A DNA stretch of 64,000 nt from Thalassotalea hakodatensis (GTDB lineage Bacteria > Pseudomonadota > Gammaproteobacteria > Enterobacterales > Alteromonadaceae). Within the stretch, counting starts at the first letter, position 1; each line of letters opens with the position of its first letter. The stretch covers positions 2,512,066 through 2,576,065 of the forward strand of contig NZ_AP027365.1 of the NCBI RefSeq assembly GCF_030295995.1, written 5' to 3'. A model generated the notes under the pieces. That model had not been told where the DNA came from. It made no database searches and saw nothing but the letters and a program-made list of their open reading frames with translations. Positions 1 through 64,000 of the stretch are shown here, one piece after another. Position numbers and translations under genes: made by a program.

Positions 1-1
1 C

Positions 2-400
2 AACTTAGCCGATTATATTGGTAAAAAGCAGGTGTTAGTATATTTTTATCCTAAAGCCATGACACCTGGTTGTACGGTACAAGCACAAAACTTAAGAGAC
101 AGTAAAGCAGCTCTTGAAGAACACAACACGGTTGTTTTTGGTATTAGCCCTGATGCCCCTAAAAAACTAAACAAGTTCTGCCAACGTGATGAATTAAATT
201 TCACCTTACTTTCAGATGAAGATCATCAAGTTGCTGAAGAATTTGGTGTATGGGGATTAAAAAAATTCATGGGCCGTGAATATGATGGTATTCATCGTAT
301 TAGTTTTCTTATCGGACTAGATGGCAAAATTAAACATGTTTTTGATAAATTCAAAACCAAAAACCACCATGAAGTCGTTTTAGACGTTCTTGCAAGCTAA
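2..400 (+). CDS. bcp: Thioredoxin-dependent peroxiredoxin, Bcp/PrxQ family (5' partial)
   Basis: A thiol peroxidase that reduces hydrogen and alkyl hydroperoxides in the cytoplasm with thioredoxin. The reading frame is open at the left edge, so the start codon and the N-terminal part are missing. The Bcp signature PKAMTPGCT is present, with the peroxidatic Cys codon at 71-73, and the C-terminal half (LLSDEDHQV, FMGREYDGIHRISFLI) is close to E. coli Bcp as I remember it. The resolving Cys that E. coli has five residues after the peroxidatic one is Gln here. Another Cys, codon 179-181, lies 36 residues downstream, which matches the PrxQ subtype with its resolving Cys in helix 3. A terminator hairpin follows at 430-455. 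The family call is secure; the subtype is an inference. Confidence 0.93.
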   Translation, partial: NLADYIGKKQVLVYFYPKAMTPGCTVQAQNLRDSKAALEEHNTVVFGISPDAPKKLNKFCQRDELNFTLLSDEDHQVAEEFGVWGLKKFMGREYDGIHRISFLIGLDGKIKHVFDKFKTKNHHEVVLDVLAS

Positions 401-429
401 CTTGACAGCTTACTAAAGTCTTTCAAATG

Positions 430-455
430 AGGGCAGATATCTACTGCCCTTTTTA
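430..455 (+). terminator. Intrinsic terminator after bcp
   Basis: A 7-bp stem AGGGCAG / CTGCCCT with a 7-nt loop is followed by a short T run. It lies 30 bp past the bcp stop, between the convergent bcp and perM genes. Confidence 0.75.
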
Positions 456-469
456 ATGTGCTTCACACC

Positions 470-1534
470 TTATTGAGGCGTAGCAAACTCAGCACTTGGC
501 CATGCATTTAGCACTGCTTTTACCAATGTTGCTAACGGAATAGCGAAAAACACTCCCCAAAATCCCCACATACCACCAAAAATGATCACGGCAATAATAA
601 TGGTAACAGGGTGCAAATTTACCGCTTCTGAAAACAATAACGGTACTAATAAATTACCATCTAATGCCTGTATGATGGCATAAGCAATCATGACATAGCC
701 AAAGTCCGTCGTAACACCCCATTGAAAAAGTGCAACGACCATCACCGGAAAAGTCACTAACGTTGCGCCAACGTATGGCACTAATACTGACAGCCCCACT
801 AACACACCCAACAATAATGAATAATTTAACCCTAAAATGGTGAATGTGATCGTTGATACTGCGCCAATAATGATTATTTCAATCACTTTACCGCGAATAT
901 AATTCATAATTTGTAGGTTCATTTCATCACCCACCTGAGATGCCATTCGACGTTCCTTGGGGAAAAACGACATAAAACTAGCAAATAATTCTTGTTTATC
1001 TTTAAGAAAGAAAAACACCATAATGGGTACAAGTATTAGGTAAATCATTAAGGCAACAACGTCTGAAATAGAGTTCAATGATGCTTGTAAAATCAACTGT
1101 CCCCAATCTATAAACTTTTCTTTCGTAAGCGTTAATACTGATTCAATTTGATCCGCTTTAATAAACTCAGGATACCTTTCAGGTAAAGTTAATAAATATT
1201 CTTGACCATGCGCCAACATCGCTGGTACTTCTTGTAATAAATTACTACTTTGTCGCCAAATAATCGGCATTAAGCCTAGCATGGTGACAAGCGTTATCCC
1301 GACAAACAAGCAGACAACAATCACGGAAGACCATTTGCGCGAAAGTCCTAAATGCGATAAGCGATTAACCGGTAAGTCCAAGAGAAAGGCAATCGCTATT
1401 GCAACTAAAATCGGCATTAATAAACCTGATAGAAAGTAAACAGCGATAAACGCAATCAATAAAATAACCACAAGTGTGACTGCTTGAGGATCAGAGAATT
1501 TTTTTTTGTACCATTGAGAGAAGAAAGAAAACAT
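470..1534 (-). CDS. perM: AI-2E family transporter (PerM-like)
   Basis: A 354-residue inner-membrane protein of the AI-2E/PerM family. Hydrophobic segments cluster near residues 17-60 and 63-90, a soluble central stretch follows (about 95-150), and more helices run to the C-terminus, including the GLSVLVPYVGA type motif typical of the family. Family members are linked to autoinducer export, permease function or Na+/H+ exchange; the substrate cannot be read from sequence. It lies 4 bp downstream of tusA on the same strand, so the two are probably co-transcribed. In E. coli perM is next to bepA and yfgD, and those genes follow here on the opposite strand, which supports the symbol. Confidence 0.85.
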   Translation of the reverse strand: MFSFFSQWYKKKFSDPQAVTLVVILLIAFIAVYFLSGLLMPILVAIAIAFLLDLPVNRLSHLGLSRKWSSVIVVCLFVGITLVTMLGLMPIIWRQSSNLLQEVPAMLAHGQEYLLTLPERYPEFIKADQIESVLTLTKEKFIDWGQLILQASLNSISDVVALMIYLILVPIMVFFFLKDKQELFASFMSFFPKERRMASQVGDEMNLQIMNYIRGKVIEIIIIGAVSTITFTILGLNYSLLLGVLVGLSVLVPYVGATLVTFPVMVVALFQWGVTTDFGYVMIAYAIIQALDGNLLVPLLFSEAVNLHPVTIIIAVIIFGGMWGFWGVFFAIPLATLVKAVLNAWPSAEFATPQ

Positions 1535-1538
1535 ATAC

Positions 1539-1766
1539 TCACTTACCTGTTGTTATACGAAGCTCCGTCACCTTAATGTTAAGCTGTGACTGCTGAAAAT
1601 GATAACCTTTTTGTTGAAGAAACTTTGGAATATCCGATAAAGAACTAGGATCAGATATTTGAATAACACAAACATCGTGTTTTGTTAATTTTTTTAACAA
1701 AACACGCATCTTCACTAAAGGCAATGGACACTTGTCATTTGTGCCATCGTATTGATAAATCGTCAA
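1539..1766 (-). CDS. TusA-like sulfur carrier protein
   Basis: A 75-residue protein of the TusA/SirA family. The conserved motif appears as CPLPLVKMR, with the sulfur-accepting Cys at residue 13. TusA proteins carry persulfide sulfur for tRNA thiolation and other pathways. This copy is co-directional with perM and ends 4 bp before it. The family contains paralogs (TusA, YedF, YeeD) that cannot be told apart confidently here, so no symbol is given. The start at 1766 gives the usual short N-terminal extension. Confidence 0.85.
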   Translation of the reverse strand: MTIYQYDGTNDKCPLPLVKMRVLLKKLTKHDVCVIQISDPSSLSDIPKFLQQKGYHFQQSQLNIKVTELRITTGK

Positions 1767-1869
1767 CGTTTAAACACCAAATCACACTTTCGTTTGATTA
1801 TCTTATTTGCGACAATTGATTACAATAACATATATAATATATATTTAATTAACGATATGGTTTTGATGA

Positions 1870-2466
1870 ATGAATGATGCGCCCTTTCCTTTCGACTTGA
1901 AAACAATCAATGCGAAGAAAAAGCAACTTGCTTGGGGAGATGTGCCGCCAATTTATCAGCTAACCAGTAATGCCTTAAGCGAATTAGAAAGTATACTAAC
2001 ACACGGGTTTGAAAGTGCTTACCGTCAAATATTGGATAGAAACAGCTGGAATTTGTCATTATTAAAAGCTTCTCAAAATGAAAAAGGCGACATTGTTGTC
2101 AAACATAAGCCTAAAATTGCATTGCAACATGTTTACACAAAACACGATTACGAATTGCATTGTTTTCCAGTGATGAATGGTGAAAAATTAGCGGTTAGTT
2201 TGCATAAACATCCTAGGTGCCCTTTTATTCATTGGGTACCTGAAACTATGCAAATGCTATTTCGTATTAATGCTATTGTGTCTTTTATCATTTTTTCATA
2301 TAAAAAAGGTGATGAAGCTGACTTAGCGTTAATTCGTTTTGCTCATAACAAAACAATGGAGTTAATTGATATTTTAACGGAATCATTTGAGGTCGTTGAC
2401 GTCATAGGTTATAACATTGCTCAATTTTGCCAAGAAATTGGGTACCGAAGCCAAGTAGAAAAATGA
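1870..2466 (+). CDS. Hypothetical protein translationally coupled to bepA
   Basis: A 198-residue protein that I do not recognise. It has no signal peptide. One hydrophobic stretch around residues 134-145 (INAIVSFIIF) could be a buried helix or a single membrane segment. A histidine/cysteine patch HKHPRCPFIHW lies near residues 117-127. Its stop codon overlaps the bepA start as ATGA (2463-2466), so translation of the two is probably coupled. This suggests, but does not prove, a role near outer-membrane assembly. It is divergent from tusA, with about 100 bp of AT-rich promoter region between them. Confidence 0.7.
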   Translation: MNDAPFPFDLKTINAKKKQLAWGDVPPIYQLTSNALSELESILTHGFESAYRQILDRNSWNLSLLKASQNEKGDIVVKHKPKIALQHVYTKHDYELHCFPVMNGEKLAVSLHKHPRCPFIHWVPETMQMLFRINAIVSFIIFSYKKGDEADLALIRFAHNKTMELIDILTESFEVVDVIGYNIAQFCQEIGYRSQVEK

Positions 2467-3980
2467 GCGCTAATTTGAATAAAATCATCTCTTCAATGAA
2501 ATCATCTCGCAGTATTCATCGTTTCTGTATAAAACCGATTTTACATTCTGCCTTAATTTCTTATGCACTTTTTAGCGCGCATTTACACGCACAAGAAAAT
2601 AATCGAAATGCGTTACCAGATATAGGCGCAGCAGGGATCAGTGTTCTATCTATCGAAAAAGAACGGCAGGTTGGCGATGCAATGATGCGTCAGTTGCGAG
2701 CTACGCAACCTATTGTTCATGATCCTATTCTGAATGAATACATCAACGACCTTGGTAATCGTATGGTGCGAAATGCCAACGACGTAAATTATAGCTTCAA
2801 GTTCTTTTTTCTAAACAATCATGAATTAAACGCCTTCGCCTTTTTTGGTGGTCATATCGGTATTCATACCGGTTTATTAGCCGCCGCAGATACAGAAAGT
2901 GAACTTGCATCTGTTGTGGCGCATGAAATATCTCACGTAACCCAGCGCCATTTAGCACGTAGAATTGAAACACAGCAACAAAACCAAACATTATCAACAG
3001 CAGGATTAATTTCAGGAGTGTTATTAACGCTCATTAACCCAACTGTCGGTATGGCTGCATTAAGTACCAGTATGGCGGCTTCACAACAAGCAGCAATTAA
3101 CTATACTCGAGGTAACGAAAAAGAAGCGGATCGCGTAGGTATTAGATTGCTAGTAGATAGTGGTTTTGATCCAATGGGTGCACCTAATTTTTTTGGTAAA
3201 ATGGCTGAAACATATCGTTATACGAGCAAGCCGCCTGCAATGTTACTCACTCATCCTTTACCTGAATCTCGTATTTCTGATGCACGCGTTAGAGCACAAA
3301 ACTATAATACCCGTAACGTCAGACCTAGTTTAGCTTTCCACCTAGCAAAAGCACGAATAGAAGCGCGCTATCAAGGTGAAGCGAAGAATAATATTTTGAC
3401 ATTCAAAAAACGAATAAATAAAAAACAATATGCCTTCAAAGCCGCAGCTGAATATGCTCTCGCTGTCGCTTATTTTGAAAATAAAGAGTATGAGCAGTCA
3501 CAACAAATATTGTTAGATTTACTCGCTGCTGATGAACATAATTTGTTTTATATTGATGTATTAACGGATATTTATATCAACACCAAAAATTTTGACGCTG
3601 CACTTGAAATGTTAAGCAAATTAAACAAGCTCATGCCAAATAACCAAGTTGTTGCACTTAATTATAGTAATGCGCTTATTGAAGCTGAAAAATACGCAGA
3701 AGCTGAAACACTTTTAGAAGACTATTTAATTTTACAACCTGACAGTTACATTGCCTACGATTTGTTAGTCACGGTTTACCGAAAACAAAAGAAAATGGCA
3801 ATGATGCATGCAGCAAAAGCTGAAATCATTGCTTTATTAGGCGGCTTTTCACGTGCAGTTGATGAACTGCAAACAGGCTATAATTTCGCTGATGAGTCAC
3901 CATTGATTAGAAAGCGCATTAAAGCCAGAATTTTACAATTTCAATCTCAAGAAGAAAAACTTAAACGCTTAAGCAAATAG
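2463..3980 (+). CDS. bepA: Beta-barrel assembly-enhancing protease (M48, TPR)
   Basis: A periplasmic zinc metalloprotease and chaperone that helps LptD and other outer-membrane proteins fold at the BAM complex. The M48 motif HEISH lies at residues 154-158 and the third zinc ligand is probably E221 in NEKEAD. The C-terminal half (from about 290) is rich in TPR-like helices such as LDLLAADEHNLFYIDVL. The start at 2463 is chosen because it gives an ATGA overlap with the preceding gene; an internal ATG at 2496 also gives a plausible signal peptide ending ALFSAHLHA. At 505 residues it is slightly longer than E. coli BepA (487). The neighbours perM and the ArsC-like gene match the E. coli order. 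Confidence 0.93.
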   Translation: MSANLNKIISSMKSSRSIHRFCIKPILHSALISYALFSAHLHAQENNRNALPDIGAAGISVLSIEKERQVGDAMMRQLRATQPIVHDPILNEYINDLGNRMVRNANDVNYSFKFFFLNNHELNAFAFFGGHIGIHTGLLAAADTESELASVVAHEISHVTQRHLARRIETQQQNQTLSTAGLISGVLLTLINPTVGMAALSTSMAASQQAAINYTRGNEKEADRVGIRLLVDSGFDPMGAPNFFGKMAETYRYTSKPPAMLLTHPLPESRISDARVRAQNYNTRNVRPSLAFHLAKARIEARYQGEAKNNILTFKKRINKKQYAFKAAAEYALAVAYFENKEYEQSQQILLDLLAADEHNLFYIDVLTDIYINTKNFDAALEMLSKLNKLMPNNQVVALNYSNALIEAEKYAEAETLLEDYLILQPDSYIAYDLLVTVYRKQKKMAMMHAAKAEIIALLGGFSRAVDELQTGYNFADESPLIRKRIKARILQFQSQEEKLKRLSK

Positions 3981-3987
3981 GACAAAT

Positions 3988-4326
3988 ATGTTAACCATTT
4001 ATCACAACCCAAGATGCTCAAAAAGCCGTCAAACATTGCAATTATTGGAAGAAAAAAATGCTGAAATCAACGTTATTGAGTATTTAAAAACACCACTTAA
4101 TGAGTCAGAGATTCAAGGTTTAATGGCAAAATTAGGTGTTTCAGCCATTGGAATGATGCGAACAAAAGAAACTGAATTTAAAGAACAACATTTGAAAGAT
4201 GCCGATGAACAAACATTAATAGCTGCCATGGCAAATACCCCTAAATTAATAGAACGCCCTATTGTCGTTAATCAAAACAAAGCAGTGATTGGTCGTCCTC
4301 CTGAAAATGTTTTAGCCATTTTATAA
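3988..4326 (+). CDS. ArsC-family reductase (YfgD-like)
   Basis: A 112-residue cytoplasmic protein of the glutaredoxin-dependent arsenate reductase family. The active-site motif HNPRCSKSR carries the catalytic Cys10, and the C-terminal substrate region reads LIERPIVV with a later GRPPENVL. It starts 7 bp after bepA, as yfgD follows bepA in E. coli. YfgD-type paralogs are housekeeping neighbours of bepA, and true arsenate reduction is not established from sequence, so no ars symbol is given. Confidence 0.85.
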   Translation: MLTIYHNPRCSKSRQTLQLLEEKNAEINVIEYLKTPLNESEIQGLMAKLGVSAIGMMRTKETEFKEQHLKDADEQTLIAAMANTPKLIERPIVVNQNKAVIGRPPENVLAIL

Positions 4327-4336
4327 GTCACCATAG

Positions 4337-4738
4337 ATGAAGCAGTACTTTTCAACCCAACAACATAAAAAAATAGCCCTAACAGGCTATTTTTCGTTAT
4401 TAATTTATATACCACTCTGGTTATTATGGTTAAATCCTTCAGATGAACTTTCACCAACACTTAGCTTATTATTTTTTTGGCTCCCATTATTGTTTCCGCT
4501 TCGAGGATTACTGAAAGGAAACCCCTACACCTTTGCTTGGTCAAACTTTATTGTCATGTGGTACTTTCTACATGGCCTGACGACTCTTTGGGTATCAACC
4601 AGCGACTTTTGGTGGGCTATTATTGAACTAACCTTTGCCACTATGATGTTTATCTCTGGCACCTACTTTGCGAAATATCGCGGGCAAGAACTCGGTCTTA
4701 GTATTCGTAAGAAAAAAGATACAGATCAGGCTGATTAA
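4337..4738 (+). CDS. DUF2069 membrane protein
   Basis: A 133-residue inner-membrane protein with about four predicted helices (residues 14-33, 40-58, 66-83, 88-107) and a basic C-terminal tail. Motifs such as LFFWLPLLFPLRGLLKGNPYTFAW are characteristic of the DUF2069 family, whose function is unknown. It begins 10 bp after the ArsC-like gene and is probably in the same operon as bepA. Confidence 0.8.
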   Translation: MKQYFSTQQHKKIALTGYFSLLIYIPLWLLWLNPSDELSPTLSLLFFWLPLLFPLRGLLKGNPYTFAWSNFIVMWYFLHGLTTLWVSTSDFWWAIIELTFATMMFISGTYFAKYRGQELGLSIRKKKDTDQAD

Positions 4739-4822
4739 ATGAAACATTAGCTATTAACAGTATATTAACAAGTGTGTTAGTATTTTCCGGCTAAATTTAA
4801 CAAACATATGAAGTATTAAACG

Positions 4823-6790
4823 ATGAAAAAAACTCTTATTACAATATCGTTAGGGCTCGCCCTTTCCGCATGTGGTGGCGGCGGTTCCTCATCAACAAAA
4901 GCACCAACAACACCTATCACACCACCGGTAAATAGTACATCGGCAGAGGTTGTACAAGCAGAACAAACAGTAGCACTAGGTCAATCCACTGAATTAGTAC
5001 TATTAGCACCTGGTAGCACGATCAGTGATATTCAATGGCAGCAAACGGCAGGTGATACCCTTGAAGTTTATGCTACCACCAGTAAGGTTATTGGCTTTAC
5101 ACCAACGGTTGCGGGTGATTATAGCTTTGAAATCACCTTTAACGAAAATGGTCAACAACAGTCATTAACTAAAGAGTTTACCGTAACAAGTGATGTAGCT
5201 ACATTAACTGCTCGACTTGGTCATGCGGTAGTTGAAGGCAACAGCGTTTCATTAATCTCATACGCACCTCAATTAATTGATTTAACAGAACAAGAGCAAG
5301 CAAGTTTATCGTGGACCAAAACTCAGGGTCCAGATGTAGAATTTACTGCTGACAGCACTGATGGCAAAGTTGCCGTTTTTTTTGATGCTCCTGACGTAAG
5401 CGAAGACACCCTGTTAACTTTCACCGTATCGGGTACGCTTAACGGTGAATCAGTTTCTGATGATATATCAATATTAGTTGAAAGCAGTACTACTGTCCTT
5501 GGGGAAAGAAATTACGTTCCATTTGATGAACGTATCGCTGATGTATTCTTATACAACGAAAATTCACCTGCGGGTCAAAAGCTCATTGATTGTGTGTATT
5601 CAAACAAAGCGACTTACAGCAACTCATGTAACTTTAACCAAACGCCATTAATAGCGCATATTTCTGAAACACCAACTGTTGACGAAATTATGGATCGTGT
5701 GGTGGTTTCACACCAATGGATGGGCGATCAATTTAAAAAGTTCCTTGAACAGTATGATGAACACGATGACTTTAAAAACTTGTTAAGAGCCACCACCGCA
5801 GTTGTGCTTTCTTATGATATTCGCCCGTCATTTTACCATCCATATACTGGCGCCATTTATCTTGACCCAAGTGATTTATGGGAAACACCCACACAACGTG
5901 ACACGATAAACCAAGCCCCTGATTTTCGCGCGGGCTTTGGTAGCGAATTGCAGTTTGAAATTCCATGGCGCTATGTAAAAGATAACGAATATGCTAGTTA
6001 TTACTACCCTCTTCGCTTTAGAAGTACTCGCTCAATGAAAAATGCTGAGTACGATTTTGCTTCATTGCTCTACCATGAACTTGCTCATGCCAATGATTAC
6101 TTCCCATCTACGAGTTGGGATGAATTAAACGAAAGCAATACTACTTTCTTAACGTTAGTAAACCGACTTTTTACTGATCAAGAAATTCAATCTGACGATT
6201 TACAACGAGCATTACCGTTAGACCAGGGTTGGGCGACAGGTGGGCAAAATGAAATGACGAAACTTGGTCAAGTCCGCTTCCAAGATCCAACGTTAATTAC
6301 TGAGCAACAAAAAGCCTACACCATGGAAGATGTCGCCAACCTGTTTAAAACAGAAGGTGCACCGCAATTTTACAGCTATAGTTCAACACGTGAAGATTAT
6401 GCCATTTTATTCGATGGTTTTATGATGAAAGCACGCTACGGTGTAGACCGTGATGTTGCTGTAAGCGACCAAGACTACGATGATATTGTATGGGGCCAAC
6501 GTGGCCGTGAAGGCGAAACACAAATAAAGCCGCGCGTGCAATTTGTTACTGAGCGTATTATTCCTGAATTTGCAACAGAAGCAGCAGATTTTCTTGCAAA
6601 TATGCCAGCAGCAACACCGTTAGATCCATCTAAAAGCTGGTCAGAAAGTATCAATATTTCAGAAGATGCTACCATTAACGCACACTCTTTAGCGGGGCAA
6701 TTAGCCGCTAAAGCTAAACAAATTGATACTAGGTTGATCCCAAAAGATGGAGAAAAGCGCCACGGTAAAGGCCGTAAATTCGTTTACTAA
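4823..6790 (+). CDS. Large lipoprotein with Ig/PKD-like repeats and an HExxH motif
   Basis: A 655-residue predicted lipoprotein of unknown function. The signal peptide ends in lipobox LSAC with the lipidated Cys at residue 17, followed by a Gly/Ser/Thr/Pro-rich linker. Residues about 40-125 and 130-220 look like two beta-sandwich (PKD/Ig-like) domains. The remainder is a globular region with HELAH at residues 418-422. That is the zinc-binding motif of metallopeptidases, and an acidic candidate third ligand (E524/D525, in STRED) lies about 100 residues later. Two Cys in the mid region (DCVY, SCNF) may form a disulfide. It has its own 80-bp leader. The role is inferred; I do not recognise a named family. 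Confidence 0.75.
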   Translation: MKKTLITISLGLALSACGGGGSSSTKAPTTPITPPVNSTSAEVVQAEQTVALGQSTELVLLAPGSTISDIQWQQTAGDTLEVYATTSKVIGFTPTVAGDYSFEITFNENGQQQSLTKEFTVTSDVATLTARLGHAVVEGNSVSLISYAPQLIDLTEQEQASLSWTKTQGPDVEFTADSTDGKVAVFFDAPDVSEDTLLTFTVSGTLNGESVSDDISILVESSTTVLGERNYVPFDERIADVFLYNENSPAGQKLIDCVYSNKATYSNSCNFNQTPLIAHISETPTVDEIMDRVVVSHQWMGDQFKKFLEQYDEHDDFKNLLRATTAVVLSYDIRPSFYHPYTGAIYLDPSDLWETPTQRDTINQAPDFRAGFGSELQFEIPWRYVKDNEYASYYYPLRFRSTRSMKNAEYDFASLLYHELAHANDYFPSTSWDELNESNTTFLTLVNRLFTDQEIQSDDLQRALPLDQGWATGGQNEMTKLGQVRFQDPTLITEQQKAYTMEDVANLFKTEGAPQFYSYSSTREDYAILFDGFMMKARYGVDRDVAVSDQDYDDIVWGQRGREGETQIKPRVQFVTERIIPEFATEAADFLANMPAATPLDPSKSWSESINISEDATINAHSLAGQLAAKAKQIDTRLIPKDGEKRHGKGRKFVY

Positions 6791-6792
6791 GC

Positions 6793-7509
6793 TTAACGGT
6801 TAAGTAACACTTCTTTAATAAAGGGAATAGTGATACGTCGCTGTTCCCTTATTGACGCTTTATCGAGTGTATCTAATGCGGCCAATAAGCTGGTCATATC
6901 ACGGTTTATTCTTGCCAATAAGAATCGCCCTACTTCTTCACTAATATATAAACCACGTTGCTGCCCTCGACATTGTAAGGCTTCAAGCTTTTCATCGTCA
7001 TTGAGTGGTTTGATTTGTAATACATGTCCCCAACTCAACCGAGAAATTAAATCAGGTAAAGTCAAGCCTAATTCATTTACCCCTTTATCACCTGAAATTA
7101 TAATACGTTTATCGTATTCTATAACCCGGTTATACAAATCAAAAACCGCTTGCTGCCATTGTATATCTTGATTAATGCATTGAATATCATCCAAGCAAAT
7201 CACGTCAATGTTTTCTAAACCCTGTAGCATTTCAGGTGATAACTGTTCTTTCTCAGTAAAAGAAAGACAAACCGACGATAAGTTCACACTTTGCGCAAAA
7301 GCACAGCAAGCATGCAATAAATGCGATTTTCCAACATCATTAAGGCCAAACAAATAAGTACTATGGATACTTGAATCAATTAACTGTTCTTGTGCAATAA
7401 AGCTTGAAAGTAATCTCGTTGCAGGCTCATTAATCGATGATCGATAACTCTCAAACGTTTCGTCGTCAGGTAATTGTACCGATAACGAAAGTTGTGGCGT
7501 TGGGCTCAA
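6793..7509 (-). CDS. hda: DnaA inactivator Hda
   Basis: An AAA+ protein, homologous to DnaA domain III, that binds the DNA-loaded sliding clamp and stimulates ATP hydrolysis by DnaA so that replication starts once per cycle. A DnaA-like Walker A region (GLNDVGKSHLL) is followed by the Walker B region VICLDDI, and the C-terminus ITIPFIKEVL matches Hda. The clamp-binding motif QLSLSV is at the N-terminus. No ATG is available; the TTG at 7509 is preferred because GGGAG lies 5 nt upstream and it overlaps the stop of the upstream gene (TTGA). A TTG at 7521 is the alternative. The protein has 238 residues. The order with purM and purN is as in E. coli. Confidence 0.92.
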   Translation of the reverse strand: MSPTPQLSLSVQLPDDETFESYRSSINEPATRLLSSFIAQEQLIDSSIHSTYLFGLNDVGKSHLLHACCAFAQSVNLSSVCLSFTEKEQLSPEMLQGLENIDVICLDDIQCINQDIQWQQAVFDLYNRVIEYDKRIIISGDKGVNELGLTLPDLISRLSWGHVLQIKPLNDDEKLEALQCRGQQRGLYISEEVGRFLLARINRDMTSLLAALDTLDKASIREQRRITIPFIKEVLLNR

Positions 7510-8645
7510 AGCGACTCCCAATAAAACAAAGGGGTACCTTGCAATGAAGTAGGATCTAACGGATCAGCATATCGTTTCAGCGACTTATTTAACTTAAGTG
7601 CGGCCAAAAAGGCTTGCTCTGACCCTAATAATGATAAACTGAAGCGTCGCTCATTACCCTGTGCTTTAACTAGCTTCACCGCTTTAACAGCAGAAAGTTG
7701 CGATAAAAACTGAGTAACCTCAACATACTTAGCCAAGCTATCAACATTAGCGACATCTATCACATAATCTAAATTCATATCTGTAGTGACGGCGTAACGT
7801 TTTGCCACCATATCACTAATCTGACTTAACGTTTCAGCTAAAAGTGTTTGTTTGTTTTGACCATAAACACGCTCACCAAAATGCGGAAGTTGATCAGTAT
7901 TCAACATTGATAAAAAGCTCCAATCTAGCGCCACGGTTGGTTGACAATCATCGCTACAATTGTTGCCAAGTGATAGTTGTTCTTCTGACAACAAACTGTT
8001 ATCAGATAAACGAACCACCACAATTGCCTCGGGTTGATAACGCATTGAAGCGCGCACAATTGGTCGAGTAAATCGCCCCCAAAGTTCATATGTTGTAATT
8101 TGGTTACTATCAAGTAAGTCCATTATGGGCAAGGTAAAAGGCAAACCTCTATTATCTTCAACCGCCTTTACAACATCATTAATCGGGTTATCAATGTCGG
8201 CACTAATGATATTTCGGGTTAACTGTTGTTCTTCAATTACCCATAACACAATTTGTGGTCGTAAACTCCCCCATATTGGCAAGTTAGCCCCAACAAATAA
8301 TTGATTAATTTTACTTTCATCGAAGGTAACAACCAACAAACTTTTATCGTTTTTACGCTCATAACGAAAATTATTCACAAAAGATTGATAACGAGCTCGT
8401 TGCTGTTTAATTGTTGGGTTTTGTAAGATATCCGTTTGACCACTAATTTTAACCAATACGATATCTAATGCCTTTTTAAATGCAGCATTCCTTGCTTGTA
8501 CGCTTTGATTCGATACTTCAACACGGGCTAAATACAGATCTTTTACTTCTACAGCATTAACGTGCTTAACGATTATTGCATTAAACAACATCACTAAAAA
8601 AAACGGTACACAGCGCATAGTAAAGCCAACAATAATTTGTTTCAT
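7506..8645 (-). CDS. DUF2066 domain-containing exported protein
   Basis: A 379-residue protein of the DUF2066 family, of unknown function, commonly located before hda in Vibrio and Shewanella relatives. The start at 8645 (MKQIIVGF) is chosen because the in-frame extension to 8792 would cover the purM promoter region and lacks protein-like sequence. A signal peptide covers about residues 1-31 and ends near VNA; a later ATG at 8618 is also possible. The N-terminal half (SVQARNAAFKKALDIVLVKISG) is the DUF2066 signature. Its stop overlaps the hda start. It is divergent from purM. Confidence 0.82.
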   Translation of the reverse strand: MKQIIVGFTMRCVPFFLVMLFNAIIVKHVNAVEVKDLYLARVEVSNQSVQARNAAFKKALDIVLVKISGQTDILQNPTIKQQRARYQSFVNNFRYERKNDKSLLVVTFDESKINQLFVGANLPIWGSLRPQIVLWVIEEQQLTRNIISADIDNPINDVVKAVEDNRGLPFTLPIMDLLDSNQITTYELWGRFTRPIVRASMRYQPEAIVVVRLSDNSLLSEEQLSLGNNCSDDCQPTVALDWSFLSMLNTDQLPHFGERVYGQNKQTLLAETLSQISDMVAKRYAVTTDMNLDYVIDVANVDSLAKYVEVTQFLSQLSAVKAVKLVKAQGNERRFSLSLLGSEQAFLAALKLNKSLKRYADPLDPTSLQGTPLFYWESL

Positions 8646-8722
8646 AACCATTATGTTACCACAAGAAATTGTCGCTAAAAATCGATAAATATCGCAAAGA
8701 AAAAAATAATTCATTGAAAAGA

Positions 8723-8751
8723 TTCTCAGGGCGCTTTTGCACTGGTAGAAT
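8723..8751 (+). promoter_or_regulatory. Candidate sigma-70 promoter of purM
   Basis: TTCTCA (8723-8728) and TAGAAT (8746-8751) are separated by 17 bp, about 65 bp before the purM start. Each hexamer matches the consensus only partly. I found no convincing PurR operator. Confidence 0.35.
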
Positions 8752-8816
8752 ATGCGCTCTTTATCTCTGCTCGATGCAGCAGGCAATATCAAACGGTTAT
8801 AAATGAGGTTTCTCCC

Positions 8817-9863
8817 GTGAGTGAAGAAAAACAGTCACTAAGTTATAAAGATGCTGGTGTGGATATCGATGCAGGTAATGCGCTAGTTGAAAATATTAAA
8901 GGTGCGGTAAAACGTACCACTCGTCCAGAAGTGATGGGTGGCTTAGGTGGCTTTGGCTCTGTTTGCCAACTTCCTAGCGGTTACAAAGAGCCTGTGCTTG
9001 TAGCAGGTACAGACGGCGTAGGCACTAAACTTCGTTTAGCGATAGACCTAAACAAGCATGACACCGTGGGTATTGATTTAGTGGCAATGTGTGTAAACGA
9101 TTTAATCGTACAAGGCGCGGAGCCATTATTCTTCTTAGATTACTATGCAACAGCCAAACTAGATGTTGACGTTGCATCATCTGTGGTTAGTGGTATTGCA
9201 GAAGGATGTGTTCAATCCAACTGTGCACTAGTTGGCGGTGAAACAGCCGAGATGCCAGGAATGTACCATAAGGGCGATTACGACATTGCCGGTTTCTGTG
9301 TTGGTGTTGCTGAAAAATCACGCTTACTTGATGGCAGTAAAGTTGCCGCTGGTGATCAACTTATTGCTTTAGGCTCCACTGGCGCGCACTCCAATGGTTA
9401 CTCACTCATTCGTAAAGTATTAGAAGTGAATAACACCGATACCAATGAACTATTAGATGGTAAATCAATCGCTGAACGTTTATTAGCACCAACCAAAATT
9501 TATGTGAAATCAGTACTAGAACTTCTAAAAACAGTTGACGTACATGCCTTATCACACATTACTGGCGGTGGCTTTTGGGAGAATATCCCTCGGGTATTAC
9601 CAGATAACGCACAAGCAATAATTAATGGTAATAGCTGGGAATGGCCAGTTATCTTTAACTGGTTACAAGAAAACGGTAATATCACACAACATGAAATGTA
9701 TCGCACGTTTAACTGTGGTGTAGGCATGATCATCGTAGTGCCAGCAGATCAAGTTGATAACAGTTTAGCGATATTACAAGAACAAGGCGAAAATGCTTGG
9801 CATATTGGTGAAATAGCGACACTAAGCCAAGGTGATGAGCAAGTTGTGATCAATCAGGACTAA
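8817..9863 (+). CDS. purM: Phosphoribosylformylglycinamidine cyclo-ligase (AIR synthetase)
   Basis: It converts FGAM to AIR with ATP in purine biosynthesis. At 348 residues it matches the family length. Recognisable blocks are [12 protein letters not shown] at the N-terminus, the GTDGVGTKL phosphate loop (residues about 64-72), [11 protein letters not shown] (about 140-150) and [13 protein letters not shown] (about 244-256). The start is GTG at 8817, with GAGG 8-11 nt upstream. purN follows after 7 bp, the usual purMN operon. It is divergent from the DUF2066 gene. Confidence 0.98.
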
Positions 9864-9870
9864 TGCATCA

Positions 9871-10512
9871 ATGACCTCTCGAATTCTTGTACTCATTTCG
9901 GGTAGTGGTTCTAACTTGCAGGCAATTATTGATGCCTGCAAGTCACCAGAATATCCAGGACAAGTTGTTGGTGTTATCTCTAATGTTGCCGATGCGTACG
10001 GCATTACCAGAGCCGCCAATGAAAATATCGATCATAGTATATTATCTCACCGTGATTTTTCTTCGCGAGAAGAATATGACAGTGCATTAATTAAGCTTAT
10101 TGACAGTTACCAAGCAGATGTGATTGTATTAGCTGGTTTTATGCGAATTCTTACAGAAACATTTGTTAATACTTTCGCAGGAAAATTATTGAACATCCAC
10201 CCTTCTTTATTGCCTAAGTATCAAGGATTAAATACGCACCAAAAAGCAATAGAGGCTGGTGACACAACGCACGGCGTTAGTGTACATTTTGTCACAGAAG
10301 AATTAGACGGTGGCCCCGTAATTTTACAGGCAAAAGTGCCTGTATTTGAAACAGATACTGTGCAAGTGTTAGCAAGCAGAGTGCACGAGCAAGAGCATCG
10401 TATATACCCTTTAGTAATAAAGTGGTTCTGCTCAGGAAGGTTAAAAATGCAAGGAGATGCAGTAATATTAGACGGTGAAGTATTACCTGCTAGTGGATAC
10501 GCTAGCGAATAA
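9871..10512 (+). CDS. purN: Phosphoribosylglycinamide formyltransferase (GART)
   Basis: It transfers a formyl group from 10-formyltetrahydrofolate to GAR in purine biosynthesis. It is 213 residues long, the usual size. The N-terminal phosphate-binding motif ISGSGSNLQ, the catalytic region NIHPSLLPKYQG (Asn/His) and the downstream HGVSVHFVTEELDGGP with catalytic Asp are all present. It is co-transcribed with purM. Confidence 0.97.
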   Translation: MTSRILVLISGSGSNLQAIIDACKSPEYPGQVVGVISNVADAYGITRAANENIDHSILSHRDFSSREEYDSALIKLIDSYQADVIVLAGFMRILTETFVNTFAGKLLNIHPSLLPKYQGLNTHQKAIEAGDTTHGVSVHFVTEELDGGPVILQAKVPVFETDTVQVLASRVHEQEHRIYPLVIKWFCSGRLKMQGDAVILDGEVLPASGYASE

Positions 10513-10534
10513 TAATTAAAATATAGAGGTAAGT

Positions 10535-11275
10535 ATGATTAAAACGCTATGCTTAGCAACAACCATGTTATTTTCTTTATCAACATTCGGTGAGCAAGTT
10601 GTTAACGAGACTAAAAACAATGAAAGTATAGCTATATCCCCCTTTACTGCAGAATACAGTATTCTTCACAAATCATCTCCAGTGGGAAAAGGCAGTCGTT
10701 CATTAAAAGCGCTCGACAATGGTTTATTTGAATATAGTTATCAAACAAAGATTGAATGGTTAATCTTTTCTGATGAACGTGAAGAACGCTCGATATTAAC
10801 AGTAAATAAACATCATGTTACTCCGCTTGAATATCATTATGAGCGTTCAGGTACTGGCAGAGATAAGTCATATTTCTGGACGTTCGATATTGCCGAGAAT
10901 AAAGCAACCGATGAAAAAAATAATCAACTGCATAACATTACGTTCCCTGAAAATATTCAAGATAAGCTGAGTTATCATTTACAGACGCGTTTACAGCTAA
11001 AAGAAAGTCCCGATCAGAAAGTATTTGTATACCCCGTTATTTCCACTTCTGGAAGTATTAAAAATTATGTTTATCAATACGATGGTACTGAAGAGTTAAT
11101 GCTTCCTTATGGCAATTTACAAACAATAAGGTTAAAGCGTGAGGTCGTTGAGAAAAAGCGCATTACTTATGCTTGGTTCGCGCCTGAACTTGATTACGCA
11201 TTAGTGAAATTATACCAATCAAAATCAGGAGCTGAGCAATTTGAAGCTCAGCTGACAAACTTCACTAAACAGTAA
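10535..11275 (+). CDS. DUF3108 domain-containing exported protein
   Basis: A 246-residue protein with an N-terminal signal peptide (residues 1-19, ending LSTFG) and a beta-rich body typical of DUF3108 proteins (FTAEYSILHKSSPVGKGSRSL near the mature N-terminus; RITYAWFAPELDYALVKL near the C-terminus). The function is unknown; periplasmic or envelope location is inferred. It lies 22 bp after purN and may be transcribed with it. It is convergent with the following amidotransferase gene, only 9 bp away. Confidence 0.8.
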   Translation: MIKTLCLATTMLFSLSTFGEQVVNETKNNESIAISPFTAEYSILHKSSPVGKGSRSLKALDNGLFEYSYQTKIEWLIFSDEREERSILTVNKHHVTPLEYHYERSGTGRDKSYFWTFDIAENKATDEKNNQLHNITFPENIQDKLSYHLQTRLQLKESPDQKVFVYPVISTSGSIKNYVYQYDGTEELMLPYGNLQTIRLKREVVEKKRITYAWFAPELDYALVKLYQSKSGAEQFEAQLTNFTKQ

Positions 11276-11284
11276 GACCATTCC

Positions 11285-12091
11285 TTAGTCAGTATTTTTT
11301 ATCAAGGTTGGAGTCTGTCCCTTTAAAATAGGCTCCCCTAATTTAAATAACAACCATTCACCTGCTTGCATTTTATGCCAACGTTCATCACCCGTTAATG
11401 GTTGTGTTGCGATCACAGTGACAACATCATTTGCTGTAGTAACCTGTTGAAAATCAACCGTCATTTCTGCATCAATCAAATTTGCTTCGCCAAAGGGTGC
11501 TCGACGAGTAATCCAATGTAAGTTATTGGAACAGTATGAAAATAAGCAATCACCGTTAGATAACAATAAATTGAATACGCCCAATCGGTTTATTTTCTCA
11601 CTCAGTGTTGCAATATAAGCAAATAGCGCTTCATCATCTGGCTCTTCAATACCAAAGTGCAAATGAATTTGATCCAGTATCCAACAAAAGGCATGTTCAC
11701 TGTCTGTAGTACCCACCGGCAGGTGATATTTTACAGGTAATGTTTCTTGAAAGTCTTTCAATTGCCCGTTATGCGCATATGTCCAATGTTTTCCCCACAT
11801 GTGCCGCGTAAATGGGTGGGTATTTTCTAAACATACAGCGCCAGAATTTGCTTGCCTTATATGACAAATAACCGCTTCACTTTTAATCGGGTATTCTGTC
11901 ACCAACGTAGCAATTGGAGATTGAGCACTTGGTAACGGATCTTTAAAGCTTCGGCAGCCTTTACCTTCATAAAAGGTAATACCCCAACCATCTTTATGAG
12001 GACCTGTATTACCTCCTCGTTGCATTAAACCACTAAAGCTAAAGCAAATATCGGTTGGGACATTCGCACTCATCGCTAGTAACTCACACAT
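11285..12091 (-). CDS. Class II glutamine amidotransferase (YafJ-like)
   Basis: A 268-residue Ntn-type amidotransferase. Cys2 would be the N-terminal nucleophile after Met removal (MCELLAMSAN). RGGNTGPHKDGWGI and HIRQANSG followed by NTHPFTRHMWG and YAHNGQL are the glutaminase-site signatures. YafJ proteins are stand-alone glutaminase-like domains whose physiological acceptor is unclear. It is monocistronic, convergent with the DUF3108 gene and divergent from fadE. Confidence 0.88.
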   Translation of the reverse strand: MCELLAMSANVPTDICFSFSGLMQRGGNTGPHKDGWGITFYEGKGCRSFKDPLPSAQSPIATLVTEYPIKSEAVICHIRQANSGAVCLENTHPFTRHMWGKHWTYAHNGQLKDFQETLPVKYHLPVGTTDSEHAFCWILDQIHLHFGIEEPDDEALFAYIATLSEKINRLGVFNLLLSNGDCLFSYCSNNLHWITRRAPFGEANLIDAEMTVDFQQVTTANDVVTVIATQPLTGDERWHKMQAGEWLLFKLGEPILKGQTPTLIKNTD

Positions 12092-12207
12092 AATATTAAT
12101 AAATCAATAAGATAACTTAATAAAGATTATAACACTGCAAAGCAAAAATTTACCGCTATATTATAAAAGAAAGCATTGAAAATAGTTAAGAAGCGATCTA
12201 TGCTTAC

Positions 12208-12226
12208 TTAGTGGTCAGACCTCTAA
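12208..12226. promoter_or_regulatory. FadR operator before fadE
   Basis: A 19-bp near-perfect palindrome contains TGGTCAGACC, which fits the E. coli FadR core TGGTCNGACC at every fixed position. It ends 18 bp before the fadE start. A FadR gene is present at 45669-46379. Repression of fadE by FadR, relieved by acyl-CoA, is the expected function. Confidence 0.8.
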
Positions 12227-12244
12227 ATTATATAAAGGTGTAAT

Positions 12245-14683
12245 GTGGAATTATTAACTTGGTTTATTTGCGCAATCGCCCTAACAGGCTTCATGGCGTA
12301 CAATCGTGCCTCACTCTCAACCTATACACTGTCGTTTGCAATTTTGATGGCATTAGGGACAGTTTTTCAAGTAGTGTCATTTTTCGGTTGGCTTTTATTT
12401 GTCATCATCGCACTACCTTTCAATATTCGTGATTTTCGAAAAACATATATCAGTCAACCACTGCTAACAATGTTTCAGAAAATCATGCCTGAAATGTCGC
12501 GAACAGAAAAAGAAGCGATAGATGCAGGTACAACGTGGTTTGAAGCGGATTTATTTCGCGGAAATCCAGATTGGCAAAAGCTGCACAATTACCCTGCCCC
12601 TCGCTTAACAGCCGAAGAACAAGCGTTTTTAGACGGCCCTGTTGAAGAGGTATGTAAAATGGTTGACGACTGGGAGACAACTCACGACCGCGCTGATATG
12701 TCTCCTGAAGTTTGGCAATATTTAAAAGACAATAAGTTTTTTGCCATGATCATTAAAAAAGAATATGGCGGCCTGGCTTTCAGTGCTTTTGCGCAATCTC
12801 GCGTGTTACAAAAACTTTCTGGGGCAAGTACTGTACTTGCCAGCACAGTAGGTGTACCAAATTCTTTAGGTCCCGGCGAATTACTACAGCACTATGGAAC
12901 AAAAGAACAACAAGATCATTACTTACCAAGATTGGTTAAAGGCGATGAAATTCCGTGTTTTGCTTTAACCAGCCCAGAAGCTGGTTCAGATGCTGGTGCA
13001 ATCCCTGATTATGGTATCGTTTGTAAGGGTGAATTTAACGGTGAAGAAGTGTTAGGTATGAAACTAACATGGAATAAACGTTATATTACGTTAGCGCCTG
13101 TTGCCACCGTGCTAGGCCTAGCATTCAAACTTCAAGATCCTGATGGGCTTCTTGGAGAGACAAAAGATTTAGGCATTACCTGTGCATTAATCCCTACAGA
13201 TATAGATGGTGTGGATGTTGGCAGACGCCATTTCCCACTAAATGTTCCTTTCCAAAACGGTCCAACTAAAGGTAAAGATGTTTTTGTACCACTTGATTTT
13301 ATCATTGGTGGTCCCAAAATGGCTGGCCAAGGTTGGAGAATGTTAGTGGAGTGCTTATCTGTTGGTCGTGCAATAACATTGCCGTCGAACAGTGCTGGTG
13401 GCATCAAATCTATCGCACTTGCCACAGGAGCGTATAGTCGTATTCGTCGACAATTTAAATTGCCAATCGGCAAAATGGAAGGTGTAGAAGAAGCGCTAGC
13501 AAGAATTGGCGGTAATGCTTATTTAATGGATGCCGTAACGACCATGAGTACAGGTGCTATTGATCTTGGTGAAAAACCATCCGTTATTTCGGCAATAGCT
13601 AAATACCATTTAACAGAAAAAATGCGCAGTTGTGTGACTGACGCCATGGACATTCATGGCGGGAAAGGCATTTGCATGGGGCCAAATAACTATTTAGCAC
13701 GTGGCTATCAAGGTGCTCCTGTTGCTATTACTGTGGAAGGTGCCAATATTTTAACGCGCAGCATGATTATTTATGGCCAAGGCGCAATTCGTTGTCACCC
13801 TTATGTACTTGCTGAATTAGGCGCTGCGAATAACCCTGATCCAAAAGAAGCACTTGAGCAATTCGATCACGCTTTATTTGGTCATATTGGTTTTGCTATG
13901 AGCAACATTGTTCGCACTAAATGGTTAGCATTTACTGGCGCACGTTTTACCAACGCACCTTTTAATGATCATACTCGTCGCTACTATCAATTAATGCAAC
14001 GCTTCAGCGCCAATTTAGCCATGTTATCTGATATTGCAATGTTAACGCTTGGCGGTGACTTAAAACGTAAAGAACGCATCTCTGCACGATTAGGCGACAT
14101 TTTAAGTTATCTTTATCTTGCTAGTGCAAGCTTAAAACGCTTCAATGATCAAGGCCGTCAACAGGGTGATATTCCTTTAGTTAATTGGGCAGTAGAAGAT
14201 AGCTTATATCGTGCACAGCAAGCAATTGATGAACTAATCAGTAACTTTCCAAACAAAGTGGTTGCCGTTGCTTTACGCTTAATGATTTTCCCGTTTGGTA
14301 CGTGGTTAACTAAACCTTCTGATCTTACTGATCATCAGGTTGCTAGACTTTTACAGACGCCAAGTGAAGCAAGAGATCGATTAGGTGCTGGCCAATACCT
14401 TACCGATGATGGCGCCAATAACTTCGGTGCACTAGAAAGTGCCCTAAGCTTATTAATTGCGTGTGAACCTATTTACGACAAAGTTTGTAAAGCACTCAAT
14501 GAAAAACTACCTTTCTATTACTTAGATAAGGTGGCAGAAAAAGGCTTAGCAGAAAAAGCGATTTCTCAAGAAGAAGCAGACATGTTGGTCAATGCTGAAA
14601 AAAGAAGGCTACAAGTGATCAACGTCGACGATTTTGATCATAATGAACTCGTTTCAGGTACCTTTGCTAAAAGTGAATCATGA
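12245..14683 (+). CDS. fadE: Acyl-CoA dehydrogenase FadE
   Basis: It catalyses the first step of fatty-acid beta-oxidation, oxidising acyl-CoA to trans-2-enoyl-CoA with FAD. The length of 812 residues is close to E. coli FadE (814). The N-terminus has two or three membrane-type helices (residues 1-70), as FadE does. The dehydrogenase domain has [18 protein letters not shown] (FAD/substrate region), [22 protein letters not shown] and the large FadE-specific C-terminal domain. The start is GTG at 12245, preceded by AAAGGTG. A FadR operator sits just upstream. Confidence 0.95.
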
Positions 14684-14873
14684 AATCACTCAACACTTAA
14701 ATAAGATTGTTGTATAGCATTAGAGCAACAATAGTAAAAAGCCTAATTTAGTAATGCGCTATTTTAAGCTTTTTTTGTCTCTGTAATCTCTGTGTGATCC
14801 TAAAAACCAATACCCAAGTCGATAAAAAGCCAGTAGAATAAAGTGAAGTAGTGGTTACTATAAATTTTGTAAG

Positions 14874-15767
14874 ATGTTGTCATTTCTACCTTCTTTTATC
14901 TTAATGCCGATAAGTTTTTCACTTTTTTGTTTAAATTTGGCGTTATGTGGCTCATTTGTTTTTCTTGGTGGAGTCTGTAAATTATTACTGCCTTTTTCCG
15001 CTTTTCACCGTGCTTTAGTGCACCCAATGAATTTTTTCTATCGTTTATGGGCACTTAACAATTACCTGCTCATCATTATCTTTAATCGCGTTTCTTGGAC
15101 AATAAAGGGCGACGCAGCACTGAATAAAAAGGCTTGGTATTTGCTAATTGCCAATCATCAAAGTTGGTTAGACATCTTTATTCTTTCACACTTTGCCCGA
15201 ACACGGATTCCGGCCCCAAAATATTTTCTAAAAAATTCATTAAAGAAAGTGCCATTCGTTGGCATGGCCTGCTGGGCACTTGATATGCCATTTATGAAAA
15301 GGTATAGCAAAAGCTATATTAAAAAACATCCACATCTTATCGGTAAAGACATAGCGACAACTAAACAATCTTGTGAAAAGTTCAAACACCAACCTACAAC
15401 AATTATAAACTTTGTTGAAGGTACACGCTTTACCAAAGAAAAACATCTAAGACAAAAAAACAACTTTAAGCATTTACTTACCCCTAAACCCAGCGGCATT
15501 GCATTTACTGTTCAAGCCATGGGTGAGCAATTTGATAAAGTATTATTGGTCTCATTGATTTACCCTCAAAATCCAGGACATATTATGAAAGATACACTTC
15601 AAGGAAAGTTAAAAGAGGTGATCATCGATATTGAACAAATTAATCGCAACGAATTATTACAAGGCGACTATAATAACGATGTAAACTACAAACGTAACTT
15701 TCATCGATGGCTAACACAACTTTGGCATCTAAGCGACATAAAAATTAACAAATATTTGACAAGGTAA
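14874..15767 (+). CDS. 1-acyl-glycerol-phosphate acyltransferase family protein (YihG-like)
   Basis: A 297-residue membrane acyltransferase of the PlsC superfamily. Two N-terminal hydrophobic stretches (residues 5-30 and 38-50) precede the catalytic block NHQSWLD with H95 and D100 (the HX4D motif). Then come AP.YFLKNSLKKVPFVG and FVEGTRFTKEK, the phosphate-binding block. The overall layout matches the E. coli YihG/LPLAT family. It probably remodels phospholipid acyl chains in the inner membrane. It has a 190-bp leader after fadE and its own promoter is likely. Confidence 0.85.
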   Translation: MLSFLPSFILMPISFSLFCLNLALCGSFVFLGGVCKLLLPFSAFHRALVHPMNFFYRLWALNNYLLIIIFNRVSWTIKGDAALNKKAWYLLIANHQSWLDIFILSHFARTRIPAPKYFLKNSLKKVPFVGMACWALDMPFMKRYSKSYIKKHPHLIGKDIATTKQSCEKFKHQPTTIINFVEGTRFTKEKHLRQKNNFKHLLTPKPSGIAFTVQAMGEQFDKVLLVSLIYPQNPGHIMKDTLQGKLKEVIIDIEQINRNELLQGDYNNDVNYKRNFHRWLTQLWHLSDIKINKYLTR

Positions 15768-15849
15768 GCGCTTCCAAGGCTACGGTTTCATTGAACTAAG
15801 ACACAAAAAACGTTAATTTATTGTTACATGAATTACACTGGATGGTCTA

Positions 15850-16518
15850 ATGTCGCAAACACAGGAACACATCGTTGTTAAACGCCGCTCAAAAGGTGAA
15901 TTAACACGTCTAAAAATACTTAATTCAGCTATTGAAGTATTGGCAGAAAACGGTATAAAGGGAACGACTCACCGCGCGATTGCAAACCAAGCAAAACTTC
16001 AACTCTCCCTGACAACGTATTATTTTAAAGACATACAGCAATTAGTGCATGAAGCCTTTTTACTTAGCTCAAACCGCACTATTGAGATAGCAACAAATGC
16101 TTGGCAAAGAGTCTTTGAGCTATTAGATAGCTACACAAAAACACGATTGAAAAACATGTCTGTTCGACGCGAACTTGCCACAACACTGTCAACCATAGCC
16201 TGCAATTATCTCGTTAATAAAATTAAAGAAAACCCGATAGATTTAGCGGTTGAGCAGTTTATGTTTACCGAGGTTCAAGTGTCGCCTGAATTACAACAGT
16301 TAGCCGCCACGCACAGAACTGCACTAATGACCCCTTTTGAGAAGTTATGTACTTACTTCTCGCCAGAAACGTCAACAATTGATGCCGATATAATGCTCAC
16401 GGTTTTCACACAACTAGAATACCGTAACCTTGTTGATCCTTCAGCGGTAAACACTGCGTATATCTATAGTGTTGTAGAGCGATTAATTATGGCAGTTCTA
16501 CGTGTTAAAAGAAAATAA
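15850..16518 (+). CDS. TetR family transcriptional regulator
   Basis: A 222-residue regulator. The N-terminal helix-turn-helix (residues about 14-60) shows the TetR pattern KILNSAIEVLAENGIKGTTHRAIANQA followed by LSLTTYYFKD. The ligand-binding C-terminal domain is unassigned. It lies 83 bp upstream of an aldehyde dehydrogenase on the same strand, the most likely target. A 6-bp inverted repeat between the two (16525-16546) is a candidate operator. Confidence 0.88.
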   Translation: MSQTQEHIVVKRRSKGELTRLKILNSAIEVLAENGIKGTTHRAIANQAKLQLSLTTYYFKDIQQLVHEAFLLSSNRTIEIATNAWQRVFELLDSYTKTRLKNMSVRRELATTLSTIACNYLVNKIKENPIDLAVEQFMFTEVQVSPELQQLAATHRTALMTPFEKLCTYFSPETSTIDADIMLTVFTQLEYRNLVDPSAVNTAYIYSVVERLIMAVLRVKRK

Positions 16519-16601
16519 ATCAACACGATTATCTTTGTACAATCGTTCAAAAAAGAAGTAAAGTGTTCTTCTACTATTTTTAGTTTTCGACAGAGGATTT
16601 C

Positions 16602-17975
16602 GTGACTTTTAAACAACTTGTAGCAGATCAAAAGACATATTTTAATACGCTTGTCACTCGTGATATTCAATGGCGTAAAACTCAATTACGTCAAATCAAA
16701 AAAATGGTTCAAGAAAATGAGCAACGTTTTTTAGATGTCTTATCTGAAGATCTTGGTAAGCCGTCCTTAGAAAGCTGGATGACAGAAGTTTCTTACGTTG
16801 CTGGTGACGTTGATCATGTCATTAAACGGTTGAACAAATGGTCAAAGAAGCGAAGAGTATCAACGCCGATTGTTGCACAACCAGGCCGTTCATACATTCA
16901 TCCAGAGCCTTTAGGTAGCGTTTTAATTATTGGTGCATGGAACTACCCTGTACAGCTTGTACTAGCTCCACTTGTTGCAGCAATTTCTGCGGGTAATTGT
17001 GCGATAATCAAACCTTCAGAGCTTGCACCGGCAACCTCTGCATTACTAGCTTCACTTGTTCCACAATATTTAGACAGTAATGCTATTTCAGTTGTTGAAG
17101 GCGCTGTTGACGAAACTACCGCATTACTCGCACTTCCATTTGATCATATTATGTACACCGGTAATGGACAAGTTGCTCGAATAATCATGGCTGCAGCAGC
17201 CAAAAACCTGACACCCGTTACCTTAGAATTAGGTGGTAAAAGCCCTGTTTTCGTTGATCGGAGTGCTGATATCAACATCAGTGCACAGCGTATTGCATGG
17301 GGTAAGTGGCTGAATGCAGGACAAACTTGTATTGCTCCAGATTATGTCATGGTTGAGCATTCTTTATTGCCAGCATTCATTACAGCGCTAAAAAAACAAC
17401 TTCAAACTATGTTTGGCACAAATCCTAAAGTGAGTAAGTCTTACGGACGCATTGTTAATCAACGACACTGTGAAAGAATTGCGAGTTATCTCACCAGTGG
17501 TGACATTGTTCATGGTGGCGATATTGACATTGATGAACGATACATTTCACCAACGATTGTCGTTGATCCCGACTTAGATAGCCCTTTAATGACGGAAGAA
17601 ATCTTTGGTGCGATATTACCTATTATTACTGTGCAAAATTTCGAGGCAGCAAAAGCAACGGTAGTGACAAGAGACAAACCATTAGCCGCGTATTTATTTA
17701 CCCGCGATAAAACTCAGGAACAACAATGGTTAAACGAGATCAGTAGCGGCAGTTTATGCGTAAATGATGTGATAATGTTTAACGCCGTGCCAGATCTGCC
17801 ATTTGGTGGTGTAGGTCCTAGCGGAATGGGACAATACAGTGGTAAGGCGGGGTTTGATAACTTCAGCCACTTAAAGTCTGTATTAAAACGCCCGTTCTTA
17901 AAAGACTTACCTGTTCGTTTCGCGCCATTTACTGCTTTAAAGTTTAAGCTGTTAAAGCTTATTAGGCACTTATAA
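16602..17975 (+). CDS. NAD(P)-dependent aldehyde dehydrogenase (class 3 / coniferyl aldehyde dehydrogenase-like)
   Basis: It oxidises an aldehyde to the carboxylate; the natural substrate is unknown. Its 457 residues fit the short class-3 ALDH group, which lacks the longer N-terminus of class 1/2. E209 in TLELGGKSP and the catalytic C243 in AGQTCIAPDY are present, and FGGVGPSGMGQYSGKAGFDNFSH is the C-terminal signature. The start is GTG at 16602, with AGAGGA upstream. A hydrophobic/basic C-terminus (FTALKFKLLKLIRHL) could attach it to the membrane, as in fatty-aldehyde dehydrogenases. The TetR gene upstream probably regulates it. Confidence 0.9.
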   Translation: MTFKQLVADQKTYFNTLVTRDIQWRKTQLRQIKKMVQENEQRFLDVLSEDLGKPSLESWMTEVSYVAGDVDHVIKRLNKWSKKRRVSTPIVAQPGRSYIHPEPLGSVLIIGAWNYPVQLVLAPLVAAISAGNCAIIKPSELAPATSALLASLVPQYLDSNAISVVEGAVDETTALLALPFDHIMYTGNGQVARIIMAAAAKNLTPVTLELGGKSPVFVDRSADINISAQRIAWGKWLNAGQTCIAPDYVMVEHSLLPAFITALKKQLQTMFGTNPKVSKSYGRIVNQRHCERIASYLTSGDIVHGGDIDIDERYISPTIVVDPDLDSPLMTEEIFGAILPIITVQNFEAAKATVVTRDKPLAAYLFTRDKTQEQQWLNEISSGSLCVNDVIMFNAVPDLPFGGVGPSGMGQYSGKAGFDNFSHLKSVLKRPFLKDLPVRFAPFTALKFKLLKLIRHL

Positions 17976-18033
17976 ACTTTCATTCTACCGCTTCACTATT
18001 TAATCGGAATAGTTAACCATAACCAGACAGTAA

Positions 18034-18058
18034 AAAAGCGCCTAAGGCGCTTTTATTT
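18034..18058. terminator. Bidirectional intrinsic terminator
   Basis: A 9-bp stem AAAAGCGCC / GGCGCTTTT with a 3-nt loop is flanked by A and T runs. It serves the convergent aldehyde dehydrogenase and acyl-CoA dehydrogenase genes. Confidence 0.88.
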
Positions 18059-18085
18059 TAATGGTAATATATCAACTCACCATCT

Positions 18086-19897
18086 TTACAATAACTCTTG
18101 ATCTAACTGCATTAACGATTTTGGATCTGACATCATCGTTGCCGCAAGTGACTTAGTTCTTGGTAAAATACGCTCAAAGTAGAACTCTGCTGTTTTGATT
18201 TTTGCACGGTAAAAGTCTCTGTTATCTACCTCTCCTGCAAGTTTTTCATAAGCAGACTGTGCCATTTGTGCCCAGAAGTATGCCATGACGATGTACCCAG
18301 AATACATTAAATAATCTACTGATGCTGAACCAACAAAATCACGATCTTTCTTTGCTTTCAACGAAAGCCTAAGCGTATATTGTTGCCAGTTAGCTACCGC
18401 TTTAGTTAACGGCCAGATAAATTTATTCATTTGACGTTTATGAGGATTACTTGAAAGCATACTTTTATCTTTACACCAACCCAACACTTCCATTGAAAAA
18501 CTTTTCAATGATTTACCTCGGCTCAATAAAATTTTACGTCCGAGTAAGTCAAGCGCTTGTATTCCTGTGGTCCCTTCATATAGAGTGGCTATTCTAACAT
18601 CTCGAACAATTTGCTCCATACCCCACTCTTTTATATAGCCGTGACCACCAAATACTTGTACGCCTAAATTCGCACTTTCTACACCAACTTCTGTTAAGAA
18701 CGCTTTCAAAATTGGTGTGATAAAACCAAGTCTGTAGTCTGCACGTTTTCGTGCTTTCTCGTCTTTAGCATGCTCTATTTCATCAGCAAGTTTCGCTGCA
18801 TAATAGATCATCGCACGACCGCCTTCAGCAAACGCTTTTTGGGTCATCAGCATTTTCCGTACATCAGGGTGTACAATAATGGGGTCTGCTACTTTGTCTG
18901 GCGCTTTTTTACCAGAAAGCGAGCGCATTGATAAACGCTCTTTTGCATACATTAAGGCATTTTGATATGAAAGCTCTGTGGCACACACACCCTGTAATGC
19001 GGTACCTATTCGTGCAGTATTCATAAAGGTAAACATACATTCCAAACCTTTATTAGCAGGACCGATCAGCTCTCCTTTAGCACCATCAAAATTAAGTACA
19101 GCCGTCGCGCTACCTTTAATACCCATTTTGTCTTCTATAGAGCCACATTCAACAGCATTTCTATCGGTGATTTCACCTAAGTCACTGATGTTCATTTTAG
19201 GCACGATGAATAATGAAATACCTTTGGTACCAGCAGGAGCATCAGGTAAACGCGCTAAAACAATATGCACGATGTTTTCAGTCAGATCATGTTCACCTGC
19301 AGAAATGAAAATCTTTGTTCCTGTGATTGCATAAGTGCCATCGTCATTAGGGATAGCTTTCGTTTTCACTTGACCTAAGTCAGTACCACATTGCGGCTCG
19401 GTTAAGCACATAGTGCCGGTCCAAACTCCTTCTGTTAGCCGTGTAAGGTACGTTTCTTTTTGTTTATCACTACCATGAATATCAATCGTATTCATAGCGC
19501 CATGACTAAGACCGGGATACATAGCCCACGACCAATTCGCAGTGCCCATCATTTCTGATTTAATCATACCCATTGAAGGAGGCAAACCTTGCCCGCCGTA
19601 CTCAGTGCCATGAGATAACGACTGCCAACCACCTGCAACATATTGATCGTATGCTTCTTTAAATCCTTTCGGCGTTTTTACTGCTCCGTTATCAAATCGA
19701 CAACCTTCTTTATCGCCAGATTGATTTAACGGTAATAGCTCTTGTTCACAAAATTTCGCGCACTCTTCAAAAATCGCATCAAAAAGATCCGGAGTCGCTT
19801 CTTCAAACTCTGGAAATTTTTCATAATGAGGATAAAAGCTTAAAACGTCTTCAAATAAAAATTTTATGTCTGTAATTGGTGCTTTATATGTCAGCAT
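18086..19897 (-). CDS. Acyl-CoA dehydrogenase with C-terminal extension (DmdC-like family)
   Basis: A 603-residue flavoprotein of the acyl-CoA dehydrogenase superfamily. The FAD/substrate blocks are MCLTEPQCGTDLGQVKTKA, ITGTKIFISAGEHD and QVFGGHGYIKEWGMEQIVRD followed by ATLYEGTTGIQALDLLG, where E is in the position of the catalytic base. The extra C-terminal helical domain (from about 470) marks the 600-residue subgroup that includes 3-methylmercaptopropionyl-CoA dehydrogenase DmdC as well as medium/long-chain enzymes; substrate cannot be decided. Two FadR-like operators upstream suggest fatty-acid control. The gene is monocistronic. Confidence 0.9.
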   Translation of the reverse strand: MLTYKAPITDIKFLFEDVLSFYPHYEKFPEFEEATPDLFDAIFEECAKFCEQELLPLNQSGDKEGCRFDNGAVKTPKGFKEAYDQYVAGGWQSLSHGTEYGGQGLPPSMGMIKSEMMGTANWSWAMYPGLSHGAMNTIDIHGSDKQKETYLTRLTEGVWTGTMCLTEPQCGTDLGQVKTKAIPNDDGTYAITGTKIFISAGEHDLTENIVHIVLARLPDAPAGTKGISLFIVPKMNISDLGEITDRNAVECGSIEDKMGIKGSATAVLNFDGAKGELIGPANKGLECMFTFMNTARIGTALQGVCATELSYQNALMYAKERLSMRSLSGKKAPDKVADPIIVHPDVRKMLMTQKAFAEGGRAMIYYAAKLADEIEHAKDEKARKRADYRLGFITPILKAFLTEVGVESANLGVQVFGGHGYIKEWGMEQIVRDVRIATLYEGTTGIQALDLLGRKILLSRGKSLKSFSMEVLGWCKDKSMLSSNPHKRQMNKFIWPLTKAVANWQQYTLRLSLKAKKDRDFVGSASVDYLMYSGYIVMAYFWAQMAQSAYEKLAGEVDNRDFYRAKIKTAEFYFERILPRTKSLAATMMSDPKSLMQLDQELL

Positions 19898-19909
19898 AAA
19901 AGCTCTCCA

Positions 19910-19926
19910 TTCTGGTATGACCTGTT
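19910..19926. promoter_or_regulatory. FadR-like operator (proximal) before the acyl-CoA dehydrogenase
   Basis: The 17-mer contains CTGGTATGACCTGTT and matches the FadR consensus with one change in the core (A for C). It lies 13 bp upstream of the start codon of the minus-strand gene, downstream of the candidate promoter. Confidence 0.6.
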
Positions 19927-19938
19927 ATAATTATCTCA

Positions 19939-19967
19939 ATACTAGATAACTCTACGACATAAATCAA
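19939..19967 (-). promoter_or_regulatory. Candidate sigma-70 promoter of the acyl-CoA dehydrogenase
   Basis: On the minus strand TTGATT (19967-19962) is separated by 17 bp from TAGTAT (19944-19939). It lies between the two FadR-like sites. Both hexamers are partial matches. Confidence 0.4.
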
Positions 19968-19982
19968 CTGGTCTTACCTCTA
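19966..19982. promoter_or_regulatory. FadR-like operator (distal)
   Basis: AACTGGTCTTACC within this 17-mer matches the FadR left arm perfectly, with one mismatch in the right half-core. It overlaps the -35 region of the candidate promoter. Its centre is 55-56 bp from the proximal site. Confidence 0.5.
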
Positions 19983-20041
19983 TATTTGCTAACCAGCAAC
20001 TTTAACCAATTAAAGCATAGCAGTAATTAGACTAAAATTAA

Positions 20042-20463
20042 TACCAATTCGTATAAAGATTAAGTCAGTTCAGAGCGATGTCAGAGGTGGGAGAATAAGC
20101 GAAACGTGTGCAGGTATAGTTGTTCTACATCAAACACGTTTTGCGCAATAACCGCGCCTCTAACACGCTCCCAAAGGGCGAGTTTAAACGCTGCATAGAC
20201 TGTGTTATTGATCTTAACAAGGACGCTACAAGGATGTAGCTTATTAGAGAACGCAGGAGCACGTTCTCCTGAATAACCATTCTTTGCAATCAATGCCTTG
20301 CCTCTAACCCTTTTATTTCTCGCTAAGTGGCTAAATACTTAATTGAGTTGGTATTAGATAACGCAGGAGCACGTTCTCCTGAATAACCATTCTCTGCAAT
20401 CAACGCCGTGCCTCTAAAGCGTTTAATTCTCGCTGAATGACCGAATATTTATGCGAATTGGTA
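20042..20463. mobile_element. 422-bp MITE-like element with terminal inverted repeats
   Basis: The ends are inverted copies: TACCAATTCGTATAAA on the left and TTTATGCGAATTGGTA on the right (one mismatch), flanked by a possible TAA duplication (20039-20041 and 20464-20466). The interior contains a small hairpin GCTACA/TGTAGC and a 110-bp direct duplication. There is no transposase gene. A 70-codon minus-strand frame inside it (20081-20293) looks like a by-product. This is a non-autonomous element or repeat family of unknown name. Confidence 0.65.
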
Positions 20464-20464
20464 T
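20243..20464. repeat. Two tandem copies of a ~110-bp unit
   Basis: Copy 1 (about 20243-20352) and copy 2 (20353-20464) line up with an offset of exactly 110 bp. They share AACGCAGGAGCACGTTCTCC and the following bases, then diverge slightly. Each ends in a version of the right terminal repeat (GAGTTGGTATTA and GCGAATTGGTATA). The unit contains the palindromic GGAG-N6-CTCC. Confidence 0.85.
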
Positions 20465-20564
20465 AAGTGCGTAATACGAGACATTTATTCTCGTTATTAA
20501 CAATTGGAGAACTTATAAAGAGAAGATAAATAATGAAAATTTTGATAATACAATGAAGATAATT

Positions 20565-20641
20565 TGGCGGAGTGGACGGGACTCGAACCCGCGACCCCCG
20601 GCGTGACAGGCCGGTATTCTAACCAACTGAACTACCACTCC
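20565..20641 (-). tRNA. tRNA-Asp (GUC), copy 4 in transcription order
   Basis: 77 nt including an encoded CCA. The acceptor stem is GGAGTGG/CCACTCC, the anticodon loop is CTGTCAC giving anticodon GUC, and the T-arm contains GGTTCGAGTCC. The sequence is identical to the three copies upstream. Confidence 0.97.
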
Positions 20642-20683
20642 GCACAGGGGAACGTATTTTATAAGGCGACCCTTATGAAACAT

Positions 20684-20760
20684 TGGCGGAGTGGACGGGA
20701 CTCGAACCCGCGACCCCCGGCGTGACAGGCCGGTATTCTAACCAACTGAACTACCACTCC
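20684..20760 (-). tRNA. tRNA-Asp (GUC), copy 3
   Basis: Identical 77-nt tRNA-Asp with encoded CCA. It is separated from the next copy (20565-20641) by 42 bp. Confidence 0.97.
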
Positions 20761-20799
20761 GCATTGTCTCAATTCTATTACTTGTTTTTCATTATCTAT

Positions 20800-20876
20800 T
20801 GGCGGAGTGGACGGGACTCGAACCCGCGACCCCCGGCGTGACAGGCCGGTATTCTAACCAACTGAACTACCACTCC
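20800..20876 (-). tRNA. tRNA-Asp (GUC), copy 2
   Basis: Identical 77-nt tRNA-Asp with encoded CCA. It is separated from copy 3 by 39 bp. Confidence 0.97.
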
Positions 20877-20900
20877 GCAGAGATAACATTTAGGAAGAGT

Positions 20901-20977
20901 TGGCGGAGTGGACGGGACTCGAACCCGCGACCCCCGGCGTGACAGGCCGGTATTCTAACCAACTGAACTACCACTCC
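20901..20977 (-). tRNA. tRNA-Asp (GUC), copy 1 (promoter-proximal)
   Basis: Identical 77-nt tRNA-Asp with encoded CCA. It is separated from copy 2 by 24 bp. A strong promoter lies 48 bp upstream. Confidence 0.97.
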
Positions 20978-21024
20978 ACACAAGTATTCCTAAATTCAAC
21001 AACAAGTCGTTGAATGCGGCGGGA

Positions 21025-21053
21025 ATAATACGGATAACAGTGCAAGGCGTCAA
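21025..21053 (-). promoter_or_regulatory. Sigma-70 promoter of the tRNA-Asp cluster
   Basis: On the minus strand TTGACG (21053-21048) is separated by 17 bp from TATTAT (21030-21025), followed by a GC-rich discriminator (CCCGCCGC). This is typical of stable-RNA promoters under stringent control. A leader hairpin (TTCAAC/GTTGAA) lies between it and the first tRNA. Confidence 0.75.
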
Positions 21054-21119
21054 CCCCTTTTTTACATTAATATTACTGCTTGCATAATTGCTGAACAATA
21101 AGTTGAATTTAGCAGCATT

Positions 21120-22421
21120 TTATTGCTTTTTACGTCTCATAAAAAACACTGCACCCCCAGCTAGTAGCAATAAAATCACATTCGCGACAATTACCATAAT
21201 AATATTTTTTTGTGCTTGTGCCTCTGCTTCAGCTGCTTTTTGTTCTTTTGCTTGCTTCAATGCTAATTCACGCGCTTCTTTTTCTTGCTCTAACTTTAAA
21301 ATTAACGCCGCCGCTTGTTTTTCAGCTTCGCTTTGTGATGATTCATCTAAGCTAGGGACTAAAGGCCCGCCTTCTCGTTCAACATTAAAGGTAAAGTCTG
21401 GCACCACTAAACGAAACTCTCGCCCGTTTTTTGTATTTCCGAATGCATTTAATGTGATTCTATGTACCCCTGGTTCAGTATAACCAATTTCTTTAACCCG
21501 AGCGGTTCCATTACCTTCCATAATAGCGAAAGGTTCAGATTGGCGATCTGGATAAGTAATTTTACCTTGAAAAATTAAACTGTCAGGGTCAACATAGCTA
21601 TCATCGATATGAATAGTTACTTCATGAAACGCGAGCGGATCTGTTGTTGGCTTAACCTCGATAGAAATAGGGTTCGGACGAACGATAACAGGTTTTTGTC
21701 GTAACTCCCTAGTTGCCATTGGCATAATTACTCGATAAATGGGTGTCCACTCACCGGGTGAAAAGTTCAATTCAAATTCACCAGTAAAAATACCGTCGCG
21801 AGCATATTCATCTAACTCGTAACCGTCGTCTCTAAACGTACCTATTTCTATAGGCTCTGCACCAAAATTATCGTAACCCGTATTATTAGTGCTATAAAAG
21901 TCGATGGTTAATTTGATCACATCATTAAACAGTGGATCATCTATCGCTTTTTCTTGATTATATAATTTACTGGTTATCTTGAGGGTTTCACCGGAAAGTA
22001 AAATGTCAGCTAATGGTTCTACTTCTAGCTTAACTTCTGAAACAATCATTATTTTGCTATCAGGTAAAATTGCGCCTATCGCTTGCCATGGTCCAGGCAT
22101 AGGACGCACAATACGTATCATATCGAAAGTAGTATCATCGTACCATTCTACTTTACCTTTCTCCGCATTAGTGACTTTAATCTTACTGCCATCAGGGCGC
22201 ACTAAAATGATGGGAGGTGTTCCACTTCGACGATAAAACAACAAGGTAATTTCTTCAAGCTGTGCATCAATGTGAAACCTATTGTCAAAATACGGAACAC
22301 GATTTGTTACGTTATCTTGCTCATAATAATGAATTTCAGTTTTAGTGTCTTGAACAGCAACGCCAGGTATCGCATAAAGCCCTACTGTTAATAACACAGT
22401 CAACCATTTCATTATTGCCAT
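21120..22421 (-). CDS. TIGR03503-like envelope protein
   Basis: A 433-residue protein of unknown function that resembles the TIGR03503 set found in Vibrio, Shewanella and Alteromonas. It has an N-terminal signal peptide (about residues 1-22) and a long beta-rich periplasmic part with PGPWQAIG and DDGYELDEYARDGIFTGEF. An Ala/Glu/Lys-rich coiled-coil stretch (about 365-400) follows, then one C-terminal transmembrane helix and a basic tail (MRRKKQ). Its start overlaps the dnaQ stop by 10 nt, so it is co-transcribed with dnaQ. The C-terminus lacks the Gly-rich stretch of a GlyGly-CTERM signal. Confidence 0.7.
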   Translation of the reverse strand: MAIMKWLTVLLTVGLYAIPGVAVQDTKTEIHYYEQDNVTNRVPYFDNRFHIDAQLEEITLLFYRRSGTPPIILVRPDGSKIKVTNAEKGKVEWYDDTTFDMIRIVRPMPGPWQAIGAILPDSKIMIVSEVKLEVEPLADILLSGETLKITSKLYNQEKAIDDPLFNDVIKLTIDFYSTNNTGYDNFGAEPIEIGTFRDDGYELDEYARDGIFTGEFELNFSPGEWTPIYRVIMPMATRELRQKPVIVRPNPISIEVKPTTDPLAFHEVTIHIDDSYVDPDSLIFQGKITYPDRQSEPFAIMEGNGTARVKEIGYTEPGVHRITLNAFGNTKNGREFRLVVPDFTFNVEREGGPLVPSLDESSQSEAEKQAAALILKLEQEKEARELALKQAKEQKAAEAEAQAQKNIIMVIVANVILLLLAGGAVFFMRRKKQ

Positions 22422-23134
22422 ATTGGCTCACTCCCTTTGTCAGCGATTAGCGCTAACCTTTTTTTATGTCGTTCTTCTTCATCGGCAGATGCACGTACAA
22501 TCTTTAATTTTTGTCGTTCACTTGATAAACGTTTTATAGCATTGCTGTCTTCGCCGTTTTCCTGGCCGTCACCCATGGAAAAATTAAGCGTAGATTGTTT
22601 ACGTGTCATTTCAATATAAACAAATGCAAGTAACTGAGCATCAATCAATGCGCCGTGATAAGTACGATCAATTAAGCCATCTACCCGATAATGTTTTGCT
22701 AAGAAATCTAAGGTTTTTGGTGAGCCAAACTCATCTTTAGATACTTTTAACGTATCAGTAACTGTACAAATGTCTTCAGTCATTGGCAGCTGTGCCCTAG
22801 CCATGCTAAATTCATGATCCATAAAGCCAACATCAAATTTAGCATTATGGATGACTAATTCGGCGCCTTTGATAAAATCAATAAAAGCTCCAGCTACGTC
22901 AGCAAACAATGGTTTATCGCGTAAGAATTCATTCGTTAAGCCATGAACGTCGATAACTTCCTGTTCCATCTGAAATTGAGGGTTGATATACGCATGATAC
23001 GTTCGCCCCGTTAATTGGCGGTTTATCATCTCTACACAGCCAATTTCAACAATCCGATGACCTTCTCGAGGGTTTATACCTGTTGTTTCGGTATCTAGAA
23101 TAACTAACCGATGCTCTTGTTTGTCATTACTCAC
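22412..23134 (-). CDS. dnaQ: DNA polymerase III epsilon subunit (proofreading exonuclease)
   Basis: The 3'-5' exonuclease of the replicative polymerase. Its 240 residues compare with 243 in E. coli. Exo I is VILDTETTG with D14 and E16; Exo II is HNAKFDVGFMD; Exo III is HGALIDAQLLA. The C-terminal region that contacts the alpha subunit is present. In E. coli dnaQ lies next to tRNA-Asp gene aspV; here one gene and then four tRNA-Asp genes follow on the same strand. Confidence 0.95.
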   Translation of the reverse strand: MSNDKQEHRLVILDTETTGINPREGHRIVEIGCVEMINRQLTGRTYHAYINPQFQMEQEVIDVHGLTNEFLRDKPLFADVAGAFIDFIKGAELVIHNAKFDVGFMDHEFSMARAQLPMTEDICTVTDTLKVSKDEFGSPKTLDFLAKHYRVDGLIDRTYHGALIDAQLLAFVYIEMTRKQSTLNFSMGDGQENGEDSNAIKRLSSERQKLKIVRASADEEERHKKRLALIADKGSEPIWQ

Positions 23135-23143
23135 GTTCTCACC

Positions 23144-23632
23144 CTACTTTTCTGGTAATTTTTCTGGGAATTCTTGTACATTGATATTAACTCTTTTACT
23201 CGAGTATAAATAAATCACGGCTATTATTATGGTAACTGAATTAATCAATAGCCATTCTTTACTTTGCATTTGCCAAAAGTAATAGGCGACTAAATTTATC
23301 AACCAATCGAAAAACAGCGCAATAAATAAAATGTTTTTTAACTGACTGCACATTTTTTTGATAAAGCTATTTGCACCAGGCCGGCGTAAGCTCAATAGAA
23401 ATACTGTTAATATACCGCCTAAACCAGATAGCAAGCTTAAATAAAATAATTTAGGATCAGGGTAAACCCACGCAATAATACTGACACGGTCTTGCATATT
23501 CGTGACAGACATTAGCCAGATAAGATAACCGCGTAAGATAAACAGTAGAATTAAGTAAACCCCTAAGGCAATTTTCACACAATCAAACTTGTCAAAATCC
23601 GCCGGGCCAAAATTTTCGTATTGCTTTGACAT
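23144..23632 (-). CDS. DUF2919 family membrane protein
   Basis: A 162-residue inner-membrane protein with about four helices (residues 20-42, 60-80, 95-117, 125-143). The N-terminal motif FDCVKIALGVYLILLFILRGY and MSVTNMQDR are typical of DUF2919 (YfeZ-like) proteins of unknown function. It lies 9 bp upstream of dnaQ and 4 bp after the DUF599 gene, so the four genes 24368-21120 look like one operon. Confidence 0.72.
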   Translation of the reverse strand: MSKQYENFGPADFDKFDCVKIALGVYLILLFILRGYLIWLMSVTNMQDRVSIIAWVYPDPKLFYLSLLSGLGGILTVFLLSLRRPGANSFIKKMCSQLKNILFIALFFDWLINLVAYYFWQMQSKEWLLINSVTIIIAVIYLYSSKRVNINVQEFPEKLPEK

Positions 23633-23636
23633 TCTG

Positions 23637-24368
23637 CTAGCGGCTCAACTTATTAAGCTTCTCATTTCGTTCACTATGCAATATTTCTTGCCCAGCTGTG
23701 ATGGCACGCACGGCCTTTGATCTAAACTCGCGATTATATAACGTATACACAACCAACACGCTAGCTAGAATAAATAATAACGGGTGAAAAAACCAACAAA
23801 TCGCCGCTATTGAAAAATAATAAGATCGCAAACCATAATTATAAGAATGTGCCGCTTGGTCTTGCACTATCGCCATTTGCTTTGCGTAAGCTAATAAGTT
23901 TTTATTGGTACCCGATTGATCTGTTGGAGAAGCGCCAACCATAACATTAATAAAGCCGTACTGCCTCATTGACCATGTAAACTGGAAGAAGGCCATGACA
24001 AAAATGAACGCAAGTAAGCCTAGCTTTAGCTGGATTATGGTATGGTTAGGAAAATCAGCATAGGGAATAGTTGCAATAACCGCCTCTAGTTTTTCTACTT
24101 GAGCAAAGAGGGTTAGTACGCCCGCTAAGACAAGTAACGTTGATGACGCAAAAAAAGCAATGTTTCGCTCTAAATTAGCAAGTAATGCAGCTTCGCCAAC
24201 TTTGATGTCTCGTGTGATCACTTCGTACATCCAAAGTATTCTATGCTGATGTAAACTACGCGCTATACAGTTAGTGGTTTTTGCTTTTTTTCTGGCAAAT
24301 TCTGTGTAACCCATCCAGCAAACAATAAAGACCACCAGCGCCAATAAATTAAATAACAAATTAGACAT
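23637..24368 (-). CDS. DUF599 family membrane protein
   Basis: A 243-residue inner-membrane protein with helices at about residues 4-22, 70-90, 112-130 and 185-210. The motifs FFASSTLLVLAG and FTWSMRQYGFINVMVGA are DUF599-like. The function is unknown. It is the first gene of the apparent four-gene operon ending in the TIGR03503-like gene. It is divergent from the first DUF5916-type gene, with a 282-bp gap. Confidence 0.78.
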   Translation of the reverse strand: MSNLLFNLLALVVFIVCWMGYTEFARKKAKTTNCIARSLHQHRILWMYEVITRDIKVGEAALLANLERNIAFFASSTLLVLAGVLTLFAQVEKLEAVIATIPYADFPNHTIIQLKLGLLAFIFVMAFFQFTWSMRQYGFINVMVGASPTDQSGTNKNLLAYAKQMAIVQDQAAHSYNYGLRSYYFSIAAICWFFHPLLFILASVLVVYTLYNREFRSKAVRAITAGQEILHSERNEKLNKLSR

Positions 24369-24633
24369 GAAGCATCGAGAAAATGTTAACTACGTTACAT
24401 AATAAGTTATCATATTTTTGAAGTGGTTAAACCTTTTATCTGAGCGTTTCATTAGGGCCTGTTGATCTTTCGCGTTCAACTTTGTACAAACACTAAATAT
24501 GAGACTAGAAATGTACAGCAACATTCAACACGCCCTACAAATAAATACGTTATTAAACTGATGTAAAAAGCAAGTCATCGAAAATACTTTGACATAGTAA
24601 GGCACAATTTTTACATTGCGCGCTCTCAACAAT

Positions 24634-24645
24634 GATAATGATAAA
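24634..24645 (+). promoter_or_regulatory. Possible Fur half-site pair
   Basis: GATAATGATAAA consists of two adjacent GATAAT-like hexamers and lies just before the DUF5916-type gene start. A full Fur box needs a third hexamer or its inverse, which is poor here. Confidence 0.25.
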
Positions 24646-24650
24646 AAAGA

Positions 24651-27029
24651 ATGCTATCGATGCCCTCTGTCAAAACGCTGTATATTTTGGCTTGTAGCCT
24701 AACCATCTTCTGTTCATGTATTACTAGCCATAACGCTTACAGTAAACAAAAAAAAGACATACATATTCCTCGTATCCAAGGAGATATTTCTGTTGATGCT
24801 GATCTAACTGACCCTCAATGGCAACACGCAACTAAAGTGTCGTTAGACATTGTAACCCGTCCATATAACAACACAAAAAGCCCGATAAGTACCGAGGCTT
24901 TATTGATGGAAAATGGCGAAGTATTTTATCTTGCTTTTGTTGCACAAGATCCAGACCCAACCCAAATCAGAGCCTTTATACGTGACCGCGATAAATCATG
25001 GGGCGACGATATTGTTGGTATTAAAATAGATACCTTTAACGACCAGCGCGCTGCCTACCGGTTTTTAGTCAATCCAATGGGATCTCAAATTGACGGTATC
25101 GAAAATGAAGTCACACAAAAAGAGAGTGATGCTTGGGATGGTATTTGGGACAGCGCTGGTCGTCTTACCGAGAACGGTTATATTGTTGAAATGGCACTTC
25201 CGCTTCGCATGCTTAACTTTAAAGAAAAAACAAGCTTGCAAGACTGGGGCATAGAATTAATGCGCTTTTATCCTCGAAATGAGCAATTACGCATTTCAAA
25301 TATTGTACTGGATAGAAATAATAGTTGTGAGCTTTGTCAACTACATACCGCAACAGGCTTTAAAGGAGCTAAACAAGGCGACAACTTAATTATCGCACCT
25401 TCACTGGTATCAGGTATTCACCAAGATAAAGATAATAATGGAGAGTGGCACAAAAACAATAATACCGAAGCCAGCTTAGACTTACGCTGGGGTATTACCG
25501 CCGATACATTGTTAAATGCCACTATCAACCCTGACTTTTCAACCGTTGAAACTGACAATGCGCAGCTAAATATTAATAATACCTTTGCATTATATTACGA
25601 CGAAAAGCGCCCTTTCTTTCTAGACAATGCTGATTATTTCGACACCAACTATAACCTTATTTATACACGTAACATCAATGCTCCTAACTATGGTGCGAAA
25701 TTAACCGGCCGACATAATAATCACACATACGCACTGTTTGTTACTGACGACGACACCACTAACATTCTAATTCCAGGAAATAGATCCTCATCGGTTGCCA
25801 GAATTGATGATAAATCAAACGCAGCAGCTATTCGTTACCGCTACAGTTATAATAAAGATATTACCGTAGGTTGGGTATCAACCTTACGTGATGCAAAAAA
25901 TTACCATAATGCTGTTCACGGTATCGACGCAAGATTTAAGCTATCAACGTATGATGTATTTAAATTTCAATATTTGCATTCAAATACTGAATATCCTGAC
26001 GACTTATTCCAACAATTTTGCAATGAAGACAACCCCGAAGCTTGCCAGCAAACTACACCAGTAGATTGTCAATTTGGTTCATGTGCTTACAATGAAAATG
26101 TATTAAGAACACAAAAAGAAAAGCCTTTTAGCGGCAATGCCTTACGTGCAGGTTACTACCATAATGATGAAAAGTGGCATTATTTCGCTACTTACGATAC
26201 CCAAAATGCAGGCTTCCGTGGGGATTTAGGTTTTATTTCTTATGTTGATCATAACAAATTTGCTATTGGCGGAGATAGAACTTGGTACGGAAAAGCAGGT
26301 AGCTGGTGGACCCAAGCAAAAATATATTCTGATTGGGACATTACCCATAATGATGCAGGTGATTTAATAGAGCGTGAGTTTGACATTAATGCCTCGATAA
26401 ACGCGACTTATAGTTCATGGGTTCAACTTTACTATACACAGCGAGATAAAGTAGGCACAAGACACAATAAATCAATCTTAACGATAAATGATAATACTAC
26501 ATTGTTTACAGAACAACAGCTTGGTATTCGAGGTAATATTAAGCCGATTTTAGGGCTTTATTTATCGGCAAACGCCAGCTATGGTGACGCCATTGATTAC
26601 AGTAATAATCGCTTAGGCAAAAACAAGAAATTTGACACGCAAGTCAATTGGAATGTTAACAAACACCTAGAAGTGCGATTAAAGCATATCTTTAATCAAT
26701 TAGACGCCGACAACCAGAATGTATTCAATGCACGATTAACAGAACTGCGTACTACCTACCAATTTAACGTGAAAAGCTTTTTACGTTTTTCATTTGTGTA
26801 TAACAACACAAACCGTAATGCGAATAACTATTTATATACCGCACCTGAAAACATTACGCCTTACCATAAAAGTGTTGGAACCGAATTACTGTATGCCTAT
26901 AAAATCAATCCACAAACGGTATTTTATTTAGGGTATTCAGACAATCACCAAGCAGAGCGTAACTTTCATGACTTAGAACAGCAACAACGAAGTGTTTTTA
27001 TTAAAGTGAGTTACGCATGGATAAAATAA
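24651..27029 (+). CDS. DUF5916-type outer-membrane protein with CBM9-like domain (paralog 1)
   Basis: A 792-residue exported protein. The N-terminus has a signal peptide (a second ATG at 24660 is an alternative start). Residues about 35-240 form a carbohydrate-binding-family-9-like sandwich (GDISVDADLTDPQWQHA near its start; DRDKSWGDDIVGIKIDTF). The rest has the alternating pattern of an outer-membrane beta-barrel and ends in an aromatic strand (VSYAWIK). Two cysteine clusters, CELC and a later CQFGSC, are shared with the paralog downstream. The role is unknown; family members occur with polysaccharide use or as surface proteins. A terminator separates it from paralog 2. Confidence 0.8.
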   Translation: MLSMPSVKTLYILACSLTIFCSCITSHNAYSKQKKDIHIPRIQGDISVDADLTDPQWQHATKVSLDIVTRPYNNTKSPISTEALLMENGEVFYLAFVAQDPDPTQIRAFIRDRDKSWGDDIVGIKIDTFNDQRAAYRFLVNPMGSQIDGIENEVTQKESDAWDGIWDSAGRLTENGYIVEMALPLRMLNFKEKTSLQDWGIELMRFYPRNEQLRISNIVLDRNNSCELCQLHTATGFKGAKQGDNLIIAPSLVSGIHQDKDNNGEWHKNNNTEASLDLRWGITADTLLNATINPDFSTVETDNAQLNINNTFALYYDEKRPFFLDNADYFDTNYNLIYTRNINAPNYGAKLTGRHNNHTYALFVTDDDTTNILIPGNRSSSVARIDDKSNAAAIRYRYSYNKDITVGWVSTLRDAKNYHNAVHGIDARFKLSTYDVFKFQYLHSNTEYPDDLFQQFCNEDNPEACQQTTPVDCQFGSCAYNENVLRTQKEKPFSGNALRAGYYHNDEKWHYFATYDTQNAGFRGDLGFISYVDHNKFAIGGDRTWYGKAGSWWTQAKIYSDWDITHNDAGDLIEREFDINASINATYSSWVQLYYTQRDKVGTRHNKSILTINDNTTLFTEQQLGIRGNIKPILGLYLSANASYGDAIDYSNNRLGKNKKFDTQVNWNVNKHLEVRLKHIFNQLDADNQNVFNARLTELRTTYQFNVKSFLRFSFVYNNTNRNANNYLYTAPENITPYHKSVGTELLYAYKINPQTVFYLGYSDNHQAERNFHDLEQQQRSVFIKVSYAWIK

Positions 27030-27062
27030 CTACAACATTCAGCACTTTTATTTAATGATTTA

Positions 27063-27089
27063 AAAAGCCGTCTGTGATGGCTTTTTTTA
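27063..27089 (+). terminator. Intrinsic terminator between the DUF5916 paralogs
   Basis: A 7-bp stem AAAAGCC / GGCTTTT with a 9-nt loop is followed by more T residues. The second paralog therefore probably has its own promoter. Confidence 0.8.
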
Positions 27090-27192
27090 TTTTATACGTT
27101 GTTAAGTTTGTAAAAATTTGTAAAAATTCGCCTTCAAAAGGATTTCCAGAAACATTCTGGTTTAACAAAACAATAATAAATTTGGAGCAAAA

Positions 27193-29553
27193 ATGCAGTT
27201 TTCGTTTAAATACTGCGCCATCGTGATGTTAATTTCACTAACCTCACTATGTAGTAACACCGCACACTCAGAAGAAAAAAATTATCAAATTCCATACGTT
27301 AATCAATCCGCAGTAATAGACGGAGAATTAACTGATGATATCTGGAAAAAAGCAAAAGAAATCCCATTAACAATTGTCAACAGTCCATGGAACAACAAGC
27401 CTAGCCCTGTCAGCACAACGGCTAGAATAGTTGAGAATGGTGAATTTATTTATTTATCGTTCGTGGCAAAAATCAGAGATAATGAAGAAGTGAAAGCCTT
27501 TTTAGGTGATCGTGACTCTCGATGGTCTGACGATATTGTTGGTATCAAATTAGATACTTTTAACACTAGACGATTAAATTATGAGTTTTTTGTTAATGCT
27601 TATGGTGTACAGCACGACGGCATTAATAATGAAATGACACAAACACCTAATCGCGCCTGGGATGGTATTTGGGATTCATTTGGCAAACTCATTAAAGGCG
27701 GTTATCAAGTAGAAATGGCTATTCCCTATGGCATTTTAAACTTTGAAAATAGCACAAATATCAAAACATGGGCGTTTGAATTAATTAGGTTATACCCTGG
27801 CGATACAAAACTTAGAATATCCAACCAAGAAATAGATAGAAATAACGATTGTTGGCTTTGTCAATCTCCTGAAATATCTGGTTTTAAAAACGCTAAAGCC
27901 AGTAAAAACCTAATGCTAACACCTGCCATTGTTGCAACAAGAAATGAATCGAGAGATATCTATGATCCTTCCGATGAATGGCACAGTAAAAATAACGTTG
28001 ATGCAGGACTTGATTTACGATGGAATATCAACAGTAATAATTTATTAAATGCTACCATTAACCCTGATTTCTCTACGGTAGAATCAGATGCAGGTCAATT
28101 AAATATTAATAAAACCTTCTCGCTTTTTTATGATGAGAAACGCCCTTTTTTCCTAGATAACGCAGATTATTTTAGCTCTAATTTTGATTTAGTATATACC
28201 CGTAACATTGCTGATCCAGATTATGGCGCCAAGGTAACCGGTACTGAAGGTGCGCACAGTTATGGTGTTTTTGTGACTAACGATACTGAAACTAACTTTA
28301 TTGTGCCGGGTAATACTGGCTCAAATATCGCCTCGTTAGCACAAGACAGTCACTCAGCGGCTATGCGGTACCGTTATGATATTCATGAAGATTTTTCAAT
28401 TGGTACCGTTTCAACATTACGTGACAGTGATCAATATCACAATTATGTTATTGGTATTGATGGTAATTATCGCATCAACGAATCAAATCAATTAAAAGCT
28501 CAATTACTGGGTTCAAACACTCAATACCCGTCCGATTTATATCAAAGCTTTTGCTACGGTAGCGCTTTCAATGATTGTGATAAACCAAAACAAACAGCGT
28601 GTAACTTTGGCGATTGCGCATACACCGAGCAAGTACACAGAAGTAATAAACAAGATGATTTTAGTGATCATGCCTTTCTTGCCAGTTATGAGCATAGTTC
28701 AGAATATTGGGGCCTGCTTGCCGAGCACAAACAAATCGGTAAAGACTTTAGAGCCGATTTAGGGTTTATGACGTTAGCAGATTATCAGTCGAATAAGCTA
28801 ACCTTAGATCGCTTTTTTTACGGCGATGAACATACACCGTGGCAAGAAGTTAAAGTAAGTGGTAGTTGGCAAATCAAACATAATGAAAATGGTGAGTTGC
28901 TGGAAAAAAACTTACAGTCATTAGTAGGCATAGATGGCCCGATGCAATCTTACTTCGAGCTTATTTTAAATTATGACGATAAAATAGGCTTACGACGTGA
29001 TGAAACTCAGCTAACCATTGATAACAACGCAACGTTATTTACCGAGAAAGCGATCACACTGTACGGTCAAGTAGAACCGGGAAATAATTTATTGTTGCAG
29101 GCAGAGTTTATTGCTGGTGATAAGATTGACTATAACAATAATCGACTTGGTGATTACCAAGAAATATTCGCTGGTATCACCTATAGTTTCACCGAAAAAC
29201 TATCAGGCGAATTTTATTACACAAACGCCAGCCTAGATGCAGATAAACAAGATGTCTATCAAGCCAAACTCTCAGAATTACGATTATCTTATCAATTTAA
29301 TGTACACAGTTATCTGAAACTTAACCTTGTGTACAGTGATATTGACCGTAACCCTGATAACAACCCCTTTATTGGTGTGTCAGCACGCAATAATGATCTA
29401 TCAACACAGCTTATATACGCCTATAAACTTAACCCACAAACCGTCTTTTATTTAGGGTATTCAGATAGTAGTTACCAAGATGATTTTCTAGACCGGTTAA
29501 CACGAGAGCAACGCACATTTTTTACTAAAATAAGCTATGCGTGGTTGCCTTAA
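27193..29553 (+). CDS. DUF5916-type outer-membrane protein with CBM9-like domain (paralog 2)
   Basis: A 786-residue tandem paralog of the preceding gene, alignable throughout. The signal peptide (about 1-26, ending TAHS) is followed by the CBM9-like domain and a predicted outer-membrane barrel ending ISYAWLP. It shares LLNATINPDFSTVE, YDEKRPFFLDNADYF and the cysteine clusters (CWLC; CNFGDC) with paralog 1, while loops between strands differ. It has its own ribosome-binding site (TTGGAGCAAAAATG). The function is unknown. Confidence 0.8.
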   Translation: MQFSFKYCAIVMLISLTSLCSNTAHSEEKNYQIPYVNQSAVIDGELTDDIWKKAKEIPLTIVNSPWNNKPSPVSTTARIVENGEFIYLSFVAKIRDNEEVKAFLGDRDSRWSDDIVGIKLDTFNTRRLNYEFFVNAYGVQHDGINNEMTQTPNRAWDGIWDSFGKLIKGGYQVEMAIPYGILNFENSTNIKTWAFELIRLYPGDTKLRISNQEIDRNNDCWLCQSPEISGFKNAKASKNLMLTPAIVATRNESRDIYDPSDEWHSKNNVDAGLDLRWNINSNNLLNATINPDFSTVESDAGQLNINKTFSLFYDEKRPFFLDNADYFSSNFDLVYTRNIADPDYGAKVTGTEGAHSYGVFVTNDTETNFIVPGNTGSNIASLAQDSHSAAMRYRYDIHEDFSIGTVSTLRDSDQYHNYVIGIDGNYRINESNQLKAQLLGSNTQYPSDLYQSFCYGSAFNDCDKPKQTACNFGDCAYTEQVHRSNKQDDFSDHAFLASYEHSSEYWGLLAEHKQIGKDFRADLGFMTLADYQSNKLTLDRFFYGDEHTPWQEVKVSGSWQIKHNENGELLEKNLQSLVGIDGPMQSYFELILNYDDKIGLRRDETQLTIDNNATLFTEKAITLYGQVEPGNNLLLQAEFIAGDKIDYNNNRLGDYQEIFAGITYSFTEKLSGEFYYTNASLDADKQDVYQAKLSELRLSYQFNVHSYLKLNLVYSDIDRNPDNNPFIGVSARNNDLSTQLIYAYKLNPQTVFYLGYSDSSYQDDFLDRLTREQRTFFTKISYAWLP

Positions 29554-29561
29554 AGTAAGCA

Positions 29562-29597
29562 GTTATAGAAGGCTGTATTATAGCCTTCTATAACTTT
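29562..29597 (+). terminator. Hairpin after paralog 2
   Basis: A 13-bp stem GTTATAGAAGGCT / AGCCTTCTATAAC with a short T run lies 8 bp after the stop codon. Confidence 0.65.
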
Positions 29598-29671
29598 ATC
29601 ACTATATGCCTACTTTTTTTTAAAGCACTAATGACTAAAATGTGATTTCTTAGCGCACATTTAACTACAAA

Positions 29672-30205
29672 TTATTTGAAAATAACCTCTTTATCACTGC
29701 GTTGATATACTCTTGTTTCAGGTGTTGTCCAAGTACCTTTCTTAAAGTATGACGTTGATACTTTCATTGAATTACCTAACAGTTCATTTGTTGACTTTAC
29801 CTGTGTTATTCCTTCTTTGTTACCACTAACCTCTTCATAAGCAATTAAGGTTTTTTCATCGATTAAGTCCATATACCCAGTAGTATGAAAACCTGCCGTA
29901 GTGAAATAGTAAAACACAATTTTTTGTTTTTCTTTATCATAAAAGATTAGTGACTCACCGCCATATTCACCTTGGTTAATTGAGTGCAATGTTCTAATAG
30001 CCATGCCATTTAAAGCTCGCTCCCAACGGGCAACATCTTCAACTTCAGGTTGCCCTTTACTTACCGGAAACTGTGATTGCCAAGTCCCTAAGTAGTCTTT
30101 AAATAACATAAGTTCCGGTGCTAACGTTTTGCTAGTTGCCCATGTAGTTGGAGCAAAAAGTATAAAAAGTAATAATGGAAAATAACGTAAAACTGTCGTT
30201 TTCAT
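29672..30205 (-). CDS. Exported protein, DUF1579/lipocalin-like
   Basis: A protein of 177 residues from the ATG at 30205; an alternative ATG at 30217 overlaps the upstream stop as ATGA. It has a signal peptide (ending TTWA) and a small beta-rich body: FKDYLGTWQSQF, MAIRTLHSINQGEYGGESLIFYD and FTTAGFHTTGYMD. This recalls DUF1579-like calycin barrels that bind small ligands. The ligand is unknown. It is probably co-transcribed with the RDD protein. Confidence 0.65.
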   Translation of the reverse strand: MKTTVLRYFPLLLFILFAPTTWATSKTLAPELMLFKDYLGTWQSQFPVSKGQPEVEDVARWERALNGMAIRTLHSINQGEYGGESLIFYDKEKQKIVFYYFTTAGFHTTGYMDLIDEKTLIAYEEVSGNKEGITQVKSTNELLGNSMKVSTSYFKKGTWTTPETRVYQRSDKEVIFK

Positions 30206-30213
30206 AAGCGGCC

Positions 30214-31062
30214 TCATTGTTCTGATTTAACGCGATAGCCAGCTTGTTGAGCTGGATGATTTTCGCGCTTTGCTTTTGTCACATCAATCACGATTGTAGA
30301 TGATATTTTATCGTGTATTGCTTGCCTGTTAGGGTCCCAATAAATTTGAATAAAACCAAGTAACCCTGTTGCTAATCCGGCACCATACCCGCCATACCTA
30401 CCGAAACTGTCCCAAACAGACAACGGCGTACCATCAAGCTGTACAACACGAATTTTTAGTAATTTTTTTCCTGGCGTTTGACCATGCCAAATAGCAGTTA
30501 ATACAGAAAAGTATAGTGCAGCCCAACCAAAACCTAATCCCAAATCTTTCACCACGCTTTGTGACCACTCAACCCCTTTATTAAAAGTTTGTTCAGCAAA
30601 CGATGTTTTATCAGCTGATGTAACTTCAGGTTCAGCTTCAACTTTTACTGACTCCGTGTCGCGGGATTTCCAATAGCTTTCATTAAACATAGGCGGTATG
30701 GTATCAATAAGCACAACAAAAATAACAAGAGCACCTGTGGTTTTTAATATAAAGCGTCTAATCCCTCGCTTTTTCCCCATTTGTTTAGCGCGTTTTTTAC
30801 TCCCTAAACGAAAAAAGGTTAACGCAGCTAATAACGCTAACAGTTCGCCTGGCGTCTCAGCAAGCATGGCAATAATGATAAAGTCTATCAATAATGCAAC
30901 GCCTCTGCGCCACGGAACAGCTAAGGGTAAACCGAATAACTGCTTATTTATCTCAAAAGCAAAGGGGGTCAATATTGTTTTGGTTTCTTGTTTTGATAAT
31001 GGTAACGCATGTTGCGTTTCAGCTTCGGGTTCAGCTAACGCACGTTGATTTTCTTCCATCAT
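30214..31062 (-). CDS. RDD family membrane protein
   Basis: A 282-residue inner-membrane protein with the RDD domain. The first conserved block is PWRRGVALLIDFIII (about residues 49-65) and the last block is the transport-like motif GKKLLKIRVVQLDGTP with a C-terminal RQAIHDKISSTIVID. Three or four helices are visible. RDD proteins are suspected transporters; one subgroup acts in Na+/H+ antiport, which cannot be claimed here. The start at 31062 fits the acidic N-terminal tail (MMEENQRAL). Confidence 0.85.
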   Translation of the reverse strand: MMEENQRALAEPEAETQHALPLSKQETKTILTPFAFEINKQLFGLPLAVPWRRGVALLIDFIIIAMLAETPGELLALLAALTFFRLGSKKRAKQMGKKRGIRRFILKTTGALVIFVVLIDTIPPMFNESYWKSRDTESVKVEAEPEVTSADKTSFAEQTFNKGVEWSQSVVKDLGLGFGWAALYFSVLTAIWHGQTPGKKLLKIRVVQLDGTPLSVWDSFGRYGGYGAGLATGLLGFIQIYWDPNRQAIHDKISSTIVIDVTKAKRENHPAQQAGYRVKSEQ

Positions 31063-31413
31063 ATTGCATATTTCTTTTTAATTATTGTTTAACTAGCTAA
31101 TTATTTATTACTTTTTAGAATATAAGATATAACTAATTGGCACTTCTTTTTCTATTTTTTATGTCTACTATTAATCATTAGCATACTAGGGTGTGATGAC
31201 TTTTTGAAATGTACTATTAGTCTGAATGCTAGCCTTTGTGAATACCTCAAAAATGTATACACATTGGCACTTTATTAATGTAAATATACAAATAATTTTT
31301 TGTAAAAACCATGACAAAATACACACTCCCTAAAAGTATACAAACAAACAATGATAAATTCGATCATGCTGATCAACATTGAAATTGATTAAGCAAGAAT
31401 AAAGGATGCGCAC
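31063..31413. other. 351-bp divergent intergenic region
   Basis: AT-rich, without a coding frame or RNA gene that I can support. It must hold the divergent promoters of the RDD gene and cysK. GTATACA occurs twice (about 31254 and 31337), but I cannot assign a regulator. Confidence 0.5.
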
Positions 31414-32382
31414 ATGGCAAATATATTCCAAGATAACTCAACCGCAATTGGTAACACCCCTCTAGTAAAATTAAACCGCGTTACGAGCGGTAATGTTTAT
31501 GCAAAAGTTGAAGCACGCAACCCAAGCTTTAGTGTTAAATGCCGAATTGGTGCAAACATGATCTGGGATGCTGAAAAGCGTGGTGAGTTAGTCGAAGGCA
31601 AAGAAATTATTGAGCCTACAAGTGGCAACACAGGCATTGCATTAGCCTTCGTTGCTGCAGCAAGAGGTTATGCTATTACCCTAACGATGCCAGCAACTAT
31701 GAGCTTAGAGCGCCGTAAATTATTAGCGGCCCTTGGAGCAAAATTAGAGTTAACCGATGGCGCAAAGGGTATGGGTGGTGCAATTGCTAAAGCACAAGAA
31801 ATTAAAGATTCAGCACCAGAAAAATATGTGTTGCTAGGTCAGTTTGAAAACCCTGCGAATCCTGAAATCCATGAAAAAACAACCGGTCCTGAGATTTGGG
31901 AAGATACCAACGGTAATGTTGATATCTTTGTTGCAGGTGTGGGTACTGGCGGTACGATTACAGGCGTTAGTCGTTACCTTAAAAAGACACAAGGTAAAGA
32001 TGTACTCTCTGTTGCCGTAGAACCTACCGATTCTCCTGTGATTAGTCAAAAGTTAGCGGGTGAAGAATTAAAACCAGGACCACATAAAATCCAAGGCATT
32101 GGTGCTGGGTTTATTCCTGGCAACTTAGATCTTTCTGTCGTTGACGCTGTTGAACAAGTATCAAATGAAGATGCTATGGCAATGGCGCACAAGCTCATGA
32201 AAGAAGAAGGTATTTTAGCCGGTATTTCATCAGGTGCTGCAGTAGTAGCTGCGAAGAGATTAGCTGAAAAACCCGAAAATGAAGGTAAAAATATTGTCGT
32301 TATTCTACCGAGTTCAGCAGAGCGTTATTTATCAAGTGCGCTTTTCACTGATAGCTTCTCTGATAAAGAACTAGTGCAATAA
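31414..32382 (+). CDS. cysK: Cysteine synthase A (O-acetylserine sulfhydrylase)
   Basis: It makes L-cysteine from O-acetylserine and sulfide with PLP. The 322 residues compare with 323 in E. coli. The PLP lysine is K42 (SVKCRIG), the substrate loop is TSGNTG, and the phosphate-binding GTGGT (residues about 177-181) and ISSGAAVVA blocks are intact. The ribosome-binding site is AAAGGA before ATG at 31414. A rho-independent terminator follows. Confidence 0.97.
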
Positions 32383-32401
32383 GCACATAACTCAATAAGA
32401 T

Positions 32402-32424
32402 AAGGCGCACCATGCGCCTTTTTT
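32402..32424 (+). terminator. Intrinsic terminator of cysK
   Basis: An 8-bp stem AAGGCGCA / TGCGCCTT with a 3-nt loop is followed by TTTT. It lies 19 bp after the stop. Confidence 0.9.
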
Positions 32425-32479
32425 ATTGGCCAAAATAATGTATTATTGCCTTATATTCAGTTTAGATTGTAATATCATC

Positions 32480-32914
32480 ATGAGAAAATATATTTTACTT
32501 ATTGTCCTACCTTGTTTGGCCATGTTAGCTGCTTGTGGCGGTAATGAAGATGAGATTAAAGAATTAGACAACCCTGAGAAAATCACCATAGCGTTTTTTC
32601 ATGCACTTTATAACGAAAGAGATGTACAGAAAGCTGCGTCTGTTTGCTCTCCCAAATTAGCGCGCATAATTTTACATTACAAGTCACCTCGTGCAGTGGC
32701 TCGTCACTTATTTAACATGTCATTTGATCAAGTAGAAATTAAGCCAGACGATACCGGTGTAAAAGTGAGAGAGCAATTTAAAGATCAAGCCGTCATTACC
32801 GTTTATTTTGATGGAACTTACCACGGAGAAGTATATAAAGATGTTAAACGGATCTCGTTAATTCAAAAAGACGATACTTGGGTCATCAATAAAATTTTAA
32901 AAGATCCGTTCTAA
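32480..32914 (+). CDS. Small lipoprotein (NTF2/DUF4878-like)
   Basis: A 144-residue lipoprotein. The start at 32480 is chosen because it begins a signal peptide MRKYILLIV ending in lipobox LAAC; the in-frame extension upstream touches the cysK terminator. The body (ITIAFFHALYNERDVQKAASVC, then a beta-rich C-terminus ending TWVINKILK) has the helix-then-sheet layout of NTF2-like/DUF4878 lipoproteins. The function is unknown. Confidence 0.75.
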   Translation: MRKYILLIVLPCLAMLAACGGNEDEIKELDNPEKITIAFFHALYNERDVQKAASVCSPKLARIILHYKSPRAVARHLFNMSFDQVEIKPDDTGVKVREQFKDQAVITVYFDGTYHGEVYKDVKRISLIQKDDTWVINKILKDPF

Positions 32915-32935
32915 CATACGAGCATGGAAGTAGCT

Positions 32936-32963
32936 AAAAGCCTGAGAATACTCGGGCTTTTTA
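32936..32963. terminator. Bidirectional terminator between the lipoprotein gene and ggt
   Basis: An 11-bp stem AAAAGCCTGAG / CTCGGGCTTTT (one wobble pair) with a 4-nt loop is followed by T residues. It lies between convergent genes and touches the ggt stop. Confidence 0.85.
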
Positions 32964-34742
32964 TTTCCCCATTACTGTCCCTTCACGTCTTGGATCAGCT
33001 CCCCCCACTAAACTAGACTTTTTTACTTCAATAGCGTGAATACCACTATTTAAGTCACGAATGGCAATCTCGTGCCCTTTCGCTTTTAGTTCTGTTGCTA
33101 AGTCCACTATGGACGTTCCCTTTTCTAAGGTGGTAATACGATTGCGGTTGGTCACCTTAGGCATATTTATCGCCTGCTGCGGATCAAGCCCCCAATCTAA
33201 TACCCCCATAATAGTTTGAGCAACATAGTTAATAATTCTGCTGCCTCCTGGCGACCCAACCACCAGTGTCAGATCATCTCCATTAAACACCATGGTTGGT
33301 GCCATAGAACTTCTTGGTCGTTTATTTGCTTCTAAACGGTTAGCAACCAACTTACCATCAACCGTAGGTGCCAATGAAAAATCTGTTAGCTGATTATTTA
33401 ATATAAAACCTTCTGTCATCACTGCAGAGCCGAATGCCATTTCAATACTCGTCGTCATAGAGATAGCATTACCGTCAGCGTCAACAATCGAAATATGGCT
33501 CGTTGAAGGTAACTCTATCGATACGTTATCAGCTAATGCTGTTAATGATTCAACTTCACCTGCTGTTGCTTTACCCATATCTTGATGAATATTAATGAGT
33601 TTACTTCGTTGATTAAGGTATTGTTCACTCACTAACGTACTTGTAGGCACGTTAACAAAATCATCATCTGCAATGTATCTTGCTCTATCAGCAAAAGCTA
33701 AACGCGAACTTTGTGTAAATAAATGGACTGTTTGCGCATCTTCAAAAGCTAATTTTGCTATGTCAAAAGGTTCAAGTTGTTTAAGAATTTGCAATACCGC
33801 AACACCACCTGAACTAGGAGGCGCCATACCGCATATACGGTAATCACGATAGCTACCACATACTGGTGGCACTTCTTTCGCTTGATAGCTTGCTAAATCT
33901 TCAGTAGACAGCTTGCCAGGAGCTACCGGTGAAGATTGCACAGCCTTGACGATACTCTTTGCAATCCAGCCTTGATAAAAAGGACTGATACCTTCTTCTG
34001 ATAAACTACGATACACCTTAGCTAACTTTTTATTTTTCAGTGTATCGCCCGCTTTTACTGCATGACCATTAGGGAAAAAGTATTCCCTAATTTCATCAAG
34101 TTCAGTGATGCCTGGGTTGTATTGCATTTCAACTAATTTTTGTAAACGAGGTGAAACGATAAAACCCTCTTCGGCAAGCGTTATCACATCAGTAAAAAGG
34201 TGCTTCCAAGGAAGCTTACCATATTTATCATGCGCTTTTTTTAGCGCCGCCAACACTCCAGGAACGCCGACAGAACGCCCACCAACTACTGCTTTAATCC
34301 ATGGAACAGCTTTATTTTTTTTATCTAAGAAAATATCAGGCGTTGCTGCTTTTGGTGCAACTTCTCGCCCATCAAACGTTGTTAAATGTTGATGCTTTTT
34401 GTCCCAATGAAGAATAAAGGCGCCTCCCCCAATACCTGATGATTGAGGCTCCACTAAGGTCAACGCTAATTGCACAGCGATAGCGGCATCAATAGCGCTA
34501 CCTCCTTGATCTAAAATATTATAACCAATTTTCGTCGCATAAGGGTTTGCAGCAGCAACCATAAACTGCTTTTTAATTACAGCCTGCTTCACCGTGATCC
34601 CAGTCGCTGCTTCAGGCTCCCTATCTTCTTGAACATGGTATGGGGTATTACTAGCCCAGCTTTGCATAGGTTGAAAAACGAATAAACTCGCAATTAATGC
34701 ACTTGTAACGGAGTACGGCTTAAACAAAAGTAATTTCCTCAT
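32961..34742 (-). CDS. ggt: Gamma-glutamyltranspeptidase
   Basis: A periplasmic N-terminal-nucleophile enzyme that cleaves glutathione and transfers the gamma-glutamyl group. It has 593 residues and a signal peptide ending near SWAS. The precursor self-cleaves before Thr; T414 in LPSTSHISIVD is the expected nucleophile. PQSSGIGGGAFILHW and PPSSGGVAVLQILK are substrate-site blocks, and the mature C-terminal subunit has RPRSSMAPTMV and GSPGGSRIINYV. Its start overlaps the upstream DTW gene as ATGA. Confidence 0.95.
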   Translation of the reverse strand: MRKLLLFKPYSVTSALIASLFVFQPMQSWASNTPYHVQEDREPEAATGITVKQAVIKKQFMVAAANPYATKIGYNILDQGGSAIDAAIAVQLALTLVEPQSSGIGGGAFILHWDKKHQHLTTFDGREVAPKAATPDIFLDKKNKAVPWIKAVVGGRSVGVPGVLAALKKAHDKYGKLPWKHLFTDVITLAEEGFIVSPRLQKLVEMQYNPGITELDEIREYFFPNGHAVKAGDTLKNKKLAKVYRSLSEEGISPFYQGWIAKSIVKAVQSSPVAPGKLSTEDLASYQAKEVPPVCGSYRDYRICGMAPPSSGGVAVLQILKQLEPFDIAKLAFEDAQTVHLFTQSSRLAFADRARYIADDDFVNVPTSTLVSEQYLNQRSKLINIHQDMGKATAGEVESLTALADNVSIELPSTSHISIVDADGNAISMTTSIEMAFGSAVMTEGFILNNQLTDFSLAPTVDGKLVANRLEANKRPRSSMAPTMVFNGDDLTLVVGSPGGSRIINYVAQTIMGVLDWGLDPQQAINMPKVTNRNRITTLEKGTSIVDLATELKAKGHEIAIRDLNSGIHAIEVKKSSLVGGADPRREGTVMGK

Positions 34743-35335
34743 AAAGTAGAAGGTCTAAAGGCTAATAGTTGTTGGTTAAACGCTTTAAAGCTATTTAATA
34801 ATTCTTGGTATTTTATATCATTGTCTTCTAATTCTGACAATGTATGACAAGCAGCCTCTAAAGTAGATAAGCCACCTTTTTTAGTGGTTGATCTAGCATC
34901 ATATAGGCTAGATATATTATCAGGTAAGCGAATATGCGGTAACGAGTGAAGTTCAGGGTTACACATATACATTCGATAGGCCTTCTTCCATGTACCATCT
35001 AATAAAATTATTCTTTCAATTGCACCTTGTTGATGATTTTTGTTACTCAGCTGACTAATTAATGCAGATTTATCACTAGGATATAACAAAACCGTGTTAT
35101 GATTTTTTTGCAAAAATAATTTTTGGTAATCGGCATTACCCTTAAAAGACTCTCCTTGCAATACATGGCAATTTTGCAAAGAGCCCTTTAACAACGTAAC
35201 ACTACCTTTGCTTTGCTTAACCTCACTTGGGTGCTGTAAAATAACAATTTCAATATCATTGATAATTGAAACAAATAAACGGCAAATACAACTGGTTTTA
35301 GGTCGCTGACAACTTTGGCATATTGCTCTAGGCAT
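34739..35335 (-). CDS. DTW-domain tRNA-uridine aminocarboxypropyltransferase
   Basis: A 198-residue DTW family protein (TapT/YfiP-like), expected to make acp3U in tRNA using S-adenosylmethionine. The N-terminal cysteine motif CQSCQRPKTSCICRLF could bind zinc, ILQHPSEVKQSKGS matches the family, and the signature appears as LLDGTWKKAYRMY (DGTW in place of DATW). It is upstream of and translationally coupled to ggt. Confidence 0.85.
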   Translation of the reverse strand: MPRAICQSCQRPKTSCICRLFVSIINDIEIVILQHPSEVKQSKGSVTLLKGSLQNCHVLQGESFKGNADYQKLFLQKNHNTVLLYPSDKSALISQLSNKNHQQGAIERIILLDGTWKKAYRMYMCNPELHSLPHIRLPDNISSLYDARSTTKKGGLSTLEAACHTLSELEDNDIKYQELLNSFKAFNQQLLAFRPSTL

Positions 35336-35454
35336 AAATAAAATCTTGAATTATGTGATTGATAAACAGAAACTAGCAGGCTGAAAATGCAAAGAAACCC
35401 TATGGTATGCCACTACATTATTAACACGAGACAGCCAACTTAAAAAGCCATTAT

Positions 35455-36051
35455 ATGCCTATGCTATTACCTTTCCCACTACGCCGTACAGATCTTTATC
35501 CAATAGCGCTTTTTCTCATTTGTATTTTAGCATTTTTCCTAAATGAACAATATTATCAACTCTTTGAGTTTGACAGATCTTCTCTTGAGCAAGGACAGTT
35601 ATGGCGACTGCTTACCAGTCACATGTTACATACAAACCACCTCCATTTACTACTTAATTTGGCAGCCTTAGCGTTATTATTTTTACTACATCGCCGTTAT
35701 TATTATCGCTATGAATTTCCTTTACTTATGTTTATTGCAGCCATTATTGTTAGTGTCGGTGTTTATTACAGTTCACCAGAGTTACAAAGATACGTAGGTA
35801 TGTCAGGGGTACTACACGCATTATTTATTTGGGGTGCTATTCAAGACATAAAGCAAAAAGATCACACCGGCTACCTTCTTCTTGCTGGCGTGCTCATTAA
35901 GGTTGGTTATGAACAATTATTCGGCGCTAGCGAGCAACTCGCCAATATGATTGATGCGAATGTTGCGATAGATGCACATTTATGGGGAATAATTGCAGGA
36001 ATTATTTACGTAATAAGCACTGATTTTTTCTTCGTAACAAAAAAAGAATAA
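35455..36051 (+). CDS. rrtA: Rhombosortase (rhomboid protease)
   Basis: A 198-residue intramembrane serine protease of the rhombosortase subgroup, which processes the C-terminal GlyGly-CTERM signal of exported proteins. Six helices fit the hydrophobicity. The catalytic serine is S117 in GMSGVLHA and the catalytic histidine is H175 in DAHLWGII. HMLHTNHLHLLLNL is the rhomboid helix-2 block. ATG at 35461 is an alternative start. No protein in this window ends with a clear GlyGly-CTERM signal. Confidence 0.85.
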   Translation: MPMLLPFPLRRTDLYPIALFLICILAFFLNEQYYQLFEFDRSSLEQGQLWRLLTSHMLHTNHLHLLLNLAALALLFLLHRRYYYRYEFPLLMFIAAIIVSVGVYYSSPELQRYVGMSGVLHALFIWGAIQDIKQKDHTGYLLLAGVLIKVGYEQLFGASEQLANMIDANVAIDAHLWGIIAGIIYVISTDFFFVTKKE

Positions 36052-36090
36052 AGCCTTGTAAATAAAAGACTTTATTCTTGAAAATTACAT

Positions 36091-36957
36091 TTAAGGTTTG
36101 TCCATTCTGATCACAACGCGGCGGTTTTTTGCTCGACCTAAAACCGTTTGGTTAGAGGCTATGTGGCGCTTTTCACCATAACCCTTCGCTTCAATTCGGC
36201 TAGGTTCAATACCATTTTCAATAAAATACTGGCGTATTTTATTCGCACGTTTCTCAGACGTTTTTAAGTTTGTATTTCTACCGCCGTAACTATCGGTAAA
36301 GCCATCAATTAACACAATATCTAACTCTTGATCTAACGATAAATACTCTCTGATCATGTTAATTTTTCTTTTCGACGCTTTAGTAAATTTATCGCTACCA
36401 AATTCAAAATTTAACACCGTATATGAAATATCATCAAAACTATAGTTCAATAAGTTACCAACACACGAAACAAATTTTTGATATGCCTTGTGGAAACGTG
36501 AAGTTGATAACCCTACTGACACTTTATCGTGATCGTTGTACCAATCATTATAATAGAAGGTCGGTGACATGCCTTTTTCTAATTCAGAAAGTAATGTCCA
36601 CGCAACTTTTTTAGGGAGATCAGGAGAAAACTGTTTATGAAGCTTCATGTTCGCGAGCGTTCTGCCGGCATTACCTGGTCGCCAATTAGGCGCAACTGAA
36701 CGTACTTCCGCTAATGAATAGTTATCGGGTAAACCAAGCATATCTAACTCAAAGAGCATATTTGAATTTCGATTTGCTTTCGCAGAAAATGTGGCTTCAC
36801 CATAATTGGGAATACTGTGCGATAACGTACATTGTAGCCTTGATTCATCGACCAAGTGCCACTTAGAACTTGCTATATCTGCTTGATATTGTCGAATACC
36901 AGCACTAGCTTGGCTTACAAACAAGGCGATTGAGGCAGCAATAAGTATTTTTTTCAT
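36091..36957 (-). CDS. motY: Sodium-driven flagellar motor protein MotY
   Basis: A T-ring component that anchors PomAB/MotPS-type stators at the sodium-driven polar flagellum. It has 288 residues. The signal peptide ends near SQASAG; the N-terminal MotX-binding domain has PNWRPGNAGR and LLSELEKGMSPTFYYNDW; the C-terminal OmpA-like peptidoglycan-binding domain has VLIDGFTDSYGGR and LGRAKNRRVVIRM. Strong similarity to Vibrio MotY is recognised from memory. ATG at 36957 is preferred over GTG at 36963. It is the only flagellar gene in the window and is divergent from rnt. Confidence 0.92.
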   Translation of the reverse strand: MKKILIAASIALFVSQASAGIRQYQADIASSKWHLVDESRLQCTLSHSIPNYGEATFSAKANRNSNMLFELDMLGLPDNYSLAEVRSVAPNWRPGNAGRTLANMKLHKQFSPDLPKKVAWTLLSELEKGMSPTFYYNDWYNDHDKVSVGLSTSRFHKAYQKFVSCVGNLLNYSFDDISYTVLNFEFGSDKFTKASKRKINMIREYLSLDQELDIVLIDGFTDSYGGRNTNLKTSEKRANKIRQYFIENGIEPSRIEAKGYGEKRHIASNQTVLGRAKNRRVVIRMDKP

Positions 36958-37289
36958 AATCACTATTCAATTTTTTGGCTTAAAACTTATATCGGCACGG
37001 TTCAAAATTACTTTAAAAATTATTTAATAACCACAACACAGACAAACTAGGGAAAGGATGCAGGCAAAAACCCGCTTTTTATTGTTCACCTATCGATCTA
37101 TGACATGAATCTTATTACGTTCATTGAAAGTTCACACAACCAAAGGCTAGAAAACAATCAACGTCATAGTGAGTTTACCGCAAGTAATGTAAAACTGCGA
37201 ATTGATAACGATTTATTCTCCACCGAGTTAGTTTTCACTAAAAATTTCTGCGATAATAGCCACAAAGCACGTCCAAAGATAAAAAATTA
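36958..37289. other. 332-bp divergent intergenic region between motY and rnt
   Basis: AT-rich, with no supported gene. A short frame at 37105-37290 has no ribosome-binding site or recognisable sequence. A hairpin-like GCAGG/CCCGC element followed by T residues lies near 37060-37083. Confidence 0.5.
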
Positions 37290-37988
37290 ATGCTCGATAA
37301 CAGTAGTAACCAGCAATCAAACATTGAAACGCCAACAACGTATAAATTTTCAGAGCGTTTTAGAGGGTATTTTCCCGTTGTTGTTGATGTAGAAACCGCA
37401 GGCTTTAATGCGCAAACAGATGCATTATTAGAGATAGCAGCTACTACGCTATCTTTTAATGAAGAAACCGGCATGTTATCACTCGATGAAACCATACACT
37501 TTAATGTTGAGCCTTTTGAAGGAGCAAACCTTGAACCTGCAGCATTAGAGTTTACCGGAATAGACCCAACTAATCCGCTAAGGGCTGCCGTTTTAGAAAG
37601 CGAAGCATTAAAAGAAACATTTAAATTTATTCGTAAAAAAATGAAAGCTGCTGGCTGTAAACGTGCCATTATGGTCGCGCACAACGCTGCTTTTGACTTA
37701 GGCTTTGTTAATGCAGCTACTGAGCGCTGTTCAATAAAACGCACCCCTTTTCACCCTTTCGTCAGTTTTGATACCACAACATTATCAGGCTTGGCGCTTG
37801 GACAAACCGTTTTAGCAAAAGCGTGCGAAGCAGCGGGATTAGCCTTTGATAACAAAGAAGCGCATTCTGCGTTATATGACACTGAGAAAACTGCAGAACT
37901 TTATTGTTACATCGTAAATAAGTGGCAACAATTAGGTGGGTGGCCATTACCCACCTCCTCTGCAGTTGACCCCGTTAGCAACGATTAA
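37290..37988 (+). CDS. rnt: Ribonuclease T
   Basis: A DnaQ-like 3'-5' exoribonuclease that trims the 3' ends of tRNA and other stable RNAs. It has 232 residues. The motifs are [10 protein letters not shown] (DEDD D and E), [27 protein letters not shown], then [15 protein letters not shown]. The C-terminus LGGWPL matches E. coli RNase T. rnt is near grxD and sodB in E. coli, as here. Confidence 0.96.
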
Positions 37989-38362
37989 AACAGCGATTGT
38001 TTACGTTGTCGATTATGACGCCGGCAAACTAGGTTTCTTACCGCCCAAACAATCAATGCAAACGCAGAAAATTGAAGCAAATCACTTGTTCCAATCATCA
38101 GTAAAAATACACCAATCGCAAGATAAACAAATGGTAAGTATTCATAGATAAGTTCAGGTAACCATCTCTTGTTTTGTTTACGGTACTGTTTATCTAAACG
38201 ACGAAATGCCGACCTTTTGACCAAAACAATGCAAGCCGCCATATAAAAAATAAATGCTGAAAAAATGAATACATGGCTTGTTTCACCTAGTGTTAAAAGT
38301 GCACCACTGATCAAAAAATAGAGGTAAGGAAGGTTTTCATAAATAGACTTTGGTAACTGCAT
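37985..38362 (-). CDS. Small membrane protein with internal duplication
   Basis: A 125-residue inner-membrane protein that I cannot name. It consists of two similar halves: residues about 3-55 ([18 protein letters not shown], then FIFSAFIFY) and 67-118 ([18 protein letters not shown], then LQFSAFALI). Each half has an amphipathic start and two helices; the halves are joined by a basic linker ([15 protein letters not shown]) and the tail is basic. It overlaps the rnt stop by 4 nt (convergent). Confidence 0.7.
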
Positions 38363-38699
38363 ATTTTTCCTTAACGGTCGGTGCTATCTTATATCATAGA
38401 TGCATTTGTCTATTTTGTTTAATCCCCGTTACATAAAAAGTCGCAGTAATCACTATTGGCAAACTTAATATTTTAATGTCTCTTCACCCATTAACCTATA
38501 TTAACCTCAGGTTTGCATAAGAAATAGTGTAATACTAATAAGTTCAATAGCCTAACAAATGTTGTTCTTTCTAACGAGGTACTTTTTTGCTGAATTCAAG
38601 GCATATTACTGTAGGAATAGCCCGCTATTGCAAAGCAACGTTTGAAAGGCACAAAAAAACCGACGTTATACGTCGGTTTTTAAAAAGCATTAACTTAAA
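38363..38699. other. 337-bp intergenic region with the prx terminator
   Basis: No gene is supported. The right end (38653-38683) is the terminator of prx. The stretch at about 38590-38650 has short self-complementary words (GAATAGC / GCTATT) but no clear element. Confidence 0.45.
38653..38683 (-). terminator. Intrinsic terminator of prx
   Basis: An 11-bp stem AAAAACCGACG / CGTCGGTTTTT with loop TTATA; the A run on the plus strand gives the U tract in the minus-strand transcript. It lies about 17 bp after the prx stop. Confidence 0.9.
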
Positions 38700-39305
38700 T
38701 TATAAGTTATCAGCGTTATCCGTTAAATAAGACGAAACACCTTCTGGTGAAGCAGTCATACCTTTATCACCTTTATTCCAACCTGCTGGGCATACTTCAC
38801 CGTGCTCTTGGTGGAATTGTAAAGCATCGATCATACGCAACATTTCGTCAACGTTACGACCTAATGGTAAATCATTCACTACTTGATGACGTACATTGCC
38901 TTCTTCATCAATTAAGAATGAACCACGGAATGCAACACCAGCTTCTGGATGTTCAACATCATATGCTTGACAAATTTCGTGTTTAACATCAGCAACTAAC
39001 GTGTATTGAACTGGACCAATACCACCTTCATTTACTGGGGTGTTACGCCATGCATTGTGTGAAAATTGTGAATCAATTGAAACACCAATGACCTCAACAC
39101 CACGACTTTTGAATTCTTCAATACGACGATCGAATGCAATAAGCTCTGATGGACAAACAAATGTAAAGTCTAAAGGATAGAAAAATACAACAGCTTTTTT
39201 ACCTTTAATTGCTTCGGATAATGTGTAGCTATCTACAATTTCACCGCTACCTAATACTGCTGCTGCCGTAAAGTCTGGCGCCGGACGACCCACTAATACA
39301 CTCAT
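38700..39305 (-). CDS. Typical 2-Cys peroxiredoxin (AhpC/Prx1 type)
   Basis: It reduces peroxides in the cytoplasm. It has 201 residues from ATG 39305, chosen because GGAG lies 8 nt upstream. The upstream in-frame TTG at 39317 would place that ribosome-binding site inside the gene. The peroxidatic Cys is C51 in DFTFVCPSEL and the resolving Cys is C172 in GEVCPAGW. The C-terminal tail after C172 is consistent with a Prx1/AhpC-type decamer. No ahpF is adjacent, so the reductant is probably thioredoxin (inference). Confidence 0.93.
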   Translation of the reverse strand: MSVLVGRPAPDFTAAAVLGSGEIVDSYTLSEAIKGKKAVVFFYPLDFTFVCPSELIAFDRRIEEFKSRGVEVIGVSIDSQFSHNAWRNTPVNEGGIGPVQYTLVADVKHEICQAYDVEHPEAGVAFRGSFLIDEEGNVRHQVVNDLPLGRNVDEMLRMIDALQFHQEHGEVCPAGWNKGDKGMTASPEGVSSYLTDNADNL

Positions 39306-39390
39306 TTTATTCTCCAATGTTATTTATGTATGTTTACTAATACCTCAATAGTATTGAGGCATCAGGAATAAATTCAACCTGTTCTGAAAA

Positions 39391-39738
39391 TTATTTTTCT
39401 TCTGATTGTTCTTTTGCAGCTGCACGCTCTGCTGCTTCTTTTACTAGAGGCGCTAATTCACCTTGCTGATACATCTCAATAATAATATCGCAACCACCTA
39501 CTAACTCACCTTCAACCCATAGTTGAGGGAATGTAGGCCAATCGGCATAAATAGGTAATTCACTGCGAATATCAGGATTTTGCAAAATATCAACATAAGC
39601 AAATTTTTCACCACAAGACATTAATGCTTGAGACGCTTGTGCCGAGAAACCACAGTTTGGTAACTTAGGTGAACCCTTCATGTATAGTAAAATGCTGTTT
39701 TCTGCGATTTGCTGTTTAATACGTTCTACTGTATCCAT
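39391..39738 (-). CDS. grxD: Monothiol glutaredoxin Grx4
   Basis: A CGFS-type glutaredoxin that carries [2Fe-2S] clusters with glutathione and partner proteins. It has 115 residues. C29 lies in KLPNCGFSAQA, the cis-Pro/glutathione site is WPTFPQLWVEGELVGGCDI, and the C-terminal part is Ala/Glu-rich. It is upstream of prx on the same strand (85-bp gap). It neighbours sodB, as in E. coli. Confidence 0.96.
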   Translation of the reverse strand: MDTVERIKQQIAENSILLYMKGSPKLPNCGFSAQASQALMSCGEKFAYVDILQNPDIRSELPIYADWPTFPQLWVEGELVGGCDIIIEMYQQGELAPLVKEAAERAAAKEQSEEK

Positions 39739-39998
39739 TTTATGCCTCTATCTATTTACGCGAACACAATACATAGTGGAGATTACATTGCCATTATTCA
39801 ATGATGTAACTACTAATAATAAAAATATTTAAATAAAAGCGCTTAGCCTTGATAATTGGGCTAGCAATACCTATATATTTGAGTACACTATGCATAATTA
39901 AAAATACCTGAGTATTTTACTCGGATTATTTTAAATTCAAACCACTAATTTATTTTAGGGCAAAATAAATATTTCTAATCAATTCCTGGAGAGTATAA

Positions 39999-40580
39999 AT
40001 GGCTATTGAGTTACCAGCATTACCTTACGCGATGGATGCACTTGCTCCACATATTTCACAAGAAACTTTAGAGTATCACTACGGTAAACATCACAATACG
40101 TACGTAGTAAAATTAAACGGCTTAATTGAAGGTACTGATTTCGAAGGTAAGTCTTTAGAAGACATAGTTAAAGCTTCAGACGGCGGTGTTTTCAATAACG
40201 CAGCACAAATTTGGAATCATACTTTTTACTGGAACAGCTTAAGCCCTAACGGCGGCGGTGAGCCAACAGGCGCACTTGCAGAAGCAATTAATGCAAAGTT
40301 TGGTTCATTTGAAGCATTTAAAACCACTTTTAACGAGAAAGCAGTAAATAACTTTGGTTCAAGCTGGACATGGTTAGTGAAAACAGCGGATGGCGGTGTT
40401 GATATTGTAAACACGTCTAACGCAGCTACGCCATTAACTGATGATAGTTTAACACCGTTAATGACAGTGGATTTATGGGAACATGCTTACTACATTGATT
40501 ACCGTAATCTTCGCCCAAGCTATTTAGAAGGATTTTGGGCATTAATTAACTGGGAATTTGCTTCTGCAAATTTTGCTTAA
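39999..40580 (+). CDS. sodB: Superoxide dismutase [Fe]
   Basis: It converts superoxide to oxygen and hydrogen peroxide in the cytoplasm. It has 193 residues, the E. coli SodB length. The metal ligands are H27 ([12 protein letters not shown]), the His of QIWNHTFYW, and Asp and His of [13 protein letters not shown]. The stretch [19 protein letters not shown] is typical of the iron type; iron versus manganese is inferred. The ribosome-binding site is TGGAGAG. A strong terminator follows. Confidence 0.96.
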
Positions 40581-40596
40581 ATAAAAAATTCTTGCT

Positions 40597-40627
40597 AAAA
40601 AACCAGCGCACTGCCGCTGGTTTTTTT
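40597..40627 (+). terminator. Intrinsic terminator of sodB
   Basis: An 11-bp stem AAAAACCAGCG / CGCTGGTTTTT with a 6-nt loop, followed by more T residues, lies 18 bp after the stop. Confidence 0.93.
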
Positions 40628-40751
40628 ATGTCTGACTGATGACGTTCTACCTCGTTATATTTCATGGTTATATATTTCTCTCGATAAATTCTATCATCTT
40701 AAAGAATCCGTACTAAGCTTAAAGTAGCGCTTTAAAAATTAAGACTTTTAA

Positions 40752-40763
40752 TTGCCTTGGCAA
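40752..40763. promoter_or_regulatory. Palindrome upstream of prkA
   Basis: TTGCCTTGGCAA is a nearly perfect inverted repeat about 92 bp before the prkA start. It could be an operator; the protein is unknown. It does not fit the sigma-54 GG-N10-GC spacing. Confidence 0.25.
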
Positions 40764-40854
40764 GCATTGTTTAACTTAGTAAACGTACAGTAAAGCCCGT
40801 TAACTGAAAGCAGTCGCGCCACCGCATTCGAGTACATTTTTCGAGGAGACGGTT

Positions 40855-42789
40855 ATGAGCATCTTTAAACATTATCAATCTCGATATGATGAACTTCAGG
40901 AAGAAACTTGTTCAGTGCAAGAGTTCCTGTCTTTATGTAGAGACAACAAAATGGCGTACGCAAGTGCAGCAGAGCGCCTATTATCAGCCATTGGTGAACC
41001 CGAAATGATCGACACTGCCAATGATCCCCGATTATCACGTATTTTCTCAAACCGCGTCATCTCTCGCTACCCTGCCTTTAAAGAGTTTTTCGGCATGGAA
41101 GAAGCAATAGAGCAAATAGTTTCCTACCTTAAACATGCCTCTCAAGGGCTTGAAGAAAAGAAGCAAATACTCTATTTACTTGGTCCAGTAGGTGGGGGAA
41201 AGTCTTCGCTTGCTGAAAAATTAAAAGCCCTAATGCAGCAAGAGCCTATTTACGTGCTTAGCGCAAACGGACAACGTAGCCCAGTAAATGATCATCCTTT
41301 TTGTTTATTCGATAAAAATGCCGACGGTAAAATTTTACTCGAAGAGTATCAGATCCCAGAACGCTATTTAAATACCATTATGTCACCCTGGGTTGCCAAA
41401 CGTTTACATGAATTTAAAGGCGACATCAGCAAATTCGACGTTGTAAAAGCCTACCCTTCTATCCTTGATCAACTTGCTATTGCAAAAACAGAGCCTGGCG
41501 ATGATAACAATCAAGATATTTCTGCGCTGGTAGGTAAAGTTGACATCCGCCAATTAGAACATTTCGCCCAAAATGATCCAGATGCATACAGTTACTCAGG
41601 CGCCTTATGCAGAGCAAACCAAGGGTTAATGGAGTTTGTAGAAATGTTCAAAGCACCAATAAAAGTATTACATCCCTTACTAACTGCAACGCAAGAAGGC
41701 AACTACAATCCAACAGAAGGTTTGTCAGCCCTACCATTTGATGGAATTTTATTAGCTCACTCTAACGAATCTGAATGGCAAACATTCCGAAATAATAAGA
41801 ATAACGAAGCGTTTTTAGATCGCGTTTACATTGTTAAAGTACCCTACTGTATGCGTGTATCTGAAGAAGTTAAAATTTATGAAAAGCTGCTAACCAATAG
41901 TGAATTATGTCACGCACAATGTGCGCCTGATACCTTAGAAACATTAGCGCAATTTAGTGTGTTATCACGATTAAAAGAACCAGAAAATTCAAGTATTTTT
42001 TCTAAAATGCGCGTTTATGACGGAGAAAGTCTTAAAGACACCGATCCTAAAGCAAAATCTTTTCAAGAGTACCGAGATTATGCAGGCGTAGATGAAGGTA
42101 TGTCAGGGCTTTCAACAAGATTTGCCTTCAAAATATTATCACGTGTTTTTAATTTTGATCACGCAGAAGTTGCTGCCAACCCTGTCCATTTATTTTATGT
42201 ACTCGAACAACAAATCGAACGAGAACAACTACCTAAAGAAACCAGTGAGCGTTATGTAAACTTCCTAAAAGAATACCTAACGCCACAATACATTGAGTTT
42301 ATTGGTAAAGAAATTCAAACCGCCTATTTAGAATCTTATTCAGAATACGGACAAAACATATTTGATCGCTACGTAACTTATGCAGATTTTTGGATACAAG
42401 ATCAAGAGTATCGCGATACGGAAACGGGGCAATTATTCGATAGAGAAGCATTAAACAATGAACTAGAGAAAATTGAAAAACCCGCGGGGATCAGCAATCC
42501 GAAAGATTTTCGCAATGAAATTGTTAACTTTGTTCTACGGGCTCGTGCAAATAACAAAGGTAAAAATCCTAATTGGACCAGTTATGAAAAACTGCGCACT
42601 GTGATAGAGAAGAAAATGTTTTCGAATACCGAAGACCTACTGCCAGTTATTTCATTCAATGCAAAAACCTCCAATGATGATCAGCAAAAACATGACGACT
42701 TTGTCAAACGTATGATGGCTAAAGGCTATACCAAAAAACAGGTAAGACTATTATCTGAGTGGTATTTACGTGTAAGAAAAGCGTCATAA
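40855..42789 (+). CDS. yeaG: PrkA-type serine protein kinase (YeaG)
   Basis: A 644-residue PrkA family protein with an AAA+-like N-terminal domain. Walker A is GPVGGGKSS (residues 110-118, K116) and the C-terminal kinase-like domain starts near residue 400. The family acts in nitrogen starvation and stationary-phase adaptation in enterobacteria and in sporulation in Bacillus. A strong ribosome-binding site (GAGGAGACGG) precedes it. It is the first gene of the conserved yeaG-yeaH-ycgB trio, here one contiguous unit; in E. coli ycgB is at a separate locus. Confidence 0.95.
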
Positions 42790-42814
42790 CAAGCGTTTGG
42801 CAGGAGCAGTAATC

Positions 42815-44092
42815 ATGGCAAACTTTATTGACCGACGGTTAAATGGTAAAAATAAAAGTACGGTGAACCGACAACGCTTTATTAGGCGCTATAAGTCGCA
42901 AATTAAAAAATCGGTTGAGCGCGCTATAAATAATCGTGGTGTCACCGACACAGAAAGTGGTGAGAGCATTACCATACCGAAAAAAGATTTATCCGAGCCT
43001 GTTTTTCATCAAGGTAAAGGCGGCGTGCGTGATCGAGTACACCCAGGAAATGATCAATATAGTGCAGGCGATCGCATTAAACGTCCGCCACAACAAGGTG
43101 GCCAAGGCTCAGGTCAAGGTAAAGCAAGTAATAGTGGCGAAGGGGAAGACGATTTTGTCTTTTCCATTTCTAAAGACGAGTACTTAAATTTACTGTTTGA
43201 AGATCTGGAATTACCTAACCTAGAGAAAAACCAACTCAATAAATTAATTGATTACAAAACTGTTCGATCTGGTTACTGTGCTGAAGGTGTGCCAGCAAAC
43301 ATTGACATTGTAAAATCATTACAAGGCTCTGTGGCCCGCCGCATTGCGATGACATCCTCAAAAAGAAAACAATTAAAAGCCTTACAATTACAACTTGCTG
43401 ATCTTGAAGCAGACACGTTTGATCACGTAGCAGAAATAAAAACGCTTAAAAAAGCAATAAACGCCCTCGAAAAGAAAATAGCAGCTGTACCTTTTATCGA
43501 TACTTTCGACTTACGATTTAGAAATTATGCTCGCCAACCAATGCCTACATCAAAAGCCGTGATGTTTTGTTTAATGGATGTTTCGGGCTCTATGGATCAA
43601 GCCACTAAAGATATTGCTAAACGTTTCTACATTTTACTGTATCTTTTTTTAACGCGTACCTATAGCACAATTGATGTGGTGTACATTCGCCATCACACCC
43701 AAGCAAAAGAAGTCGATGAACAAGAGTTTTTTTATTCACAAGAAACTGGCGGAACTATCGCATCAAGTGCTTTAGAATTAATGATACAAGTCATCAATGA
43801 CAGATATAACCCAACAGAATGGAATATCTACGGCGCACAAGCATCTGACGGCGATAATTGGGCAGATGATTCACCCCATTGCTATCAATTAATGATGGAT
43901 AAAATTATGCCCGCCTGTCGGTACTTTTCCTATATTGAAATTACCCAGCGCGCTCATCAAACACTGTGGCAACAATATGAAAAAGTAGCGCAAACAAATA
44001 CACATTTTGCTATGCAACATATCCAAACAGCAGATGATATTTACCCTGTATTTAGAGAGCTCTTTAAGAAAAACACGCAACAAGTAGCGTAG
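42815..44092 (+). CDS. yeaH: DUF444 / YeaH-YhbH family protein
   Basis: A 425-residue protein of the YeaH family that always accompanies PrkA. ATG 42815 is chosen because CAGGAG lies just upstream; an in-frame TTG at 42797 would cover it. The N-terminus starts [16 protein letters not shown] Gly/Gln-rich linker ([10 protein letters not shown], about 88-105) is followed by a von Willebrand A-like domain with [11 protein letters not shown] (metal-site DxSxS). The exact role is unknown. Confidence 0.93.
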
Positions 44093-44120
44093 TACTCTGC
44101 CCTACTTGGAGGAAGCTGAA

Positions 44121-45632
44121 ATGGTTAAAAAGAAGATGTTATCTGATGGCCCTGACTGGACCTTCGAACTATTAGATCAGTATCAAACAGAAATAGCCCG
44201 TGTTGCTAAACATTACAAATTAGACACCTACAAAAATCAAATAGAGGTAATCACCGCTGAGCAAATGATGGATGCTTATGCCAGTGTAGGTATGCCTATA
44301 GGTTACAACCATTGGACTTATGGGAAAAAATTTATTCAAACGGAGCAAAACTATAAACGAGGTCAAATGGGGCTCGCTTATGAAATTGTCATCAATTCAG
44401 ATCCATGTATTTCTTATCTAATGGAAGAGAATTCAATAACGATGCAAGCGTTAGTGATGGCGCATGCCTGTTATGGCCATAATAGTTTTTTTAAAGGAAA
44501 TTACCTATTTAAGTCATGGACTGACGCCAGTTCAATAATTGATTACTTACTCTTTGCTAAAAACTACATAGCAAAATGCGAACATAAATATGGAATAGAT
44601 GAGGTGGAATCTTGTTTAGATGCTTGCCATGCACTCATGAATCATGGCGTTGATCGATACAAACGCCCACAAAAAATTTCACTCGAAGAAGAATTTAAAC
44701 GTCAAACCGCACGTGAACAATACTTACAGTCTCAAGTGAACACCTTATGGCGCACGTTACCTGCTGATAAACAAATAAAGACCAAACATGCAGATAACTT
44801 TCCAAAAGAACCACAAGAAAACATTTTATACTTCATTGAAAAAAATGCGCCATTATTAAAACCTTGGCAACGTGAAATAGTGCGAATAGTACGAAAAGTA
44901 TCACAATACTTTTACCCTCAAAAACAAACACAAGTGATGAACGAGGGCTGGGCATGCTTTTGGCATTACACTATTTTGAACCACTTATACGATGAAGGGT
45001 TACTGAGCGATCAATTTATGATCGAGTTTCTACACAACCATACTAATGTTGTTGCACAGCCCGATTACAACAGCCCATATTATTCAGGCATAAATCCATA
45101 CGCTCTTGGTTTTAATATGTTCATCGATATTAAACGGATTTGCGAAGCCCCCACCGAAGAAGATAAACAATGGTTTCCTGATATTGCCGGCAGCGACTGG
45201 TTAGAAACGCTGCACTTTGCAATGGAAAATTTCAAAGACGAGAGCTTTATTAGTCAATTTCTATCACCCAAACTAATGCGTGATTTTAAACTTTTCCATA
45301 TTCACGATGATGAAAAAGAAAATTTTGTTGAAATTGCAGCGATACATAATGAATCAGGCTATCAAGCATTAAGAACGTCACTTTCTAATCAATACAATTT
45401 AAGTAATATTGAGCCTAACATTCAAGTAATAAACGCAGATGTGAGTGGCGATAGATCATTAACCCTAAAATACACACCCCACAATGAAATTCCGCTAGCC
45501 GAATCAAGCGAAGAGGTCATGAAACATTTACATTACTTATGGCAATTTGACGTTAGGTTAGTTGAAGAACATCACGGCGAAGAAAAGGTTATCGCGCAAT
45601 GTCCCGCATTAGAAAAAGAAAAAGCGAGCTAA
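44121..45632 (+). CDS. ycgB: SpoVR family protein (YcgB)
   Basis: A 503-residue cytoplasmic protein of the SpoVR/YcgB family, function unknown. ATG 44121 is chosen because the GGAGG ribosome-binding site is just upstream, inside the in-frame extension from 44106. Conserved blocks are YNHWTYGKKF, AHACYGHNSFFKGNYLF, NEGWACFWHYTILN and NPYALGFNMF. It is the third gene of the prkA operon. fadR follows convergently, as ycgB-fadR are adjacent in E. coli. Confidence 0.94.
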   Translation: MVKKKMLSDGPDWTFELLDQYQTEIARVAKHYKLDTYKNQIEVITAEQMMDAYASVGMPIGYNHWTYGKKFIQTEQNYKRGQMGLAYEIVINSDPCISYLMEENSITMQALVMAHACYGHNSFFKGNYLFKSWTDASSIIDYLLFAKNYIAKCEHKYGIDEVESCLDACHALMNHGVDRYKRPQKISLEEEFKRQTAREQYLQSQVNTLWRTLPADKQIKTKHADNFPKEPQENILYFIEKNAPLLKPWQREIVRIVRKVSQYFYPQKQTQVMNEGWACFWHYTILNHLYDEGLLSDQFMIEFLHNHTNVVAQPDYNSPYYSGINPYALGFNMFIDIKRICEAPTEEDKQWFPDIAGSDWLETLHFAMENFKDESFISQFLSPKLMRDFKLFHIHDDEKENFVEIAAIHNESGYQALRTSLSNQYNLSNIEPNIQVINADVSGDRSLTLKYTPHNEIPLAESSEEVMKHLHYLWQFDVRLVEEHHGEEKVIAQCPALEKEKAS

Positions 45633-45668
45633 CGACACGTTGCTCGCCATTTCTATCTTCAATTCAAT

Positions 45669-46379
45669 CTAGGCAGAAAGCTCTTTTAATACATCTTCTT
45701 TAAGCTCTAGCCACAGTTTTCCTGATTCAACACCATATTTACGCACGGTTAAAACTGAATCATCAAATTTATTTTCTTTTGCTAATTCAATAAGTTTATC
45801 GTAATAAGCTCTCGAGATTTCTCTACCTTTTGGGTGAGCAAAATATAAACTACCAATACGAGAATATAAGCCTTTAAAGCCATTTAAAATCAATAAATAT
45901 ATCGGATTTCCTGATGCAACCACCAATTCTTTATTGAGTTGGTAATCAAATTCAGCGTACGCTTCACCAGTATCTTCAATATCTTTATACGCCTCAAGTA
46001 GTTCAATGGTTTTTTCAGGATTGTTTCTGATTGCACCACGAACATAGATGGCACTGATGTTTGTGCGAGCTGACATTAAATTATCAACTAAGTCAGGAAC
46101 GCCCTCTTGATCTAATTGTGCAAGTGTTTCAAGCACATTTAAACTAGACGTATCCCAGAAATTATTCACTTTAGTTGGTTTGCCGTGCTTAATGGTTAAC
46201 CAGCCATCGCGAGCTAATCGCTGTAATACTTCTCTAAGTGTCGTTCTGGTTACTCCAATCAATTCAGAAAGCTCTCGTTCTGCAGGTAAAATTGATCCTG
46301 GAGGAAAGCCCCCATTCCAGATGGATTCGACTATATACTGCTCAGCAAACCCTGCCGGACTATGTGCTTTAATAACCAT
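45669..46379 (-). CDS. fadR: Fatty acid metabolism regulator FadR
   Basis: A GntR-family repressor of beta-oxidation genes and activator of unsaturated fatty-acid synthesis genes, released from DNA by long-chain acyl-CoA. It has 236 residues from ATG 46379 ([11 protein letters not shown]), the start that matches E. coli FadR (239); the in-frame extension to 46442 is not family sequence. The DNA-recognition block [20 protein letters not shown] is fully conserved, and [16 protein letters not shown] follows. The acyl-CoA-binding C-terminal domain is present. FadR-like operators lie before fadE and a second dehydrogenase. Confidence 0.97.
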
Positions 46380-46894
46380 AAGGCTCCACGCAACGACGTT
46401 AATTAAAAGTGAACTGATTGTACCAGAAGAATATTTTGGCACAAGAAAATTAGTGACAGTAATAGTTAAGCAACAACGAAAATATAATTTAAAGATTAAA
46501 AATCAATGAATTAAAGATAATTCAGGTAAGCAGCAATCATAAATATTTAAACAGTTTTCTAATAATAATAATGAATCTATTTTACAAACGATACTATTAG
46601 ACATAAACTGAAAACTCGTATAATTTACAATAACTAATATAAACATTATAACGAGAACCTTCGACGAAATAGCGTTAACCTATAGAACATAAATTACTGC
46701 TAACAGATGATACGTATAGACGTTTGCCGATAAAACCGTCAAACGGGTGTAACTAACCCTTTAACAGATTGCCTATCAAAGTAGCATTTTAATTTAAAAA
46801 GCCTGTGCTTTTACGTTGTAATTAAGTTAACGAATTGAATATAAAGATTATTAGAAGTCCGTTAGGTTTTAGTGATAACAAAAAGGTCACGATT
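46380..46894. other. 515-bp region between fadR and the mrp-like operon
   Basis: AT-rich, with no supported gene. It must hold the divergent promoters. A short inverted repeat CGTTTG (46721-46726) / CAAACG (46740-46745), followed by GGGT-N7-ACCC, lies about 150 bp before mrpE and could be a leader structure. Confidence 0.45.
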
Positions 46895-47371
46895 ATGCAT
46901 CTGTTGAAATGGGCAATATTACTTTTCGGTTTCTGGCTTCTGCTCTCTGGGTATTATCAACCATTACTGCTCACCTTTGGTTTAATATCAGTTGCTATTG
47001 TTATTGTTGTGATTAAACGCATGGATAACGTTGACCAACAAGAAAAGTCAGTAAGTACCGGGTATAGGGTTTTGCGTTACTTCTTATGGTTAATTAGCGA
47101 AATCATCCGCTCGAGTTTACAAGTAACTAAGCTTGTTTGGGGCCCCTCTAAAAGTGTATCGCCATCATTATCAAAAATAAATGTCAGCAAAATACCGCAT
47201 AATTCTCGTGTTTTATACGTCAACTCTATTACCTTAACACCAGGAACACTGAGTGTAGATTTAGAAGGTGATGAATTAACAGTCCACGCGCTTCAAAAAA
47301 AATCTATTGATAGACTTAAGAAAGGTGATATGGAAAATAAATTAAAAATTATTTGGGGAGAAAACGAATGA
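46895..47371 (+). CDS. mrpE: Mrp-type cation/proton antiporter subunit E
   Basis: A 158-residue MnhE/MrpE-type subunit (MbhA-like). ATG 46895, with AAAGGT upstream, is preferred; an in-frame TTG at 46835 would add 20 non-hydrophobic residues. Two N-terminal helices (about 5-38) are followed by SEIIRSSLQVTKLVWGP and the cytoplasmic tail with VNSITLTPGTLSVDL, the MnhE signature. It is the first gene of a nine-gene operon and overlaps mrpF as ATGA. Confidence 0.9.
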   Translation: MHLLKWAILLFGFWLLLSGYYQPLLLTFGLISVAIVIVVIKRMDNVDQQEKSVSTGYRVLRYFLWLISEIIRSSLQVTKLVWGPSKSVSPSLSKINVSKIPHNSRVLYVNSITLTPGTLSVDLEGDELTVHALQKKSIDRLKKGDMENKLKIIWGENE

Positions 47372-47634
47372 CACCCGTTCTTGCCGCTGTATGTATTACA
47401 ATTCTAGTGGTCATGGCATTAGCTTTAGCACGAGCATTTAAAGCTGAAACCGTTTATGACCGAATCCTCGGTGTTAATATGTTTGGCACTAAAACTGTTT
47501 TGTTTATTGCTGTTGTTGGTTATCTCATGGGGCGACCTGATTTTTTAGATATCGCCATCGTTTATGCACTCATTAATTTTATTGGTATGGTAGCTGTACT
47601 TCGTTTTTTCGAATATACAGCACCGATCGACTAA
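47368..47634 (+). CDS. mrpF: Mrp-type cation/proton antiporter subunit F
   Basis: A small 88-residue subunit with three helices, MnhF/MrpF-like (MbhB-like). AFKAETVYDRILGVNMFGTKTVLF is the family block. ATG 47368 forms an ATGA overlap with the mrpE stop, which decides the start over the in-frame TTG at 47353. Confidence 0.9.
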   Translation: MTPVLAAVCITILVVMALALARAFKAETVYDRILGVNMFGTKTVLFIAVVGYLMGRPDFLDIAIVYALINFIGMVAVLRFFEYTAPID

Positions 47635-47657
47635 TCATCACCTATAAGGGTTAATTT

Positions 47658-47984
47658 ATGTTATTACTCGACATTATCAGTGGTGTATTACTTATCTTTG
47701 GTGCTTTTTTCGGGCTAAGCGGTGCCGTTGGTCTTTTTAAGTTCCCTGATTTTTTTACGCGCGTTCATGCCGCCAGTGTTACCGATTCGATTGCAGCAAT
47801 ATTGGTACTTGGTGGTCTTATATTACAAACCAATTTAGATCTGAATACTGCTAAGTTATTATTTATTTTGATTTTTCTATTAATCACGAGTCCGACGGCA
47901 TCTCATGTTCTAGCAAAGTCAGCCCGACATGGTGGCTTACTTTCTATGCCAGAAAAAGAACAACAAAAGGAGAATGAGCCTTAA
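47658..47984 (+). CDS. mrpG: Mrp-type cation/proton antiporter subunit G
   Basis: A 108-residue MnhG/MrpG-like (MbhC-like) subunit with three helices. LSGAVGLFKFPDFFTRVHAASVTDS is the family signature, and SPTASHVLAKSA is typical of helix 3. It lies 23 bp after mrpF, and its TAA overlaps the next start (TAATG). Confidence 0.92.
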   Translation: MLLLDIISGVLLIFGAFFGLSGAVGLFKFPDFFTRVHAASVTDSIAAILVLGGLILQTNLDLNTAKLLFILIFLLITSPTASHVLAKSARHGGLLSMPEKEQQKENEP

Positions 47985-48964
47985 TGGAACTATTAATCGA
48001 TTTAGTCTTACTCGCAATGCTAGCATTAACCGCATTGCGCATTATTTTTCTTAAAGATTTATTCGCAGTTGTAATGCTATTTAGTATCTACAGCTTTCTT
48101 TCTGCGTTAATTTTTATCAACCTTGATGCTGTTGATGTTGCTTTTACTGAAGCTGCCGTAGGTGCCGGTATATCAACCGTATTGATGTTAGGCACAATCG
48201 CTATAACCGGGCGTACAGAAACACCTCCTGCCAAATCAAAGCTTTTACCGTTACTCATAGTGGTCGTTACAGGCGCTGCCCTCATATACGGTACGCTCGA
48301 CATGCCTCCTTTTGGTCATGCCGAAAACCCTGTTCATGAACACGTTGCGCCAAGGTACATTGAAGAGTCTCCAAAAGAAATTGGTTTGCCTAATATGGTG
48401 ACTTCAGTGTTAGCAAGCTATCGAGGGTTCGATACGCTAGGAGAAACCGTGGTTGTATTTTCTGCAATGATTGGCGTGTTGTCGCTGTTAAGGCTTAGAA
48501 AACGTGACGCAGATAAAAATCCTGAATCTGGCATTAAAGCGCATAGAGTATTACAAGTGATCGCTAAAATTGTTATTCCTATGATTATTTTGTTTGCGCT
48601 TTATGTGCAGTTTCATGGTGATTTTGGTCCAGGTGGAGGATTCCAAGCAGGTGTAATTGCTGCTGCTGCATTCATTCTTTATGCATTGGTCTTTGGTTTA
48701 TCAAATGTCTTTAAAGTGGTTGGTCCTACGTTTTTACGAATCCTCGCCGTGTTTGGCGTACTTCTGTACGCTGGAGTTGGCGTATACAGTATGGCAATGG
48801 GAGGCAACTTTCTTGATTACAATTATTTAGCTGAAAATCCGTTATCCGGTCAACATTACGGCATTATTCTAATAGAGCTTGGAGTGGGCATAACAGTCTT
48901 CGCCGTTATGCTCAGTATTTTTTATGCCTTTGACAGCCAAATTGAGAGGGCGAATATTCAATGA
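47984..48964 (+). CDS. Fused MbhD-MbhE-MnhB subunit (MrpA C-terminal domains plus MrpB)
   Basis: A 326-residue membrane protein made of three modules. Residues 1-80 are DUF4040/MbhD-like (AVGAGISTVLMLGTIAITGR). Residues about 83-175 are MbhE-like (PNMVTSVLASYRGFDTLGETVVVF). Residues about 185-320 are MnhB-like (YVQFHGDFGPGGGFQAGVIAA). In standard Mrp operons the first two modules are the C-terminal end of MrpA. Here they are fused to MrpB, and the NuoL-like part of MrpA is absent at this place. Confidence 0.85.
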   Translation: MELLIDLVLLAMLALTALRIIFLKDLFAVVMLFSIYSFLSALIFINLDAVDVAFTEAAVGAGISTVLMLGTIAITGRTETPPAKSKLLPLLIVVVTGAALIYGTLDMPPFGHAENPVHEHVAPRYIEESPKEIGLPNMVTSVLASYRGFDTLGETVVVFSAMIGVLSLLRLRKRDADKNPESGIKAHRVLQVIAKIVIPMIILFALYVQFHGDFGPGGGFQAGVIAAAAFILYALVFGLSNVFKVVGPTFLRILAVFGVLLYAGVGVYSMAMGGNFLDYNYLAENPLSGQHYGIILIELGVGITVFAVMLSIFYAFDSQIERANIQ

Positions 48965-49317
48965 GTTTTATTGCAGATTACTACAATTACTGGATCGTCG
49001 TATTCTTGATGATGACAGGGTTTTATATTGTTATTTCAGCGAGCAACCTAGTAAAAAAAGTTGTTGGTTTAAACATCTTTCAAACCTCGGTTTTTATGCT
49101 TTATATATCAATGGGTAAAGTTAAAGGAGGCACGGCACCTATCTTAACCGAAGGGGCTACTCAATATTCTAACCCATTACCGCATGTACTGATTTTAACC
49201 GCTATTGTTGTTGGTGTTGCTACTACAGCCGTTGCTTTGTCTCTAATTGTACGTATTAAAGAAGAATACGGTACGGTTGAAGAAAATGAATTTGAAAACA
49301 AGGATGATGCTATCTGA
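48961..49317 (+). CDS. mrpC: Mrp-type cation/proton antiporter subunit C
   Basis: A 118-residue NuoK-like subunit (MnhC/MbhG-like) with three helices. VVGLNIFQTSVFMLYISMG and NPLPHVLILTAIVVGVATTAVALSL are the family blocks. It overlaps the previous stop as ATGA, and its own stop overlaps the mrpD start. Confidence 0.92.
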   Translation: MSFIADYYNYWIVVFLMMTGFYIVISASNLVKKVVGLNIFQTSVFMLYISMGKVKGGTAPILTEGATQYSNPLPHVLILTAIVVGVATTAVALSLIVRIKEEYGTVEENEFENKDDAI

Positions 49318-50822
49318 TGATTGAACAACACTTAGCCACTCTACCTATTATACTGCCTCTTATTGCAGCACCTATTGCGCTTATTTTAGGGCGTTCAATG
49401 CTTACTTGGGCGTTCGCAACGTTAGTCAGTGCTTTATCTTGTATCGCATCATGGCAACTGTTAATGATAACGCTTTCTGATGGCGCATTAAGTTATGCGC
49501 TGGGTGGTTGGCCACCTCCTTGGGGAATTGAACTTAACGTTGATGTCACTAATGCTTTTGTTTTATTAGCCGTCAGTGCAATGTCAACCTTGGTATTAAT
49601 CTATTCAAAAGACAGTATTGAAAAAGAAATCAATACCTCTAATCATTCACTTTATTATACAGCGCATTTACTCTGTTTAACGGGTTTATCTGGTATGTTA
49701 ATTACCGGTGATGCCTTTAACTTATTCGTCTTTTTAGAAATATCTTCGTTAGCTACTTATACATTAGTGAGTCTAGCGTCTGATCGCCGTTGTTTAACAG
49801 CAACCTTTCGTTATTTAGTCATGGGTACTATAGGAGCTACCTTTATTCTCATTGGGGTTGGCATGCTCTATATGAAAACGGGTACGCTGAACATGGCTGA
49901 TCTCTCAACGAAAATGGCAGCCTTTGAAAGCAATCGTACATTAAATACCGGCCTCGCTTTTATTATGGTAGGTGTAAGTTTAAAGCTTGCACTTTTCCCA
50001 CTACATATGTGGCTACCTGCTGCTTATACCCATGCGCCATCGTCAGTAACCGCATTCCTTGCAAGTACTGCCACCAAAGTTGCCGTTTACGTGATGATAC
50101 GCTTCATATTCTCGGTGTTTGGTGCATCACATGTATTCGAAACAATGAGCATGGAAATCATACTGATGATTTTAGCCATTGTTGCTATTTTTAAATGCTC
50201 ATATATGGCAACTGTGCAAAGTAATGTAAAAACCCTACTTGCCTACAGTAGTGTTGCTCAAATAGGGTATATGGTACTGGGTATTAGTTTAGTGAGTATC
50301 CCTGGTCTTATGTCAGGGTTAATTCATATTTTCAACCATGCATTAATGAAAGGCGCATTATTTATGGCGGTAGGTGCGGTGTTCTATCGTATGGGTTCAG
50401 TTAACATAGAAGCCTTTAAAGGTTTAGGTAAGAAAATGCCACTTACGATGGCAGCCTTTACTATTGCTGGGTTAAGCATTATTGGTGTGCCCCTAACCGC
50501 TGGTTTTGTCAGCAAGTGGTATTTAGTGACTGCAGCGTTAGAACAAGACCTATGGATAGTTGCAGCTTTAGTTTTATTAGGTTCTTTATTAGCCGTCGTT
50601 TATATCGGCCGCGTATTAGAAGCTGCTTACTTTCAGGAACCGCCGGAGTCTCAAGATGCTAACAACATTAAAGAAGTGCCATGGTTAATGCTTATGCCGA
50701 TGTGGATACTGGTCTTAGCAAACATTTATTTTGGAATTAATACCAGTTTAACGGTTGAAGCTGCAACAAGTGCATCGCAATGGCTGTTTCAAGGATATAA
50801 CCCAGCGGGGGTAGCATTATGA
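49317..50822 (+). CDS. mrpD: Antiporter-like subunit, MrpD type
   Basis: A 501-residue NuoL/M/N-like proton-channel subunit with about 14 helices. The key residues of this superfamily are visible: Glu in LFVFLEISSLATY (helix 5) and Lys in GVSLKLALFPLHMWLPAAYTHAP (helix 7), followed by the THAPSSVTAFLAS loop. GLGKKMPLTMAAFTIAGLSIIG is the typical later block. It is the first of three such subunits in this operon. Confidence 0.92.
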   Translation: MIEQHLATLPIILPLIAAPIALILGRSMLTWAFATLVSALSCIASWQLLMITLSDGALSYALGGWPPPWGIELNVDVTNAFVLLAVSAMSTLVLIYSKDSIEKEINTSNHSLYYTAHLLCLTGLSGMLITGDAFNLFVFLEISSLATYTLVSLASDRRCLTATFRYLVMGTIGATFILIGVGMLYMKTGTLNMADLSTKMAAFESNRTLNTGLAFIMVGVSLKLALFPLHMWLPAAYTHAPSSVTAFLASTATKVAVYVMIRFIFSVFGASHVFETMSMEIILMILAIVAIFKCSYMATVQSNVKTLLAYSSVAQIGYMVLGISLVSIPGLMSGLIHIFNHALMKGALFMAVGAVFYRMGSVNIEAFKGLGKKMPLTMAAFTIAGLSIIGVPLTAGFVSKWYLVTAALEQDLWIVAALVLLGSLLAVVYIGRVLEAAYFQEPPESQDANNIKEVPWLMLMPMWILVLANIYFGINTSLTVEAATSASQWLFQGYNPAGVAL

Positions 50823-52327
50823 ACCTCTGGCAAAATATAGACCCATCACTACTGATTAGTTTATCAATATTAGTCCCTTTTATTGGATCTCTACTGGTAA
50901 TTGCAGCAGGTAAATTCCCTAATTTAAGAGAAACAATAACGTTAGTAACGGCGGCGATACTCTTTACGATAGTGCTCGCCATTACCGATTACACATTTCA
51001 AGGTGTGGTATTACAGCAACACGTCATTGATTTGTTTCCGGGGTTAGCGCTCAGCTTCACCGTAGAACCTCTTGGGGTACTATTTGCGCTAGTAGCCAGT
51101 TTCCTTTGGATCGTCACCAGCATTTATGCCATCGGTTATATGCGTGGCCACAACGAAAAGAATCAAACACGATTTTTTTGCTGTTTTGCCTTAGCGATTA
51201 GCTCCGTAATGGCTATCTGTTTTTCTGGAAACTTGTTAACTCTCTTTATTTTCTATGAAGTATTAACATTATCAACTTATCCATTGGTAACACATGCTGG
51301 CAATGATGCAGCCAAACGAGGCGGACGTGTTTATTTAGGTATTTTGTTAAGTACATCAATCTTATTTTTACTTTTTGCCGTTATGGGTACCTATGCTTTA
51401 ACAGGTAATTTAACCTTCCAAGCCGGTGGAGTTTTTGATAACTCGCATAGCAAAATGATAATGGCTATTTTATTAGTATTATTTTGCTACGGTATTGGTA
51501 AAGCAGCAATTATGCCGTTTCATCGCTGGTTACCTGCAGCAATGGTGGCACCTACGCCTGTCAGTGCATTGTTGCATGCTGTTGCAGTAGTCAAAGCTGG
51601 GGTTTTCAGCATCTTAAAAATCGTCATTTATATCTTTGGTTTAGATACCCTTAAAGAGTTAGCGACCACTGATATAATGCTCTATATTGGCGCCGCTACT
51701 ATTTTACTTTCTTCATGTATCGCCATGACTAAAGACAACTTAAAAGCTAGGTTAGCCTACTCTACAGTTAGTCAACTAAGCTATATTGTTGTTGGTGCCC
51801 TATTAGCATCCTCTATAGCGAGTGCGGGTGCTGCACTCCATATTGCAACCCATGCGGTTGGTAAAATTACACTATTCTTCTGTGCTGGCGCCATTATGGT
51901 TGCTAGTCACAAGAAAAACATCTCAGAAATGGTTGGTTTGGGTAAGAAAATGCCGATTACCATGGCCGCGTTTGCTATAGGTGCTATTAGCATTATAGGT
52001 CTACCGCCAATGGCTGGTACTTGGAGTAAATGGTATTTAACCATTGGTGCCCTAGAAACTGATAAATTATTAATTGTAGCTACATTAATGATAAGCTCAT
52101 TACTGAATATAGCGTATTTATTACCTATACCAATCAAAGCATTCTTTAATAAAGCAAGTACTGATAACCAACCTTGGAGTTGGCAGCAAACACAAGAAGC
52201 ACCTTTACCTATGTTAATCGCTATTTCGGTAACATCTTTAGGTTGTATTGTACTATTTTTCTATCCACAGCCCTTGATTGATTTAATCAATCTTATTCCG
52301 GGCGTTGCTACTAATGGAGAAGGTTAA
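50819..52327 (+). CDS. Second antiporter-like subunit (MrpD/NuoM paralog)
   Basis: A 502-residue protein of the same superfamily, overlapping the first by 4 nt (ATGA). Glu in LFIFYEVLTLSTYPLV and Lys in CYGIGKAAIMPFHRWLPAAMVAPTPVSA are retained, so it is probably a working channel. The loop VAPTPVSALLHAVAVVKAG resembles NuoL/NuoM and MrpA more than MrpD. Its assignment within the superfamily needs a tree. Confidence 0.9.
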   Translation: MNLWQNIDPSLLISLSILVPFIGSLLVIAAGKFPNLRETITLVTAAILFTIVLAITDYTFQGVVLQQHVIDLFPGLALSFTVEPLGVLFALVASFLWIVTSIYAIGYMRGHNEKNQTRFFCCFALAISSVMAICFSGNLLTLFIFYEVLTLSTYPLVTHAGNDAAKRGGRVYLGILLSTSILFLLFAVMGTYALTGNLTFQAGGVFDNSHSKMIMAILLVLFCYGIGKAAIMPFHRWLPAAMVAPTPVSALLHAVAVVKAGVFSILKIVIYIFGLDTLKELATTDIMLYIGAATILLSSCIAMTKDNLKARLAYSTVSQLSYIVVGALLASSIASAGAALHIATHAVGKITLFFCAGAIMVASHKKNISEMVGLGKKMPITMAAFAIGAISIIGLPPMAGTWSKWYLTIGALETDKLLIVATLMISSLLNIAYLLPIPIKAFFNKASTDNQPWSWQQTQEAPLPMLIAISVTSLGCIVLFFYPQPLIDLINLIPGVATNGEG

Positions 52328-52328
52328 G

Positions 52329-52586
52329 ATGGCTGAGCAAAACCATGAACAAAGTGGCTTCTTCGATAAGCCTGAAAACATTCGTAAAATGTTAAGAGTT
52401 TTTTATATCATTTGCGCTTTACTCGTGATTGTAGACCTTGTTGTTAACCGCCATATTTATCATGACTGGGAAAACATTCCTGCATTTTATGCTCTCTATG
52501 GTTTTGTTGGCTGTGTCGTTTTGGTATTAATCGCCACCGAAATGAGAAAGTTTTTAATGCGTAAGGAAGATTATTACGATGAATAG
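52329..52586 (+). CDS. Small two-helix protein of the antiporter operon
   Basis: An 85-residue protein that I do not recognise. ATG 52329, 2 bp after the previous stop, is chosen. The charged N-terminus (MAEQNHEQSGFFDKPENIRK) is followed by two helices (about residues 26-43 and 56-74) and a charged C-terminus (MRKFLMRKEDYYDE). It overlaps the next gene by 8 nt. Its position between two antiporter-like subunits suggests an accessory membrane subunit. Confidence 0.75.
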   Translation: MAEQNHEQSGFFDKPENIRKMLRVFYIICALLVIVDLVVNRHIYHDWENIPAFYALYGFVGCVVLVLIATEMRKFLMRKEDYYDE

Positions 52587-54300
52587 CTTAATACTGCTTC
52601 CGCCCTTTTTACCGCTATTATTCGGGGCGCTAGCCGCTTTATTTTTACGTGGTTGGTTACGAAACACTGTGATGTTAATCGTACCCATTATTGGTGCGTT
52701 AAATATCTATGGTCTAGATACTGGTGTATTTTGGTCATTAGAATTTATGGGCTATACCTTAGAACCCGTAAAGGTCGATAAGCTCAGTTTAATGTTTGGC
52801 TATCTTTTTCATATTGCTTCGTTTATCGCTATTGTTTACGCGATACATATTAAAGATACCCTTCAACATGTTGCAGCATTAGCCTATGCAGCAAGTGCTG
52901 TTGGTGCTGTATTTGCTGGTGACTTATTAACCCTGTTTGTATTTTGGGAGTTACTCGCACTTACTTCAGTATTTTTAATTTGGGCCAGAAGAACTGATAA
53001 AGCGTACGCTTCGGGTCTACGATATTTAATTATTCAAGTACTCTCAGGTGTTATGTTGCTTGCAGGTCTACTTATCTACGCTCAAGTCAATGATAGTTTA
53101 TTGTTTACTGAGATTGGTTTAGAACATCAAGGTATTGCACAAATTGGTGCTTGGTTAATCTTTTTAGCCTTCGGTATTAAATGTGCTTTTCCTTTTGTAC
53201 ACAATTGGTTAACTGATGCCTACCCTGAAGCTACGCCTACAGGAACAATATTTCTAGCTTCTTTTACGACCAAAGTAGCAGTCTATGCTTTTGCTCGTGG
53301 CTACCCTGGCACTGAATTACTTGTTTGGATTGGTGTCACTATGGCATGTTTTCCAATTTTCTTTGCTGTTATAGAAAATGATCTAAGGCGCGTACTTGCG
53401 TACAGTTTAATTAACCAAATCGGCTTTATGATAGTCGGTATAGGTATTGGTACAGCGGTCGCGTTAAACGGTGCTGTTGCACATGCTTTCAATGACGTTA
53501 TCTTTAAAGGTTTGTTAATGATGACGATGGGGGCTGTGTTACATATGACAGGGAAAATAAATGGCTCCGAATTAGGAGGCTTATACAAAAGCATGCCTAA
53601 AACGACCATTCTCTGTATTGTCGGCGCTGCATCTATTTCAGCCTTCCCGCTCTTTAGTGGCTTTGTCTCTAAATCGATGATTATGAGTGCGGCAGTTGCT
53701 GAAGGCTACGATGTCGTTTGGCTATTATTATTGTTTGCTGCAGCAGGTGTATTCCATCATGCAGGGATCAAAATTCCTTACTTCGCATTCTTTGCTCATG
53801 ATTCTGGCATCAGAACCACAGAGCCACCTCGTAATATGCTAATTGCCATGACTTTAGCAGCTGTAGCTTGTGTGGTTATTGGTTCATTCCCTGCACAAAC
53901 GGTTTATGCATTGCTGCCATGGGAAGCAAACTACCAACCGTATGACTTAACGCATGTATTAACGCAATTACAATTGTTATTCTTCTCTGCACTTGCTTTC
54001 GTATGGCTTAACCAACGAAACATGTATCCACCTGAGTTGCCCTCTACAAACTTAGATGCGGATTGGTTTTATCGTAAATTGGCACCGAATGTAATAAAAC
54101 GGGTTGCCAGTGCTGTCTATCACAGCTATCAACGTGCTGAACTTGCTGTGGTAATGTCAATTAAGCATATAGTACAGCGTTCATACGATGCAGATAAAAA
54201 TGAACCTAGAGGCTACTTTGCTCGATTTTGGCTTACTGATACGATGGTAGTTTGGGTGGCAATTTTACTTGTTGCCTATTTATTGTTGTATTACATCTAG
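52579..54300 (+). CDS. Third antiporter-like subunit (Na+/H+ antiporter subunit D-like)
   Basis: A 573-residue NuoL/M/N-like subunit, longer than the other two. Glu in LFVFWELLALTSVFLIWA and Lys in FGIKCAFPFVHNWLTDAYPEATPTG are present, plus Lys in FTTKVAVYAFARG. The C-terminus has an extra soluble part (about 480-550: DADWFYRKLAPNVIKRVAS) and a last helix. This recalls the C-terminal extension of NuoL/MrpA-type subunits. A terminator follows the operon. Confidence 0.88.
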   Translation: MNSLILLPPFLPLLFGALAALFLRGWLRNTVMLIVPIIGALNIYGLDTGVFWSLEFMGYTLEPVKVDKLSLMFGYLFHIASFIAIVYAIHIKDTLQHVAALAYAASAVGAVFAGDLLTLFVFWELLALTSVFLIWARRTDKAYASGLRYLIIQVLSGVMLLAGLLIYAQVNDSLLFTEIGLEHQGIAQIGAWLIFLAFGIKCAFPFVHNWLTDAYPEATPTGTIFLASFTTKVAVYAFARGYPGTELLVWIGVTMACFPIFFAVIENDLRRVLAYSLINQIGFMIVGIGIGTAVALNGAVAHAFNDVIFKGLLMMTMGAVLHMTGKINGSELGGLYKSMPKTTILCIVGAASISAFPLFSGFVSKSMIMSAAVAEGYDVVWLLLLFAAAGVFHHAGIKIPYFAFFAHDSGIRTTEPPRNMLIAMTLAAVACVVIGSFPAQTVYALLPWEANYQPYDLTHVLTQLQLLFFSALAFVWLNQRNMYPPELPSTNLDADWFYRKLAPNVIKRVASAVYHSYQRAELAVVMSIKHIVQRSYDADKNEPRGYFARFWLTDTMVVWVAILLVAYLLLYYI

Positions 54301-54332
54301 CGTATTAAAGCGATTTAATACCAATTCATTTG

Positions 54333-54367
54333 ATAAAGCTCCTACATAATGGGAGCTTTATTTTTTT
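54333..54367 (+). terminator. Intrinsic terminator of the mrp-like operon
   Basis: A 10-bp stem ATAAAGCTCC / GGAGCTTTAT with a 9-nt loop is followed by a T6 run, 32 bp after the last stop. Confidence 0.9.
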
Positions 54368-54517
54368 AAGCCTATAGTGACGTCGTTCACTCTATAAAAG
54401 AGTAGACTTGCCTACCAATAGAATTAATTTAGATGAAAATAGTCTTTGCAACCACAATATGACCCTGTTATAAATCTGCCGATTTTTTAGCTAACCTAGA
54501 AAAAAGGCTCTTCCGAG

Positions 54518-56107
54518 ATGAACCAATCTGCCATTAGTGCATTTTACCAAAACTTTTTAGGGAACTCCCCTAGATGGTACAAACAAGCCATTATTGCTTG
54601 CCTCATTATTAATCCAATATTGTTCCAAATTAGTCCTTACCTTGCTGGTTGGGCACTCGTACTTGAATTTATCTTCACGCTTGCAATGGCACTTAAATGT
54701 TACCCATTACAACCGGGTGGCTTACTGGCAATTGAAGCCGTTGTTATTGGCATGACAAGCCCTGAACAAGTCATGCATGAAATCCAAGCCAACATTGAAG
54801 TATTACTGCTATTGATTTTTATGGTGGCAGGCATCTATTTCATGAAGAATTTATTGCTATTTCTATTCGCTAAAATTGTTACTAAGATTCGTTCTAAAAC
54901 AATCGTTTCCTTATTGTTTTGTGTAAGTAGTGCTTTCTTATCAGCATTTTTAGATGCGTTAACGGTAATTGCCGTTATTATTGCAGTAGCGGTTGGTTTT
55001 TACGCGGTTTATCACAAAGTCGCTTCTGGAAAAGATAATCACCAACATGATCATGATCATACTTGTGACCAAGGTGTTCAAGAGCCCTCCCGTCTTGATT
55101 TAGACAATTTTCGCGCATATTTACGAAATTTAATGATGCATGCAGGTGTTGGTACAGCTCTTGGCGGCGTCTGCACCATTGTTGGTGAACCACAAAACTT
55201 AATTATTGGTCAACAAGCAGGATGGGATTTCATTGAATTTTTCATTCGAATGTCTCCGGTAACAATTCCTGTTTTTATCTCAGGTATCATTACCTGCATT
55301 TTGCTTGAAAAGCTAAAGTGGTTTGGTTATGGCTCAACGTTACCTGAAAGTGTACGAAATATCTTAATCGATTATGAAAAAACTCAGTCTAAAAAACGCA
55401 CCAAGAAAGATAAAGTAAAATTAATCATGCAGGGAGTTGTCGGTATTTGGCTAATTGTTGGTTTAGCCTTGCACCTTGCTGCTGTGGGTTTAATTGGATT
55501 AACCGTTATTATTTTTGCCACTTCTTTTACCGGGATCACTGAAGAACATCAAATTGGCCATGCTTTTGAAGAAGCACTCCCCTTCACCGCCCTTTTAGCC
55601 GTATTTTTTGCCATTGTCGCTGTTATTATAGATCAACAGCTCTTTACACCGGTTATCACTTGGGTATTAACGTTCGAAGGTAATATGCAATTAGTGATGT
55701 TCTATTTAGCAAATGGCTTTTTATCCATGGTCAGTGATAACGTTTTTGTTGGAACTGTTTACATTACTGAAGTACAAAAAGCGCTATCAGCTGGTGTGAT
55801 TACGCGTGATCAATTTGATTTATTAGCGGTGGCAATTAATACCGGTACAAACTTACCTAGTGTTGCGACCCCTAATGGACAAGCAGCTTTTTTATTCTTA
55901 CTTACTTCTGCAATAGCGCCACTTATTAGGTTGTCTTACGGCCGTATGGTAATCATGGCATTTCCATACACAATTGTGCTGACCATTGTTGGTTTATTAG
56001 CCATATCAAGTGGTTTATTAGAAGGAAAAACTCAAGAATTTTATGATGCAGGCTTAATATCACATCATGTTGCAGATGACAGTAAAGCAACTTCAAACGC
56101 ACATTAA
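54518..56107 (+). CDS. nhaB: Na+/H+ antiporter NhaB
   Basis: An inner-membrane electrogenic Na+/H+ antiporter with 529 residues. The N-terminus ([18 protein letters not shown]), [22 protein letters not shown] and [27 protein letters not shown] match E. coli NhaB. A histidine-rich stretch [14 protein letters not shown] (residues about 173-186) sits in the loop after that block; I do not recall it in E. coli NhaB. nhaB-dsbB order is as in E. coli, with fadR-nhaB separated here by the mrp-like operon. Confidence 0.96.
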
Positions 56108-56112
56108 CCGTG

Positions 56113-56136
56113 AAAGGCGCCGAAAGGCGCTTTTTT
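56113..56136 (+). terminator. Intrinsic terminator of nhaB
   Basis: A GCGCC-GAAA-GGCGC hairpin followed by TTTTTT lies about 10 bp after the nhaB stop. Confidence 0.85.
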
Positions 56137-56216
56137 ATTAACTATTTACAATTTGCTTGATGACAATAAATTCGCTTAAAGGTAATCTAGCGATCAAAAA
56201 ACAATAAGGAATACCT

Positions 56217-56735
56217 GTGAATTTTTTAAGTAACTTAACAACAAATAAAAACGCTTGGTTATTACTGTTCATTAGTGCTTTATCACTAGAGCTTGCCGCT
56301 TTGTATTTTCAATACATGATGGAGTTGAAGCCTTGTGTGATGTGTATCTATCAACGTGCTGCTATGTGGGCCATTGTGTTTGCTGGTATCGTTGGTTATT
56401 TCACTTGCTCTTCTGTTTTTGGACGTTTGATTGCTTATGGTTTATGGGCAACTGGTGCTATTTGGGGCCTATTAATCGCTAACGAACATGTTGATATGCA
56501 AAATGCTTCGATGGCGTTTTTATACGGTTGTGAGTTAGTACCCAACTTTCCACAATGGGCGCCGTTACACGAATGGCTACCTGCACTTTTTAAAGCTGAT
56601 GGTAGTTGTAGTGATATTGATTGGCAATTCTTAGGTTACAGTATGCCACAATGGATGGTGGTCATTTACAGCGTTTATACGGCTCTATTTGCTGCGGTTC
56701 TTCTAAGCAGACTTAAACAAACCAAAATGTTTTAA
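56217..56735 (+). CDS. dsbB: Disulfide bond formation protein B
   Basis: An inner-membrane quinone reductase that reoxidises DsbA. It has 172 residues and four helices. The periplasmic Cys pairs are C40-C43 (KPCVMC) and C105/C131 (GCELV; GSCSD), matching the E. coli spacing (41/44 and 104/130). The start is GTG at 56217 with AAGGA upstream. dsbA is not in the window. Confidence 0.96.
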   Translation: MNFLSNLTTNKNAWLLLFISALSLELAALYFQYMMELKPCVMCIYQRAAMWAIVFAGIVGYFTCSSVFGRLIAYGLWATGAIWGLLIANEHVDMQNASMAFLYGCELVPNFPQWAPLHEWLPALFKADGSCSDIDWQFLGYSMPQWMVVIYSVYTALFAAVLLSRLKQTKMF

Positions 56736-56740
56736 TTTAC

Positions 56741-56776
56741 CAACCCCAAAGGTCATGTTGATGGTCTTTGGGGTTG
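56741..56776. terminator. Long hairpin between convergent dsbB and the LiaF-like gene
   Basis: An 11-bp stem CAACCCCAAAG / CTTTGGGGTTG with a 14-nt loop. No T run follows on either strand, so terminator activity is likely but not certain. Confidence 0.5.
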
Positions 56777-56788
56777 ATTATCATCAGG

Positions 56789-57430
56789 TTAATTGAACAT
56801 ATTTTTCATACTGTCAGCAAAAGCGACAAACTTTTCTTTAATAGTACGTTTCAATTTAATATCAACACCACCAAACACAACAAAACCTTCAATGATAATT
56901 GTTGGTGCGTTTTTGTTACCAAATGAAGGGGCTTTATTCGAAACACCACCAAAAACACAAAAGGCTTTTGAAACAACGTTTACATTTTCGGGAACATAAA
57001 CATTTTCACCACCGAATAAACAAAACACTTTTAACGTTGTACGCTGTTGTGAAAATACTGCTTCACTAAAATCAATGTTGCTTCCACCAAAAACACTGAT
57101 GGTTCTTAATTCCTTGGCAACTGACCAGCACCCACTACGATCACTACCACCAAAGATATTCACCATGTAATCAACTTCTTCACCCTCATGAGGGGCAAAT
57201 TGTGGCTCAAAATCGCGTTGCTTGTTTTCAACATAGTCTTTATCTACTTCTAGATCTAAGTCTTCAGCTAGCGCTGCGATTTCAACATTGTTTTGGCTAT
57301 TCATTGCGATATCTAGCCGTCTTTCAAAAGCTTCAAATGATAGTTTTCCATGACTGTAATTCATCACAAGTTGGTCAATCACTTCATCACGAACTGCTTC
57401 TGTTGGTCTATCTTCAATTTTCACCGGCAT
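56789..57430 (-). CDS. DUF1707 / LiaF-like protein
   Basis: A 213-residue cytoplasmic protein without membrane helices. Residues about 9-60 are DUF1707/SHOCT-like (DEVIDQLVMNYSHGKLSFEAFERRLD). Residues about 85-200 repeat a beta-roll pattern: NIFGGSDRSG, SVFGGSNIDF, CLFGGENVYV, CVFGGVSNKA and VVFGGVDIKL. This is the LiaF C-terminal (cell-wall-active antibiotic response) type. LiaF proteins restrain cell-envelope stress signalling in Gram-positives; the role in Gram-negatives is unknown. No partner kinase is adjacent. Confidence 0.82.
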   Translation of the reverse strand: MPVKIEDRPTEAVRDEVIDQLVMNYSHGKLSFEAFERRLDIAMNSQNNVEIAALAEDLDLEVDKDYVENKQRDFEPQFAPHEGEEVDYMVNIFGGSDRSGCWSVAKELRTISVFGGSNIDFSEAVFSQQRTTLKVFCLFGGENVYVPENVNVVSKAFCVFGGVSNKAPSFGNKNAPTIIIEGFVVFGGVDIKLKRTIKEKFVAFADSMKNMFN

Positions 57431-57804
57431 AAGAACGTCCTATTTCATTGTAATATTATGATTCAAGCAAATTATACACCAACAGAATATAACTATTTAA
57501 AACAATAATCTAAGCAAGTTAATTAAGAATTTAAATAGTCAATTTCACGTTTATTCGTTAAATTAACAACATTATCGCTTAATTAGCCACTGCTAAGATT
57601 CCAGCCGTTAATAAGTATTAGCGTTTTTAATAACAAATAAATCAGATAAACGAACACGCTCTATTACAATTGTCCCTTATTCTATAGTCAAACTTTTAAA
57701 AAAAAGTGAATAATGGGTTACTCAATGTAGGAATGTGAAAATATTCCATGTAAAATCTGAACGATTATTACGTGACCCATAATTTGGCATATATTGAGAC
57801 TTTA
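57431..57804. other. 374-bp divergent intergenic region
   Basis: AT-rich, with no supported gene or RNA. It must carry the divergent promoters for the LiaF-like gene and map; I see no confident promoter or operator. Confidence 0.45.
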
Positions 57805-58593
57805 ATGACCATTAATATTAAAAGCCTAGAAGAAATAGAAAAAATGCGTATTGCTGGCAAGCTAGCATCAGACGTTTTAACAATGATTGAGCCGCATGTA
57901 AAAGCAGGTATTACTACTGACGAGTTAAATACTATTTGTGCACAATACACAGAGCAAGAGCAACAGGCTATTTCAGCCCCGCTGAATTACCATGGTTTTC
58001 CTAAATCAATTTGCACCTCAGTTAACCATGTTGTATGTCATGGTATTCCTAATGATGTGCCACTAGAGGATGGCGATATTATCAATATCGATATAACCGT
58101 GATAAAAGATGGCTTTCATGGTGATACCAGCAAAATGTTTTTAGTAGGTGATGTTTCACCGGAAGATAATCGATTGTGCCGTATTACCCAAGAAGCACTC
58201 TATGTTGGTTTGAAAAAAGTAAAACCAGGTAACACTTTTGGTGAAATTGGTAGTGCTATACAAAAATTTATTAAGAAATCAGGCCGCTATTCGATTGTGA
58301 AAGAATATTGTGGCCATGGTATTGGTACTGAGTTTCATGAAGAACCTCAAATTGTGCATTATAAAAATAATGACAAAACCAAAATGCAAGAAGGTATGTG
58401 TTTTACGGTTGAACCGATGATTAACCTTGGACGTGCAAACACGGTATTAGATAAACAAGACAACTGGACGGTATATACAATAGACGGCAAAAAGTCTGCA
58501 CAATGGGAACATACCATTGTAGTGACTAAAACCGGTTGTGAAATTCTTACTTTGCGAAAAGAAGAGTCTATTCCGAGAGTATTACATAACTAA
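57805..58593 (+). CDS. map: Methionine aminopeptidase, type I
   Basis: It removes the N-terminal Met from nascent proteins. It has 262 residues from ATG 57805 (MTINIKSLEEIEKM); an in-frame GTG at 57772 would add 11 residues. The metal ligands lie in GDIINIDITVIKDGFHGDTSKMF (two Asp), GHGIGTEFHEEPQ (His), FTVEPMIN (Glu) and QWEHTIVVT (Glu). The map-glnD-dapD order is as in E. coli. Confidence 0.96.
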   Translation: MTINIKSLEEIEKMRIAGKLASDVLTMIEPHVKAGITTDELNTICAQYTEQEQQAISAPLNYHGFPKSICTSVNHVVCHGIPNDVPLEDGDIINIDITVIKDGFHGDTSKMFLVGDVSPEDNRLCRITQEALYVGLKKVKPGNTFGEIGSAIQKFIKKSGRYSIVKEYCGHGIGTEFHEEPQIVHYKNNDKTKMQEGMCFTVEPMINLGRANTVLDKQDNWTVYTIDGKKSAQWEHTIVVTKTGCEILTLRKEESIPRVLHN

Positions 58594-58612
58594 TTCAGTA
58601 ATTAACTTATAA

Positions 58613-61249
58613 GTGAGTGCAATTTTGCTTGATGAAAGTATAGTTCCTCAATGCTTTACCGATCGCCTTTGTATTAGCGCTCCCAGCATTGACACCGTTG
58701 ATATTTGCCAGCTAAATGAGGAATTCTACCTTTGGCAAAAAGAACAATTTATCAACGAAGATGTAAGTTTTGTACTGAATGCAAGGGCACACTTTGTTGA
58801 TAAAGTATTAACAAAACTCTGGGCACAACATCAACTTGACGAATACCAGTTAAGTTTATTAGCAGTAGGCGGCTACGGTAGAGGCGAATTGCACCCTTTT
58901 TCAGATGTCGATATTCTACTGCTAACCCAAGAAGACCTACCACAAGATTTGGCTGACAAAATTTCAGCATTCATCACCCAACTATGGGACATTAAACTCG
59001 ATATTGGTCATAGTGTTCGCAGTATAAAAGAGTGTTTAAAACAAGCAGTAAATGACGTAACCGTTGCAACAAACTTAATGGAAATGCGAAAAGTGTGCGG
59101 AAACGATGCACTCACAGAGCATTTACAACCCTTATTAAATGAAGATGTCTTTTGGACATCAAAGAAGTTTTTTGTTGCCAAACGTGAAGAGCAATTAGCA
59201 CGTCATAAACAATACAATGGTGCTTCATATAACCTTGAGCCTAATTTAAAAGCTAACCCTGGTGGACTTAGAGATATTCAAACCATCGGTTGGGTTGCTA
59301 AACGTCATTTCAATGCAGATTCACTCGAAGAGTTAGTAGAACACGAATACCTCACCAACAACGAATATAACGAGCTACTTGAGTGTCAAAATTATTTGTG
59401 GCGTATGCGTTGCGCCTTACATTTTATCGCTAATCGTAGTGAAAATAGATTGTTGTTTGATCACCAAGCTGATGTTGCCAAGTTACTTGGCTTTGGTGAT
59501 CAGGGTAAAGTTGCCGTTGAACGAATGATGAAGCGGTTTTATCGCATTATCGGCCGTGTTGCTGAACTTAATAAAATGTTATTACAACATTTTGATTACT
59601 CAATTATTCGCGATAAAAAACATAATAAAGAAGTCATACTTAATGATGACTTTGTTATTTTAGATGGTTATATAAAAGCAACCAACAAACATATTTTTAT
59701 GCGTTCCATTAACATTATGGAAATGTTTTTGTTGATTGCAAAGCATGAAGAAATCATTGATTTACATTCTGAAACGCTACGATTAATGCGTAACGCACGC
59801 AGACGTTTAGTTTCAGGTTTGATGGATTACGCGCGTTGTAGAGAGATTTTCTTAGAGATAATCAAACATCCCCGTGGGCTAGGTTTACCCCTTTCATTGA
59901 TGCACAGACACTCAATTTTGAGTGCGTACCTTCCTGCTTGGCGTAATATCGTTGGGCAAATGCAGTTTGATTTGTTCCATGCATATTCCGTAGACGAACA
60001 TAGCTACCGTTTATTGAAAAATCTTTATCGTTTTACACTAAAGAAACATTCTCAAGAATTTCCGTTGTGTAGCCAAATAGTACAACGGATCAGAAAACCT
60101 GAAGTGTTGTTTTTAGCTGGCATTTTTCACGATATCGCGAAAGGCAGAGGTGGCGACCATGCTGAATTAGGAGCTGTTGACGCCCTACAGTTTAGCCAGG
60201 ATCATTTACTAAATAAACACGACGGTAGAATGATTTCTTGGTTAGTTAAAAACCATTTATTAATGTCTGTTACCGCACAAAGACGCGATATTTCAGACCC
60301 AGAAGTGATCAAAAACTTCGCCAGCATTGTTAGAGATGAAGCGCATCTTGATTACTTATATTGTTTAACGGTTGCAGATATGCGAGCAACCAATGAAAGT
60401 TTATGGAACAGCTGGAAAGAGAATTTATTAAAAGAACTATATTCTTCCACTAAAAGAGCCTTTAGACTTGGTTTAGAAAAACCAGTTGATTTACGTGAAC
60501 AAATTAGAGAAAACCAGCAAGGTGCTACGCAATTATTATTAGCGCAAAATTTCAGCGAAATTGAGATTAAAACGCTTTGGCGTGAATTTAAAGCAGATTA
60601 TTTCTTACGCTATGCGCCTGTGCAAATTTCATGGCATTGTTCGCATATTTTAAAACATGACCGTGAACAACCTTTAGTATTGATCAGTCCCACACCCTAT
60701 CGTGGCGGTACTGAGGTTTTTGTTTATACCAAAGATAGAGCAAATATCTTTGCAACAATTGTTGCACTGTTAAGCGTTAAAGGCTTTTCAATTCATGATG
60801 CTAAGATTATCACCAGTAAAGCAGGTTATACCGCTAATACGTTTGTTATTTTAGACCAACAAGGTAACGCCATCGACGATAGCTACCGAGCAGTTGAATT
60901 AGGGCAGTCTTTAACAAACGTATTAGCGCAAGGCACGATTGAATTTACATCAAAACCAAGAACAAAACGATTACAACAATTTAGAGTGCCTACGCAAATT
61001 AGCTTTGTTGAAACACCTACGCAACGTAGCACATTACTGGAAATAGTCGCCTTAGATAAACCTGGGTTACTTGCTGATTTTGCCGATGTGTTTCAACTTT
61101 GTAAAATTAACATTCACTCAGCCAAAATTACTACCTTTGGTGAAAAAGCAGAAGACGTTTTTATTATCTCAAATGCTGAAAACAAAGCGCTGACCGAAGA
61201 AGATAAAGCGCAATTAACAGCAAAATTGAAAGAAGAATTAGATAGTTAG
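58613..61249 (+). CDS. glnD: Bifunctional uridylyltransferase/uridylyl-removing enzyme (PII)
   Basis: It senses glutamine and adds UMP to, or removes it from, PII. It has 878 residues. The nucleotidyltransferase domain has [19 protein letters not shown]; the HD domain has [16 protein letters not shown]; two ACT domains at the C-terminus start with [20 protein letters not shown] and [19 protein letters not shown]. The start is GTG at 58613, 19 bp after map. Confidence 0.97.
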
Positions 61250-61273
61250 AATTAACCAAGATTAGGAAGAACT

Positions 61274-62104
61274 ATGTCAGAATTACAATCAATCATTGAA
61301 CAAGCGTTCGAGCAGCGTATGGAAATAACGCCAGCAACCGTACCAACGGAAATAAAAAATGCAGTGTTAGATGCGTTAGAAGCACTAAACAATGGCTCAG
61401 CTCGTGTTGCAGAAAAAATTGCCGGTGAATGGGTCGTTCATCAATGGCTTAAAAAGGCTGTTTTACTTTCATTTCGTATTTGGGATAACGAGATTATTGA
61501 CGGTGCGGAAAGCAAGTTTTATGACAAGGTTCCTCTAAAATACAGCGATTATACGGAAGAAAAGTTTGCCCAAGAAGGCGTACGCATTGTACCACCGGCA
61601 GCAGTTAGAACAGGAAGTTACGTTGGTAGAAATGTTGTAGTGATGCCGAGCTATATCAACATTGGCGCATTTGTCGACGAAGGTTGTATGGTTGACACTT
61701 GGGCAACTGTTGGCTCATGTGCGCAAATTGGTAAAAACGTACATTTATCTGGTGGTGTTGGCATTGGTGGTGTTCTTGAGCCTTTACAAGCCGGTCCAAC
61801 GATCATTGAAGATAATTGTTTCATTGGTGCTCGCTCAGAAATTGTTGAAGGTGTTGTAGTAGAAGAAGGCGCTGTTATATCAATGGGTGTGTATATCGGG
61901 CAAAGTACACGTATTTATGATCGTGAAACTGGTGAGGTTCATTATGGTCGTGTACCTGCTGGTTCAGTGGTTGTGCCTGGTAACTTACCCTCAAAATGTG
62001 GAACTTACAGCTTGTACGCTGCGATTATCGTTAAAAAGGTAGATGCAAAAACAAGAGCAAAAGTCGGTATTAACGCACTTTTACGTTCTGTTAGTGAAGA
62101 ATAA
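61274..62104 (+). CDS. dapD: Tetrahydrodipicolinate N-succinyltransferase
   Basis: The succinylation step of lysine/diaminopimelate synthesis. It has 276 residues (E. coli 274). The N-terminal helical part is followed by a left-handed beta-helix of hexapeptide repeats ([24 protein letters not shown], then [19 protein letters not shown]). It starts 24 bp after glnD and is followed by a terminator at 62126-62167. Confidence 0.97.
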
Positions 62105-62125
62105 TCGCTAAACTTTAATCCGTTA

Positions 62126-62167
62126 ATAACGTCTTTCTTTGATAAAAAGTAAAGGCGTTATTTTTTT
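62126..62167 (+). terminator. Intrinsic terminator of the map-glnD-dapD operon
   Basis: An 11-bp stem ATAACGTCTTT / AAAGGCGTTAT (one wobble pair) with a 14-nt loop and seven T residues lies 22 bp after the dapD stop. Confidence 0.85.
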
Positions 62168-62346
62168 GACACCTACGGATTGAACAAATATTTCCTTTAA
62201 CCTCACAGCTAAAATCCCTTTTCATCACCATATTTATTAATCTTTATATTCAATAGGTTAAAGAAATATCAAACACTAATAAAAAGATAAAAACACTTCT
62301 GGCATACCCTTTGCGATAGCACATTGTGTTTCAAATTAGGTGTACA

Positions 62347-62682
62347 ATGATGAATGTGATCAAATGGGCAATGGTAACCGCAATACTGCTTTGCACGGCA
62401 TGCAGCAGCACAGAGCCTCAAGTAAGATATATTGACAAAAAGCCACTCGTATCAGATCACGAATTAATGATGTCATTACTCGATCGACCAATTACCACAG
62501 ACCAGCGTATCATGCTTGCCTTTGCAAACTATCAAACAGAGATGCAACATACGTTAGATACCACGACTTTTGTGCGCCCTATTTCAATCACAGGCTCTAC
62601 CAGCAGTAATGGCATTCCTAACTACTACCAAACATTAATTGCTAACGATATTAATGCAGCCGCAATTCGTGGTCCTGAGTAG
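62347..62682 (+). CDS. Small lipoprotein, function unknown
   Basis: A 111-residue lipoprotein. ATG 62347 has AGG 6 nt upstream, and ATG 62350 is an alternative. The signal peptide MMNVIKWAMVTAILL ends in lipobox CTAC followed by SS. The mature part (about 90 residues) has no recognised domain. It is convergent with truC, 1 bp away from it. The function is unknown. Confidence 0.65.
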   Translation: MMNVIKWAMVTAILLCTACSSTEPQVRYIDKKPLVSDHELMMSLLDRPITTDQRIMLAFANYQTEMQHTLDTTTFVRPISITGSTSSNGIPNYYQTLIANDINAAAIRGPE

Positions 62683-62683
62683 C

Positions 62684-63436
62684 TTACTGCAAAAATTGTG
62701 GCCAATTCAGTGTGTGAAACACCTTCTCCCATTGTTGGTCAAAAGAAGCCTTGATTGTTACCTCACGGTTAGTTATCGGATGAATAAATGACAACGATTG
62801 CGCATGCAACATTAAACGCTTAATACCAAAGTGCTGATAAAAAAATGGGTTTTGTTTATTATCACCATAATTTACATCACCAATTATCGGATGTTTTAAA
62901 TGCGCTAAATGTCTACGAATTTGATGCCGTCTACCAGTTTGAGGAGACAATTTAATCAATGAATAACGTACAGTTGAATACTTTCCTAACGGTATTGGTA
63001 ACGTTGCTGTTGCAACACTTTGATAATCGGTAATTGCATCTTTTGCTTGTTGATCTTTGTTAACAAACTTATCGCCAATTTTGTCTAGCTTTATTTTTAT
63101 AGGGTGATCTATTCTCCCCTCTCCTTCAAGATGCCCACGAGTCAACGCATAATAAGTTTTGTGCATTCGCTTTTCTTGAAAGGCACTATTTATTTCTCGG
63201 GCAACATTCTCTGAAAGTGCAAACAACAACACGCCTGATGTTGGTTTGTCTAGCCGGTGAACAGGGTAAACATATTGGCCTAAATGATCTCTTAATAACT
63301 GCAGCGCAAAATATTTCTCGTCTTTGTCTAGAAAGCTTCGATGTACAAACAAACCTGCCGGTTTATCAATCGCTACAAGATACTGATCTTGGTATAATAT
63401 TGTCAATTCAGGTTTTTCAGTAATAATCGCAGACAA
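62684..63436 (-). CDS. truC: tRNA pseudouridine(65) synthase TruC
   Basis: It makes pseudouridine at position 65 of some tRNAs. It has 250 residues (E. coli 260). The catalytic Asp lies in YPVHRLDKPTSGVLL. LDKPAGLFVHRS near the N-terminus and TGRRHQIRRHLAHLKHPIIGDVNYGDNKQN near the C-terminus match TruC closely. The start at 63436 (MSAIITEK) adds a few residues relative to E. coli. It is divergent from the DUF3549 gene. Confidence 0.93.
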   Translation of the reverse strand: MSAIITEKPELTILYQDQYLVAIDKPAGLFVHRSFLDKDEKYFALQLLRDHLGQYVYPVHRLDKPTSGVLLFALSENVAREINSAFQEKRMHKTYYALTRGHLEGEGRIDHPIKIKLDKIGDKFVNKDQQAKDAITDYQSVATATLPIPLGKYSTVRYSLIKLSPQTGRRHQIRRHLAHLKHPIIGDVNYGDNKQNPFFYQHFGIKRLMLHAQSLSFIHPITNREVTIKASFDQQWEKVFHTLNWPQFLQ

Positions 63437-63455
63437 AAAGTTACCGCCTAATGTT

Positions 63456-63482
63456 TTGTTTGTTGTGTATTATCTCTATAAT
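63456..63482 (+). promoter_or_regulatory. Candidate promoter for the DUF3549 gene
   Basis: A perfect -10 TATAAT lies at 63477-63482, 31 bp before the start codon. The -35 is weak (TTGTTT at 63456-63461, 15-bp spacer). Confidence 0.45.
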
Positions 63483-63512
63483 ACGCGCACGTTTCGAGAG
63501 TTATTTTTCCCT

Positions 63513-64000
63513 ATGAGCACTATTGCAACAATCACCGAATTACTCACTTTATCCCAATGCCAATATCGCATTTATGATTTGGGCCGACGAGTAGAAAAAC
63601 TGAGTAAAGAGCTCTTCGAAAAGCTCGAACACAATCAATTATCTCACCCTACACCTATTCAAGGACATGCGCACTTTGCTGTATGTTTTTGGCAACAAAA
63701 ATCAGCAAGCCCGTACTTATGGTTTATCAAGTTACCACTTGATGAGCGTGGATTGATTAACCAAGGAGCCAGAAATCATTTTATTGCCATCATTGTTGAA
63801 GCTTTAGGTACTGATTTATCAGTAAATCCAACAGAAAAACAAGAAGAGCTACTTAAAAACAACCCCTATATTTTTACCCCAAGCCAATACAAACTTGCCA
63901 TGCTTAATAGTTTTATCACCGATGAACTAAAACAGCCTGCAAGCAAGTACTACCAAGGGGTTGTCACATACTTATCAGAGCAGAATTGGCAAAATTGGCA
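63513..64000 (+). CDS. DUF3549 family protein (3' partial)
   Basis: The frame from ATG 63513 stays open to the right edge (162 codons seen). The N-terminus MSTIATITELLTLSQCQ, then YRIYDLGRRVEKL, and the stretch HFAVCFWQQKSASPYLWFIKLPLDERGLINQ are typical of DUF3549 proteins of Vibrio and Shewanella, of unknown function. It is usually found next to truC, as here. The C-terminal half lies outside the window. Confidence 0.85.
   Translation, partial: MSTIATITELLTLSQCQYRIYDLGRRVEKLSKELFEKLEHNQLSHPTPIQGHAHFAVCFWQQKSASPYLWFIKLPLDERGLINQGARNHFIAIIVEALGTDLSVNPTEKQEELLKNNPYIFTPSQYKLAMLNSFITDELKQPASKYYQGVVTYLSEQNWQNW

Follow-up and report, generated by a model that had tools for sequence, protein, structure and literature searches.

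The window, by which we mean the whole 64,000-nucleotide stretch of DNA that was analysed, contains nine open reading frames at 46895-54300, all on the forward strand (Table 1). They encode MrpE, MrpF, MrpG, a fusion of MbhD, MbhE and MnhB, MrpC, and three channel subunits, D1, D2 and D3, the last two separated by a small protein, s. The frames touch or overlap, except for gaps of 23 bases before the MrpG gene and 1 base before s. Three proteins (D1, D2 and D3) exceed the Pfam cut-off for Proton_antipo_M. The original prediction had listed E, F, G, a fusion, C, three channel subunits and an 85-aa protein before the last of these, and had compared the E-F-G-D/E-B-C-D order with that of Pyrococcus-type Mbh; the frames and Pfam agree on both points. 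Its claim that the NuoL half of MrpA is missing and that MbhD/MbhE are fused to MnhB is borne out by Pfam, which places all three domains in one protein.

Table 1. Genes of the operon, with positions in the window and basis of assignment
Feature	Length (aa)	Position	Strand	Basis
MrpE	158	46895..47371	+	Pfam MNHE E=1.6e-26
MrpF	88	47368..47634	+	Pfam MrpF_PhaF (match obtained on a longer frame with an upstream start at 47353); PDB alignment
MrpG	108	47658..47984	+	Pfam PhaG_MnhG_YufB E=8e-25; TIGR01300 over cut-off
MbhD-MbhE-MnhB fusion	326	47984..48964	+	Pfam MbhD, MbhE, MnhB; NCBIfam PRK12507 420 bits (cut-off 272)
MrpC, NuoK-like	118	48961..49317	+	Pfam Oxidored_q2; NCBIfam subunit C over cut-off
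D1, MrpD/MbhH-type channel subunit	501	49317..50822	+	Best PDB matches MbsH, MbhH, MrpD; tree
D2, channel subunit	502	50819..52327	+	Five NuoL/MrpA-only residues; own clade
s, two predicted helices, no named family	85	52329..52586	+	YY near C-terminus
D3, channel subunit	573	52579..54300	+	NCBIfam PRK12668 713 bits (cut-off 564); AlphaFold2 mean pLDDT 88

MrpE can be aligned with MbsA and with Bp and Af MrpE, and it carries the LTPGT motif (T115). In MrpF, D31-R32 are the counterpart of the conserved Asp-Arg of this subunit in the PDB alignment. The fusion is collinear with the C-terminal third of group 2 MrpA (aligned to 605-906 of MrpA in 7d3u), and its E56 and E154 lie within two conserved Glu motifs. 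The fusion and D3 exceed their NCBIfam cut-offs and are therefore parts already known to annotators.

A FadR-like gene lies upstream of the operon on the opposite strand, and downstream are nhaB and a DsbB-like gene; NhaB alone was scanned against Pfam, and the other neighbours were named by eye. No redox or hydrogenase-like module was seen beside the operon among the open frames of 42-60 kb, which were read by eye, in line with the predicted lack of an adjacent hydrogenase or NADH module. The fadR-operon-nhaB arrangement (window 45669-56107) is also found in G145, of the same genus. In G144, again of the same genus, and in G139, G156 and G157, fadR and nhaB are close together without the operon (loci L165, L166, L167, L169 and L170 were compared). 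In G144 they are ~1.8 kb apart with another frame in between, and G156 carries s elsewhere in its genome. Because related genomes have fadR near nhaB without the operon, it looks like an insertion at the fadR-nhaB junction. An odd base composition of the operon was considered and rejected (GC 0.39-0.40; flanking sequence 0.35-0.40).

The genome (4.28 Mb, one contig, 100% complete) encodes six PF00361 (Proton_antipo_M) proteins: D1, D2 and D3, and three at 1.08 Mb whose best matches are E. coli NuoL, NuoM and NuoN. The MbhD domain was found once, inside the 326-aa fusion and without a NuoL half. These PF00361 and MbhD searches of the complete genome rule out a hidden mrpA elsewhere. No separate mrpA completes a standard complex, and gene content supports reading the locus as a putative cation/proton antiporter that has three channel subunits and lacks a fused MrpA.

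Group 3 Mrp systems are described in PMC8415708 as a class without mrpA, with the B, C, D, E, F and G domains in one operon and mrpD possibly in multiple copies; this genome has no mrpA, and the operon holds all these domains and three channel genes. Under that definition the operon is, by gene content, a putative group 3 Mrp antiporter; the term is defined otherwise in PMC5703873, as irregular gene order with each subunit present. The MrpA of groups 1 and 2, with its NuoL-like half fused to MbhD/E, has no equivalent here. The subunit order is that of Mbh and Mbs, but their hydrogenase-like module was not seen in the frames of 42-60 kb. The nuoA-K genes that mark complex I, standard or green, were not found adjacent to the channel genes, and the genome's own nuo channel genes lie ~1.5 Mb away.

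Phylogenetic analysis places the three channel subunits in separate clades. That of D1 (support 100/98) lies weakly beside MrpD (88/79), D2 forms a clade of its own (100/99), and the D3 clade (100/100) has MbsH' of Pyrococcus MBS (6u8y chain X) as its sister (95/94). Each clade includes its haloarchaeal member, and a recent MrpD duplication is thereby ruled out. The helix-5 Glu and helix-7 Lys that had been claimed for all three channel proteins are present in D1, D2 and D3. In D3 the helix-7 residue (window K201) is Lys in 115/125 and Asn in 10/125 Mrp-context proteins, a set that takes in the solitary D2-s-D3 trio of L185 and two split operons, L055 and L061. D2 carries five residues otherwise confined to NuoL and MrpA (E. 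coli NuoL Y106, M243, H254, V259 and T312); these positions are matched in 17/17 D2 rows, 0/17 D1 rows and 0/19 D3 rows of the alignment. D2 lacks the C-terminal extension, and the AlphaFold2 model of D3 has TM15 followed by a lateral helix of 47 residues (494-540) and a final helix (552-572). The recognition of D1 as MrpD-like, of D2 as the bearer of NuoL/MrpA channel residues and of D3 as the bearer of a NuoL-type lateral helix is new here. The original prediction had D2 or D3 replacing MrpA. Neither does so alone, as D2 has the NuoL/MrpA residues and D3 the lateral-helix end. From these residues, the helix lengths and the swap seen in complex I (below), we infer that D2, s and D3 jointly take the place of MrpA's NuoL half, D3 acting as the clamp.

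D3 (PRK12668) exceeds its cut-off in 29 of 143 evenly drawn genomes of the class and in 0/14 control genomes. When a genome collection was searched with the D3 alignment, 581 stretches proved to encode a relative at E 0.001. The best 80 of these were retained, and their titles are from Gamma-, Alpha- and Betaproteobacteria, Gemmatimonadota, Planctomycetota, Verrucomicrobiota and others; among the matches listed, the nearest named relatives are Amphritea, Pontibacterium and others. The genes next to the operon and these relatives point to Gammaproteobacteria as the class of the genome. Many named relatives belong to marine genera. A survey of co-occurrence, suggested with the original prediction, found all nine genes together on one strand, here called complete, in 24/29 class loci and in 61 of the best 80 of the 581 collection stretches; since the genes are jointly present so often, the nine-gene set is not a chance assembly. 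The remaining five class loci are two split operons (L055, L061), one at a contig end (L060), one with two s-D3 pairs (L043) and one of another layout and under the cut-off (L066), and in the other 19 collection loci the sequence ahead of D3 is no longer than 5.1 kb, too short for the operon. Loci were listed by frame start, and over-long frames can swap the order of neighbours. The fusion occurs in under half of the relatives: a frame of at least 290 aa is present in 6/24 and 30/61 complete operons (the latter from the best 80 of 581), both upper bounds, as over-long frames pass too (e.g., L098). Motif counts in the loci, such as 57/88 for MbhE TLGE, are loose pattern matches and were not used as evidence. 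The operon kind is common and not a rarity. Naturally stripped complexes in G119 and G096 were considered and rejected, as each genome has an MnhB gene elsewhere.

The small protein s is predicted to form helices at 15-41 and 55-76 (a low-confidence model, mean pLDDT 68), and the YY near its C-terminus is nearly invariant. Neither the window protein (as a 93-aa or an 85-aa frame) nor any of 23 members gave a match better than E 0.001 in Pfam or NCBIfam. The PDB gave none better than 0.17, and Foldseek, queried with the low-confidence model, gave none; these negatives are no proof of a new fold. We found no description of s in open-licence PMC papers, and the one annotated record inspected calls it 'hypothetical protein'. 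Using a profile built from the window and the class loci, s was detected in 78/78 collection loci in which D2 and D3 are both visible (among the best 80 of 581 D3 relatives) and in 27/28 such class loci, although the two genome sets may share species. The one miss is L066 (G140), where an Mrp cluster encodes a large subunit of 766 aa and a D3-like protein that scores below the cut-off (330 bits); three further channel genes lie ~5 kb before this cluster on the contig. By genome, s is present in 30/143 of the class, namely the 29 with D3 over the cut-off and G038, whose operon is cut by the end of a contig. The lack of s in the other 113 genomes is the informative part of the survey, because the profile derives partly from s-bearing genomes. 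Of 30 genomes, the present one and its nearer and more remote relatives, s was found in 11; one of these 11 (G157) is a weak match with stops. A survey of 397 genomes of the phylum located s in 25 genomes at 27 loci: four nuo clusters of a single genus, 22 Mrp loci, which include the window and the split G119 operon, and one locus (L185) where D2-s-D3 stands alone. This lone D2-s-D3 (G240, 6251-9813 of L185) is next to frames judged by eye to resemble flagellar or chemotaxis genes, and its genome has two Mrp-type copies.

The nuo clusters link D2, s and D3 to a described enzyme. Plasmids of Sinorhizobium and Pararhizobium have the order nuoJ-nuoK-D2-s-D3-nuoM-nuoN-nuoA, in which D2-s-D3 lies between nuoK and nuoM, where nuoL would be expected. 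pSymB of S. medicae encodes four channel proteins, all in the nuo cluster and none of them a NuoL. In a quick tree (SH-aLRT), rhizobial D2 and D3 fall in the same clades as those of the operon (100 for D2 and 99 for D3). Two MrpD-like subunits replace NuoL in the green complex I of rhizobia as described in PMC9040806 and PMC7415380, and the rhizobial D2-s-D3 nuo cluster fits this enzyme, identified by the description in PMC9040806. The original prediction had named a place of D2 or D3 in the clade of a known enzyme as grounds against it, and both do group with green complex I subunits. All complex I-linked D3 proteins seen have Asn in place of the helix-7 Lys (6/6 rhizobial D3 and both D3 of G116). 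The nuo cluster of G116 contains D2, NuoM and NuoN, with a NuoN-like fragment of 322 aa, and two s-D3 pairs lie on their own elsewhere in that genome (L043, L174). NuoL and MnhB were not found in G116, and the arrangement resembles the green complex I layout in split form.

These clusters raise the question of whether the operon encodes the membrane arm of a redox enzyme with its electron-transfer part encoded elsewhere. Group 3 modules do form parts of Mbh and Mbs (PMC8415708), and D2-s-D3 belongs to a rhizobial nuo cluster. However, a search of the rhizobial nuo clusters for the cation part (E, F, G and MnhB) found none of it, the present genome has a nuo cluster with its own NuoL, NuoM and NuoN, and the open frames of 42-60 kb include no visible electron-transfer genes beside the operon. 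We therefore regard a redox arm as very improbable.

The length of the D3 tail bears on the number of channels. According to PMC7684303, the lateral helix matches the number of channel subunits, growing in length from one channel (MBH) through two (MBS, likewise Mrp) to three (complex I). A 26-residue insertion accompanies one further channel in a five-channel complex I (PMC9040806). By hydropathy, the TM15-TM16 gap is 46-48 residues in 5/6 MrpA (the sixth yielded no TM15), 80 and 85 in two NuoL (85, for the genome's own NuoL, was obtained by passing over one hydrophobic stretch inside the tail) and 79 in the window D3. The conserved Tyr is followed by a median of 73 residues in Mrp-context D3 (5-95% 68-79, n=125), by 68 and 66 in two NuoL, and by 98 in 6/6 D3 of rhizobial nuo clusters; the two G116 D3 proteins are entered twice in these tables. 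The span from Tyr to the last helix is 57 in the window D3, 49 and 48 in NuoL, 79 in one complex I D3 and 26-27 in MrpA, the last value coming from the 2/6 MrpA in which the anchor motif was found, with Tyr anchors combined with hydropathy helix starts. The D3 tail is thus longer than that of MrpA. The series fits three channels here. HyfB (span 27, gap 106) and HycC (gap 64 with one channel) are exceptions that speak against it, as are two Mrp-context D3 proteins of Verrucomicrobiota (L131, L140), which have 99 and 101 residues after Tyr, as long as in complex I.

D2 and D3 might instead be alternative forms, giving two channels per complex (D1 with D2, or D1 with D3), as in the two-channel Mrp of Bacillus. 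The Mrp structure described in PMC7419157 has two channel subunits, and D2 has NuoL/MrpA residues without the C-terminal extension, with D3 the reverse. Alternation is nevertheless improbable in our estimation: D2, s and D3 occur together in the 78/78 (best 80 of 581) and 27/28 loci given above, their frames overlap or nearly touch, D2 and D3 jointly occupy the place of NuoL in the rhizobial operon, and the D3 tail exceeds that of MrpA.

We consider it likely that the operon encodes one group 3 Mrp-class complex, in which a cation part is joined to a row of three proton channels, with s at D3, and protons moving in drive a cation out. Gene content and order, residues, helix prediction, conservation and the absence of mrpA come from the data. 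E, F, G, the MbhD/E/MnhB fusion and C would form the cation-moving part and the joint, and D1, D2 and D3 the row, with D1 next to C and D3 at the far end. The long amphipathic helix of D3 would run back along the row and clamp D1-D2-D3, as NuoL does in complex I, and s would lie beside D3, probably where D2 and D3 meet. Proton entry by way of the channels would then power the export of a cation, most likely Na+, via the E/F/G/B part. With three channels in place of two, the exchange could be more electrogenic and could keep expelling Na+ at a lower proton-motive force or a higher external Na+; it could also run backwards. That all three channels share one complex is inferred, and so are the position of s, which ion is moved, the stoichiometry and the direction of exchange. 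There is a small chance that the coupled ion is K+, Ca2+ or another cation, since some Mrp systems move K+ or Ca2+ (PMC5703873). The marine relatives speak mildly for Na+, as does the enrichment of Mrp, listed without MrpA, in a saline order of Gemmatimonadota (PMC9426454).

The operon bears on how complex I and related machines couple two, three or four channel subunits. Its class seems to be a naturally occurring three-channel antiporter that lacks a redox arm and has the features of MrpA spread over separate, deletable genes, and D3 exists in both three- and four-channel settings. In a broader proposal, to which we give about even chances, D2-s-D3 would be a portable end-module, taking the place of the NuoL unit both in group 3 Mrp and in green complex I, with s an overlooked true subunit of both that is required to seat D3. 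On the move into complex I, D3 would gain ~25 lateral-helix residues (about one channel width), lose the helix-7 Lys and might turn from a proton channel into a clamp. As a conserved small protein without a Pfam or NCBIfam name, s merits work, as does the shared D2-s-D3 set.

The group 3 Mrp class is already known (PMC8415708), and a layout similar to the present one has been published for Nitrospira (PMC7784846). The stand-alone Mrp of Pyrococcus furiosus (mrpEFGBB'CD) resembles the operon in its E-F-G-B-B'-C-D order and lack of mrpA, and its B resembles an MbhD-MbhE fusion (PMC8415708); it has one channel subunit, whereas three and s are present here, and B and B' are fused here. The group 3 Mrp of 'Ca. 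Nitrospira alkalitolerans', compared by description, has two NuoM/NuoL-like genes after mrpD, with nhaB in the same region, and the description of the locus does not mention a small protein (PMC7784846). The Haloterrigena turkmenica pHTUR04 Mrp has the same E, F, G, DUF4040, MnhB, C, D1, D2 and D3, each D in the matching clade. It differs in three ways: s was not found in this operon, the only haloarchaeal one inspected; DUF4040 and MnhB each have their own gene; and D3 has Asn in place of the helix-7 Lys. In group 1/2 Mrp (MrpA-G, MrpA'CDEFG), the MbhD, MbhE and MnhB domains of MrpA/MrpB all correspond to the operon's fusion, but the NuoL half is fused there, whereas D2, s and D3 are separate genes here. 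Pyrococcus MBS, whose MbsH' is the sister of D3 and likewise has a lateral helix, differs in its two channels and redox arm. The rhizobial green complex I shares the D2-s-D3 set, with s between D2 and D3 and both in the same clades, but is a redox enzyme whose D3 has a tail ~25 residues longer and Asn for the helix-7 Lys.
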